From assembly GCA_947561715.1 (NCBI GenBank), contig OX387200.1, positions 21,392,501-21,456,500 of the forward strand: a DNA stretch of 64,000 bases, read 5' to 3'. The first letter of the stretch is position 1. Each line of letters starts with the position of its first letter. The notes under the pieces were generated by a model, which was not told the origin of the DNA, ran no database searches, and worked only from the letters and a program-made list of their open reading frames with translations. The translations under genes and the position numbers were made by a program. Below are positions 1 to 64,000 of the stretch, piece by piece. This DNA is from Ascidia mentula. Lineage: Eukaryota; Chordata; Ascidiacea; Phlebobranchia; Ascidiidae.

Positions 1-79
1 ACTTTTCCAATCTGGCTTATGTGCAGTTTACATTAAGAAGTAGCAGGGGTTTTTGAGTGATATATGACATGTGTTTTAG

Positions 80-740
80 GTGAACTGCATGACATGCTTG
101 CAGAAATTGAAGAGGAAGAACCGACAGGTTACATTAGATTTGAAAAGTTTCTCCCTATGATGACGCACATCTTGATGGAACACAGGTAGTTTCAACATGC
201 CTTTTTGTTGAAATACCTGTAATGTGCTAATCTTTTAAATGCCATGCTTGTATATTTGTTAATTTAATATATTATATGGGGATTTTGGGGTTGCCTAGAT
301 TAATTTACTGGGTAGGCAGAGTATAAATTTGAAAAGGACATCTTTGTTAGCAATTTGTGTAAAAATATAAATTTGTATATGATGTTGAAATATTTTAGTC
401 TAGGTCATCGTTTACTCTAACCAATAACCTACCAAAGATAAATCTTACAAAGCCTGACATTTTAGAGGCTCCAGTGACTTACTTTTGACCATTTCAACTA
501 AAGATTTTTGTTAGATACAAACCTGCACCTGAAGACCAACTGTTGAAGGCATTTGAAGTCCTTGACACAGAACACAAGGGATTTCTTTCACAAGAAGAAC
601 TGACAAAGTACATGACAGAGGAAGCGGAACCGTTTACTCAGGAAGAAATGGATGAATTTCTTTCAGCTGCTGTTGATCCGGACAGGGGGGTTGTCCTTTA
701 TAAAGATTATGTTTCTGTAATGGCAGTGGAAGACACATGA
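80..740 (+). CDS. EFCAB2: EF-hand protein EFCAB2 / dynein regulatory complex subunit 8 (3' part only)
   Basis: Two exons are visible, 80-185 and 515-740 (stop at 738-740); earlier exons lie left of the window. The first encodes ELHDMLAEIEEEEPTGYIRF and the second continues MEHRYKPAPEDQLLKAFEVL, joined in frame through a split Arg codon. Known vertebrate EFCAB2 has nearly the same run (ELHDLIAEVEEEEPTGYIRF, FEVLD, GFLxxxEL, KYMTEEGEPFxQEEM). DRC8 is a calmodulin-like subunit of the nexin-dynein regulatory complex of motile cilia and flagella. The EF-hand loops look degenerate: the loop DTEHKGFLSQEE keeps only some Ca-ligand positions, so calcium binding is doubtful. AATAAA at 852-857 is a likely poly(A) signal. 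The identification is secure; the 5' end cannot be seen. Confidence 0.93.
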
Positions 741-1895
741 GTGAAGATCCTGTTAAGTCGAAATACTTTTCATTCAACCTTAGCAGGTGTTTGCCCTATG
801 CTAAAAATATTTTGCAGAATACGTCGTAAACTTTTTTTGGGATCTTTTAATAATAAAATATAAACATGCATGTTTTACCCCAAATTGCAAAGTTATTGAA
901 ACTCCAGGTTCAAAGGTCATGTTTAAACCATTTTTTTTTATTTTAATAATCTGTCCTTCTGGTGCAATTACCATGACCGTTGTTGTCCAATGTTTCACCT
1001 GCTATACAGATGGGCTTCACATTATATTCTATGGGAAAGAAATTTTCTGTTGTTATTATTTAACGTTATTGTTTACCAAGATATCCTGACCCAAAGCTTT
1101 CAACATGACAGCATACTTATAGTCTTATTGACACATAACCTAATGTCAGATCTAAAGAAAAAACAGCAGATGTTTTCCAGTTTGCTTCATATTGCCAAAC
1201 ACAAAACCTTGTATTATTTAATCACAAATAAGTATGGGTATATGAGCCACAGGGAAACACACTTTACAATAAAAAAGAAATAATACACGTGCATGTACAT
1301 ATATACTATGTATAAATATGTTACATATGTATAGTGCTTCTTAAACAGGGAACAATCCACAACACACAAGAATAAAATTACAGTAGTCAGCACAAAATCG
1401 ACTTATCTTTTCGATCTGAATAAACAAAAACTTAAGAAAAAGCAGAAATACAAGGATACTTTTTGGCTGCACATTTAAAATTCATTCAGGAAATTTTGAG
1501 TAGTACTTGCAAGTCAATCATGTGAGTTTTAGGGTTTTGTAGCATAGTACACAGAGCAAAATAACAAGTGTAATTAGCAATATTGATCTTCAAAAAAAAC
1601 TCTTCACAACCAACCCTACTTACAATACTGACAGAAACCAAAATAATTGCAACAGAAAACACTGGTTTCACAAAATTTTTTTCATTAACCAACACAATGA
1701 TGTAATATTTTTCGCTGAGTCAGTACAAAGAGCAGATTTTCATGTAGCAAGCAAAGTTGGAAAATAAATTTGTTAATTGCTCTCAAACAAACTTTTGCAC
1801 AATTTTAAAAGATTTCAAATAGCCTTATTGCATCAAGTATTATTTTGAGTATCTGTTTTTGGCGAATTTGTAAAAATCACCATAAATGCAATAAT
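741..1895. other. Intergenic and 3' UTR sequence between convergent EFCAB2 and SLC29
   Basis: AT-rich sequence. The left part is the EFCAB2 3' UTR with AATAAA at 852-857, and the right part is presumably the SLC29 3' UTR on the minus strand. The short open frames here show no recognisable protein. Confidence 0.6.
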
Positions 1896-4800
1896 CTACA
1901 ATGCTGTTTTGATGACAAACGAGAATCCAGCTCCAGCAAACAGGCCAACAGAGATCGCAAAAGCTAACATAGATCCAGCTGTACTTGCGTGCTCAGGATT
2001 TTCCACTTTCCTGTTAAAAAAAAAACATAAATAACATTTCCTGTCTTATTAGATTTAACATCAGAAAGTCTGTATCTTGTCATGAATGTACAGTATTTAG
2101 TAAAACAAAATATTTTCATAGGCAGAAATCCACTTACAATGGGCCATATTGCATGATCAATGTGCTTAGATGGCCATTAGAAATTCCAAACAAGACCATG
2201 AAGGATATAAAAAAGGCATCATGTGCAAATACAACAGGGGTTGTTCGTGGTTGGGCATTGCAGAGGGCAAAGAGAGCCAGGAAAACTCCCCTAGCAAGGA
2301 CACATATCACCAACCCTGTGAGATTGGATTTTCCGGGCTGCAAAACAACATCACGCAGTCAGAATTAAACTATGATTTTCTACAGTAAATTTTAAACATG
2401 ATACCCTGGTTTTAACTAAATGCCAGCGGTTCTCAACAATTTTAGACTCGAAACCGCAAGTATGTTGGTTGGGAACTACATGAGGTTCTCGATACAGTGG
2501 TAAAATGTACATAATGATTGTAAAACAACACTAAAATGTTGCCAATATAACAAATAGTTAAATGTACAAACAAAGCATGTGCTGATAGTAGATTATTAAT
2601 GTGAATGTTTCAAGCAATAAATCATCACCGCCAGTTAATAACCACACTGAACACAGTTAGGGAAGGGATAGAAATATTTGTATCAATACCATTCTAATCA
2701 GCAGATCCCTAGCTTTTATAGCATTTATATTTAATATAAAACAAAATTCACATAATTTGCCCCCAGATGGAAACGTGTTGCACTGCATTTTGTGAATATT
2801 TAATACTTACAAAGTGGACATAACCTGCCATACTTCTGCCCACCCAGTCCATAAAGTTGAACATCAGAAAGCAACAAACAGGAGTGAAGTAGATATCTAA
2901 AAAAATGGGCAAGTTAGGTTGTAGTTGCTTTAATGAAGGAAACATATTATCCAAATGCAAGTTTTGCAAAAGTTAAAAAGTTTCAAACGAGTTTAGCAAC
3001 AACAAACATAATCGTACTTAATTAATGTCTTTGGTAAAAGTAAAACCAAAAATAACGCAGTAGGGAAAAAAATTATAGACAGCTCCTAGTTTGGTAAAGT
3101 GAAAAATACATAGACAGATCACAGGGCACCAAACCTAACATGACTGTTTCGGAAATTGCCAATGTTAAACCACATGGAGAGTTGAAGTTGTTAATATTAC
3201 CACAAACAATGCATTGTGTATGAGTTGTTTATCAAGCTGACTGTCATACTGGCAACATAATTTGTCCCATCACCATGAGTTTCAAGTTTTTTTCATTTTA
3301 ATGACACAACAAATAACACTTTTTTAGAACTGCAGTGGTTTGAAGGTAATTAAAAAAAATATTTTATGTAACATAGTGGTTATATTGTCGACTGCTGCTT
3401 TTAAACTGTTTTTTTTTTACAAGTGGGGCCTACCATTCCAAACAGTTCCCTTGGTCATTGACTGGACACTTGCTGTTATTGCCGGAAAGCATGCAAGAGT
3501 CACGAAGAAGGTAAAAACAATCAAGAAACAATAAACCCAAATCTGTTTGAAAATCAGCCAGATCGGTGGAACAGTTTTCGGCTAAAAGGTGAAAATAGGT
3601 GCATAGGTGAAAAATTGTGGTTGTTAATTAATAAATGGTGGTTATCACAAAAAATCAACAAGTCAATGTGAATACTATGCTGTAAAAAGTATGGCAAAAT
3701 GTTTGTAAAAAAACGTTTAGGCAACTACAATATCCTTCTATTGCACAAACAATAATGACTGTCTTAAATATTTCAGGATAAAATGTTAAGATGACAAAAT
3801 TGAACTCTTGAACCCACAAACCTGAATCATGTGGACAGAATCAACAGAGAGTGGATCAAAGTCTTTAGCGTCACCGGGAGATTCATGGGCAATCATCACA
3901 TCCATTCCTTTCTGATTGATGGAATGGTTTAAGCCTTCACTTAGCATCTTGTCATCTTCACGATGAGTGATGTGACCTTCTAAAACACAGTAATGTAAGA
4001 AACATCATCAATAATTCTCATGTACAAGAGAGCAGAAGTAAGCTATTGTTTTAATGAAACTCATAGCAGAAAATGATGTAGGAAGTATAGGTTCGTTTTA
4101 TTAAACTGGCAACAATGTTTTTTATGAGTTTGACCTTGACCAAAGGTCAAATTAGAAGTAATACATGCTTTGTCTTCTTAAAAATTATTACAACCAGTAT
4201 GTTCTTATTGTTGAAATTACATGAAATTTATCATGAATGTATCAAAAGACATTTGACACAGATAAAACTTATGTAAAAAAAATAAGAAACAAAGGAAATC
4301 CCTACTGTGACCAAGAGATTATTCCCAGACAAAGGCTAAAATCTCATCCCTCAAAGCAGTAAGTTGCGCAACAACATATTTTGCAATATTTTTAAGACTG
4401 AACTTTGCCCTAGGATGGAGTAGCAGAAAACCACGAGTTTGCAATTTGCAAACACTTATTAAAAACTTGCTACGTTAACATTCTCGTTACTCGGCACATC
4501 CTTATAACAGCATTTTCATGATAGTCAGTTGGAAGGTCAACTTTAAACATGTATGAACGTAAAACGACTAAAGCTTAATACACTAAATTAGGCCATAAAG
4601 TTGAAGTCTCTTTTACAACTTACACCGATTTATTGCTGGTGTGAATTTTAAAACACAAAGATTTTAAAATAACCAAAATTTTTAAATATTATCACAAATC
4701 AGTCCCATCCATCCAACCTACCTTCCTTATCTTTATCATTTACAATGCTTGGATTTCTTGCAAAACGATAAAAGATGAAGAATTTCTGCAAAACGTGCAT

Positions 4801-7800
4801 TATTAATGTTTCTCCAAGATAAAGTTTAGTAAAAATTTTTGTTTAAAACTGTTTTACAACTTGCAAAATTTTTTTCCATAATTTTGGTAAAGTCAGCTGA
4901 TATTCAGTATTGTGAAGATATTTATGATTATTGCAAAGTTAATATAAGCACTGGTTTTGAACTTACATTCTTTCTTAACCCAACATAGCAAACCCCAGTG
5001 AGCACAAGAACAATAATAGCTGTCATGAAGTATGCGAAGGCACTACTTGTGGAGTCACTGCTGTCTGTGAATACATGAAACTCTCAGGTTTAAATACCTC
5101 GTGATAAATGGTAACAAACTTACATGCAAGAGCCCCAATCATTGCAAGTGAGGCAAATACTCCTCCCATACCCTGGTAACAAAAAAGTGTTGATAACACA
5201 GGAAAAGAAAAATATTCATAGGAAAGGAAAAGATAAGATTTGATACAAATTATAATAAGAATTAGTTGCAATAATGGATTTAAGACATCTTTTTAAATCA
5301 GCAAACATTGCACCACAACTACAACTAATAAACTGAAATATTGTATATATATTTCAATTGTACAAGGACTCTCTCTTGCAGGTTATTTTCAACTATGGAC
5401 CCCTAATCCAGTCGACCAAGCATGTTTCCATGGTTTTCTCGTGATTGTAATAAAAACTGATTCTTTAAGTTGAACAAGTTCCCTTACTATGATGTCAAAA
5501 AACAACATTATGGTGTAAAGTTGCTACTCTACGAACAAAACCCTAATTGCACCATTATTTGCAAAGTTATATGGCCTGCTTCAAATCCAGCTATGTATGT
5601 GAATATGGTTCATAGCACTAAATGCTTTTGGCACCCCTCATAGAGTGTTACATAGGATGTGTATAACTTTTACCTGGCCAGCCATGACAGCTGCAGTGTA
5701 ACGTGGGGGTAACAAAGCAGAGATTCCAAAAATACTTGATTGGAAGATAGCAGAACAACAGTTGAGAATAATAACACAGATCATCGTTAAAGTGAAAAAC
5801 AATTCCTGCCAGGTGCTGGTGTCAATCTGGAAACAATTTCCATGATATATTGTGGGAGGCAAAAGTTTTTTCGCGCTAAACAAAGTCTTCAAATTTCATT
5901 GTTGGCTTTTTACTAAAAACTGTTACAAAGTTAATAAAAATTACCTTGACAAAGACTTCAGTTATGACAAACATGAGGACCATTATGACAATTGATCCAA
6001 GTATCCTCACTTTTTCTTTTATCCTAAAATGCAAAAAAATAACAACATTATATATTTCCACAACCATGTTATTTGACATAAAAAAGCACATTTACCTTTG
6101 CTGCAGGACGGTGTTTATAAACTGGAAGATGACATTTGGAAGCATTGCACAAATAGAGAGGGTGCTTTGGAACAAGGTTTGTAGATTGTTGAATTCTGGT
6201 GAGCTGGGACCAACAGTTGAAGCGTTTACAGTTGCATTTACAGTTTCAATTGTGTTGTTAGAGGTAGAGCTGTTGCTTTGTAACTTAGTCATCCAGTACT
6301 GAAAAAAAACACTCCCGGATAAAAGTTATGTTGTACGCATGCTTATAAAACCACTTACATCGTTCGCTGTAATAAAAAAGTTCCATGGCAAAAGCGTTCC
6401 CAACCCAAGAAAGTAAAACGAAAGATATACAACCTGAAACCTGTTGAATGAATGAAAACGAAAGTCATGTTTTATGGTGCAATTTGCTTCATAATAAAGA
6501 TAATCCACAATGTGGAAATCTGTGTGCCTTCTAGTCTACCAGCTAGCATATGTGCCACGGTCACCAGCTTCACTGATGAGACCTTACAAGTCGAAATAGT
6601 GTGTGCACTTGTCTGCAGCTCTCATTGACTATTATGGCTCTTTTGCGCATATAAAAGATAATCTACTGTTTTAAGGTTACAAAGCTGATGCCATTATACA
6701 TGTGCCCTTATCTTGAAGATGTTGTTAATTAAAGAAAGTCTTCACCAGATGCATACAGTTATGTGTAACCCATAAAAATGTACTTCAGAAAATTCAAAAT
6801 GTTTGAAATAGACGAACAATTACATGCCACATATATGTAAGTTTCAAACAATATGATGTAACAAATATTGTCAAACAATATAATTATAATGCTTACTTGT
6901 CTTTTGGCCCCATGACAGCTTGCTCACTTTCAGATGTTTCCTTGCGTATTTCTTTGTACAGAGCAGCACCAGAATAATCAGCACCCAGTAGAGGTGAATT
7001 CTCCCCTACATCTAATAATACAAAAGAATAAACTAAACCAAATGAACAAAGCATGTATACTGCTATTTTTGTTGCCAGGCATACTAATTAATCGGAATTG
7101 CTCTTCTGGCACTTAGTTTCTAAAGTGTTTATTTGAAACCAACGTTTCTTTTGCCATTCGGCGAGACTTCCTCAGGGTTATGTCAACAATAATGTATCAA
7201 ACGCATAAACAGCACGTGTTTGGTTTACACTGTGAGCATGACAGCAAGAACTATATAGCAAAGCTTTCAGCATAGTAAACATGACGTACATTTACCAACT
7301 GTTACAGATAAATAATATTTAGAGTTTTCCTAATTAAAGGTTATGAATATTTCAATTTCTTTCATGCAGCTTCATTGATTGAAAGAACATTGAACTGTTT
7401 GCAGCATGAACAAAACAGTTCAAGCACCTTGGCCATAATTGGAAAGGACTTTGCCAACACATACATCTATTTATAAATTTTGGTTGTTGGTCAAGTTATC
7501 CAGCTAATATTGCTTCCTATATGCCCTGCATTTCACAAGCTTGTGGGTTTTGTAGAAAGTAAATCATTTTCAGAAATTAATTTCCACAGATTTGATTAGG
7601 ACTTGCTGCCTTAGGTTTTGGGTATAAATTGGAAAAAGTGTTAATTCTCTCTGTTACTAAGCTCAAAAACATATCTATTTGTTCTGTCTAAATGCTACCC
7701 AATCATCAGAGGTGAACTGTCCTAAACACTACATAGTAATTTATATGGATATATAAAACCTTGAAGCATCTCGAAGCCATTGCACATTAACCATAATTCA

Positions 7801-7933
7801 AATGTGGAAATCTGCACATTAGCTCCTGGGCAAGCCGATTACGCAAACAAATCAATGCAAACAGAATGGACTTTATCAGTATGCAAACATCTACCAAAAT
7901 GGCCTAACTTAACTTACCTTTGTTTTGGGCCAT
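1896..7933 (-). CDS. SLC29A1: Equilibrative nucleoside transporter (SLC29/ENT family)
   Basis: There are fourteen minus-strand exons: 7933-7918, 7011-6897, 6440-6359, 6298-6096, 6023-5945, 5826-5674, 5172-5124, 5064-4967, 4785-4722, 3979-3822, 3581-3434, 2896-2811, 2337-2138 and 2010-1896. They sum to 1566 nt, giving 521 residues with all phases agreeing. ENT proteins move nucleosides across membranes by facilitated diffusion. The diagnostic stretches are FLGLGTLLPWNFFITAND in TM1, SIFGISALLPPRYTAAVMAGQ followed by GMGGVFASLAMI, CCFLMFNFMDWVGRS, and the C-terminal PEHASTAGSMLAFAISVGLF. A large glycosylatable loop with several N-x-S/T sites follows TM1, and a charged cytoplasmic loop (exon 3979-3822) sits mid-protein, as in human ENT1/2. 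The N-terminus is about 60 residues longer than in ENT1, and exon 1 codes only MAQNK plus one base. The family is certain; which vertebrate paralogue is nearest is not, so the symbol is provisional. Confidence 0.95.
2424..2500. repeat. Possible hAT-type terminal sequence in SLC29 intron 13
   Basis: The stretch opens with CAGCGGTTCTCAAC, which resembles the terminal inverted repeats of many animal hAT transposons. A mirrored GGTTGGGAAC follows within 70 bp. No clear target duplication or second full end was found, so this is at most a remnant. Confidence 0.25.
6566..6620 (+). ncRNA. Decayed type I hammerhead ribozyme (relative of the copy at 12659)
   Basis: The order is helix I strand AGCTTCA, core CTGATGA (6573-6579), a helix II region GACCTTACAAGTC, core GAAA (6593-6596), a short helix III region, GTC (6611-6613) and the helix I partner TGCAGCT (6614-6620). 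Compared with the intact copy at 12659-12718, helix I has one mismatch, helix II has a G-to-A change that breaks a pair, and helix III pairs poorly. It lies in SLC29 intron 2, antisense to that gene. Activity is unlikely, but common descent with the other copy is clear from the shared loop sequence and upstream GTCACCAGCT-type flank. Confidence 0.65.
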
Positions 7934-8534
7934 AGTTTAGACTTGTTGCTGTCCACGACGCCTTTTTTCTTTGTTTACGTTTTTACAGCTGTGACGACAC
8001 AAAGCGGCGATTGGATAGAAATGTTCAATAAATGTTTTCTTGCGAGAAAGCAACGAACCGCTGTGGTTGCACAAAACAATTTCATTGACATGTGATTCTG
8101 AACAAAGAACATGTTTCCAAATGTTGGGGATTTTATTTCCGTAACTTGTAACGCGAACATGTGTGACGCAATTGCGTAAATATGTTGGCGTCAGTACAGC
8201 TGTGCGTGCGGCAAATCACGATGTTGTTTCAGACTTTGCTCGTCGTTACTTGGTGGCTTGTTTTGTAGTTGTGTGGGGGTATGTGTGTATAGAAGAAATT
8301 ACGCTGGTGCAAGCACAAATTACGGGCATTAAACTCCCATTACAGAAATAAGAAAACATTTATTTTTATTTCTGAGATCCGCCGACCAACACTTGCCGAA
8401 TGATGCCTTAGTTTTTACCACAAGTCAACAGAAATGAAATACTGGCGATCAACCGATTGAGATGGATCGATTCTTTGAGAGCTTCTGGAACAATGCATTA
8501 GACGTGAACGCGGATGAACCAAATGCTTATACAC

Positions 8535-8671
8535 GGGTGCCTCTAAAATGCCATTGTAGGCATCGTAGGCATTGTAGGCATTACAGGCACTGAGTCTATG
8601 GCATTGACAGCCTCTACGATGCCTAGACTCAATGCCTTACACTGTCTGCAATGAGGTTTTAGAGGGACCGC
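8535..8671. mobile_element. Foldback MITE, probably hAT-derived, with 8-bp target duplication
   Basis: The ends GGGTGCCTCTAAAA (left) and GAGGTTTTAGAGGGACC (right) are inverted repeats. Much of the 137-bp interior is also self-complementary, for example GAGTCTA against TAGACTC and CATCGTAGG against CCTCTACGATG. The flanks carry TTATACAC (8527-8534) and TTGTACAC (8672-8679), an 8-bp duplication with one mismatch, which is the size typical of hAT insertions. The left arm contains four tandem 9-bp units: CATTGTAGG, CATCGTAGG, CATTGTAGG and CATTACAGG. There is no coding capacity. The hAT assignment rests only on duplication length and loose end similarity. Confidence 0.75.
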
Positions 8672-8948
8672 TTGTACACCGCGACTTGAGATTTTTGACA
8701 TTAAATACATTTTTATGAAACATAAAAAAAACTACAACAATTGTACCAGTTTTACAATCACTATCTAAACAGCGCCTCACAATAATTGCACTTTATTAAA
8801 AAATAATTGCATAAAGTACGTTTTAGTTCCACATGTTAGTCAAACGGTTTACGTGCTTGCAGAAGTCAAACAAATAAGCAGCACATAGACACTTACAATA
8901 ATATATTCGACCACTAAGTGTTTTTATGCTTTCTCCTCTGGATACATA

Positions 8949-8969
8949 TAATAATAATAATAATAAAAA
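8949..8969. repeat. ATA/AAT microsatellite
   Basis: About seven tandem trinucleotide units of the ATA type lie in intergenic sequence. Confidence 0.8.
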
Positions 8970-9262
8970 TTAAAACGGGCATAAAAACTCTTCACCCGCC
9001 AATGGAATATGGTCTTCATTCCCTGCAATTAATCGAAACACTTTGAATTGTCCACAATAATTAAAAAAGGTGAATTGGTAAAAGCTTCATAAGTTGCACC
9101 CACAACACCAGAAGGTATGTTCGGTTAGATCAAAGTCACTCTAAAAAACGAGGCATTTTCACGAAAACCTGGGAACTTTGAGACAAGCAATTAAAGAAAC
9201 GCAAACGAGCAGTGTAGTTAATGGTGAGTTATTGCATGCAAACTGTTAATCATCGACCAACA

Positions 9263-12200
9263 TTACAACTCCGTCTTCTCTTGTTTGTTAAGATAACCTG
9301 CATCGTCGTAACGACTGCATCGGCATAGTGGGGGGTCACAACATGGCTGTAATTCTGGGTTGAAGTTATCCAGTTGTTTTGGAACTGGGGTTATGGTCGC
9401 TCGATGTTCTCGTATCAAAACCTCTGCTCTTTCCAGTAAATCTTGATGCTTTGAAACGTCGAGTAGATACCTCTCACCTGGGTCATTCTCAACGTCGAAT
9501 ATGATTGGTGGATCGTGATGCGCTGCCAAGGAACAGTCAAGCGTGCTCAAGATGTCTCGGGCTGGAATTGCGTTGAAGCAGTTTGAAGATAAATTATGTG
9601 CGGAAAGATTGTGGGTGTGGAAGTGAATCTAAAGAATATCATGTCATTTACAACAGCAGAGACGTAAACGGTAATGACACAAAGGAAAATTCAATTACCA
9701 ATTCGAAAACATAATACAACTCTCTCGACCGTTAAATCCCAATAGTCTAAATTGTTCCAATTAAAAAACGAGAGTTTAAGTACAAAGGAAAGATACCTTG
9801 TATTTGCCGAGTCTAACCGCCATAAGCTGATCTGAGCAGTAATGGAATAGAATTTCATGAGGCGGTTTTTCCGATGCATGATTTCCATGGAGAAGGTGAT
9901 CTATTCTCACACCATCCAGAATATTGTTGTCACTTTTTATGTTGGTTTCTCCTAATATAAAAAACATGGTCGACAACTTTGTTGTTTGATCATGTTCAAG
10001 TTTAAGTCATTTACATAAAATTGAAATGCCCTTTTTAGAAACTACGTATTAATTTATTTTATTTGGAGACACAAGTGGCGATCTATACCCCACATACGTT
10101 GTTTGTGTGTCAGTATTCGAACATTGGTCGAGTTTTTGAATTAATGTCAGAAACTGTAAGCTATTACAGTAAGGAGACCAGGCAGACATGAAATGTAATC
10201 CATATCCCGCGTCTCAATTACTATTAACAGCGCAGGATTATGTTTTTCAGGCGTATATAAAATGCCCAACGGTCGGGTATACAGGTAGAGTCGCATTATT
10301 TCGTCACAATAGGATTCGTTGTAGCGTTTTTGTTAAACTCGGACAGACGTCACGTGTACAGAAACATTTCCTATCACCAAGTTAAACGACGGTTGCCCTG
10401 GAAACGGGGCTCAAATAGTTTTTACTGCAAAAAAGGGAACGATGGAAAGAGGATTTACCTTATTAGCAACCCAGTCAGTTAGTTCACAGCACTGATTATA
10501 ACAGTGTTCGTTTATAATGGTCCATATATTAGATTTGGCTTTTCAATCCCGTGTAATTATCTCCAAGTTTTTCGCATTTCGCGCCAATTTAGATTTAGTT
10601 TCCAGAAAATCTCGAAACCAGGTCACAGGATTACAAACCTGACAACGCGAGTAAAGTTGGAAATATATCCATGGAACTGATCACGTGTCTATTAACTGAT
10701 CCTGGTGGAATTTTTCCAGGCCACCAAGCAATGGAAGGAACTCTTATTCCACCTTCCCAACTTGTTGTTTTCCCTCCTAGGAAGTTGGGTAAAAACAGTT
10801 ATTGAGGTAATTGTACTGGAAACTTAAAAATGGGCCTTTACCACCAGGTAACATTCAGTGGAAGAACGAACAGATTAGTAAATAACGCAATTGTAGCCAG
10901 CTCCAATTGTTAAGGAGAAAAAGGCTCTGGTGCAAAAAAAAATTTTGGGATCAGATGAAGTTCCCTTAGTTAAAAAACAAACAATGGTATTGTTATTTAA
11001 GGGACCCCTAGACTGGTATGAGCCCTTGTGGCTAGTGCACCGCACTGAGTGCACCCACCGCACCGACTGCACCCACCTCTCGTTGGGCCTGATTGAAGTA
11101 CAATATAAATGTGCAATAAACTTTAACGGCAAATGTTTATTTAATCTGCAAATACTAGGTTTGCTCGATTGGCCGTAATCTTTATGCTGATAGGATGTAA
11201 TAATGCATTTTCAGTGATTAAACAATGCTGCTGGCCCAACATTGCAAACAACACCGGTATTTTATCATCAAGTTACCTTTCAGAAATCCAGGGGATCCAC
11301 CGTGGGAACACTGTTCAATCTGAGGTCCATGGTCAGACAGAAATAACACCAAGGTATCTTGTTCAAGTTGAAGTTTTTTCACGGTATCAACAACTTCACC
11401 GACAGACCAGGCCATCTCATTCATAAAATCTCCAAACACCCCTGTTTGGAACACCAACAATGTTGAGTTTTAATTGTTAGAGAGGCATTCCAGTGCAATG
11501 CATTTTAACTACTGATATATTTAGAATAGTATAGTATGAATAACTTCAACTGTCCAATTGCCCAATTGCCTGGTCATAACATGACAATTCAAATTTTAAT
11601 TTAGAACACAAGTGGCTTGGGCACTTAAAAGCCTAATAAGGAGACATCCTGGTCTGAAGTAGCCATTTATACAGCACAACAATTCAAAACAAGGTCATCT
11701 TTAGCCTTTATGAATGCCAGCAATATTAAACATAGCAAAACAGTAAAAATTTTGATGTTACATTTTGTAAAATTTAAATCACCTCTCCTGGAAGTGTTGC
11801 AAAATCTTGTTGAGCAAATAACTGCTTCATGAACTTGGGGTAAACTCAGATAAAGAAAGAAGGGATTTTGATGGTTATTCTCAATAAATTTTACTGCATC
11901 ATCGGTGATGCGCTGAGTCATCAATTCTGTGTCGATTGGTTGCTCAACAATTGATGAGTTTCGATAAAGGAAACACTTGTTGACTTGTTCCTCAACGCTA
12001 AACTATAATGTTAAACATGATATTGATCATCAAATGGTTTTTCAATCGAACAATTTTGCATTTAAAAGCATATTGCAAAATGACCAAAACATTTCCTTGT
12101 TGCATTACTCATGTTTAGGAACAATAATGTTAAACATGATATTGATTTAAAATGGTTTCAATTACATTGTAGAATGATTAAAATCTTTCTTGCCACATTA

Positions 12201-13582
12201 CTCAGGATTACGATACACATTGTTGGCAACAGAACATATATGAAAGAAAAGTTTGTATATACCATATTTACTAAACCCTGTACAACTTTATCAAAACAAT
12301 ATTTTGTACAAAATTAAATTTGAGGAAACATGTTTAACCTACCTTGGTGGGGTCACACATAAAGTGGAAGGTGAATGGAATCATTGTTCCGACATAATCG
12401 AATCCATGATGGTGGGGAAGATGGTTGCCATCATTTACAACAAATTGGTTGATTCCTGTTTATAAATAAAATTCGAATTTGTGTCCAGTAAACTTTGGAA
12501 GCGTTGCTTTACATTGATATGAATTTAAAATTAAATTGAATTTATTCAACAAAAAATGTTAAACTGAATGTAACCGGGGGACGAAATGAAAAGTTTACAA
12601 ATCAGGGAATACACAGCTTACAAGAACCAAATTACTCCATAGCACAGTGCCACTCAACAGCTGCACTGATGAGACCTTACAGGTCGAAACAGTGCGTGTA
12701 CACACCCTGTCTGCAGCTTTGCAAATTACTCCATGTTTTATGATCTAAATAAAATATACCACTTAAACAAAATAAGGGTCACAAACCTAAATGCCATTTT
12801 CCCACCATTCCTGTGTGATATCCTTGTTTTTTCAAAGCCTCAGCGATTGTGGTTTCATTTTTTGGTAATCCACCAGAGTCAATTTGCCAAACCACCCTGT
12901 TCTGACCAACCATCCCACTCCTGATTGGAAGTCTTCCTGTTTAGAATATAAATTTATAGAAATAGAATAATTTCACAAAAAGCCAACAAAAATAAGCATG
13001 TCTGTTGATAGAAAAATAGTTTTGCTACCTCATCAAGCCATAGGTTTTCAGCTATATTTAACCAAAAAATATTAAACTTGTGCTCAATGCTACACTCAAC
13101 AAAACACATTACAAGTATAGTCCTATATTTACACGATAATCTAAAATCAGTGTGACAGCCAGATACCCTGGGGTTATGTGGTTCATTATGTTACAAAGTC
13201 TGGTTTGTAACTTTATGTACATATATTACATAAACAATCGATTTTTAACTAGGAATTGGTGAATAGTTGTATGCCATTGAATAAACTACATACCTGTTAA
13301 CAATGCAGCTCTGCTTGGTGTGCACATGGAGTCTGCTGCATACCATTGTGTAAATCTCATCCCCTCATCAGCCAACAGATCAATCGGTCCCTTCTCCTGA
13401 GTCGGATGTCCATAAGAATGCAAATCTCCATAACCAAGGTCGTCAGCAAATATTACTATAAAGTTTGGTTTTCTTGACTGAACAACAGCCAACAGGGCCA
13501 GCAGCAGTACCGGTAAAATATTAATTGTCTGAACATGCATTTGGAAAACCTTTCGAAAGCAAACTTTGTTATTGAAACTCAA
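9263..13582 (-). CDS. ARSA: Arylsulfatase A-like sulfatase
   Basis: Eight minus-strand exons (13582-13294, 12936-12787, 12455-12343, 12002-11783, 11441-11277, 10776-10639, 9951-9797, 9628-9263) sum to 1596 nt, giving 531 residues. A start at the second Met ([20 protein letters not shown]) would put a signal peptide at the very N-terminus and may be the true one. Type I sulfatases hydrolyse sulfate esters in lysosomes or outside the cell. Visible are FADDLGYGD (metal-binding Asp pair), [12 protein letters not shown] with the Cys converted to formylglycine (Cys87 from the first Met), GKWHLG, LSDHGPQ and WEGGIRVP. The C-terminal [15 protein letters not shown] and a Cys-rich [10 protein letters not shown] tail resemble ARSA/ARSG. 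The transmembrane hairpin of steryl-sulfatase is absent, so the protein should be soluble. The natural substrate cannot be told from sequence. Confidence 0.94.
11008..11085. repeat. Short GC-rich imperfect tandem repeat in a sulfatase intron
   Basis: The unit CACCGCACTGAGTGCACC is followed closely by CACCGCACCGACTGCACC inside a sulfatase intron. It may be part of a short interspersed element; no ends were found. Confidence 0.35.
12659..12718 (+). ncRNA. Type I hammerhead ribozyme, apparently intact
   Basis: All conserved parts occur in order. Helix I 5' strand AGCTGCA (12659-12665) is followed by core CTGATGA (12666-12672), helix II GACC-TTACA-GGTC (12673-12685), core GAAA (12686-12689), helix III starting CAG and closing CTGT, cleavage-site GTC ending at 12711, and the helix I 3' strand TGCAGCT (12712-12718). 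The last is a perfect 7-bp complement of the first strand. Helix II has four perfect pairs, with the expected G-C pair next to the core. Predicted self-cleavage is 3' of C12711. It lies in a sulfatase intron on the strand opposite the gene. Hammerheads of this layout are known from retrozymes and Penelope-like elements; the carrier here is not identified. Confidence 0.88.
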
Positions 13583-13758
13583 TTGGTTTTAAAACATAGG
13601 GCTGGAATATTGCAGCACACAATTTACACAGTACTAGTTCTATAAACAGGCTACAACAAGTGAAGTGTTGTTTTAATTTTAGGACAAAAACAAAAACCAA
13701 AATTTGTTCATGCACTTCAAAGACACAGAAACAAATATAAAAACAGTAACTTGAATTT

Positions 13759-14301
13759 TTACTCGGAAGGCTTTAAAAAACGCTTTTTATTTAAAGCGTC
13801 AGAAGTTCTTTGTATTTTAGGGGGAACCTCATCAGTGTCATTAACATCATCTGGTTTTCGACCTTTACGTCCAGATAAATTTTCATGCCTCGACTTTTTT
13901 CCACCAAACTTTTTAGCAACTGTTCCAATCAGCGTTGAATATCTCTCTGCCATTTCCTCATCAGAAACATCAGCCTCACTGTCCATTGTATCACCTTCTT
14001 CTTCGACACGATTTTCTTGATCCAACTCATACATCAGTTTTTCTATTGTCTTGTTAAATCCTCCAAATGACATTCTTCCATGCTTTAACTTGACACACAT
14101 TCCAATGCCATCAACAACTTCATATTTATTGTCTGTTTTCTCCATAGGAGGTAAATCAAGTTCCCAATGTTCCCTGGTTACCAGTTTGTTATTTGCATCT
14201 TCAAGAGACTGTCTTTCTTCTTCAGTCATGCCCCTTTGCATGAATTTCATTTTCCGCAAGTTCAGTGACAGTTTTGTTGACGTTTGCTTCTCCTGCGTCA
14301 T
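13759..14301 (-). CDS. MPHOSPH6: M-phase phosphoprotein 6 (exosome cofactor MPP6)
   Basis: A single-exon reading frame of 180 residues. It has the family hallmarks MKFMQRGMTEEERQ near the N-terminus, EHWELDLP, GRMSFGGFNKTIEKLM, DVSDEEMAERYSTLIGT and a terminal FLKPSE (FLKPQD in human). MPP6 binds the nuclear RNA exosome (RRP6/MTR4) and helps process 5.8S rRNA 3' ends. The C-terminal third is basic and low in complexity, as in other animals. The coding region has no intron here, whereas most neighbours have many. The start is the first Met of the frame and matches the family N-terminus in length. Confidence 0.96.
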   Translation of the reverse strand: MTQEKQTSTKLSLNLRKMKFMQRGMTEEERQSLEDANNKLVTREHWELDLPPMEKTDNKYEVVDGIGMCVKLKHGRMSFGGFNKTIEKLMYELDQENRVEEEGDTMDSEADVSDEEMAERYSTLIGTVAKKFGGKKSRHENLSGRKGRKPDDVNDTDEVPPKIQRTSDALNKKRFLKPSE

Positions 14302-15379
14302 TTTGATTTTGTGTTGAATTCAAATCCTGACTTATAAGTGCCTAACTATACTAAACCACAATGAAGTCAGCTCCTGAAAGTAAGTTGTTTTGTTGGTTGA
14401 CAGGTCAGGAATGAAGTAATTTTTAAATAGGGAATTTTCATGCTGCTACCTCGTAGAGCGGTCGAGTAACCCGCGTTTAAAATTTTGTTAACTGGCAATG
14501 TTTTTGTCAACTAACATCCGTCTGGTAATTGTTTTGCCAATAATTAATCATGTAGATAATGCACAGACATTAAACTGGCAAAAATGTCATGCATGGCACG
14601 GTTTTTTTCCGTATGTTAAGGCATTGGCTAATTATTGCATTGTTTAAAAAAAAGAATAAATCTTCCGCGCAGAACATTTTTTTTATTATCAACATGTATT
14701 AACATAGGAAACACGTTCTTATAATTTGACCAATAAACTGTCGCCGAAAAAAATCCTTCGCGCAAATTTTAAATTTACCAGCCTGGCATGGACTAGCAAG
14801 AGTTTTTTTCATATGACGTACTGGACATTTTTTTCGTGGATTACGAATAAAATTCGCAAACCTGATGGCTGATGTCAAAAAAAATAAGAAGTATATATAG
14901 GTAATGTAGTGGCCTATTTATGATAGGCCGATCAAAACATATAAAATTCATTTTCCGATTCAGATAAACATCGTCAAAGTGTAAAAAAGAAACAAACCTT
15001 CAAGTAATAAAACTAAATTCGATTAAGAACTATTTTCATTTTTGCCAACACAACGTGTTGACGGGGAATAACCCGTATAAATTTCCCCATCGTTAATCAA
15101 TATCTTTTATTTTTTAAAGGCACTGAAATCAACAGAATATCAAAAAAAATAATAAAACCAGGAGAAAAAGAGGCGATTCTGCAGTGCTGGCTGCTTTGGA
15201 TGAGCAACACCGGAAACAGGGGAATTTCTGACTAAAATAAATAAACAAACAATACTTGAATATGCAGAAGTGTACATGCAAAATTTATTGTTCATTGCAC
15301 GAACAGCTAGCAGTACAATACGCAAGTGTTGCGATCACTTCACATTACCGAACATTCAAGCCGGTTGTGGGTTATCACC
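14302..15379. other. Intergenic, divergent promoter region of MPHOSPH6 and the serine protease
   Basis: AT-rich sequence between two divergently transcribed genes, presumably holding both promoters. No repeat, RNA gene or TATA box could be assigned with confidence. Confidence 0.5.
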
Positions 15380-17589
15380 ATGTTTGTGATAGAGATTGTT
15401 ACGATAATAGCAATATTAATAGTGATAAACAGTTCATCCAACATTTCTAATGCACTTGAATCAGGTAAAAAAAAACTTTTATTTTTGTAAGCACGTATAC
15501 AAATTAAATAATTTTCTACAAAATAATTTTTAATGCTCTGTACTGTAGAATAATATTGTTGTTGTTTAGGAGCAATAGAAAGATACGAACATAGGACGGA
15601 AAGAAAAAACAGTTTATACGAAGCCTGATAGGCAAACTTGTTGCTGTGTCACGTTTTCCTGCCAGCTGAATTTCTGCAGTATTTGTGTCAAATAAATGCT
15701 CGCCCGTCTTTAAAGTAAAATTTACAAAACCTTTTTTTTCCAAAAAACTGTGCTTTTGTTTTCTGTTTTTTTTTAATGCCAGACCGTTGTAGTTTTCTGT
15801 GCTAGTTTTTACATTGCGAATTAAAATTTTTGTAGGTGGGTCAGATGCAGTCAAAAATGCATATCCCTGGGTGGTACTGGTAACGCGGTTGTCGTTAGCT
15901 GAAAATGGGTCCTTTCTTCTGTTTAACTGTGGTGGTTTCATTATTACCAAACAATGGGTGTTGTCAGCAGCTCATTGCTTTCCAAGGTAAGGGATGAAAA
16001 TAAAATATTCAATTTTCGTCATGCATATCTAAGCATGTTTACTTCGATAACGAAAATTTTGCGATGCCAATGATATATTGAATTTCGAATCCCTTACGAT
16101 CCATACCAGCCCAACTGAAATCTCATGTTGGTTTGTTGATGTCCATCAGTTACTATATCCTTCTTGTCCCATTGAACTTTTTTCAACACCGTGCAAAATA
16201 TGTATCGGTTATATAATAGTTTGTGTTTGCAGTCCAAAGGACATCATTTTAATTCTTGCTGGAACGAACAAGAATTATGCCAAACTACGCAACAGGCGGT
16301 TTGTACAAAAGTTTATCGCCCATCGTGATTTCGACCCAGATCAATTAAACAACGACGTAGCACTGCTACAGGTATCTAACATTGCAAAAATTTCCCAAAA
16401 TACGTTTTTCTTAACAGTCTATTTGCCAATGCTATGTGAATTTTTGGTTATCAGTTGTTTTTGCTTCACGATAATGACCTAAATTCTTCGCCAACTTGAA
16501 GTTATTCCACTCGAAATATTTATTTTTGGCACAACACTAGTTCTTCTTACACAGTTGAGGGTAAAGTTGAAGTTTGACGACACAATCCAACCCATTCGAC
16601 TGGTATGGAACGGTTATGACAGCGATGGTCCCAGACGGCCAACTTTTGCCGACAGAACGTGCACAGTCGTTGGATGGGGAATCACCGGTATTCATTTGTG
16701 CATGGATTGGCGCCATTGTTTGGCAGAAAGAATTCTTATATACTCACATTTAAGTCTGCTGCACTTTTTGCCTTTACAGTTAGACATTGAGGGTTTTAAC
16801 TTTACACTTAAAGAACATATCAGCTTAAAACTTATTCCAATGTACAAAACATTTCCAATTCAATTATTTCCTCCACTTACATTTTTCATCAAAGAACTTT
16901 TCACAGATTCAGAGGGAAGTCATTCCAAAACTCTTCAAGTCCTAAAAGTTCGAATTCTTCCACGGAGAGAATGCATATTGACTACATGTAGTTACCAGAT
17001 GCCCGTACACCGAGATGAAGCTAAGCTCTGTGCCGGAGGTCTCCCCAAAAAAGACACATGTCGCGTGGGTATATAACATCTGTAGCAACCATGCTTACAA
17101 AGTTGCTTCACAATGTCAATTTAGTTGCAACTAAACAATGCATGGAAAGGTTACGATTTGTGAATATAAGGGTAGAGTAATAGGTCCCAATAGAAGTATC
17201 GCTTCCAATATCATGGTCATTGTCACATATTTACAGTTTGTGTTGTCTAGTCAACCAAATTGGGACTCGAATCTCAGTAAAAAGACACTAGGCAGTTGTC
17301 TGCATTATGCTGCCTTTAAGTGCATGTGGCTTCTTTGTGCAGGGCGACAGCGGCGGTCCGTTATTTTGCAAACATGCAGATGGTCAGTTCTATGTTCATG
17401 GCATAACTTCCTACGGACATACGACATGCGGAAGTAGGAACAAACCGGGAGTCTACGTGAAGGTTTGCTGACCTAGGCTGTTATTCTGTACATGTAAAGT
17501 AACCCTGGTGTAAGAACTGCACATGTTTGCAGATTGGGGCTGTAAGGAATTGGATTCAAGAAGTGCTGTCGGTGGAAAACGAACAATGA
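15380..17589 (+). CDS. Trypsin-like serine protease (S1 family)
   Basis: Proposed exons are 15380-15464, 15806-15986, 16233-16371, 16555-16687, 16907-17064, 17343-17462 and 17533-17589, giving 290 residues in one frame. Exon 1 encodes a hydrophobic leader ([19 protein letters not shown]). The catalytic triad is present: AAHC (His), NNDVALL (Asp) and GDSGGPL (Ser), plus GWG and a C-terminal helix [12 protein letters not shown] second acceptor 30 nt downstream (exon from 15836) keeps the frame and drops ten residues containing LRIKIFVGG. With it, Gly-Gly-Ser-Asp-Ala would follow the leader directly without a normal Arg-Ile-Val-Gly-Gly activation site. The residue before the active-site Gly-Asp-Ser is Arg rather than the usual Gln. 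Probably secreted; the substrate is unknown. Confidence 0.88.
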
Positions 17590-18188
17590 TGAATTTGCCG
17601 GGTGTACAAAGTTATACTGAGCTGACAATAATACGAATATGTCACTATTTGGCGTGTTGTGTACACAAAAATATACAGAAACGAAAAACGTTATGATTCT
17701 AACGTCCAAACATGTTGGACTGCTTTTATATTTTGGGATTTATTTGCCTTTCCATTCAGCCGTACTTTGGCGTGGGTCTCATAAAATATGTTTTAATGTG
17801 CTAGTAATCGCTGTGTTTAGCAATGGATGTAGATACCAATGTTTGTAGAAAAGCAAGTACTTTATTTCTTAGGTAACGCATGAATAATTATTAGTCATTG
17901 TTTATTGTACTTCAAATCACAACGCTAAAGTATGATTTAAGCAACTACAGTCGTAACATAAATACATTTGTAAACCTTAACAACTAAATTATAATTAAAT
18001 AATTTTTTTTAAAAAACTGTGCTTAAAATATATCAAACTATCAAATAAAATGATAATGCCACCTTGATAAAAGTTTACCTGTACTTCTATGGTGTCTGTC
18101 TTTTTGTCAGTTGAATACCTGTCAAAAAATTTGTAAATTTTGTTTGGATGGGAAACGAAAATTATCGTAGCAATTTGTTTGAGAACTA
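17590..18188. other. Intergenic, protease 3' UTR and IFT20 upstream region
   Basis: AT-rich; no feature recognised. Confidence 0.5.
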
Positions 18189-19056
18189 ATGGCCGAGGAC
18201 GCACTAACAAGAGCTGGTTTGCACTTTGATGACCTTAATAAGTTGCGAGTTTTGGAGCCGGAATCTGCACAACAGACAAATGAACTGAAAGAAGAATGTC
18301 ATGAGTTCGTTTCAAGTTAGTTTCATGGTTTCGTCATTTGTTTTGCTGTGATCTGTGAGCAAATAGATTACATTTAGTACTAATATGTAACAGTTTACAG
18401 TAATATATGGGGCATAAATTTTGGCTTAAATTGCAGAAATAACGGAATTCCAGAATGTTGTTGGAAGTTTTATTGACATGACAAATGAGCTCGCAAAAGA
18501 AGTGGAAAAAGAAAAAATGAAGGTAGAATTTATGTTGAAAACCTAAAAACTCCTGGATTTACCTAAATTAAAACTCTTGAAATTGTGTGTCTAATAGATT
18601 TACGTGTATTTTGTGGATAAACAATAGACATTAAAAATTAAATGACATAAGCATCAACAAAAGTCATGACCGATTGACTTTTACTCATGAACATTTGCAG
18701 GCCATTGGATACAGAAATCTTCTCAAGTCTGTTGCCAAGCAACGGGACTCCCAACAGCAACAACTACGAGCCCTGATTGCTGAGAAGAAAACGGAAATGG
18801 AAAGGTTGGTTTCATAAACTGGCATTCATAAAGTATCCCCGTATCCTCATCATGACAATTTTTTGTTGTGCAAAAATAATGAATTCGTACTCAATAGTTG
18901 ATTAAAAGACGAGTTTGTTTGCCATACATTTCTGGTTCATAATATTACAACTATTTAGACAATTTAATGTGTTTTAGATTGCGACTTCAACATGAATCAC
19001 TGAAAAAGCAGGAAGTTGAACAAGTTGAATTTATAGAACAGTTTTCAACTGCATGA
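18189..19056 (+). CDS. IFT20: Intraflagellar transport protein 20
   Basis: Four exons, 18189-18315, 18437-18522, 18701-18804 and 18978-19056, give 131 residues, the usual length of the family. The N-terminus [20 protein letters not shown] and the blocks [33 protein letters not shown] and [11 protein letters not shown] match vertebrate IFT20 almost residue for residue. IFT20 is a small coiled-coil subunit of the IFT-B complex. It also sits at the Golgi, where it links sorting of membrane proteins to cilium assembly. The protein is predicted to be mostly coiled coil, with charged heptads from about residue 60 on. The C-terminus ends IEQFSTA instead of IDQFI..QK. Confidence 0.97.
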
Positions 19057-19412
19057 TATGTTTATAATGCTTTGCAATTTTTTTTAGTGGGAGAATTTTC
19101 AGTTATGTTTGTACATACATAGAATTTGACGTTTGGTCACATGTCTAATACTTTGTTCTTGCATTTGTCAATGTAAAATAAATTTATTTTTATTATTTTA
19201 TCACCATTTTGAGGTTGAAAAGCAAGTTTTGTGACCAAAAGTTAAACAAAACTTTTGGCAAGAAAAGGCTCTCATTATAGAGATCTTATCATGAATTTCT
19301 AAGTAAAACCTTTTTCTAAGGGCCCTGCATCAGATTAATGCTGAAGAGTCTAATGTAAAACGATTGAATTCGCCTTCAAAATAACAATGATATTCACAGC
19401 CCGTGTAGACGC

Positions 19413-19598
19413 TCATTTGCTCTGTTGTGACGCAGCACTGACTGCATCCCCTGTGGGACCTGCGAAAAAGGAACAAAAAATTATTAAAGTTATTGCAGCA
19501 TATTTAAAGTAAATTGTTTTCAAGCTTTTACGTTCCTTTAAAACCAAAATTTGTTGATCGGTTGGTGGAGGTAAAGAGTCAACTGTGACGAGCGCCAT
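19413..19598 (-). CDS. Possible short protein gene, unrecognised
   Basis: A 61-codon frame starts MALVTVDSLPPPTDQQILVL and contains a hydrophobic segment ending near FFAGPTG. The segment looks like an intron: GTAAAAG follows the first 23 codons, and a T-rich tract ending TTTTTCGCAG precedes GTCCCACAG. Splicing it in frame would leave only about 37 residues. I do not recognise either product. It may equally be a non-coding transcript or chance. Confidence 0.22.
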   Translation of the reverse strand: MALVTVDSLPPPTDQQILVLKERKSLKTIYFKYAAITLIIFCSFFAGPTGDAVSAASQQSK

Positions 19599-22500
19599 TT
19601 ATGTTCAGAATGATTTTGTTTGTGCGAATGTTGGCAACTTTGTTTCAAAACAGGAACCTGAAATTCCAACATGCGTTCCAATCTCTATTTGAAAACTTTG
19701 TGTTTTCATGACACAAAAATTAAATGTTAACAAAGTTTTGTCGAAATTATATGTTAACCTTTTCTAAACATTTTTGTGGACGTTATAGCTGGGCTGCTCA
19801 ACATAGGTTGTATCAAGTTCAGTCGATTTCAACAGTTCAATGAAGAACCCATTCTTTTTATATTTGTTTAAATTAATTAATATTATCAGACTTTTCTTTT
19901 TCATTCAGTATTAATCGACTGTACAACTGGTAATAGCAAATTGCCATTCGACCACAAACCGCTACGAAAATAGACTGCACTGTTGCAGGTCAAGCCGCTG
20001 ACAATCATGTCTGCAACAGAATATGAGTTATTCAGTCACAGGAAGCGCAATAGCACCAGCCCGCAACCTTATGTCCCAAGACAGAGGATTAGATTATCGA
20101 ATTAAGCCAGCGTAACAATCAAATTGCGATTTAAACATTCGGTAAAATTGGCGTTGAACGCTTCGTATGTCGGGTGTCTGTAAGTGGCAGATGCCAAGCG
20201 GGAGGGTTGAGGGATATCTGTAATCTCAACACGGAACGCACATCAAATGGGAAACGTATCGACGGAACAGTTGCATTGATTGTTCACCGTCAATCACGAG
20301 TGCCAAGATGGCATCACGATCATATGACAGGGATGTCGCTCACGAACGCGTTCAGGCGAAATGGAAGGATTCAAATAATGTTTGTTTCCGTCCGTTGGTT
20401 TTAGATATTTCAACCTAACAAAGTACAAAGCAACTCGGAACATGCTTTAAACACAATGCGTAGTTTATTGCAACACTCCAATCATGCAGGGATCACTTAT
20501 GGATAATTAATTTAGCATAACAATGCCTTGATCTTTGCTTATACCATTATTTTTCCACCACTTTAATTAAACAACCGCCATAACTTTTGCATAAATATTT
20601 TAATAGTCGCATTGTGTATGGAGAAGATTAATTAAAATAATAATCTTTGTGTACAGCTGATATAACCGAGCAAAATCCCATTGACGAGTAGATTCCAATC
20701 TCAACCAAATTGCCTTCAAAATATTTGAAGCATTGCAGGCAACGTCATTGCAAGACTATGACGTGTAAATTTGCTTGATCTTGTTGTTTACTTTGCGCAG
20801 TAAATCCATAAATTTGTAGAAAGAATTTAGTGGTGGTGAAAAAGCTATTCAAGAAAGGTAAAAAATATTAATGAAGCAAGCAGCAAACCGTGAAAAGGGC
20901 TATACTGGATATACAGAATATAAGTGAACAAGGCAAAGTGCATTTAATGATTTTATGACAGCTTTGCAGTCGATGCGAGTTTAAATCGAATCGCCTGAAA
21001 GGTGCAAGACCAGCGATCGGGAAATTCCCGACCAATCAGTTCAGTCTTGACTATGCGGTTGATGGATTCTGAACTCATTGAACCCGACAGTAATCCTCAA
21101 CTGGTCGTCATTTAAGATCTTCTATGTTAAAAAGTGCATTCGCTGCGCAATACCACGGCCCAACGAACGAACGACTCTGATCTTATTTACATTTGGAAAA
21201 ACTAACAAATTTGTCAAATATTTGAAACTGTTGTAAATTGCATGCTGGTGGCTTCAAAAATGCGTGATATATTTGCTGCTAAATGAATAACAGGTTTATA
21301 TAAGAAACTTTCAAACTTGGTCAAAAGGCAAAACACTCAAGACAAGTCAAACTGTAGTTTATCAAACGCATCGTTTAGTAATTTGCATTGGTGCAAGATG
21401 AATGCGACCCATTGACACACAGTATATATATCCCGGCTAGAAAGTCCACTTATGTCAACACTTGATCAATTAGGAATAACCAGAGGTGCAATAAGACACT
21501 CTGCAGGGAGTTGACTCAAATCTCCACAGATGAAACGCGTGAAGTGGGAACGTCTTACGAGCTAAAATAAAAAGAAAAAGAGTTCAATCGCGTTTAAACC
21601 GCTGGAACTGCACAATATTTGTGTGTCTATAAACAATAATCTGCAGAAAGTGTTTCTGCAAAAGTACCTCACTTTTGAGTATGAAAGTTTGTCTATTCTA
21701 AGATAACATATTTATTTTCAACGGACGTGCTTTGAAATGTTTGTCGAAAACAAAACAAAATTTAACTATTTTGCTCTTGAAGTCTTCATGCTAAAGTCAG
21801 AATCAGTTACCTTTTTGGGTGTTGAATCAGTGGAGTCATATTAGCCGGGGTGTGTCTTTGAAAAGTTGTGACGTATGCAAGCTAGGTGTGTCTGGCTGCT
21901 ACCGACATGTCGGCAACTGAAATTTGCATAGTTCGCTCGCATGGCACAGCAGCATTGATTGCCACGCTAAGCGGAAAGTTAAAGAAGTTTCGACAACGAC
22001 AGATTTTTAGTTTTTTGTTGGTGTAGAAATCCTTAAATCAATTTCAACCAGCCACAGATGTAAATAGTTTTATTTCTGTTGTTTGTTTAGGTGCCAGTAT
22101 GGTTTCTAGTACGCGGGATAATAAAGTGGTTGACGAATTAGCCTACATTTGTAATTGCATTATAACCAACCAAACGTACATGGAAAGGAGTCACAAAGTC
22201 CGTAAGGGTCGTGAACACTTTGTGAAGTTAGTTCGAAATAAACGTGGGCCTGAATAGCGCGTGAGTTGAACTTTTCGCATAAAAAGTTCATTGAGGAAGT
22301 TGAAACGCCCATGCATTTATAAGCGATTAAGCTCAAAACTTAATTAAACAAGGCAATTACCAGAAAAGGTTTTGAACTTTGCAAAGGACACGAGGTTTTG
22401 TATATTCTATGAAAGTTGCGTTTCTGTGCTACAAATTTTTGTTTTCACTTTTTATGCACATTAGTTGCTGTTTATTACATGTGGATGTAAAACGATTGTG

Positions 22501-25500
22501 CTTGTCGTTTAAACACGCTTCATACTTTCGTATGATAACAAAAATCTTTGGAGAAAGATTGTTTTAAAATCTTGCAATCATTCGTTCGAACTGCTCACGT
22601 TTCGCGTCGCTTCTGCTCCAAGCAAACGCCCATCGAAATATCGCGAGAAAAAAGGCGCAAGCGGCAACTATAAAGATTTGGTGCGATTCACACCAGTATA
22701 TAGTCGCGTTAGCCTCGTGCGTGTTGTTAGTTGGATGCTGACATCGTGTTTGAGGAAGGTGCGAACTTCTTCCGCTCGCTTTAAACCGAACGAACCCCTC
22801 GTTTCCTTCCCACGTTCGAAGATAAACAAGTTTGATTTCTGGCAACTCTCGCTAGGCAGGTGTTGCTGCAGTGCGAAGGCGAATGTTTTTAAAATTAGGC
22901 CAAGTTTTGGCGTGCTAGGAAAGAAACATTCGCAATTATTGTGTAAGTTGTGATACTTTATTTGTAGCAAGACTGAGGTCGTCGAAAGAAAGTTGACTGA
23001 TTTTTGCAAAATAACCAGGATATATTCAGTGCAGATATAACAAATGATGTTGAGTTTATAGGAATATTGCCAATACTCAAGTTTTCGCAATAAATTCTCT
23101 GAGTTTGAGTTAATGTTGCTCTCCATGGTGTTATGTGAAATGCACGAAGTGTTATAAAAACTGTTCGGAGGTAATTCAAGCCAAAGCTGAATGCATTTCG
23201 AAATGAGTAATGTGTTTGAATAACTTTGGGTCGTGCCGGGTTTGGGGCTGAATTTGCACCCTGATGTCATATTTAAGTCGTGATTTTGTCTTCTTTACGC
23301 GAATGTGGACGTGCAAGGTGCTGAAAACCTCCTGCAAAACACTTTTTGTGATGACGTCAATCATGACTCCTTTGACAGTAAAAGAGCCTTGTTACGTCAC
23401 AACTATTTGAAACAATTAAAAGTTAAAAATTTGTGTCGTAACTCAACTTTCGGGTGTGATTCAAGTTTTAAATAATTATTTGGGCTCGGGTTTGTGTTCG
23501 TGCCCCCGGAATTTGCTACAACTCTGCAATTACTTTTCGCATTCAAAATCGCTACAAAAGAACAAGATTTATTTTGGAAACTGGTCCACAATCGACTTTG
23601 TAAGCTTCTCACGGGTATCGTTTTCGGGATCGCATGGCAACGTTGTCCGCGTCGACCAATGGCGGAATCAACACTTCAAACAAAAACACCCAGATTGACG
23701 AAAAAACTTTCATATGTGTAAATATTTTTACAGTTTTGTACGTTAGGACATTTAAAAATATGTTTTAACCAAAACTTTAAACGAACTAGATTAGTGGACG
23801 AGTAATTTGTAACGTTTGCAGGCATTCCATCACGTAAGCAAATGTTTTAACGTAACGCCTTACAGTGGGCTACACAGGGTCTGTGTAACCTGCATAAGCA
23901 TATACATAAAATACCAACTATTCAGGGCTGCCATTAATGTGAAACCGAAATAAGGCCGACTGAAAGGGCAAGGGATGTTAAACATGATACATTTCAACGT
24001 AATGACATTTGTTTGGTCGTAAAATGACAAAAAATTTAGGCCAACAAACGGGAAAAGGTTGCTTGAGCCAAAAATATAAAATTCAAGGGCGCTCGTGGCT
24101 TAAAGTAGCTTATAATAATGCAAACTTTAAACAAAAGTATTATGTTTATCGTATGTTAAATCAGTAGATTTACTAGAAGTAACCTAAATATCTACACCCA
24201 TACGTGCAACAAACCAAGAGTACATTAATTTGTCAATGCTAGCTGGGCCACTTGCATTTGCTTTTCAAAAGCCACAAGACAAATATCAAATGTTACGTCA
24301 GCATATTATCGAGGTCATTGCGTCACAATAATATTTGTCATCTAACAATGCATCCGTTTCCATTTCCACCCGCCGACCACGTATCCATCACCTTGTGTTT
24401 ACCTGCCATTGTAGCAATAACGTATTTGCAGCCTTTAACACAATTGACAGATTTGGTCGTTCTTGCGGTGTGTTACTAGTTTAAAAAGAGGTAAAAAGGC
24501 TGGCGATATTCATATGAAATAGCGCTTTTTGTGAGCGTAATCTGCACATCTTAATGAAAATGAGACGAAGCAGCCATAGGAAAAGATTTAACGAACCTTT
24601 GGAATTAGGACGCATCAATTTTCAAACAATGCAGGTGTTTTTGACACGCAGAATTTTGTCTGCAGCCCTGTCATTGAATAATTAATTATTACAGCTAGCG
24701 TACATAGATAATATTACTGTGCGAGTATTACTGAATAAATAAATGCAATCTATTGTTGGTTACAATATCCGACAATTTGCTTTATATGATATCACCTCGT
24801 TGTCACTCCAAACATGGCTCTTGGTGCGTGCAACAGCGTAATGTGAATGACGTTTCCTCTTGGGTTTAGTGTTCGCCAATTGATGAAGGCCAAATCTGTT
24901 GCCATCTGTACAACCCAAACGTTTACGGTACCAATATAGGGTCGAGGCTTTTAATATAACCAACACTTTCTCTGTATGCGACACAAGTTCAATTGTGTTG
25001 GAATTTGCAACTTTTAATGTACATATGTAGTTGTTGTTGGCTGTTAAATCTAGTGGATCCTTTTCAGGGACATATATTGTTTTAAACGAAAACTCTTTGT
25101 AAATGAAGAAGGTTAGTTGCTTGCATCTGTGATTAGAATATACTTTATTGCCAATGTTATATAGTACAAATAAATGGCGGTTTCATCACTGCCAGGTTTA
25201 ATATTTGTTAGGCTAATGACGTATCTGTTTCGGAGCAAAAATTGCATATTTGTATTGGGCACTTTTAACGAGGCAGAAGTACTGTCTCGCAGTTATTTGT
25301 TTTGTTGTTAGTGATGCGTCCTTTCAAGCCAACACGATTTTGATGAATGTTTATCTGCAGAATGTTTACACTAACGCTGGTACGATATAGGGCCAAGTGT
25401 GGGCTGGCTTAAATCTGTTGGCAGAGGGGAAAAAATATGCATGTTCTCAATACCTTTTACGTAACTTTAACATATGCGGATTCAGTGCTTGCTTCTATGA

Positions 25501-26508
25501 CTTGTTTTGTCGCGTAGACGAGAGTACGCAGTTGTCACACTTGTACGTGTCTGTAGACATTGGATAAGTGGGAGCCTTCTGCACTTTGACATGCAAGGAT
25601 TTCCACCCGTCTCAGGCGACTGGATTCAAAGGGGTTTAACGAGTTTAGGGACTGAGCAGGTTTAGTGCAATATGGGGACAGAAGTCACCTAAGTTCATGC
25701 TGACGCCGGAAACGCGGTCGATTGTTTCGGTAAAAGAATAAAAAATTGTCGAGATGTGTTGACTATGATTCCAACATTGTGTGACGCATCATAATTGCGC
25801 GTCACGCGATTCTACTATATTGGGTAGGGGCTGTAGGGGGGTGATTTGGCAAAGAACAAATATGACTGTCCGAGTTACATGCTTTGTGACGTAATAATGG
25901 AATCATGAGTCGCGGTAAAGTTGTTTCGTCAAAACTTCGCTTATTATAAAGTGGATAAACACAGGAAGCTGAGGTGCATTAGCTGGGTCGGGGTTGGTGG
26001 CAAATATTCTGTTTTGTAAACAAGGTAATTTGCAGTGTCAGATTGAGACTGGGCTGTGCATCAGGCTATATTTAACATTGCTTACAAATATGCAATTTTG
26101 TAAGTTTATTCGGCAGATTTAAATGTTCGTTTGAAATCGAATTTGCCAATGTCGACAAATTAGTGTGGTTTTGTGGGCGCTCTGGATGTGGTTTGTCGTG
26201 TCACTAAACCACGCCGAGTGCAACATGCGAGTATAGATAGAACGACAAAACTGGGAACACGTTGGAGATGTGATAGCCGGGCTTTATGGTTTTGGTGAGC
26301 AGGGTGACATTATCTCGATCTCGTCCTGACATTTGGTTTGAATGTTTTAAAAGATGTCAAGTATTATTACGATTTGATGACACAACAATGTCACCACAAT
26401 ATATTTTGAAATATTTATGTCAATGATTTTTTATCCATAAATTTGTCAATGTGTCCAAGTAAACAAGTCCATGTCCATTTCCAGAATTAAAATAAGACAA
26501 ACTTAGCC
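19599..26508. other. Long gene-poor region upstream of the 7TM gene
   Basis: Almost 7 kb without a supportable gene. Overlapping minus-strand frames at 22564-22845 and 22668-23270 (93 and 200 codons) are long for such AT-rich DNA but show no family motif. A perfect CRE-type octamer TGACGTCA occurs near 23350. The most likely content is regulatory sequence and untranslated exons of the 7TM gene. Confidence 0.5.
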
Positions 26509-28616
26509 ATGTCTGGAACTTCAAATCCGTCCGCTTTGGCCCAGCAAGAAACCACGGGTCATGACGTCACCTCATCCGAGGGGGTTTCCCCTGTAGCACC
26601 CTACAACGACCTCTACTGGATTTTTTCGGAGATTGTTATTTGTTTCGTCACAATCTTTGCCATCTACCTTCTCGTGTGTCTGGCTCGCTACGCCACCATC
26701 ACTCACTGCAAGCCCGGAAGAGAACTCAGCGGGAAGAAGGGAAAAATCCTCTACAGAATGTGCCTCATCAGCGTTGCCATGGCAGTGTGTCGCTTCGTCG
26801 TAGATCAAGCGGTTGCTGTGACAGGGTGGCAACGTGACGAAAACTGTGTGATTTCTGTGGCAGTCAGCACTGTGTTCTACTCCCTCAGCCTTTACCCGGT
26901 TTACATCTTCCTCTGGCTCCGTCAAAGTATCTTCTACGCCAACCCTGTTCTTTCCCACGTGCTCAACCCCGTGGTGACCTTCTTCAGTTGGGCGACCTTG
27001 TTCGTCATGCTTACCGGAGGCGCTGTCCTGACAACCATCTACGTCATCCCGGAGTTGACCGGGTGGCATTATAAAGCATCAGAAGACGGATGCAGGGACA
27101 TTGCAACGGAGCAGGGATTTGATCTTGTCCCCACACTTGTTGTGGTTTTCACCGTTTCTTTCCAGCTGAGTCTCCTGGCTCTGTTCGTTTACCCGCTTCT
27201 GACCAAGAAGACGCAACGTTACCGATCGGCGGATGACACGGCAGCATCCACCAATGAGAGAGAACAGGAGGTGGAATCCTACAACAACTGCCCTTCACCG
27301 AATGATGGAGAGAGCAGAGATGAGACTGGAGTGAAGAAGAAAACCACGACCAGTTTTCACTTTGTTTCGGAAAAGTCCAAGAAGAAGTTTTTCAAATCCC
27401 CGTGTGTGTTCTACAAGAAGAAGGATGTTGGCATCAACACCATTAAAGTGAAGAACGACACCAACAAACAAAGCAGATTCTCGAAGTCCAGTGCGACGGA
27501 TGGAGTGAGAAGGACCTCCAGTAGCTCTTGCGAATCCAAGAGATCCAAAAGGTAAGATTATGAAACAATTCCAGAATAAAATTACCACCCATGGTGCGAA
27601 TTAAGGGCTTTGCATCGATTAGTTTTGTTTTCTTTAATATGCAGCAGAATTTTATATTATTTGAATAATTTATTTTTATAACATTTACAACTAATATAAA
27701 CATAAGGAAAGGTGATAACGCAAGACAGCACTAAAGAAAAACAGTATTTGCAACACGGATCCACTAACCCACGACCTTTGTTCTTACAGAGCCCGAACCC
27801 AACAAGGTCGCCGAGTGATCCAGTTTATCCGTAAAGCTTTTCTCCTGACTCTAACCTGTGTATTATCCGACGTTATCTTTACCGTGGTGCAGATGATGAT
27901 CATTGTTCCGGAGCTTGTGTATCTCGCCATCTTCGACATCAACCTCCTTCTCAATATAATCTGCATCATCATGTCCTTCCGCGACTGGCCCAACATGATC
28001 ATGCCGTTTTGCGCCAAGTAAGCTGAGTTTGTTTGTTTTAATAAATTTCTTCCCCACAATACCCTTCACCAATAAGAGAAACAGACGATTGGATTAATGA
28101 CAAATGTGTATTTCACGTTGTAGCGAACACAACAGATTTTTGTTTTAAAACACTAAACTTAGATATGTTTAATTTGGACTCCTTGACATTGCATTTGTTT
28201 CCGAAAGCATGCATAGCTTCTGTGTGCAATGACCTTTCCTTCTAATATCAACACTAATATGTATTATAAACAATAAAGCCAATAATGGAAGTATTCGTCT
28301 TGCCATTTGGTGGGCAAGATCGTCGCATAGTCACCAAAGCTGCACTGATGAGATAGGCAGAAACAGTGGCCATGTATGTGCTTAACACTAATGTGTACGT
28401 TTGCTTGACAGGAAACTCGCTAAAAGGAGAAGCGCACAGAACGCTTCGGTGTCCGGAAACGGCGGCCGAAGCAACACGACCCGCTTAATCCTCACTATGG
28501 CCCAGTCTAGGAGGGATGCACAGCAACGTGTAGCTAACCACCACTCATCCAGCTCGCCTGTAGAGGATGACAGCAGCGTTGTCGCCAAAGAACCACTGGC
28601 AGAAACCCGTACATGA
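26509..28616 (+). CDS. Orphan seven-transmembrane protein
   Basis: Three exons (26509-27551, 27790-28017, 28412-28616) give 491 residues. Seven hydrophobic helices can be placed. They are roughly residues 35-63 (FSEIVICFVTIFAIYLLVCL), 83-105, 120-148 (ending YIFLWLRQSIFYANP), 155-185 and 200-228, followed by a long polar loop of about 125 residues rich in Ser, Lys and Arg. The last two helices come from exon 2 (FLLTLTCVLSDVIFTVVQMM and LAIFDINLLLNIICIIMSF). The polar C-terminal tail is Ser/Arg-rich. Topology is receptor-like, with the long loop in the position of intracellular loop 3. I see no E/DRY after helix 3 and no NPxxY in helix 7, so it is not a typical rhodopsin-class receptor. No ligand or family name can be supported. 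Confidence 0.85.
28338..28380 (+). ncRNA. Hammerhead ribozyme fragment (5' half)
   Basis: AGCTGCA-CTGATGA (28338-28351) is identical to the first 14 bases of the intact copy at 12659. GAAACAG follows at 28360-28366, but the helix II hairpin is replaced by a short unpaired AGATAGGCA-type stretch and the 3' GTC-TGCAGCT part is missing. The upstream TAGTCACCAAAGCTGCA resembles the flank of the copy at 6566. It lies in intron 2 of the 7TM gene, on the sense strand. Confidence 0.5.
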
Positions 28617-31600
28617 AGTACGCCACATGGCAATATTGTGAGACGTTCTATAGTTGCCTTCTGTATAACCTGCTAGTGTTGCATGAATTTCGCAAGGACT
28701 GAGCGTGAGGTTCGTGTTTTCCGCCACGCCGCCCACTGCACTCGTTGCGTAAATCATCATGTTTCTATGACAACAATGATCTAATCGCGGTTTAAAATGG
28801 GAAAATCTGATCAAGTTTCGGGACATCCTATATTTGGAGTAAAGAATTAAGTTATTGTGAGAAACGTGCGCGTTGTTGTCACGTTCAGTTCGTGGTTTCC
28901 AAACCCACCCTCAGCAAACGTTAAACTTGCACGGTACAAACAGGCAACAAAATTACTAAAAACAAATCAAACCAAACCCTAAATATTTCCTTGTTGCCCA
29001 AAGCTGCCTTACTTAACCCGGTGTAATGGTTACTTTGCGCCCCAGTGTGTGTTGTTTGTATGTTACGGGATACGCATGATTTGCACGCGTTGCGTCACAG
29101 TCGTCGTTTGTTTATCAAAACAATACCAGCTACTCAAACCCATCCAATAGTTTTTTGACGAATGCTTGTCATTTTCATTAATAATCTATTTACAAGCGGA
29201 AGAATACAGAACGCTCGCGCGCGGTGACTGCTGGTATGTTTCCTTCCTTCCTATGTCCATGGTTTTCATTTCGCAGACAAACACGACGAGAAGCGATCGT
29301 CGCGATTTCCTATTGTTTGGTTCGTAAACAATTCGCGTTCCCCCCTTCACATCCTTTGAGTTTCGCCATGCTTACGTCACGCGATATGACGTAGAGCGTC
29401 GGTTTGTTATATTTTCATCGTTGATTTATTTTCATGTTTTTGTTGCACGTTTTTATTTAAATAAACTTTCGTCAACTGAATAATTTTCTTGAATGATAAA
29501 TATCATAATTTCTCATGTATCGTTGACAGTTTTTTGCTCTAATTGTATTTGCACGGCGATAAAACACCTTTTTTACACTAACTCTGTATCTTCATCCTGA
29601 CAGGAATGTAATAACTCTATTTTCACCTTTCTATGGATTCATGACAAGTGCTTTAACTGTTTTTATATTTCTTTCTTTCCCGTTTCGGTATTTTGTACAA
29701 ATAAACAACATGTTGAGTTAAATATGCGGTGCCAAGCGACTTTGAAAAACAGTGGAGAATTAGCTGCATTATGATAAGTACGCAGTTAATACAAATATCC
29801 GCCAAGCGAGACATTAAAACACCTTTATTAAAGGTTATATGAGGTCAACTGTTACCATTAGTTTGTTTATACGCTGTCCAGCGCGACCATAAACACACGA
29901 CCAGTGAGCCAGGCCATCATTACTGCACAGCAATTTGTACGAACATTTCTGGTTATAAAAAGTTGTTTATTCCTAAAATCACGACCGACAATTTTCGCTG
30001 TGACAACGAGCTACAGCAGTTTAAATTAATCAATCTTAACATTCAAAGACTCAGAGTTGTCGAAAGGAAGAGGACGCTGTCATCAACCAACAGGAAGCAA
30101 ACTTGCATCAGTGACTTCCCCCCAGTTATTCTGATGCAACCCCAACCGTCAAATATTTGCTTGCGAAATTGAAGTTAAAATTTTATACATTTTGATGTTG
30201 CTTTACAATGAAACCTTTTTGTTCATGCCATCTTTAAATCTGGACCGGCGTAAGTTAATGCGAAGTTCACTAAGCATTTAAGCTAAACATTGCAGAAAAT
30301 ACGGAAATCACACATACACAAAACAATTGAGAGGCAAATGACATATATAGTCGCCCACAATTCGAAAGTTAAATTCTGCAGCTGTGCATTACATTAAGAC
30401 CAAGTAATGGGAATCTGGCAATCAACAAGCAGCTATGGAGTTAAAACCCAAATAACCCTCAAACCTCTTTAACATTTCAAAGCGTCGTCAATTATGACAC
30501 GTGATGATAATTGGTTGTGAAGTAAATTCGTTCCTTCTGCGGGCCCCAGGGGGAGGTAGAGTCCTCAAAGTCCCTCAGGTCACTCAACATAGTGAAAATG
30601 TTTAATCGAATTATCAGTTTTGTCGAAACAAGTTTTCGAACCCTTACGTTGATTCACACTGGTTCGTACGTAAACAAAACTAATATTTCACATTCGATTT
30701 TTTTTGAGTCAGAGTAATTTTTGTAAAAAATATGAACAAGAGTGCATTCGAAATCAAAGCTTTCCAAATTCTCGGGCATATTTCAGAGTCAACGAATAGT
30801 GATATCCTTCACCACCATTGATTCAGAAAAGCTTGTTAACCAGCACGATTTCATATTATTTTGCTTTTTCTCTGTTAGGTCATAGCACAGGAATATTATC
30901 ACTACAAATTTATTTCGAAAATAAGTATTTTAAGCGGCATATGACGATAGTAACGTGCATTTCATACGTTTTGATCGATATAACCACGTCTGATATGATG
31001 GTTTAACTGACCAAAGAAAAGTTGTTATAACAATGATATAACTCACGTATCTATACTGCTCGGTTTTAATTTGGCTACAGAGTATCGGCACATAATCAAG
31101 TGACCTGAAAATCGTATATTTAATTCGCTAGTTATTCATCGCACGATATCGGATGACCGGTAACTAAATATAGGCGGGAATTGTTTTCGATTAATTAGTT
31201 TTGTGCTGCAACTTTGCAAGAAAGAAATCCACGCTTGTTGCAAATTTGCCCTTCTCTGGAAAGGTGAAAACAATGTCAGCCCATAACTAATAGGCAACTT
31301 TTTAACGTAAAACGACAAAAATGACATACGGTGAATTTGATTAGTCACATATTAGGTAATGCCCAGCAGGTAACTGAGAAGTTCACTCTATAGGCCAGCG
31401 CCTTGAGTAATGTCTTAACAACAACATGGGAAATTCCATACCGCCCCTTATAGGCGTTACTTGCTATGTAGTGATACTAACTATAGGTAAATCGTGTATA
31501 AACGATGAAGATTGATGTGAAACTGCCACCAAACAATGGCTCTACAAGTCGGTAACAAACTACAAGGGTTTTTATAGGAGGTTAATTTTAGTTTTGTTTT

Positions 31601-33661
31601 TCATAAATCAAAAACTAAAGCAAGCGATTTTCCTCGGTTACCAAGTTACTAAGGGAGGTCGGTCAGGTCAGGTTGGTTATAGGGTCGAAGTCCGTAGTCC
31701 GTTGTTTTAACTTAAACGAAAACATTAAAAAAAAAACATGTAAATTAATGAATGTTCTTGAAAACATTTATTGAAATCAATGTTTCCGTTTGCTAAAAAT
31801 CCGTCGGCTTTCACAGAAGACAAATATATGTTTCGCTAAAAGCCTCGTCAGTGTCTGTAACAGTTCTTGAAAAGGAATAAAACACTAACGTTTTCAGTAA
31901 TACTGCAATAGTTCATTATCAGTGCAAAGCATTCCTTGCAAAATCAAACGCTAAAAGTATTTTGCACCCAAGTTAATAAATATACAAACAAAAACTTGAA
32001 TGGTCGTCATCGAATTTATGAATTAACTAAATATTTTTAAGTAATATCTTCCTGTAGCGACGTCCAATTACTGTAAATAGAAATGTATAATTTACGTGTG
32101 ATTAATTTCAGGTATTTTATCATAAAAAGTTCGCGAAATGTTTTTCTTCGGAAGGTTTGTTTAAATACGAAGTTCACATTTGTAAGCTTATAAATTTAAC
32201 ACTGAGTATTACATTCCTCGCCAAATTGTTTGTTGAAATTGTTTGGACGAAAGCAAAATTCCGGGAGTTTTTGAAGTGTTGTGCATCCGGTCACGTTCGC
32301 ACTGCTATAAATTTCATGATTCGTAGAACTCAAGGGTCGCCACCTTATGAAAGAGGAACGAAAACTTCATGAGATTGATTAAAAACTAAAGGTGACCGAA
32401 CACAAGAGGATGTGATTCACATGTTGTTACAAGCTTAGCCCAGAGTACTCGTATATTGTGTACAACATTACAGTATAACTCATTACAACCTAACTTTGTA
32501 AGACATGGTCGTCCCATGTGTGCAATGGTGCAGCTATCCAAAATAATATAGCAAATATGGACAAGACTCATTCCTTAATATTACCAGAATATAACCCTCT
32601 ACTGAGCATTGTCATTACTTCCAGCGACACCAAATTTATTCCGATAGAAAGTCAATAATTTAAAACTTTTAGAAGTTCGGATTGAAGTCGCCTGGTTTTG
32701 TAACAAACACTGAAAAATCGATGTTGCCTGCACGGGTAAATATAAATACATAGGAACTTTGTTAGTAGATGCCGGTTTCTAAAGCCATTAAAAAGCCGTC
32801 GGGATCTTTTTTTTCTAGATACCAAGACATAGTTGGCAAATTTAACATTTCCAGTCGTATTCTCCATTCCAGATCTTTAGCTTATGTTTATTGTGATTAC
32901 AATTTCATACTTTACGCAGCAAGGTTGGTTTACGAACCGGCTGTTGACCTGCACATTGAATACAAGCCCTACAACGTGATGGTAGCCTGTAAGCATCAGC
33001 AAAGCGAATCGTTACACCAACCTTCGCTCACCAAATCGTGATTGCCACAACTCGAGTCTGCCATCTAGCGGAAATGAACAGTATCGCTGTAAAAATGTTT
33101 GCCTCGTTCATTTCGTCTATTTGTTTGCGAACATTTATTACACAAACTTCTATTTGTGGCAGACTGCAGGACGAGTGATACTGGTTTCATCCACAAACTG
33201 AAATACACAGTGATGAGATTATTACGGAAGCATTCAAATCCTTACAATCTACTCGATCACCTGCTTTACCTTGTTCGTTTGGCAGATGTATTTCAAAACG
33301 ACCAGATAAGAAAATAGAATCAATTGACATAATAATAAACCAGGCAAAACAGTTAATGGAACAAAGTCCTGCAATGTAACGTAGGACAGTATGCGAAATT
33401 TTTTCGTTTCAAAAACAGCTTGGAGAATAACAGGTTGAACGCAGTTCACAACGTGACAAAATAATCTATTAAATTTGAACTAAACTTCAAAACAACAAAT
33501 TTCTCCGAAGAAAACATCTTTTAGATAAATGAAAGTTTTCAAAGTGTGTTTGTGTTCGACCGACACAGAGTGGACTTCACGGAGCATTGGTAACAGAAAT
33601 GACGTCAGCTCAACGACAATAAAAACATCAACCTAGATATGATCCTCAATCCACGCATGTC
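28617..33661. other. Gene-poor region between the 7TM gene and PHAX
   Basis: Five kilobases of AT-rich sequence without a recognisable protein gene; open frames are short. It contains one hammerhead ribozyme motif on the minus strand (31811-31860). Confidence 0.5.
31811..31860 (-). ncRNA. Hammerhead ribozyme, second type
   Basis: Read on the minus strand: helix I strand TTACAGACA (31860-31852), core CTGACGA (31851-31845), helix II GGCTTTTAGC (31844-31835), core GAAA (31834-31831), helix III ACA...TGT, C at 31819, and helix I partner TTCTGTGA (31818-31811). Helix I pairs over about eight positions with one bulged C. Helix II is short (GC with GC, one extra G). Helix III closes with three pairs directly before the UC cleavage site. 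Every conserved core base fits CUGANGA/GAAA/NUH. TTTTCAAGAAC occurs on both sides of the motif on the same strand, which may be the trace of a repeated unit. The sequence is unrelated to the 12659 family. Confidence 0.62.
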
Positions 33662-35608
33662 TCATCCGAAAGTCTCCAACATATCAGTGCTAGGTACTTC
33701 CTCGTCGATGACATCTTGGGAGTTGGTGGGTACGTCATCCATGACGTCACCATCGTTGACGGAGGGCGCGTGCAGGTGGTATGTGTTAAGTGACGGACTG
33801 TTATGTGGGGTTTCTCCAACTTCCACATTTTGTTGTTTTTTTGTTTGTTTTAACGCGAGCCATTCCTTCTCACGTAGCGACTCGGATTCAAAAACTTTCT
33901 GTTAATGTCCCAAAGTTGTTTTTTACAATTTAAACAAACTTTTAAACTATTTTATAGTCTTGAAATACTAGAGTAAATCATAAAGTTCATAAAAAACATT
34001 GTGAGATGACCTTTTCATATCAGGGTGTAATTTAACTTGGCCATTACACTTAATCCAATTACTTACATTAATTGCACTTTGATCAAGATCCTCATCATGT
34101 CTGACCAAATAAATAAACGTTCCACCTGGAGTTCTGCGTCTGTTGCCCTGGAAAAGTATTTTTGTCTTCATTATTGAAAAAATTATGAATAAACTTCTTG
34201 TTTGGATAAAGTATCACCTGCAAAGTCATTAAACCTCCATTCAGTTCCAATGCTGCAGTTTTCTCAAATAAAAACAATGACTTTTCAACTCCCATGGCCG
34301 ACACAAGAGCTTTAACCAAATCCTTCTTCTTTTCCCATAACCTTAATGAACAAGAATTATTCTTTATTCACAAATCAGTAACAAATAAATAAGAAGGTTC
34401 ATGCAAAGCAAAAGTTTGCATTTTCCAAGCTGGGGTTCATGGACCTCATAAGATGGTTCCAAGGGTCCAGGTTAATAAAACTGCATTTAGATATTTTGGG
34501 TATTTTTTTGCTGTTCTGTAGTTGTGCATTTTCAGTCTTTTAAGTTTGGTTTCTAATCTTTTTTGTCCGCTATGCTACACCCAGACATATGCAACCTGGT
34601 TTGTAAGTTTTAACTGTAGGGTCTGTAGACTTAACTTTTATGTTGGAACATGACTATAAAATAGTTGGGAACCACTTAGTTTTACTCCAAAAGATTTTGA
34701 TATGAAGTTGCCAGGAAAAACAAGGAAGCATTTACCTAAACGCCAGTTCTTCAGCGACTTTCTCCTCTGAATCTTCAACAGAAAGTTCATACTTTCTGTT
34801 AAGAGTGACCTTTTGTCCTGGCTGATATTTTGGAACCTGACCAGGTTTCCTCTTCTTTGGTCGTTTTCGTTTAAGGTTTTGCTTCTCTGATTTTTGCGAG
34901 TTGGAAGCATTGTTTTGTGGATTGTTTAAATGTTGTCTTTTTATGAGATAATCTTCCATTTCTTGCTCAATTGTCTGTTCTCCGTCTTCTGACTAAAAAA
35001 AACTAACGTTAGAATTTGTAAAATTTGATGGCACCACAAATATGGCCACATATTAGCATTAAAAAAAAAATTAAAAAATCTTTTGTCCACCTTAATAACA
35101 AACCAACCTCATCATGTTCATCATCAGAGGAGCTCCAGGAAGGTTTGGCATCTTTTCGATCTTTGTATGCGAGTTGCAAAGAAAAGGATTCAGGGCCCCT
35201 GTAAGTAGTTTTCTTCAAAGTAGTCATAAAAAATGATCATAAACTCAAGTCTTTTTATTATGGAAATAAAATTGGCGAAACATGGACAATGCAATGTTAC
35301 CTTGACATAAAGTTCTTCATTCCAACCGTTCCTAATGTGCTGGAAATATCGTTAGATGACTGATCGGCGATCACAGACCCCCAAATGTTTTTTGCCTGCC
35401 GAAGTTTAGGTTGGCCTGCTTTAATGGCAGCAGATTGTTCAAAAACGGTCGATTGATGGTTTTGTCGGATGAAACCATTGTCTGACACCTTCATTCTCTT
35501 TCCAAAACATTCATCACTTGAATCATCGCTGAGTTGGCCTTCCTCCTCAGACGAGGATTCATGCCTTTTACCATGAGCTGCCCGGTATGATGCATCGGTT
35601 GTAGACAT
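33662..35608 (-). CDS. PHAX: Phosphorylated adaptor for RNA export
   Basis: Six minus-strand exons (35608-35301, 35198-35108, 34992-34736, 34341-34218, 34147-34067, 33898-33662) sum to 1098 nt, giving 365 residues. PHAX bridges capped snRNA and the cap-binding complex to CRM1 for nuclear export and also acts in snoRNA transport. Conserved blocks are GQLSDDSSDE near the N-terminus, NIWGSVIADQ, YELSVEDSEEKVAEELAFRL leading into the RNA-binding domain (KKDLVKALVSAMG, ELNGGLMTLQ, GNRRRTPGGTFIYLV) and an acidic C-terminal tail. The acidic/serine patches upstream of the RNA-binding domain fit the CK2-phosphorylated region. Human PHAX is 394 residues. The first Met of exon 1 is taken as the start. 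Confidence 0.96.
34431..34676. repeat. Possible hAT-like remnant in PHAX intron 3
   Basis: The right edge reads TAGTTGGGAACCACTTAG, whose complement opens with the AAGTGGTTCCCAAC-type end common in hAT elements. The left edge has GGGGTTCATGGACC. The inverted similarity is partial and no target duplication is clear. Confidence 0.3.
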
Positions 35609-35908
35609 TCTACTGGGTAACCTGTACTATCAACATGCCTATACTACCATTGTGTGCAACCTTGTGTTTTGATTGCATCCAAGGTTCATGGTTTCATTCT
35701 GCATAATGTAAGAGAAAATGAAATAAATAATGAAATATTATGTAAGTGCATTGTAACATATGATGTAAGTGCATTGTGACATGTATAAATAAAAACCATA
35801 AAACTACACAATTATATGAACACAAACAACCACATGAAAATATAAAAAACATAAAAACTGGATTAAAACAAACACAGCATGATTACTGACATGACTGCAT
35901 TCAACAAT

Positions 35909-36415
35909 TTATGCTTGGTTTGTTTGCGTTTTGATTTTTTTTTCTATTTCTTCTATCAACTGGCTGGGGGTTCGAAAGAACCAAGAGTTTTTCTTGTATT
36001 TTCGGGATGTAACCTTTGAGGCAGGAAAAAGCACATGGAGATGCAGGTGTTCTTCACTGATGAATGGAGGATAATGAAACCCGAATCTTCCTTCAACCTC
36101 AACATTATTAGCATCACATAATCCACGTTCTATCAGGAATTGTTTTCCAAACTGGAACATATTTTTGATAAGATCAATGTGTTCTTGAGTACTTAAAGCT
36201 TTTGGATTTTTCACATGCCAGCATGGAATCACAAGGTAGTGATGGACAACAGTTGGCCTGTGATCTCTAAAAACTGCAAGATCTTCATTGTGCAGTAGCA
36301 CTGAAGACAACTCCGATGTCCTTGCCTTCTCTTCAGTAGTATGGATTGGAGCCAATGATTTGATAATGTCACAAAATGTACACTTGCGTTCAAGCAGTTT
36401 CACAGTGTCAGACAT
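35909..36415 (-). CDS. HINT3: HIT-family hydrolase, HINT3-like (copy 1)
   Basis: An intronless frame of 168 residues. It carries the HIT-domain order CTFCDII, LAVFRDHRPTVVHHYLVIP, HVKNPKAL and GFHYPPFISEEHLHLHVLFP, the last holding the catalytic HxHxH triad. It ends with SWFFRTPSQLIEEI, which matches the HINT3 C-terminus. HINT3 proteins are nucleoside phosphoramidate/acyl-adenylate hydrolases. The second copy lies 190 bp upstream on the same strand. Compared with copy 2 it has an insertion after the first Cys pair and differs at most surface positions, so the duplication is not recent. A start at the first Met gives the expected N-terminal length. Confidence 0.93.
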   Translation of the reverse strand: MSDTVKLLERKCTFCDIIKSLAPIHTTEEKARTSELSSVLLHNEDLAVFRDHRPTVVHHYLVIPCWHVKNPKALSTQEHIDLIKNMFQFGKQFLIERGLCDANNVEVEGRFGFHYPPFISEEHLHLHVLFPASKVTSRKYKKNSWFFRTPSQLIEEIEKKIKTQTNQA

Positions 36416-36605
36416 AATATAGTAAATTGCAATGATTCACTTAGCCTACATCTGAAATTATACAACAATGCACTTAAAACAAATGTTTGTGAGGATAGGT
36501 TAAAAATATAATATGAACGTTATTAATAGGTTAAAAATAAACAATAGCACAAATGCCACCCAATAACACTGGTACAGTTACAAAAAATAGGAGTATAAAA
36601 AAATA

Positions 36606-37061
36606 CTATTTGTTTAATTTTTCAATAAGCACTTCTGGTGACAAAAAGTACCATGTATCTTTTTTAAACAAATGAGAGTTAATGAAACTTAATTGTGAAC
36701 ATGGACTAATCATGTGCATATGAAGATGTTCAACACTGATAAATGGGGGCACGTGAAACCCATAGCGGGCGTCATTTACTGCATCCGGGGCTGTTTCGGC
36801 AAGAAAGGTTGAGCCAAACGCGTACATTTCCTTTATAAGTTCTGCATGATCTTTTCCGTTGAGAGTTTTTGGGTTCGTGATGTGTTTTCGTGGAACCACG
36901 AGATAGTGGTGAGCAGAAGCTGGTCGAATGTCGCTAAAAACGACGTAATTCTCATCCCATTTCAGGATTTTCGGGTCTTTGCATCCTTCTGTGTTTTCAA
37001 TGCTTCGAATTACTTCACAAAAAACACAGGCTTTGACTTCTGAAGACCACCAGCTCCCCAT
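36606..37061 (-). CDS. HINT3: HIT-family hydrolase, HINT3-like (copy 2)
   Basis: An intronless frame of 151 residues, tandem to copy 1. It shows ACVFCEVI, VVFSDIRPASAHHYLVVP, KHITNPKTL, GFHVPPFISVEHLHMHMISP with all three histidines of HxHxH, and DTWYFLSPEVLIEKL at the end. The spacing and C-terminal block identify the HINT3 branch of the HIT superfamily rather than HINT1, FHIT or aprataxin. It starts MGSWWSSE: the Gly at position 2 raises the possibility of N-myristoylation, but the following residues make this uncertain. Both copies keep the catalytic residues, so both are probably active. Confidence 0.94.
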   Translation of the reverse strand: MGSWWSSEVKACVFCEVIRSIENTEGCKDPKILKWDENYVVFSDIRPASAHHYLVVPRKHITNPKTLNGKDHAELIKEMYAFGSTFLAETAPDAVNDARYGFHVPPFISVEHLHMHMISPCSQLSFINSHLFKKDTWYFLSPEVLIEKLNK

Positions 37062-38041
37062 GGAGCATTTATTGTATTAAAGATTTACTTGGGCGCAGTA
37101 ATAACACCAACTAGATTTTATAAAAAAAATTCACATTATTTCCCTGCCAAGAAAAAAATACTAACTTTCATGCATGACTGGCTACAAGTTAAATGACATA
37201 AACGTATTTATCCGGACTAATCATTTCGTGTACGCAGCGTGGAAGATAATGTTATCTTTGCTAAAATAAATTTTAAACGCCCAAATTTTTCAAAAAAACA
37301 TATAGATGAGTTCTAACGAAGTAATAATACCATATTTCGCTAATATACATGCAGCAATTATGTACAATTCTCGCAGGGACAACGCAACACATTAGTTTGT
37401 GGCCTACCCCAAGGGAGAAGTGGCTGCAGCGTCATCAACTCAACTTAAAATAAACCGTTGATGTTGTTTAGGAGAAAAAAATTGTTTTCCAGTGATTGTG
37501 CGATGAACAACACATATGTATCATGAAAAGTGGGGCATTAAAATATTCATGTTAAAATATACGCCTTTGTTTTACGCCTTTAAATACGTCACATAAATCA
37601 ACTATATGCCGCTGACATATAAGTGAACAAGGTAGCAACCAAGGATACATGCTATTGTGACAGCACAATCACCCTTGTCGGGGTGGTCAGACGGAATAAT
37701 ACTAAATCCTTTGTATATTATTTCACTTTGGTTTTCATGTTTGGTTGCGATCACGTTTCGCGTCCGCGCTCATTCTTTTCTTTCACCTAACAATTACAAC
37801 AAAACCTTTTCAAACAGGTGCTTTGTAAGGTTGTATTGCGCCAGCAACATGTTGGTGGTGTAATTGCCAGACCAAGGCAACACCGACAAATCCATGTGGA
37901 CTTGATAGTAAAAGTATGCGCAGAAAAGAATTATTTTAACACGATTTGTTCGTTCATGTACAGATATGATGTTGTTTCACTTAAAATACCACTCAAAAAT
38001 GAGATAAAACAAGGATTGAATGTAAGCTTGTTGCGAACAGA
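37062..38041. other. Intergenic, divergent promoter region of HINT3 copy 2 and the nucleotidyltransferase gene
   Basis: AT-rich; open frames at 37657-38051 are short and unrecognised. The sequence just before 38042 may include 5' UTR of the nucleotidyltransferase gene. Confidence 0.5.
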
Positions 38042-40933
38042 ATGGATGTGAGCCAGGAAGAAGAACGTCTTGTTGAAAAACTAAAAGAAATATGTGATTC
38101 TGAAGGGAGGAAAAAAGATGACGAGGCAGCTCGTGAGGCAGCTTATATTTTTCACGACTTGGGAAAAATTTATGAAGAAAAAAGTCCGGACAAAATTGCG
38201 TTAATCCAGAGCGCAACTTTGTACAACGCAGCGTTGGTTCGAGTCCCAAACGAACCAAAATTTCTACGCAGTTTAAAGCAATTGTGCGGTCATGTTTTGA
38301 ATCTAGCGCATGGTAAAGAAGAAGACCTGGTAGAGTTAAGCAAAACGTTTAAAGAAGAGTTTGTAAAATTAAGAGAACGTGTCGGTTTGCAATTGGACGA
38401 GATTGAAGTGTTATCGAGAGAGTTAAGTCGAGAAGAAAAGTTGTCGCGCATTGATGTTATGCAACGAATACAGAATGAAATAACTGAAAAGTACAAGAAC
38501 ATAATAGAACGTATTGTTAACCGTTGCTTAAAACTTCTTGGTACACGTCCGTGTCGTTTCGCATTGGCGGCCATGGGTTCACTTGCCAAAGGAGAAGTTA
38601 CACCTTATTCAGACATAGAGTGTTTCATTCTTTTAGAAGATCAAAGCAAAGAATTTCTTGAACAGCGGACCGAGTACTTTCGATGGTTTGCCGTCATTTT
38701 TCAGGTAGTTTTGATTAACTTTGGGGAAACTCTTTTACCATACGTTTGCATACCGACTCTAAACAACACATATACATCCGACCCTGAAACGAGAAAAAAG
38801 TACAACTGGTTCTACGATGTTTATACACCTTCGGGTGTCTCGTTTGATGGCATGGCCCCGTTTGCATGCAAAACGCCTCTTGGGCGTCAACATGCAACAC
38901 CACTGAAACCTTGGAAAACAGAGTTAATAAAACCTGTTAGTGAAATGCTTAAATACCTGGAGACGGAGGTAGACTGGAAGAATGGTTATCACCTGGCCGA
39001 AATGCTCACTCAAACTTGCTATTGTTGTGGCAATAAGGAAGTTTATGACATGTTTCAGACGAAAAGGTTAGAGACAGGCAACATTGACATGTGGACAGTC
39101 ATATTGGAGTTGTTCAAACACCTAAAATCTTTGACATTCGTCAATTATCATGTTGATCATGCGTCTGTTGATGTTAAAACGATTTCGTACAAAACGCTTA
39201 TGAACCCCTTGTACCTATTGGCTTGGTTTCACGGAATCTACTTTGCCGAAAGTTACAACGTGGTTGACGAACTTGTTAAAAGAAAATTTTTGCAACCACC
39301 CGATGCAGAACAAATTAAATTTGCCATTGCCGTTTCTCGAGAACTTCGTCTTAAAGTTTACAACGATCGTCAAGCTCAAGTTGATGATTATAACATGAAA
39401 GAAAAATTAATCTGCGGAAGACAGAATAAAATTTTCAGAAAACCTATCACACTTGTTGGCACGGACAACCTGGCATCATGTTTGGCAACTGCACTTTCAT
39501 TGTCATATTCAGTCTATGAACAACCTGAGATTAAACCTGTTAGTCTCGAAACCTATAGATTATATTTAATGTTTTCATTCACAACTATGGCAAGCGAATC
39601 AGAAGCCTTAACCTTTCTAGAGAAACATGAGTACATCGATAAGAATGGAGAATTATTGTCTTCTGGTGACTCTGAAACCGACATCTTTTTATGCCAAGCA
39701 GCACTTCGTTTTATGCCCGAAAGAGCAGCAAGCTTTTTTGAAGAAAATCTTGATGAATCTACTGGAAAGTCCGAATCGGGCGCTGATCTAAATACGAATC
39801 AACCAAATAAACCCGACTTAACATGGGAAGATTTGTTGACAAATTATTCAAAAAAGTTGGAGCGCTACTGTATAAAAACAAAGATAAAAGTCAACATTGA
39901 GATTTGTTTAGAAATGCCTTTTGAGGCATCTGAAGGCGTTCCGTCTCTTTTGTTCCTTGATAAATATTCTAAAGTTAAAAGTTTCAAAATACCTACAGCT
40001 TTCATGGAGAAAACTAGCTCAGTACCAAAATTGTCGTGTAGCTGGTCTGAAGATTTCTGTAAATTTTTGGAGCAAGTTATTCCACGTCGTGAAAAGATGA
40101 AGTTTCAACCCTGGAAGGATTCTACGTGGGTAAAAGAGAAACTTTACATTTTATTCCTTTATCTGGAACTTGGTAAAACGACCAAGTGCATTAAAGTAGG
40201 TCTCCAGTTGTCCAAACACAAAGAGGCTATAAATAACTATGCGGAATTACAAAGAATCGCCATGGGAGTTCCAAATCAGCACGGAAATGATAATTTCATC
40301 AAATGGACTTTCAGTAATGGAATATTTACATTTTTTTCCGGAATCTTGCTTTTGTTCGCGATGAATGGGAAACACTCCTTGAGTATTTTGTACGAAGCAA
40401 TGATTCAACTGCAGCTGGAACCGTTATTTTCCACGTGCAGAAAAATGGTCAAGAATCTAATTTATTGTTGTCTGGAGATAATGTTTTGCAAGGATTGCCC
40501 TAATAATTTTTTGGACAAATACGGAGAAGTTTATGAAAATGACCCCCAATTCACAGAGAAAGAAGGCTTCCTAATGTGGTTGATATTTTGTTTGTTCGTA
40601 AGGAACAACATAAACAAAAAATGTCAAATAAAATCAAACATCAAAGAAAGTATATCACGGAAGAAAGTACTCGGGCTTATCGAGGAACTTCAACAAAAAC
40701 TTCAAACGATTACAGAAAATGGAAATTATACTGGTTTGGAAGACGACTTGATTACTCTCGCTGAGATGTACGGCAAGCTGCATGCCATTTTATATCACAT
40801 AAAGTCAGAAAACTACAAAGAGGGAAGAAAAAGGTTGGCGATATTTTCCAATTACGCACACAAGAAATGTTTCCATAGTCTAAGACATAATATCGAAAAG
40901 TTAGACGAAGAATTGGAAGCAATTGATATATGA
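38042..40933 (+). CDS. Large intronless protein with GlnD/DUF294-type nucleotidyltransferase domain
   Basis: A single open frame of 963 residues. Residues 1-160 are helical and charged, including a TPR-like stretch around ALIQSATLYNAALVRVPNEP. Residues 175-200 hold the polymerase-beta-type nucleotidyltransferase signature AAMGSLAKGEVTPYSDIECF, with Gly179-Ser180 and acidic Asp191/Glu193 spaced as in bacterial PII uridylyltransferase (GlnD) and DUF294 proteins. Residues 375-460 (LMNPLYLLAWFHGIYFAES through AIAVSRELRLKVYNDRQAQV) resemble the helical domain that follows in those families. The C-terminal 450 residues are helical and not recognised. Related proteins occur in invertebrate deuterostomes and cnidarians. 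The substrate is unknown; transfer of a nucleotide to protein or small molecule is an inference. It is very unusual in this window to have 2.9 kb of coding sequence without an intron. Confidence 0.85.
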   Translation: MDVSQEEERLVEKLKEICDSEGRKKDDEAAREAAYIFHDLGKIYEEKSPDKIALIQSATLYNAALVRVPNEPKFLRSLKQLCGHVLNLAHGKEEDLVELSKTFKEEFVKLRERVGLQLDEIEVLSRELSREEKLSRIDVMQRIQNEITEKYKNIIERIVNRCLKLLGTRPCRFALAAMGSLAKGEVTPYSDIECFILLEDQSKEFLEQRTEYFRWFAVIFQVVLINFGETLLPYVCIPTLNNTYTSDPETRKKYNWFYDVYTPSGVSFDGMAPFACKTPLGRQHATPLKPWKTELIKPVSEMLKYLETEVDWKNGYHLAEMLTQTCYCCGNKEVYDMFQTKRLETGNIDMWTVILELFKHLKSLTFVNYHVDHASVDVKTISYKTLMNPLYLLAWFHGIYFAESYNVVDELVKRKFLQPPDAEQIKFAIAVSRELRLKVYNDRQAQVDDYNMKEKLICGRQNKIFRKPITLVGTDNLASCLATALSLSYSVYEQPEIKPVSLETYRLYLMFSFTTMASESEALTFLEKHEYIDKNGELLSSGDSETDIFLCQAALRFMPERAASFFEENLDESTGKSESGADLNTNQPNKPDLTWEDLLTNYSKKLERYCIKTKIKVNIEICLEMPFEASEGVPSLLFLDKYSKVKSFKIPTAFMEKTSSVPKLSCSWSEDFCKFLEQVIPRREKMKFQPWKDSTWVKEKLYILFLYLELGKTTKCIKVGLQLSKHKEAINNYAELQRIAMGVPNQHGNDNFIKWTFSNGIFTFFSGILLLFAMNGKHSLSILYEAMIQLQLEPLFSTCRKMVKNLIYCCLEIMFCKDCPNNFLDKYGEVYENDPQFTEKEGFLMWLIFCLFVRNNINKKCQIKSNIKESISRKKVLGLIEELQQKLQTITENGNYTGLEDDLITLAEMYGKLHAILYHIKSENYKEGRKRLAIFSNYAHKKCFHSLRHNIEKLDEELEAIDI

Positions 40934-41531
40934 TCACAAACTTTTCCAGTTTCACCATTGACCGCGCATTGTTAATTGCATTTCGTAACAACTTGTACAT
41001 ATAATATGTTTTTGAGACTTCTCTTTTAACGCTTGTGTTAGTTGTAAATATACGAATCCTTTTCTTTTTTCCTAAACAAGTCGATGCGAGTCGGAACAAT
41101 AACAGTTGGAACATAAACGTGGAGATCGGGTTTCAGGCGAGTTGGAGAAGTCACAATCGGTCGCACTAAGTTGCCGCCAAACCGCGAATCGACAAAACAA
41201 TCAATTCATCCGCACAAAACCCGACTCACAGAACGTTTCTCTTAATCTACTTGCTGTGGCAAGGAATGTTCCGCAAAATATTTATGAGTAGGAGTGATAG
41301 CGACGAGGTTGGTTGCTTCACATTTCTCAACCTGCACAGGAAATGGTTGCGAAAGTCTCCCAATGTGCAACGGAAAATGGTTACCATGGTATGCAGTCAA
41401 TAAAGAAGCGAATTAAGAGGGCGCAATAACCACGCAACGCAAGATGTGACATATCATGCGAAGTTATATGCATGAGAATAACATAAATTTTTGAAACTTT
41501 TTGCTTTGATATGTTAAATTACCACTTATGC

Positions 41532-41819
41532 CAGAGGAACTTATGGCTCGCGAGTCACATGTGGCTCTTTTGATAACGTAACAATCGTGTTAAGAAATGC
41601 CAGGCGTTATTTCGGTTGCTTGAACTTGTTTGCCAAGATATTACTGTAAATCGATTTGCTTATTAGTACATTTACCGTTGTCTAAAATTGTTGCTTTTGC
41701 TTAAAAATGCCCACGTTAATTGCATTGAGTGTTGAAAATATTATATGGCTCTCACAGAAATACAATTAAAAATATGTTAGCTTTCATGACTCCTTTAGCC
41801 AATGAGGTTCCCGACCCCT
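41532..41819. mobile_element. Non-autonomous hAT-like element, decayed
   Basis: The left part reads TATGGCTCGCGAGTCACATG then TGGCTCTTTT, a motif typical of one large animal hAT group next to its CAGGGGTCGGGAACC end. The right edge carries GAGGTTCCCGACCCCT, the inverse of that end. The left terminus is degraded (CAGAGGAACTTATGG). The length is about 290 bp, with no coding capacity. Confidence 0.5.
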
Positions 41820-42217
41820 TATATGTGCGGTCCCACTAACGTACGTGTGCAGGACAAGTAGTTTCAACTAAAAGCTGTTTGAGAAACTACTTCCGAATGC
41901 CGCACTCCAACCTCATGGATTGCCGCACGACCTGATAATAACTGAGTTAGTTTTTCAGCGCTTTAATGAAAATCCTGAGTACACGAGGGTGTGAGATGGT
42001 TAAAATTTACGACCCCCACATCGACACATGTCCGGTTGCTCTCCCAGGAACGCGCGAGTTGAATCCCGCGGGGTCCAATACAACAGTTAATGACGTCGCA
42101 TTAATAATTCGTGCGCGTAACATCGCGCGAAGTGAAGGAGGAGGTGCGGAGATCGATGTGGAGGATGAATAGAGCAATCAATATGGCACGAGAGACATAA
42201 ACGAGCTTTCCACACTC

Positions 42218-42224
42218 TATAAAA
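42218..42224 (+). promoter_or_regulatory. TATA box candidate 1
   Basis: TATAAAA in the context CTCTATAAAAGACTC, about 570 bp upstream of the neuropeptide precursor start codon and 204 bp upstream of a second near-identical box. Confidence 0.35.
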
Positions 42225-42421
42225 GACTCAGGACACTTGTTCGTCGCGATGCCTCGCCCCGTTCTACGCTCGGGACTCGATCGTTCACTGCTGATGTTGG
42301 CAGGAGAAGCAAAGGTGATGAATTATTAGCGGTGGATCGGTTGGACTTTCGCGGGAAGAGATCGATTATTGCGATAAGGCGTTGATGATCGGGAGCGACA
42401 TTACTTCGCTAATTTTCCGCC

Positions 42422-42428
42422 TATAAAA
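42422..42428 (+). promoter_or_regulatory. TATA box candidate 2, likely promoter of the neuropeptide gene
   Basis: TATAAAA in the context GCCTATAAAAGAGTGCG. Transcription would start near 42450, leaving a 5' UTR of about 330 nt, or less if the acceptor at 42733 is used. Confidence 0.45.
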
Positions 42429-42785
42429 GAGTGCGCTTATCGTCCCCAGTTTGTTTAACGTCTTTCGGTGTGACTCAGTTCACGTATCGAAGGATCAGGT
42501 CCAGGTTTATGCGAATAGTGAAGCAGAAAATGCATCAATAGGTCAGGGTTTCCAAGGATACGACTTTTTATTACGAATAGTTGGAGCCTTGCCTCATGGC
42601 GATGCTGAATCCCAAATAATTGCACATATTTTGAGAAAACGACAACTTTGTTGTTTGTTTTCGTCGCTTTCAGACGTTGTGTTTGCGTTTATTAAAAAAA
42701 AACTACCTTAACCGTCGATTTCCCGTTTTTTCAGAATTTTGTTGTTTGAAATTTCGTGCGCGGAACTGAAAACTTTCACAAGAAA

Positions 42786-44727
42786 ATGTCTTTTCAAGCT
42801 GTCCTTGTTATGGTTTTGTTTATGGCAACCACTCTTGTCCTTGGAGATACACAGAATGAAGGTAAAATAATATTAAATGGCTTTTAAAATGTACATGGAT
42901 TTAACTAAGACTGCTCTTCTGGTACAAATTAACGCAATAATTGTGGTATGTCTGACAGCATACGTAGCACAGTAGTAGAGGAAGTCGTTCTTTGTCAGGT
43001 TTTTGCCGCAGCGTTAACTTTTTAAACTATTGACTTGTACTGAGTGTGACGCGAACTTTGTCCTTGGTTCGTTGCGTTTCGATTCCTCTCCGCCCTAATT
43101 AGTTGTATCACGTAGTCAAGCAAGGTAATCGATTATGAAACGCGCAGATTGACATTTAGAAATTTAAATTGTCTTCACCAATCCAGCAATTCTATAACGT
43201 TATATAACTTTATTTATTTTCAGCACTTTTCGGCGAGGAACCCGATTTTGCGGTAAGAAGTTGCGAACATTTTTGCGGATTCCAGCACGCGTGTTTAACT
43301 ATTTGTGGTCATTTGAAATTTTTCATATTGCAAATTTTCTTTTCTGTCACGAGATTTTTCAATGCGAGTAACAATTATCTTACAGCGTTGTTGCTGTCGT
43401 GTTAATGCAGAGACTGCTTAAGAATAAATTGCCTAAAAGCCGGCACCTCCCACTTGTGCGATGCATTCCAGTGGATGGGTCGAACCACTCGAAAACATTT
43501 CAATTCTGTAACAGCTTTCAATCAAACACTTTGGTTTCATTGTGGGCAAAAATAACACCTTTTTAATGGGCGGTGTAAGGCTCCGTTACGATAAGGGTGA
43601 AGATTACACTGAATAATGGCCCTTGAGACAAGTGTCACATTTTTAAGCATTATTGCAGAGCGACCAAGTCGGCCAACAATTTCTTGAGACGGATGGATTT
43701 TATCCCGAGCTTCTGGCGCTACTTGAAGAGAAAGAACCCGATTATGACGTCGTGGAACAGAGGGCGGCGAGATACGGAAACTCATTTATCCTCAAAAGGG
43801 AACTCGAAAACGTAAAGCTTTATTAACACATGCGCAATTCAATCGGAATTACACATTATACAAAACACAAAACGTACTGACATGTTTACCCGCGAGGAAA
43901 TTTAATGGATATAGATCACGCATAAAGGCCTTACTATTAGGGTTTATTTGGTCTTTATTTACATGGCATTGGTCACTCTTTTCATCGGTCATTTAACGAT
44001 CCACTGAATCGCAGCAAGTTTCGTTAAGATTTTTGAATTACTTTAATTAAGGCTGTATCTCTCTGCTAGTGCCGGGAAATTAACCCTGGTAACTCTTGAC
44101 GTAGTTGATCAGCAGCATTGAGGAAGATGCAACTTCTCCTAATGAGCCCCGGGAGGAGGGGGAGATTGACGAGGAAACCGCGGAGGTGGACAAGAGAGGG
44201 ATGATGATGATGCCTTCAATCGTGAAGAGATTCGGAGGACCTTCCATCCTAAAACGATTCAATGTTCCTTCAGTGATCAAAAGATATTCGAACCCGACCA
44301 TCATCCGACGTCTCAAAGTTCCATCCATCATTAAGAGATCTCCCTCACACAGGAATAAGAAGATGATTATGCCAGCTGTTATCAAGAAAAGCTTCGGATT
44401 CAACCCAGCCATTATCAAGCGTTATGCGGACGATACAAACAACCACGATGACGTAAGCAGTTTAATTTTGCAGATATATTTTTCTGTGTTAAGGAAATAG
44501 TTCGCATTTGATTTATGCCAATGAACCAATTTTATTTGTGTGTGTTGTCGTATGGTATTGAAACGCATCCTATATATATAAAAACGATGAAATAAGAGTC
44601 GTGTTTTTTGTGCTTCGTTTCAACGCAACGCGGTGAGTTTTCAAACTCCATATCCTAATTTCAGGTGGAAGGAACACAAGATGAAGGAGTTAAAGAGAAG
44701 GTGGACGGTTATTACTCCGTTCAGTAA
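42786..44727 (+). CDS. Neurotensin-like neuropeptide precursor
   Basis: Five exons (42786-42861, 43224-43252, 43659-43811, 44105-44452, 44665-44727) give 222 residues. A signal peptide occupies residues 1-20 (MSFQAVLVMVLFMATTLVLG). After an acidic spacer come peptides bounded by dibasic sites: YGNSFIL (74-80, after a single Arg), GMMMMPSIV (118-126), FGGPSIL (129-135), FNVPSVI (138-144), YSNPTII (147-153), LKVPSII (156-162), MIMPAVI (173-179) and SFGFNPAII (182-190). None is followed by a Gly amide donor, so all should have free acid C-termini, as neurotensin (ending Tyr-Ile-Leu) does. From memory, Ciona neurotensin-like peptides (Ci-NTLPs) end PSIL, PSII or PSVI. That makes this an orthologue or paralogue of those genes. 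The product should be secreted from neurons or endocrine cells through the regulated pathway. Confidence 0.92.
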
Positions 44728-47700
44728 ACCAAAATGATCGCAACGTTTTTGCTATTTGTACAAAGTGTTTAACTATCGACCAAGAATGTTACACCAAAAT
44801 AAAGACCACGTTTTTTGTGCATTTCCGTCTTTTGCATGGCAACAAACAAACAAGTGATGGAGCTAATGGCCCAGCTGGTGATTTGAGGTAGTTAGTCAGA
44901 CAAGCAGGGTTTTAGATGTAACAAGCCAACGGTGAAAAACTTAACAAGGCCACAAGTCCTAATCTTGGTACAAGGCCTTTAGCAATCAATAATCCAATTG
45001 GATTGGCTAAGACTTCTATAATGACAAGTCTGTAATATAAGCGGCATACAAATGCATATTTTACTATGCGTGGTTGCATAAGATTCTCAAGTTATGTGTT
45101 TGGAAGGTTGATAAATTGTGTATTGAAATTTGTATGAACGAATTGTTCAAATTTGAATGTTAGTTACCTTGGACCGAGTCCAAAAACTGTAAATGGCTGC
45201 GGGTCCACCATCATTCAAATTTTAAGGCTCAGGATTTAAGATGATTGGAAGATAGTTTTGCAGTTTCAAATATGCGGACAATTACGCATCAAGCATTTTA
45301 GTTTATTCCATGGGAGACATTTCATTTCAAATTACAACAAAATTGTTAAATCAAAAGTGTTAGGGACTAACATTTGCTGCCATTAGTTTGAAATTCCTCT
45401 CTTGCTAAGACATAAGAATGACCAACAAATTCAATAAACGTACCATACTAGGCCTTGGTTAACGGCTAGTTTATGTATTCGTTCAAATATATGAACCCCT
45501 ACCCGTAAATTCGGCGGAAATGTGGTAACTTCCTGGTCCCTTAAACCAAAGCAAGCATCGCGGCACAATATTTGTCCAGAACAAATTCACAAGGCACGGT
45601 TACTTTGTACAAGTCGTAGGTACGATGATAAGCAAAAAACATGATTATGCTGTTGAGATCATGGTTTGTTAAATTTGCAATTTTTCATTTATACCTAACT
45701 TAGGCCACTTTTATCAAGAAACAGTGGGATTTCATGGAAGCAATTGGATTAGTTGGGAAATGTGATGGCTTTGGCCAAAGGTTATTATATTTTAACCTTT
45801 GTTGCTGCAGGAAGGAACAAGTCGGATCCATTTGACGTTTTCTATGACGTCCGAAGATCGGCATTGACGTCACAAACTTACTTGTATTGAACATAGTGAG
45901 GTGACCTCTGGGGATGTCACCACTCCAATCTAATTTTCGCCGGCAACCTACTTAATGCTTGTATGCATGGAAATGGGAATTAATATTTAATGTGATGATG
46001 TTCAATTCATGTTAATCCAAACTTGTGGGTGCCACAAAACTGTTGGGATTTTGATGAGAACAAATTATTGTGATATTTATAGTTATAATACTAATGTAAA
46101 TTGCATGATTTCTCTACAAATGATATTTCAATTACAGTCATGGTTTGTGCGTTGTTTAGTATGGAAAGATCAGTATAGAGAAATCAATTTAAATCTTGTA
46201 AATTCCATAATAACTTTATTGAAAGAGTTGTTTGAACTTCTCTGTGCTGGCGTTAATCTGTTTTCGGAATTTCACGACAGCAGTTTATAAATTCGTTTAT
46301 AAAAGCTGAACCCGCAACGCTGGCTTAAAATAATCTTCCAGGAGCCGAGAATAGAAATCACCTACGTTTCTGGTTCATCATAAGGAGAGGGGATTCGGCG
46401 CAAAAAGGTTTTGAAAGAATTTTACCGCCGAGCGGTTTCCAAATAGAAGATATTTCGCGTGCCCATGAATTAATAAAGACGTCAATTTAATGACCGAAAA
46501 TTATGTCAATTAAATGATAGTTTCCTCATAAATATGCATAGGCAGCCGATCTTTTCAAATGCCAATATAATCCACAAATTGCTCAGAGGTGTTGAAAACT
46601 GTGGTGGTCATTACATCATTGTGGTAAACCTAATTTTTCTGACTTTAACGCGTTATTAAAAATAGAAGGGCAAGTTATCGCCTTAGCGACCTGAGCATTG
46701 AATTAAAAGCCGACACTTTAATTGCCGAGAGACGCCATTTTTGGAAATTGCTCAATGAGCAGCTTTTAAACAAAATGCCCTGATTTATGCCATGGATCGG
46801 GGAAGCATTCGTAAAACGCGATAGTAGAATCCCGCCTAAATGCCATCCTTGCAAAGAGAATGCATTTATTTTTTGGGTAATTTATCGTGGCCTTTTTGTG
46901 CGTGGAAAGCAAATCCAAATCTATCTCTTCGTGAGGATTTTGAAGGTCATGTGGGTCAATAATTATATGCGAACCGCAAGCATTGATTGATCGCTTGGCG
47001 CTGATTTGACAAAAGACCATATGAGGGATTAGCATCACCCGATGATTAAAAGGAAGCACTTCATTGTCATTCAATGATAAAAGGAATTGTATCTTTCCCT
47101 TGAGTGTCAGCGAAACGAGATCACCACCGAGCGACCTTTACAAATACATTGACATGTCTTGACACTCATATAGGCCGGGACGCTGTAGATGCCCGTGTTG
47201 GAAATATGGATTTTGCATTGGAAAATGTTTGTGTTCTGCAACATACGTTGTTGCAAGCGGGTTGAATGCAAATTTCTGGTTGATTTCTCGCTGATCCTAA
47301 TTAGATTAATTTCTGGTCTACTCCCAGTGTTTGTTCATGTGTTTCCGTTTAGTCACACTTGCATTCAACACGCTGGTAACAGCAACTGCATATGCCGCAG
47401 AACAGCTGTAACGGTCTTATCCAATGTCAATACTGCAGTATTGAATTTTGTTTCATGAAAGCAGAATGTTTACCTTTACAAAAGTACTAACTTTAATTTA
47501 CTGATGGTTTTCCTCATCCATAAAACAAACTTCCATCTGGTGATGTAGGTTCGAAAAAAGCGTATTTAAAAAAAAAAATATAACAGATGGTTGTGATTGT
47601 AATATGAAAAACAAATTTCGGACATTATGAAATGATAAAGGAGGATGGAATCGGCCACACACACTGTGAAGTTTCTATAACATGGGGCGGGCTGCGCTGG

Positions 47701-49233
47701 GGTCGACGCTTCTGTTTTTGGTCGATAACCTAATGAAAGGTGAAGGAAAATACAAAAACTTAACGAAGACCATACAAAGGTTTATACGCTCCGGTGACCG
47801 CAGGGTTACGGCACTCGGCCACTTCTGCCCAACTCACGTCAAAATAATTTTAATGAATGATAAAATTATTCTTTATCTCCCCACTCGGTGTCGCCAAAGA
47901 TGCAAAAATACGTAATTGGGGATTACCCAAACTTGATACTGACTGTGTGGGCGGATGATTCGGTCAACGTCGATCAACCAATGCAACGTGTGAAATTATT
48001 GGTCGTAATTAATGTCCTGTTATACACGGTTGAAAACCCAACGGGGCCAAAAAAACTGGTAAAAAATTACATGAAACCTGCTCTAAGTGCTGGTTTTTAA
48101 TGACCGTTTTTTAGCATGTCAGTTTTTGGAGGTTTGGGCCAACTGCAACAAACTTACTCGGGGCTAAACCACGAAAGACGTTTGGAGAAACAGTTTAATT
48201 ATTTTTACATATAAGAAGAACACATCAAAAACAGGTAAAATATCACCACCGTTTATTATTAACGTTTGCCCCACTGCAACAAAACACAAGTGTTGTTTGA
48301 AAAACGACTTCTGAAATTCAAATGCCGACGCGTTGCTGTGTGGGGAAACACGACAACAAACCACATCGTCACGTCACGAATTTGTGACGTAATGTTAAAA
48401 CCACAACAACCCGACAGCACTCAGCCCTCGAACGATGTCGCCTCATTTCACAAGAATGCGGCGTGTTTCAAAGTGGAAGTTAGTTTGTAAACGAAAAGGA
48501 AGCCGCAGAAAAGTGCTTCAGAAATGACGTATTTCACACGTCACGCAATTTACGAATGCCAGCACCGGATAAAGGCTTCCCATGAAACACATGTAGGTTG
48601 TCTAACCTTATAAAGAAACGTCTTTCTTAGAAAAAAATGAGCGTCGGTTGTCCTATACATCTTGAGGTAAATAAGCCTAAATAACAGCTAGATACGTAAA
48701 GGCTGCGACTGAACGTATACTGTAGCTGTGGCATTTACGTACGACAGACACCAAGGTCAATATAATTACGTGTTGTAGTGGTTCAGGCCAGCGCAACACA
48801 GCTTGCGATATTCTGCTTCGGGCGTTGACAGTCGGTAGTACATCAACCGCTGAAAGTGAAACGTAAATAAACATCGCTAGCGAGTTTAGCGGATACACAA
48901 ACTATACACTGTTGTGTCAAACAAACCCGGTTGAACTCGTCGCTTGTCAAGCTAGGGAAGATTTAACATGGACAAAGCAGCGCGGGGCTGGTATGGATCC
49001 AGTTGATAACACGCATTCCTGGCAACCGCTAACATTAAAATGACAGCAGCATATCGGCAGGAAACAGTTTATTGTTGTGTATAGTCGAGCATAGTGCGAC
49101 TGAATAGAAGGGAACATACGCTTGGCCTTTTCATTAAACGAGATGTGTTATTTACATTTGTGTTGTAAAAGGTAGGAGACGGCTGGGAAACTGGTTGTAG
49201 CGCTGCTGTTTGAGGTTTGTTGTGAGATTTACG
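44728..49233. other. Gene-poor region between the neuropeptide gene and the MBOAT gene
   Basis: About 4.4 kb beyond the neuropeptide 3' UTR without a supportable gene. Short frames (for example 46009-46290, 47682-47915, 49069-49266) lack any recognisable motif. No transposon ends were noticed. Confidence 0.5.
44798..44803 (+). terminator. Poly(A) signal of the neuropeptide gene
   Basis: AATAAA 71 bp after the stop codon, followed by a T/G-rich stretch. Confidence 0.75.
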
Positions 49234-51885
49234 ATGGAAAGTGAGAGTGGAAGAGGAGAAATTCAACCAACAAATTGGATAAGAACTTACATAGAAGACG
49301 CAACGAAGCTAATAAAACAACTCAGCAGCGAATGTAAAATATATTGCTTCGTTCTCCTCAATGTATCTCTCTTCGCGCTGTTCCACGTGTTTAAAGAATC
49401 AGTAGACCATGACGATGACGTCACGCTCTCTAAAAAGAGGGTGTTGGGAGAAGGTTGGTTCGTGATGTCAAGAAAGAAAGATATCGCCGACTTCGAATGG
49501 ACATTCTGGTTCTCACAAGCAAGATTTATTGTGATTTCTATGTTCATCTCCCACACAGTGATCAGCGTTTTATGCAAGAAATATTTGCCTGAGGTACTGT
49601 TTTGTTGGCCCCCTAATTATAAACATGTTACGTATTACGTTAAACTAAATGGGTTTCACGATATTGTCACTACAATTAACAGGTTCTGAATATTAAATTT
49701 ATTTATCCCCTAAAAATACTTGATTTCTATACAATCTGTTTTCACACCGACCGAAATATGTACCGTATAACAACGTGCCAACAAAACTATTGTATAAAGT
49801 TAATACAGAATTTCACTACAAACGGTATCAGGCGTTGCAAGTTGTTCAACTGTGAAGCGATCAAATGATTTTTTTCAAATTTCCGCAGATTCGAGAAACT
49901 CTTCTTTTCATCCACGGCTTACTTTGGGTCTACGGTCTATTTGGAGGTGCCTACGTCATCACCATGTCCTTGTTATGTGTGACGTATTTCTACGTGTCAC
50001 AGTTCCGCGACGAAACGTACTTGTGGGTCTTAACTGTTAGTTTGATGTTCACCACGCACCTCACGCCGTTTAACAAGGTGAACAAAATAAGGTGGTTTTA
50101 CCGCTAAAATTTCCACGAACTCATTTGTTTTGAAGCTGAACTTAACATTTTTTTGGTGGACGCTGTAAACAAATCCTGCATTACGCGCCAGTGTTGTGGA
50201 AATGTTAATGCTTTGAAATTAACCAAAACTTTCCCTGACAGTTTATGTTGTTCGGGAACCACTACTCTGTGATGGCTCACTCCTCCTTCATGTTTGCAAT
50301 ATTTCGATGCTGCAGCTTCGGTTTCGAGAGATGTCGTATCAGCGCAACGCCAAATGAAGATCATTTTACCGCTTTCCACTTGTTCCGTTATAACTTCTAC
50401 CTTCCCTATTACTTTTTTGGTCCAGTGATGACGTATGACAGTTTTAGTCAACAGGTAATTCCCCTTGTTAAAATGGGGCAAGTCAGGTTATGTTTCTGTT
50501 TGTCAAAAAAGCCGACAATAAAGCATAAAGCAATCATGCTAAATTAAGCAATGACCCTGGGAATTTGCCTTTGTTTAATAATACGTTGTTTCAAAATATC
50601 AAAAATTTAGAAACGAGACCAAACACCTGTGCAGAGACGTTGAAAAAGAAGCGAATACATAAAAGTTCTATCTTTTATTGCAGAGCAACGAAACTGGGAA
50701 ATCCCCTTCTTATAAGACACTTCTCAAGGATATTGGAAGAATTGCCGGTTATATGATTGTTATAGACTTTCTTTTGCATTTCTTTCACATTTCGTCATTG
50801 CCTCTGGACGCGGAATTCATGCAAAGGTCTCCTTCATTTGTGTTAGGTAATTTGTGTATACAAAGAGACATTTCTTTGAAGCGGTTTGCGGAAAAAACGT
50901 TCAGTTTGAAGTTATTTTTTGTAGCGTAAATTTAGAATATTTTGTTAAATTACCACAAACCAATTCGATGTTTAAGCACTAGCTGTGTGTTCAGACGTGT
51001 ACAATATTAAGTTGTGACGTTGACTGTAATTCTTGCAGGTTTCCTGGCTTTTACTAATGTCTACTTGGATTGGATGAAAGGCCGCCTTCTGTATGCAGTT
51101 ACAGGTAGTGTAGCAAAACACGTGGACGGGTATGATGGCGCGCCTGGATGCTGCAAGAACATAGCAACCATTTGTACCTTTGCCGATACCTACTTTGACC
51201 GTGGCATACAGCACTGGTTATGCAGGTAAAATAGTTGTTAAACAAAATCCTGTGAAGTCTTTGCCACACATTGCTGCTTGTTAGCGCCACCTTGCGGTTT
51301 GATAAAAGTCACATTGCTAATACTTTTGATACATTTACAGTGAAACGTATTACAATTACTGTAGATATATTTACGACCCTTTGGGTGAAGGCCATCAGAA
51401 AGTGACAAAGGAAGGTTTGGCCGGGGGCATTTCCTTCATTATTGTGGTTCTTATGCAAGGACTTTCAATACAAACGTGCTTATGGGCATTTCTCAATTGG
51501 TTTGGGCTGACTTTTGAACTGTATTTGCTTCAAAGATTTCAGGATACACAATACAAGGTAAGGTATCACACCGACTATTTACTCAGCATACCACAATGTA
51601 AACTTCAATTTCAGAGAATCAAGCATTTGTTGCTTGGGTTAAATTATTGGTGTATTTTGTTGTTCAACTGCATTGGAATCAATGGTGTTGATTCATTTGG
51701 TTGGTACGTGAAAGGACTGTTCATGAGAGGTATGTTAAAGTTTTGATTTGTTTGAAAAAATAATGTGTTTTTCTTCCTTCAATCCAGGGGGATATGTTGG
51801 ACTTTTTCTGACTTACCTCCTTGGGTATTCCTATGTGTCAATTAACACAGAATTACAAGAACAAATGAAGCAGAAGAAAGTTTAA
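49234..51885 (+). CDS. HHATL: MBOAT-family protein, HHAT/HHATL-like, catalytic His replaced
   Basis: Eight exons (49234-49593, 49889-50077, 50242-50454, 50684-50846, 51039-51225, 51341-51557, 51615-51729, 51788-51885) give 513 residues. About ten hydrophobic segments alternate with short loops. Family landmarks are FYLPYYFFGPVMTYDSF (HHAT has YYPVFHNGPILSF at this place), FADTYFDRGIQHWL (Asp362 at the place of HHAT Asp339) and CLWAFLNWFGLTFE. HHAT palmitoylates Hedgehog in the ER and needs an invariant His in a WHG motif. Aligned on the downstream ALNW block, the equivalent here is LMQG (Gln410). The protein is therefore more likely an HHATL/GUP1-type regulator than an acyltransferase. Human HHATL also lacks that His. 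Confidence 0.88.
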
Positions 51886-52144
51886 TGACAAGATTTGTCG
51901 AATTTGATGATTTGTGACACCAGTCTAGTGCATTGCAAATGTTTTTTTTATTAAATGTTGAACAAATATATGCACAAAACTAAAACAAAAAGTGGAAACA
52001 TGGTAGCCAAGTTATTTACACAGTATTCTGCAACTATTGAACAATGCATTTTTTACAATTGTAATGACTTCTAATAATACCAGTTTCTTAGTAAAAATTA
52101 CCATGTCAGTACACAGAGTATTAAAGTATTTCACGCAATTACGA

Positions 52145-53128
52145 TCAACGCTTGTACGGATGATAACTTTGCTTGTTTGTGGCTGTCTGATCTTTACCGC
52201 TGCCATTTTTTGAAGTGGTTTGATTCTGGCTATTGTCCCCACTTCCATACATAGGTCCATATGAAGAACCGTACTGGCCATATTGACCCATCTGTGGATA
52301 ACCATTGCCTGCTTGTTGATTTTGATTGGATTGATTTTGGCCTTGTGGTGGATAACCATATCCACCATAACCAGGATACATGCCTCCATACCCTCCATAA
52401 CCATATCCAGGGTTTGGGGGCATGTATCCCCCAGATGGTCCCATCATTTGGGGCATTCCATACCCATAACCTCCACCACCGCCCCAACCACCTTGCATCT
52501 GGTTGTAGCCCTGACTCGTGTTGCCTTGACCCATGTTGTTGTAGTTGTTTTCTCCCCATTGTTGCTGGCCATCTGGTGGTTTACGGTTCTCCCTCGGCTC
52601 AGCTCTTTTCGCTTCCACTTTTCTTCCACCAATTTCATGGTAATGTTTGGTGATGCATTGTTCCACTGCTTCAGAAGACAGAAATGTAACAAAGCCGAAG
52701 CCTTTATTTTTATTGTCCACTTTGCTGATGGCAAAGTTTACATCGGCAACTTCGCCATATGTTTTGAAATAGTCTTTCACTTCATCCTCACTTATGTCCC
52801 TGGACAGACCACCAATGAATATTTTGTGGGTTTTTACATGTAATCGTTCTGCTTCTTTTCTTTTCTGTTGCACTTCTTTTGGAGTGCATGGTTTTGGGTC
52901 AATTTGTTTGTCGTCCAATACATGAGGTCTTGCTTTCATCACCGATTCAACACTGTCTGGATTTTCGAACTTGACAAAACCAAAACCCCTTGGGTTACCT
53001 GTGACCTTGTCTTTCATAACTTTGCTTTCAACAACTGTGCCATACTGCCCAAAATATTCACCCAGTTTCTCTTCATTGGTCGCCCATGACAACCCACCAA
53101 CAAACAACTTTCCCACATCTTCAGACAT
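52145..53128 (-). CDS. DAZAP1: DAZAP1-like RNA-binding protein (two RRMs)
   Basis: An intronless coding frame of 327 residues starting MSEDVGKLFVGGLSW. RRM1 has RNP2 LFVGGL and RNP1 RGFGFVKF; RRM2 has IFIGGL and KGFGFVTF. The linker contains IDPKPCTPKEVQ and RRM2 ends KVEAKRAEPRENR, both characteristic of DAZAP1. The C-terminal 130 residues are a low-complexity Gly/Tyr/Gln/Pro tail ending HPYKR (HPYRR in human DAZAP1). Such proteins bind AU- or AG-rich RNA and control splicing and translation, and the tail suggests condensate behaviour. An upstream in-frame extension (to 53203) is open, but the chosen Met fits the family N-terminus. hnRNP A/B and Musashi are less likely relatives. Confidence 0.88.
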   Translation of the reverse strand: MSEDVGKLFVGGLSWATNEEKLGEYFGQYGTVVESKVMKDKVTGNPRGFGFVKFENPDSVESVMKARPHVLDDKQIDPKPCTPKEVQQKRKEAERLHVKTHKIFIGGLSRDISEDEVKDYFKTYGEVADVNFAISKVDNKNKGFGFVTFLSSEAVEQCITKHYHEIGGRKVEAKRAEPRENRKPPDGQQQWGENNYNNMGQGNTSQGYNQMQGGWGGGGGYGYGMPQMMGPSGGYMPPNPGYGYGGYGGMYPGYGGYGYPPQGQNQSNQNQQAGNGYPQMGQYGQYGSSYGPMYGSGDNSQNQTTSKNGSGKDQTATNKQSYHPYKR

Positions 53129-53787
53129 TGTTTTACAGGTGCACAAATATTTGTAAAAATATGCTACAAGTACATGAAGTATAAAATATGTATAATATAG
53201 CAAGTCGAATACACAATGAAATGCAATACTTTGTACCCACCTACCTGATCAGCACAATATGTTTGACTTAAAGGTAGTGATGTATGTACTCTACACAAAA
53301 TGACGTATAACTATCTGTACAGTACTTGCTACAGATACAGTAAAATACCCACAGTATGGCCTACTCTGTTATATCTTTACACTGTACATTACCTATACGG
53401 TAATTACCTTCAAGTTTTCAGGCAGAGTGGAAGAGACATTGCGAGTATAATTTCCTTTTGTGGGATTTCAAAGGCAGCAAATTCGACCAACTACGTTTAT
53501 TCATTTCAACTAAATCAGATTTGTGCTTCTCGAAACTTTATCCGCGTGATGACGAAATCGGAGGAGGGATCCGCGGTTTTAGGAATAACACAAAATAAAA
53601 TTCTTAACTGCACTGTCACGAGCAAAAATTAAAATCCAACATATAAGAAAATTTACATATGAAATTTTTCGCAATAAACTGGAGAAGTTATTGTTTTTGT
53701 AAGTATATTTCGGTGTCCTCTTCGTTAGCCACCAAGCTATCCACTCATTCAAATGCGGAGTGATAAGTTCGTATTGCAATTTTTTTA
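53129..53787. other. Intergenic, divergent promoter region of DAZAP1-like gene and RNF180
   Basis: Presumed shared promoter region. No TATA box or repeat was assigned. Confidence 0.5.
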
Positions 53788-55325
53788 ATGGAGGGCACAA
53801 AAGTTAAGTGCAGAAAATGTCGATGTTTTCTAATGATGACCGATTGCCTTGTAAACACACACAACTTACCAATTGAAAAAGGTTTGCTGTTTAATTGTTT
53901 TGAAATTTTTTTTCTATTTGGTTGTTTCTAATTCTTTGTACAATAGATGCAGAAAGATCCTGTGATGGCAACACAAACGCAACATTGTGGCATATTGACT
54001 CTGACAAATCTCCGGAATGGGTAAAAGATAGTATTGATCAGGTAATTCCTATTTGAAAGTAGCATTTTGTATAAACATCATTACATGGAACATATGAGTG
54101 TAGTGTTTTTTATTCGAAGAAAATATAATTGGCATTTATCCACAATAAAGCAGCATAAAATGCTTTGTGTCATGATGTATAGAGTGATTGAGAAATGTTA
54201 ATGTTGTTAATAGGGTGGTTGGTCAAGTGGAAAGCTTGATTGTCCGCATTGTGGTGGAAGGCTTGGATCATTCGACTTTGTCCATCCACGAAGATGCGCA
54301 TGTTCAGAGTTTGTTGCCCCTCCTGTGTGGCTGATGAAGTCAAGGGTGGATGTTGCAACATCTGTGTCACAAATTAAGCCTGCAACTTCACAAAGAGCAA
54401 GTGATTTGGTTGATGAAACATGGACAATCATTGACCACCAGTCTTCCACAGATGGCTGCAACTATAGGACAACAATGAAAACAAAACAGACTGATAATGA
54501 ATCTATTCCCACCAGTTATTCTAGTTTATCACCAACATCTTCTAAACCATTGCATAATAATGTGTTTCACAGTACAAGGTGAACATCAAGTTTGTGTCAG
54601 TGTTGCCAAAAAAATGAAATCCTTATCTGTATTTAGTGCAAGACAAAATAGAAACAAAAACAAGGTGCATTATCAAGAGAGACAAATTATGCACATTCAA
54701 AGAAAAACCCTACATATGGTAAGGTTTAAAAAAGATTGTGTTTATACCATGTCAACTTTATTCTGCACAGGAAAGATACAAAAAGGAATTGAAATTATCT
54801 GAGTCCAGATTTGTCCAAGAAAGGTTTACCTGTCCAATTTGTTTTGAAATTTACTTTCTCCCCTGTGAGTGCTTTCCATGTGGGCACATATTTTGTGAAA
54901 CATGCTTGCGCTTTTGGAACAAACAAAATGAAAATCATTTAAATTGTCCATGCCCCATATGCAGAACTTCAATCACCAGCACAGCAGCAAAACCTGGTAA
55001 ACTCTAATGTGATATGTTGCTGGTGTATTTTGATGTACATACTGTTTGTTAGAACTTAGCCTTGCTTTGAGGAAAGGATTCCCCCTTATTTATCGCCATA
55101 GGAAAAATCAACTGAAGAAGTACTTAAAACATCCATTGCCCAAACAAAGGAGGTTAGTATTCTTGTTGTGTTTGTTTTGTAAATAACTTTCAAGTTTGTT
55201 GTTCCAGGAGTGTGGTTGATTCTAACTTCAATGTTCATGGCATTGGCACAGTTTATTCTATTGTTGTTTCTGTTTTCATCTATGCAATTTTATTCCAGTT
55301 GTTTCAGTTTGTCACTGCAAAATAA
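53788..55325 (+). CDS. RNF180: E3 ubiquitin ligase RNF180
   Basis: Seven exons (53788-53881, 53947-54041, 54214-54578, 54637-54718, 54771-54996, 55053-55152, 55208-55325) give 359 residues. The N-terminal RNF180 region is present: KVKCRKCRCFLM, TLWHIDSDKSPEWV, then GKLDCPHCGGRLGSFDFVHP and CACSEF, which are Cys pairs probably binding zinc. A basic segment precedes the C3HC4 RING: CPICFEIYFLPCECFPCGHI, FCETC and CPCPICR. A C-terminal hydrophobic helix (TVYSIVVSVFIYAILFQLF) anchors it in the membrane, as in vertebrate RNF180, an ER-associated ligase. It is shorter than human RNF180 (592) because the Ser-rich middle is compact. The 58-bp intron 54579-54636 is inferred from frame and homology. 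The stop codon lies inside the sequence AATAAA (55321-55326). Confidence 0.93.
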
Positions 55326-55413
55326 ATATTGCCGTAAAGTTAGTTATGTGTGTGATTGTGTATGCCGTTGCTACCGCTAAGATTTGTGTACGTTGCAGCA
55401 TTGTTTTTTTTTA

Positions 55414-55593
55414 GCTGGCAAAAAGGAAAAATGCTTTGACACCAGGACACAGCCAAGTCGCAAAAAACTGACTCACATGTAAGACTATGTAACATAAAAA
55501 TCTGTGTAAAAGTTTACTGTGTTACATAGACTTATATGTAGATCAGTTTTTGTGACCTAGCTGTGTCCCAGTGTAAAATAATTTTTCAGCCAT
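55414..55593. repeat. Long imperfect inverted repeat (foldback element or hairpin)
   Basis: The left arm (about 55414-55495) contains ACACCAGGACACAGC, CAAAAAACTGA and GACTATGTAACA. The right arm (about 55519-55593) contains their complements TGTTACATAGAC, TCAGTTTTTG and GCTGTGTCCCAGTGT. The loop is about 24 nt. Arm identity is roughly 75-80 percent by eye over some 75-80 bp. It sits between the 3' ends of convergent RNF180 and RPS20. It could be a MITE or a transcribed hairpin; no target duplication was found. Confidence 0.8.
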
Positions 55594-55704
55594 AAGTGAT
55601 TAAAAAGTGGCATCCATGTAAAACTTCATAGTAATGCTGCATTACTCAAACACAATAAAGTGAACATAGGACATTTTATTTCATCCAATTTGCACAACAA
55701 CTCT

Positions 55705-56067
55705 TTATGTGTCGGCAATGGTGACTTCGACCTCAACACCAGGCTCGATACTGATGGAGGTGATCTGCTTGACAACTTCGGAGGGGCTGTGAAGATCAAT
55801 GAGACGCTTGTGGATCCTCATTTGATATCTATCCCAGGTCTTGGAACCTTCACCGCAGGGTGTTTTGCGGCATGTGATGCGCAAGATCTTAGTTGGCATG
55901 CGCACCGGTCCTTTAACGCGAAGCTGCTTGTCCTTAGCCCCTTTGATCAAATCACTGCAAACCTTTTCCAGGCTCTGCACGTTGCGAGATGTCAAAGTGA
56001 TTCTGATTTTGTGAATCGGGGCTTCAGATTCTTGGGGAACTTTGCCCGCTTCTTTGTAAGCACTCAT
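55705..56067 (-). CDS. RPS20: 40S ribosomal protein S20 (uS10)
   Basis: A frame of 120 residues, uninterrupted, starting [20 protein letters not shown] and ending VEVTIADT. The blocks [51 protein letters not shown] and [20 protein letters not shown] are nearly identical to other animals. uS10 sits in the head of the 40S subunit. The intact frame and full-length match argue for the functional gene. The coding region has no intron, unlike many vertebrate ribosomal protein genes. A 5' UTR intron is possible but not determined. Confidence 0.97.
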
Positions 56068-56763
56068 GGTGATCTTTATGACAATGGGGCCGACTTAATC
56101 CTGTAGATTGCAGACTAAACAAGAACAGCGGTGAGCCCTTAACGTTACTGAGGAAAAGAATGATTGAGGCATGATTTTACCGGATGTCGAACCTGACACC
56201 TAGTGGTCGTAGTAAAATTTATTTAGACTATAAGGTGTATAATCAGACAATTGTGAAAAATATTTTGCAAAAAGTATGATTTTGACAAAAAAAACTGAAA
56301 CTTAATAACAAAACAATTTTCATTGGAGAAACACTTGGTGGTTGGCCAACTCTGATCTGACCGAAGTTACGGCTTTTAACCGCAAGTACACAGCTAATTA
56401 TACTCTCTTGATCATGCAATTTATTATTCTTTGGCAAACCTTTGGAATATTTTATATATAAATTCATAAAATATCTAAGCAGTCAATTGCATGTCACTAA
56501 TAGTTACTTATTGCTTTTTTGGTCACCATTGAGACCGTATTGAACTAGAGAATTTTTGTTTTGCTAAAGACAATATTATATGTCAGGATTAATACAAATT
56601 TGAAGTTTTAATGCAAAAATGAATCAGTATTTTTTCTGTCATCCATTATAAGCAGGACAGTCCCTAATTTGCATCCTAGTTTTGCTGAGTAAATTCCTGT
56701 GAAAATTTGCGTTGTTGTCTTGTTGCGTTGTTTGAGGTAGCTGTTCTTAGTTTGATTTTGGCC
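56068..56763. other. Intergenic, divergent promoter region of RPS20 and NDUFS4
   Basis: About 700 bp between two divergent housekeeping genes. No specific element was assigned. Confidence 0.5.
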
Positions 56764-58641
56764 ATGGCTTCTCGGATATCCCGTCTTGTACGGGAATTGC
56801 CTTCCGTTAGCTCAAGGTAGGATTTATGATCTTGGTTATGATTACTGTTGGTCAAAAATATGTTCCTTTTTGTAACAATAACATTATGATTGATATATTT
56901 TATATACAATTGCTCCAAATGATGGGCTTATGACTTGTTAACCCACTAGGCAGCTATTATAAAGTACAGCAAATTGAGCAAATTGTATACCTTTGTTAGA
57001 CCTAAATCTGTAGTTAATGACATGACAGGTTTACATTTTTTTCCTTGTTTAATTTGGTTTAGTTTTAGATGTTTGTCAACAACATCAAGAGTTGCCGCCC
57101 ATGACAACTTTAAAATCCATCTTCCTTCCTATGTAAAATCAACAATATCCAGCCACAAAATTCAATATGAATTGGAATCACGAAAAGACCCTGAGTCAGA
57201 GAAAATCGACTCAGAAACCACAGCTATTCAACTGCAGATTCCATCAACCGGCACTGTAAGTCAACAGTTTACCTTGCATGGGTATGGTTACATTGTTTTT
57301 CAGCTACTGCATAGCAAAAGGTTCATAAAATATGGTGTATTTTATTGGTTTAAACTAACATTGTTGTGATTAAAGCTGTAGTATTTGAAATGTGTAACAA
57401 TTTTAAACTTGTATCCAAATTTGTTTGAGATATGTTTCGGTTGATGCTTAATTTGCCATCAAATGCAATTTTGAAACATTCTGAAACCTGTTTCACATGA
57501 AGTTTATCAGTTCACGTTCATAATTATAGTTGTCATTTTCCTCAAGGATGTTTCCTGTCTTAATGGTGTTCCTGAAGAACATGTTGTGACAAGAAGAGTT
57601 CGGGTATTTCGACCTGCCAAAAACGCAATGCAATCTGGCAATCAGATCACAAAACTTTGGAAAATTGAGTTTGACACTCGGGAGAGATGGGAAAATCCAA
57701 CTATGGGATGGGGATCAAAGTTAGTTCTCTTAAAATGTTTAAAATCAGTTTTGCTTAAACCAGTGGTTCCCAACCTTATTTTAGTGTAAGCGCCAAGAGT
57801 AACACCTTTTTGTAGGGCAGAATAAATAACACTAGTATTCAAAGTTATAAAAAATGCAGCAATTTATGCTAAACAATTTTAATATGTAACTATGTATGAA
57901 AAAATAATTAAGCTTTACACAAAACATGTTACAACATCTCTGCCACAAACTTTCTCTTTAACCATTGTTTGGTTTCTAGTGCTGATCCTCTGTCAAACAT
58001 TTCCATGGCGATGACCTTCAAAACTAAAGATGATGCTGTTGCTTTTGTTGAAAGACAAGGTCAGACTGCATCTCAAGTAGACTGGCATTTAATCAACAAA
58101 CATTATTAAATCTTCACAATGAACACAGAAGTGTTTCATGTTATCATAAATACCTAGTTCGCAAATCACAATATACCAAGTAAGGACCTGCACAGCTGAG
58201 CGATCCTGCCTTGCCTTTGAATGGTATGAAACATAACTGTGTTAACTGAATATAGTGGTAGAGATCCCCTACGTATATGTTAAAGGTCGCCTGGCAAGTT
58301 GTGTGGTTGCGCACCAGTGTACCTTGGCTACAATATGCCCTGTGAAACCACTGAGCTCATAGTCTTTGTTTGTTGGGCCTGGTAAGCTTAAGGTCATGGG
58401 TTCAAACCTCACCAGGAGCTTGATTTTTTTATCTTTTGACTTGGCAGGAGTAAAATGGCTGATCCAGTTTGGATGCAACGCCAGCAAACCAAATGCTTTA
58501 TTATCACGACCTGTAAATAAGTTTCCTTCTGCTTCAGGGTGGTCTTGTTATGTGGATGAAGCCAAGGAAAAGCAGATGCAGCCCAAAATATATGGAGCCA
58601 ACTTTTCTTGGAACAAACGAACAAGGCGGGCCATGAAATAG
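56764..58641 (+). CDS. NDUFS4: NADH dehydrogenase (ubiquinone) iron-sulfur protein 4, mitochondrial
   Basis: Five exons (56764-56816, 57069-57255, 57547-57719, 57980-58059, 58538-58641) give 198 residues; exon 2 could begin six bases earlier at 57063. The N-terminus [18 protein letters not shown] is basic and Ser-rich, fitting a mitochondrial presequence. The mature part matches NDUFS4: [66 protein letters not shown] and the terminal [21 protein letters not shown]4 is an accessory subunit of complex I needed for late assembly of the N-module. Despite its name it binds no Fe-S cluster. The linker between presequence and conserved core is longer than in human (175 residues). Confidence 0.95.
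57765..57830. repeat. Possible hAT-type terminal sequence in NDUFS4 intron 3
   Basis: The stretch starts CAGTGGTTCCCAACCTTATT, a very common animal hAT terminus. No matching opposite end was identified within the intron. Confidence 0.3.
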
Positions 58642-59378
58642 AGCATGCATTCTTCTTGTTGCCACCAAACTTTAAAATTATCTTACTATTATGCTGTCAA
58701 ATTAAAACATTACGACTATATGTAACTGTGTCTTTGGTTGAGCAACAACATATTGTTATGTATTTGCAGTATGTGTACTCATGGTAGCAAAGACAAAAAG
58801 TGCCTAATACTGTTAAGCATTAACACAGACAATTTTCCACAGAGCAAAAAAAGTATAGTTGTTTTACATTGGGCAAAAATGGGTTGAAATTCATTTTAAC
58901 TACATATACACATCTTAGGAGCACCAACAGTATAGTTTGAGCAGTATGTAATAGTAGGTATTCTCAAGTGTGAAAACCACTGTTCATACTGTAAACAACA
59001 ACAAGAAACAGAAAACAAATTGCACAAGTTTGTTTCAAACAAAACACATATCACAAATATCAGGTAAAACCAACAGATAATTTACCAACAGTGTTTGCAA
59101 ATGAACAACTTTCCTGTTGCAACATTTAGAAGAAAAACAAGTTATCACATTTCAATATTTACTCAATCAAATATTTGTTTACTTCGGTAAACTGTGTAAT
59201 AACGGACCAAAATAACCCAAAAATTGTGTTTCAAAGTGCAGGCACTGGGCAAACCTTGAAATCTCAAGGATTTGTGTGTTAAAGTGGAAGAATTTATCAA
59301 AAAACACTGTTAGATGAAAGTGTTTTACCCTGGCATAATGGCCATGCAGCAGCAGCTAATGAAGGAAGCATGGAAAAG
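58642..59378. other. Intergenic, 3' ends of convergent NDUFS4 and ARL15
   Basis: AT-rich untranslated sequence; no feature recognised. Confidence 0.5.
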
Positions 59379-60742
59379 TCAAATTCTGCCAACAGGCTGT
59401 TGTTGATTTGAATAAAATTGTCTTAGCATGTCACCAAACGCCTCAAAGATTGAAAATAGTCCGGTGACATCAATTTTTGAACTTGATTTTATAACAAGGT
59501 TTGAGTTGGCTTGCATCGATTCCCGTAGATGAAGTTCTTCAATCACCTAAAATGGAAACAAGTGATGTAGTCTTTTGCACTTCGTGTGGTAAAATATGAT
59601 GTACATGATTCTTCAAAACATTAGGATCTAATGCAGCACACCAAATGTTAGTTACATCAATATGTTCCACATAACAATGAATGGCATGAGGAAAACTTTA
59701 ATCCTGGCAGTGTATAAGATAAGCTTCTGCTTAAACCAAATCTATTGTACTCAAACACACCAACGAACTGTTTGGGTTCCAGTTTTTGTGTCAATTAACA
59801 TCCATTGTTAAGATATGAACTTATAAAAGTCAACAACAAACCTTTTCATCAGTGCAGGCGCCATCTAAATCTTGTTTGTTGCATAATATTAACCAAGGCA
59901 ATCTCTGTAGATCAGGGTGTTTAAGCGCTTGGTGAATTTCTAATCTTGTGTCTTCAAGTCTGTCATGTGTGCAAGATCCGTCAATGACAAAAATGACTCC
60001 TTGTGCGCTATTGTAATATCGATTCCAGTATGTTCGAATGTTGTCACCACCTAAATGTTAAATTTGTTGAACAAATCTCAAAAACATATCAACAAACAAA
60101 GCCTTTCCAACCTCCAAGTTCTTTGACCTTCAAGGTGACATTTGGAAGTCGGATATCTTTCATTAAAAATCCTAAGAAAGAAACCTTTGGTATTCTCTTT
60201 TATCATCTACATGCTATTTAGGTATATACAAACATATCAACGTTCCTATTTAGGTAGGCCTACATATGTTTGCTGATGCTGTTGTAAAACTGCTTATGTG
60301 ACATTAATTTATAAAACCAGTTATGTACCTAATGTTGGAACAACTGTATCAGAATTTTCGTGTGTTAAAACAGAAAGCAAAGTAGATTTTCCAGAATTTG
60401 TCACTCCGATGCAAATCACATTGTATACTGGAGTTGTTGGAGTTTCTTCTTTGCAGCAGATACATTCATAAATCTGCAAGAATAAAAATGGAAAATTTAT
60501 TTTTTGTAAAGTTTGTAATTTGAAGCCAATTTTATGAGCAATGTTGATTGAATAGATTATCCAACATTTAATTAGACAAGTTTCACAAAATTGAATCATT
60601 GTTTAGGTAAAAATAATAGTTTTTTTGACTTGAAACAATAGGTTCTGTTAAAATTCTAGACACCTGGTCTTTATAATTTAATACTTACAGTATAACAGCA
60701 CACACGACAAATGCCACAACAAAGCCCACACGATTGGCTCAT
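59379..60742 (-). CDS. ARL15: ADP-ribosylation factor-like GTPase 15
   Basis: Five minus-strand exons (60742-60689, 60473-60329, 60171-60112, 60050-59842, 59546-59379) sum to 636 nt, giving 211 residues (human 204). Exon 1 is Cys-rich (MSQSCGLCCGICRVCCYT), which suggests S-acylation rather than myristoylation as the membrane anchor. The G domain shows P-loop GVTNSGKST, the switch region PTLGFLMKDIRLPNVTLKVK, ELGGGDNIRTYWNRYYNSAQ and GVIFVID, and base recognition CNKQD. The ELGGxDNIRxYWxRYY block separates ARL15 from other ARLs, which have a DxxGQ switch II. It lacks the usual catalytic Gln, as ARL15 does in vertebrates. ARL15 acts at Golgi and plasma membrane, where it regulates CNNM magnesium transporters. 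Confidence 0.93.
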
Positions 60743-61423
60743 TGTTTGAATAAAAGCTTAAAGTTGTTTAAAAAAGTTGTGTCCCACCACAAAACATTGT
60801 TCGAAAAGGTTGTGTTTCACCACATTTGAAATGTTTCAACGAATAAACGATGATTTCCAAATTCCAACCATGTACACTGTATGCTATTTATTGTACTGGC
60901 CGTTACGAGCGCCAGAGAGACGCCACAAATAGAATATATATTCAGGTGTCATTTTCAATAAAAAATGTGGTTGGCTCGATGGTACGTATGCAGGTAGAAT
61001 TGCAAGATGTAAAAAAAACTTTTATTTTGTGTTTTGCAACTTTAAGGAAAACTCCTTCCGCCAACAGAAACTGGAGGATTTTTAGGGATTCTTGGTGAAA
61101 GCTGTTCCTCTGCCAAACTTACCAAAATCCTGTCTGGCAATGAGTTACTTGAAGCGGATTATCGGTTATGTGAAGTTAAGATGCCTCTTAAATTAGAGGT
61201 TGCCAAACTATCAAAACATCTGCCTGGTCGCTTAATTATCCCTACGAAAAATTGGCCTGGTGCCCACAATAAAAGGTGTCGGTTTACCAGTTGTCGGGGT
61301 ATGTCCCCGCTGGGTGACCGTGGGGTACGACTGCGTCTCGGCCTCGCACCCCAAGGGATCCGACTGAGTCTCGTTGGCAACTCGGCCTCGTAGGCAACTT
61401 GCCTTCTCTATCTCAAGGTTTAC
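60743..61423. other. Intergenic upstream of ARL15, bordering an LTR element
   Basis: The plus frame following 61045 stays open to about 61390 in one reading frame and begins after a possible acceptor (CAACTTTAAG). I do not recognise the product and could not place a convincing upstream exon. Positions 61290-61400 are GC-rich with short repeats of the type GGCCTCG. Confidence 0.35.
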
Positions 61424-62311
61424 TGTTGGAGTTAAAGAACTCCTTTACACAAGTCTGTGCGTCTTCTAAATAGTCTAACTTCCGACTAAACACATACATC
61501 CACCAAGCTTCAAGCCAGTCCAAAGTTGTTCATAAATCCATTTATTGATATAATCCAACGAATAAATCCAAGTACAGTACAGTACAATTGGGGCTCCTAT
61601 ACAGTGTAATAAAGCAGAACCAACAGCCTAGACCCTTACACAGCAACAGTTAAAACACACTGATTTTGAAGGCGCTAGTCGCTCTGCTTATATAGTCTGC
61701 GGTTGGCCACACGTATTGATACCTTATTTGGAGTTGTTGCGCAACTTGAATGCAACTTGAAGTTGACCGATTTGGTCGATTACGTCAGTTATTTATATAG
61801 CTTAATTAACTAAGTGCCCTAATAGGTTATTTATGTATAGGTAGACTTTGTTTTCAGAATAACTAAAAGTAGTTATGTTTATTTTAGCTTTATTTATCAT
61901 TTGCGAAAGAAGTACTTGTGTTTAAATCAACCTTTATTTATTATTTGCCAAAGAAATGTCTGTAATTATTTTAACTTGATTTACATAGTTAGTTTGGTTG
62001 CCTAAGTTACCTATATGACTTTATTGCCCAAATTACATCGTTTATAACACATCTATAATGTGGCTGCTTCTACCGGCTACAATTTTTTCACCTGCCACCA
62101 GCTCGGCAGGTTTTTCCTATTAAATTGTCCGGTCAGGAATTGACCTAAACCGGAAATGAGTTCTTCTTTTTTCCCATGTCGTTTTATTGGACATCACAAC
62201 TTGGACATGCGTTGAACGCGTGATTACAATGACTTTGGTTTTAACTCTCGGTCATAATATAGTTATACGCTTTGGGCCTTTTTTAGTATATACATGTGTT
62301 GTGCGGCGACA
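61424..62311 (-). mobile_element. Long terminal repeat of an LTR retrotransposon (3' LTR)
   Basis: Fossil element. Read on the minus strand, an 888-bp LTR begins TGTCGCCGC and ends CTCCAACA. It has a TATATAAG box (61687-61694) and, about 145 bp further on, an AATAAA signal (61542-61547), the order expected for U3, R and U5. A purine tract with eight consecutive G residues abuts its 5' edge (62312-62329), as a polypurine tract does before a 3' LTR. The flanks at its two edges do not match, which argues against a solo LTR. The family is not assignable from the LTR alone. Confidence 0.75.
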
Positions 62312-64000
62312 TAATACCCCCCCCGCTTGTCTGGTACTTGCGGTCCATATATGAACGCAAGTTGTTGGTTCTGTTGAAGAGAGCGACGTACAAAGTACAC
62401 TCACAAATATATTTTATAGTACACCAAAATATATATATTTACACAAATTTCCGTTGTTCGATTGTAACATATATACATATAACAAAGCAATCACGGGACA
62501 CGATTGTTTAGACGAGGAGACATTTACAAAGATATAATTGTAGATCCACAGATTATTTTAGTACATTATGGAGAGCAACGAGAATACATATACACAAATT
62601 TTACATTGATACATAGGCGATAGCTGGTGTTATTAACACAGTAACAAGCGTATAATTGATGTTAAGTAAGCGTCTGATTGTTAATAGTTGCCACTATGTG
62701 GACTATATATCTCTTTTATTATTTCGGTTTGTCGCTTTGCGAAACTGTTTATAGCGTTATTAGGCTTTACACCATTGAAATTGCAAGCAAGGTGTAAGTA
62801 GGTACACGCGCATTCGTTGTTTGTATCGTGAAATGGCTTGAAAAATTGCTTCAAAATTTTGAACTGTGGAAGAGTGATTACATAGGATACCAACTACTTC
62901 CACGTTGGTGCCATTTGATATCAGAAAAAGTGAGATATTGGACAGAAGTGTCCTCATGAACAAGGCTGTAAATGGCTGTAAAATGCCTTATGTGTTGAAG
63001 ATAAAAACGCAATTCGCATTCCTCGAGGTAAATACAAATCGCGAAATGAAGTGAAGATCTACGTTATTTATTGCAAGAAGATCCATTCCACGTCACCCGA
63101 CTGGGCCCAAATCAGGTTCAGTGGAACGGAGTCTTGTCGCGAATAGATTCCAAACGTAGGGATCTCATGACTTATATTTATTTGAACAGCACAATTGCAT
63201 TAATATGTCGGCTGTCGCAGTCGCTGATCGAGTGACCCCATTCAGTTATTATAAGGTTTTGTGGGGTTGATCACTGCTGATGTTTACGTGTTGAAGGATG
63301 CGCGTCGCATGAGATAGCTGCCTCAGGAATTTATATCCTGATTTGAGAGATGCAGAAAGAAAGGCGATGCACGTTGCATGAGATTACATTGGCGGAGTGA
63401 AATTGTGTTAAGCATTGATTCGGTTCTTATACATATATAAACACATATAACGTTTTGGTGGGTCAAACATAAAAAATGTAACGAATCTATGTAAAAAGTG
63501 TGCTTTGTTGATTTATCAACATTTGTGCAGATGCCGGATGTTGGAAATTTTATGCGGCCTTCAGTAAACACAGACGGCTCACTATATTTGTAAATTGTAA
63601 AAGTCTTGTGACTTTATGGATGACTTCACCAAGACCGGAGTAGTCATACCTTGAAATTTCATGGCGGTCATTCCGCATGATGGTCGCTTCTGATTGATGC
63701 ATACGAAACTGTTCGCAGTTGAATTTGGAAAAATATTTCCTACTTCCATCACCGGAAAAAGGAGAGTTGACATGCAGTTTTTGTTGCGGTTTAAAAGACT
63801 GCTTTGGGAAGCGAGGATTGTTTCCTCCTGTAATTGTTGCATTGCTACTTTGGCGTTTTCTGACGCTTGGGTACCTGGCCTTTTTGGTTTTGTACTGAGG
63901 CAATTTATCTGCAGTTGAAGAAGAATGAAGTTTAGTTTTTTGTTGATGTTGGGGCACGTCTGTTGAGTCAAGTGTGTTTGCCACAACAATACTAGGCTTG
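62312..64000 (-). mobile_element. 3' internal region of the same LTR retrotransposon, continuing beyond the window
   Basis: Fossil element. It is inferred from the polypurine tract next to the LTR. The minus-strand reading frame near the right edge (63550-63984) is basic and Ser/Gln-rich and is not recognised as reverse transcriptase, integrase or protease, which would lie outside the window. Whether the copy is whole, and its age, cannot be judged without the other LTR. Ty3/Gypsy-type membership would be a guess. Confidence 0.45.

Follow-up and report, generated by a model that had tools for sequence, protein, structure and literature searches.

An intron of an arylsulfatase gene of Ascidia mentula carries a hammerhead motif that we read as part of a 5'-truncated copy of a non-autonomous animal retrozyme with a 291-nt unit, spread by the cycle of Penelope-like elements (PLEs) set out below; we put the probability of this reading at about 80%. 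The motif lies in a stretch of 64,000 nucleotides of contig OX387200.1, referred to here as the window. It belongs to a repeat family with defined units, whose inserts show target-site duplications, two classes of 3' ends and head-to-head geometry, and the PLEs resident in the same genome show the same geometry.

Integration scars of this kind offer a way to test, from sequence, what drives the mobility of animal retrozymes. Cervera and de la Peña (2020; PMC7229834) consider PLEs a strong candidate to mobilise retrozymes, a 2024 review (PMC11722881) names LINEs or PLEs as their machinery, and a 2020 review (PMC7761336) notes the lack of any conserved motif that would identify an autonomous partner. 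In the titles and abstract openings of a mostly open-access literature we found no demonstration of PLEs mobilising retrozymes. The scar anatomy described here supports the published idea. What is new is the build of the copies: to the metazoan retrozymes as portrayed in PMC7229834, in whose main text the term 'inverted' is absent, the Ascidia family adds head-to-head inserts with two defined 3'-end classes that match the PLE signature. It also places a large retrozyme family in a tunicate for which a public poly(A) RNA-seq run exists (ERR10378036); from the tunicate Didemnum vexillum, nine type I hammerhead loci have been reported (PMC8704543).

Read directly from the sequence, the hammerhead has a complete core (CTGATGA, GAAA and GUC) in the right order and three helices of 7, 4 and 4 bp, open at helix I, as expected of type I (Table 1). 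A preliminary description of this DNA had listed the same coordinates and elements and had named the type I topology with a complete core, all of which is borne out, and its predicted cleavage point after position 12711 is supported as far as the letters can tell. The Rfam check that it proposed yielded nothing at the curated cut-off: with gathering thresholds there was no match across the 64-kb window. A permissive search of the surrounding 2.2 kb with 4,227 families placed its two lowest E-values both at the hammerhead site, namely Hammerhead_3 with 24.9 bits (gathering threshold 48.5; E 0.021 over all families) and RAGATH-1-hammerhead with 28.3 bits (E 0.048). The latter (Rfam RF03152), the top permissive covariance-model match, shares with the Ascidia hammerhead a long helix III and an upstream hairpin, but its cut-off of 56.3 bits lies well above the score obtained. 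This shortfall against the Rfam hammerhead models also sets the Ascidia ribozyme apart from the retrozymes treated in PMC7229834.

Table 1. Positions of the hammerhead, the retrozyme copies and the host intron in the window
Feature	Position	Strand	Remarks
Type I hammerhead ribozyme, core and helices I-III	12659..12718	+	sequence; sub-cut-off permissive Rfam matches; 1,852 genomic core copies
Helix I	12659-12665 with 12712-12718	+	7 bp
CTGATGA core segment	12666-12672	+	
Helix II	12673-12676 with 12682-12685	+	4 bp
GAAA core segment	12686-12689	+	
Helix III	12689-12692 with 12707-12710	+	4 bp
C17	12711	+	predicted cleavage 3' of this position
Truncated retrozyme insert	12641..12721	+	81 nt; short-tail 3' end; ends set by duplication
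Left target-site duplication CAAATTACTCCAT	12628..12640		perfect 13-bp direct repeat
Right target-site duplication CAAATTACTCCAT	12722..12734		perfect 13-bp direct repeat
Arylsulfatase host intron	12456..12786	-	331 bp; GT..AG; splice sites and flanking exon frames by eye
Second, older retrozyme copy	6506..6653	+	78% to unit A; long-tail end
Left target-site duplication AAAGATAATC of second copy	6496..6505		10 bp
Right target-site duplication AAAGATAATC of second copy	6654..6663		10 bp
Third, decayed copy related to unit B	28286..28381	+	75%; helix II eroded (by eye)

Three further lines of evidence for the hammerhead were set aside. For the isolated insert RNA, the forced hammerhead fold, in which all three helices pair, reaches -20.5 kcal/mol, no better than the minimum free energy structure (-20.8) and an alternative fold (-20.4), and the fold energy has a z-score of +0.19 against 200 shuffles. 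Covariation across 52 copies is not significant, with 93.8% of cells paired and a shuffled mean of 93.8%. That alignment (54 rows minus L073 and one of L086, with L001 replaced by the identical window stretch) was assembled with a pattern demanding CTGATGA and CGAAA, so the invariance of these segments holds by construction. Genome scans with the Rfam Hammerhead_1 model returned no match, but likewise none in its 14 controls, and were not used; those with RAGATH-1 and Hammerhead_3 returned sub-cut-off matches only, in 8 of 14 and 7 of 14 control genomes as well (E up to 10), and served to fetch diverged copies.

The same alignment contains a second pairing. Positions 12664-12668 of the window can pair with 12690-12694 (CACTG/CAGTG; columns 8-12 with 35-40 of alignment A1), which would abolish the catalytic core. 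This pairing is kept in 94.2% of cells across the 52 copies, in all of which T12693, outside helix III, is invariant; its covariation there does not exceed that of shuffles. It is possible that the pairing acts as an off-switch keeping circles closed, or it may be a mere by-product.

What supports the hammerhead is the number of complete copies and the conservation between families. The core pattern CTGATGAGNCCNNNNNGGNCGAAAC occurs 1,852 times (923 + 929 exact matches) in the genome, whereas its reversed control occurs nowhere on either strand (0 + 0), which rules out chance. The preliminary description had thus rightly judged chance agreement unlikely, and the outcome that it held would refute it, a lack of other genomic copies, clearly fails to apply. 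A core pattern searched in viral contigs (CTGATGAGACCTTACAGGTCGAAACAGTG) gave no match. Family A counts 341 exact copies; in one array on contig C70 (L054), eight reverse and five forward hammerhead units stand head-to-head at a spacing of 291 bp (one of 293). The unit of family B is a 285-bp tandem repeat (L046). When the two units are aligned as whole circles, 48 of 55 positions agree in the hammerhead stretch and 107 of 214 elsewhere (Fisher p 2.3e-7); the hammerhead is thus the best-kept stretch, as would be expected under constraint, with the reservation that it also served to find both families. Four near-identical diverged copies with similar flanks lie at about 2.66-2.74 Mb of contig C1 (L031, L032, L033 and L039, three of them compared by BLAST). 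Their core is complete in all four and their flanks bear kinase-like ORFs by eye, so that they seem to be an old insertion co-duplicated with its flanks.

Both families appear to fit the animal non-LTR retrozymes, which are described as type I hammerheads in tandem repeats of 150-450 bp with a GC content below 50%, duplications of more than 4 bp and a stable predicted circular fold (PMC7229834). In Ascidia, each unit of the 291-bp and 285-bp arrays has a type I hammerhead, unit A has a GC content of 0.478, there is no protein-coding region (the longest ORF in the examined array stretch has 88 aa), duplications exceed 4 bp, and the predicted circular folds of both units are more stable than those of shuffled sequences (z -2.85 and -2.65, 60 shuffles each). 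Plant LTR retrozymes (PMC4918200) are likewise hammerhead-bearing non-autonomous retroelements, but they differ in having type III hammerheads, LTRs and 4-bp duplications (PMC7229834); no LTR arrangement was noticed in the 291-bp array. An ORF with reverse transcriptase and GIY-YIG domains, as a PLE proper would have, is absent from the array with its 88-aa maximum, and the retrozyme is at most a passenger, not itself a Penelope-like element.

How the copies are built was analysed by mapping them to units A and B. After removal of array loci (L019-L030), repeats of one place and clusters at locus edges, 76 non-redundant insert clusters were kept, some of which remain segmental duplicates, such as L003/L004. 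Single-orientation clusters make up 48 of the 76 (22 forward, 26 reverse), while 25 are head-to-head with their 3' sides outward, as in PLEs, against a single tail-to-tail cluster; two are complex. Neighbouring pairs among the first 100 of the 1,852 cores gave 10 head-to-head and none tail-to-tail. Duplications of at least 9 bp flank 25 of the 76 clusters, compared with 0.6% of 1,507 mismatched flank pairs, and a wider search found duplications of at least 10 bp at 29 of 76 clusters and in 5 of 453 controls; half of the clusters (38 of 76) have none of at least 8 bp. The median duplication length is 13 bp, taken over 25 of the 29 rows (L004, L070, L071 and L054 excluded, as also for GC content).

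The two sides of the inserts behave differently. 3' ends fall within unit positions 1-59 in 53 of 57 cases for family A and 41 of 43 for family B; most copies were found via the hammerhead, and this selection in itself places 3' ends beyond it but does not confine them to the next 60 nt. The 52 recorded 5' ends, in contrast, spread over positions 36-261, with none at the cleavage site. Among 26 of the 29 duplication rows (without L004, L070 and L071), the tails past the cleavage site form a short class of 6-19 nt (17 ends) and a long class of 33-46 nt (21 ends), with nothing between. If L003/L004 is counted once, 14 head-to-head inserts are bounded by duplications, and 13 of them combine a short with a long tail: L002, L003, L006, L007, L008, L009, L013, L015, L042 and L054 in family A and L048, L062 and L069 in family B. 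The long end of L048 was read by eye, in an arm without the cleavage site, and the duplication of L054 is a TA run. The sole exception, L037, has one long end and another inside the ribozyme.

The count of 13 in 14 rests on boundaries set by the duplications, since these reclassified four rows. Raw BLAST ends of the 25 head-to-head clusters were mixed in 16, both long in four, both short in one (L046) and elsewhere in four; the four both-long rows (L003, L004, L006 and L008) turned mixed once the duplication set the boundary, having looked both-long owing to a chance resemblance of the flank to the unit. A count from coordinates only, over the first 100 of the 341 exact family-A copies, found 12 head-to-head clusters and no tail-to-tail one, with a long tail at exactly one outer end in 10, at both in none and at neither in two; one of the 12 (L009) also belongs to the duplication-bounded set. 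Six family-B inserts (L040, L044, L045, L048, L050 and L051), all fetched by the ribozyme-model scan, share a ribozyme-arm 5' end at unit position 240-243, just upstream of the core, and three of them (L044, L050 and L051) are nearly ribozyme-only copies of about 60 nt. Possibly reverse transcription stopped there at the folded ribozyme.

PLEs are known to leave such scars. In work on an Anolis PLE, Frangieh et al. (2024; PMC11167929) found both DNA strands to be cut and extended and reverse transcription to begin at two internal RNA sites next to each other; these sites equal the genomic tail of 30-40 bp, which they term unique to PLEs. Arkhipova et al. (2013; PMC3846280) describe head-to-head inverted copies in Adineta vaga with a 31-bp tail at one inverted repeat; some of the copies have duplications of 8-10 bp, and others have none. 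The Ascidia retrozyme thus resembles the PLEs of these two reports in its head-to-head inverted copies (Adineta), optional tail, short duplications and a hammerhead upstream of the start of reverse transcription; it differs in having no reverse-transcriptase ORF and a different, larger hammerhead.

ORFs matching RVT_1 and GIY-YIG lie near some retrozyme copies and are taken here as putative PLEs. In L078 the ORF scores under the curated Pfam cut-offs (GIY-YIG 22.2 of 22.6, RVT_1 14.7 of 29.6). It has 215 relatives; among the 120 of these that were listed, the best is a Ciona intestinalis protein (63%), and they carry RVT_1 and, in a few cases, also GIY-YIG. No solved structure was found at E 0.01. 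Relatives of the PLE reverse transcriptase within the genome fall into classes of about 95, 68, 52 and 39% identity to one query. Some of them lie in frames open over about 800 codons, without a stop in the matched part, and the genome thus seems to hold potentially active PLEs.

These PLEs show the geometry of the retrozymes. With the 3' UTR as query, and the best 40 of 615 (alpha) and 740 (beta) candidates scored, PLE alpha occupies 49 places with 18 head-to-head and no tail-to-tail pairs within 5 kb, and PLE beta 46 places with nine and none, some of the head-to-head pairs being segmental duplicates. A protein-level search of 118 PLE places found 12 head-to-head and no tail-to-tail neighbours within 6 kb. 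Six inserts out of 27 pairs were picked for compactness (five alpha, one beta), and in all six a short tail is combined with a long one. The difference in length, by eye, is about 30 nt in the alpha copies; it is larger in the beta copy. Their duplications measure 11-13 bp, five exact and one read by eye with a mismatch (L090). Duplications are AT-rich in both elements, with a GC content of 0.20 in the retrozymes (25) and 0.25 in the PLEs (6) against 0.375 in the window.

No particular PLE lineage is linked to the retrozyme by its tails, between which and those of the resident PLEs we found no convincing shared sequence. An end sequence that a PLE-beta tail and family B seemed to have in common did not hold up in five further PLE-beta ends. 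The idea that the retrozyme is the PLE's own terminal repeat was also rejected: the PLE 3' UTR bears a different hammerhead-like motif (by eye), and the retrozyme adjacent to it in L078 proved to be an insert of its own. The PLE loci L089-L094 gave no Rfam hammerhead match at E up to 1.

Target-primed reverse transcription in general is marked by a fixed 3' side, variable 5' ends and duplications of 10-15 bp. Retrozyme ends bear these general marks, and the genome contains a presumed LINE, recognised by an ORF with a zf-RVT match, so that LINE-type machinery might move the retrozyme like an ordinary SINE, head-to-head copies being twin-priming inversions. Inversion by twin priming, however, affects the 5' part, and the copy is left with a single 3' end; in head-to-head retrozymes both outer ends are 3' ends. 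The presumed LINE family has no inverted pair in 40 places (112 candidates), about half of which lie in one region of contig C70, in a control of this one family. The combination of one short and one long tail, moreover, is found in the resident PLEs and is described as unique to PLEs (PMC11167929). We consider a LINE-based origin improbable.

Far less probable still is that the repeats are DNA transposons of foldback or MITE type that carry the hammerhead in their inverted ends by chance. Inverted repeats do make up 25 of the 76 clusters, many with duplications, but the 48 single-orientation clusters, the scattered inner ends, the outer ends falling into two classes on one unit and the existence of tandem multimers of that unit all speak against it.

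The window copy fits mobilisation by a PLE as a single arm. It begins at about position 220 of unit A, crosses the cleavage site and ends at position 10, which is 10 nt beyond that site; over 220-291 it is 100% identical to the 291-nt unit. The preliminary description had called the ribozyme apparently intact, which holds for the catalytic core only; the copy as a whole lacks 210 nt of the unit and is thus unable to make a unit-length circle, and a loop-loop contact between helices I and II further out would be lost with its early end. The carrier, which that description had left undefined, is now the 291-nt unit, and its mention of retrozymes and Penelope-like elements as carriers of such hammerheads was apt. 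Its placement in a sulfatase intron and antisense to the host gene also stands, with Pfam Sulfatase (2e-13) and Sulfatase_C (8.7e-20) matched on other minus-strand ORFs of the gene. A complete core inside an intron could suggest an antisense ribozyme with a regulatory function for the sulfatase gene, but the copy is antisense, unit-identical and bounded by perfect duplications and so looks young and recent, which makes this highly improbable. The hammerhead of the second copy in the window, at about 6564-6622, is by eye mismatched in both helix I and helix II; for the third copy, a duplication was looked for at the flanks and not found.

From these observations we infer an active ribozyme, RNA circles and a PLE acting in trans. 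Multi-unit loci would be transcribed and the RNA cut by the hammerhead into monomers, which would be re-closed to circles, or part of the RNA would be left uncut. The reverse transcriptase and GIY-YIG endonuclease of a PLE would cut AT-rich DNA with a stagger of about 12 bp, and the cut strands would prime reverse transcription internally; in family A, priming would occur about 11 or about 36 nt beyond the cleavage site. The two strand ends would usually differ in the site that they use, one taking the short and one the long. Two cDNAs would then grow toward each other and be joined head-to-head; where a single arm is made, a single-orientation, 5'-truncated copy as in the window would result.

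The state of the template follows in part from the positions of the ends. Because the start sites lie some tens of nucleotides beyond the cleavage site, a monomer left linear by cleavage would yield cDNA of only 6-46 nt. None of the 52 5' ends lies at the cleavage site, and arms exceed one unit in seven rows (L002, L007, L015, L017, L052, L053 and L054), which indicates that the template ran across that site; it could equally be a circle or an uncut multimeric RNA, and arrays may also have grown by unequal crossing-over. In the Anolis work the main in vitro substrate was uncut RNA (PMC11167929). We lean, with some reserve, towards a wider view in which retrozymes are SINE-like passengers of PLEs, a complete insertion being a two-primer event with two start sites. 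If this is true, circularisation or escape from cleavage would be obligatory, because the linear monomer produced by cleavage would be of no use as a template, and the geometry would give a reason why retrozyme RNAs need to be circular.

The palindromic build has a practical side as well. In permissive Rfam searches, microRNA precursor models matched one retrozyme insert (L055, 1308-1431) and one PLE insert (L089, 285-413), with a MIR4221 match reaching E 4.2e-09 and 53.1 bits (cut-off 100); palindromic inserts of both elements may thus give rise to hairpin RNA or to spurious microRNA annotations.
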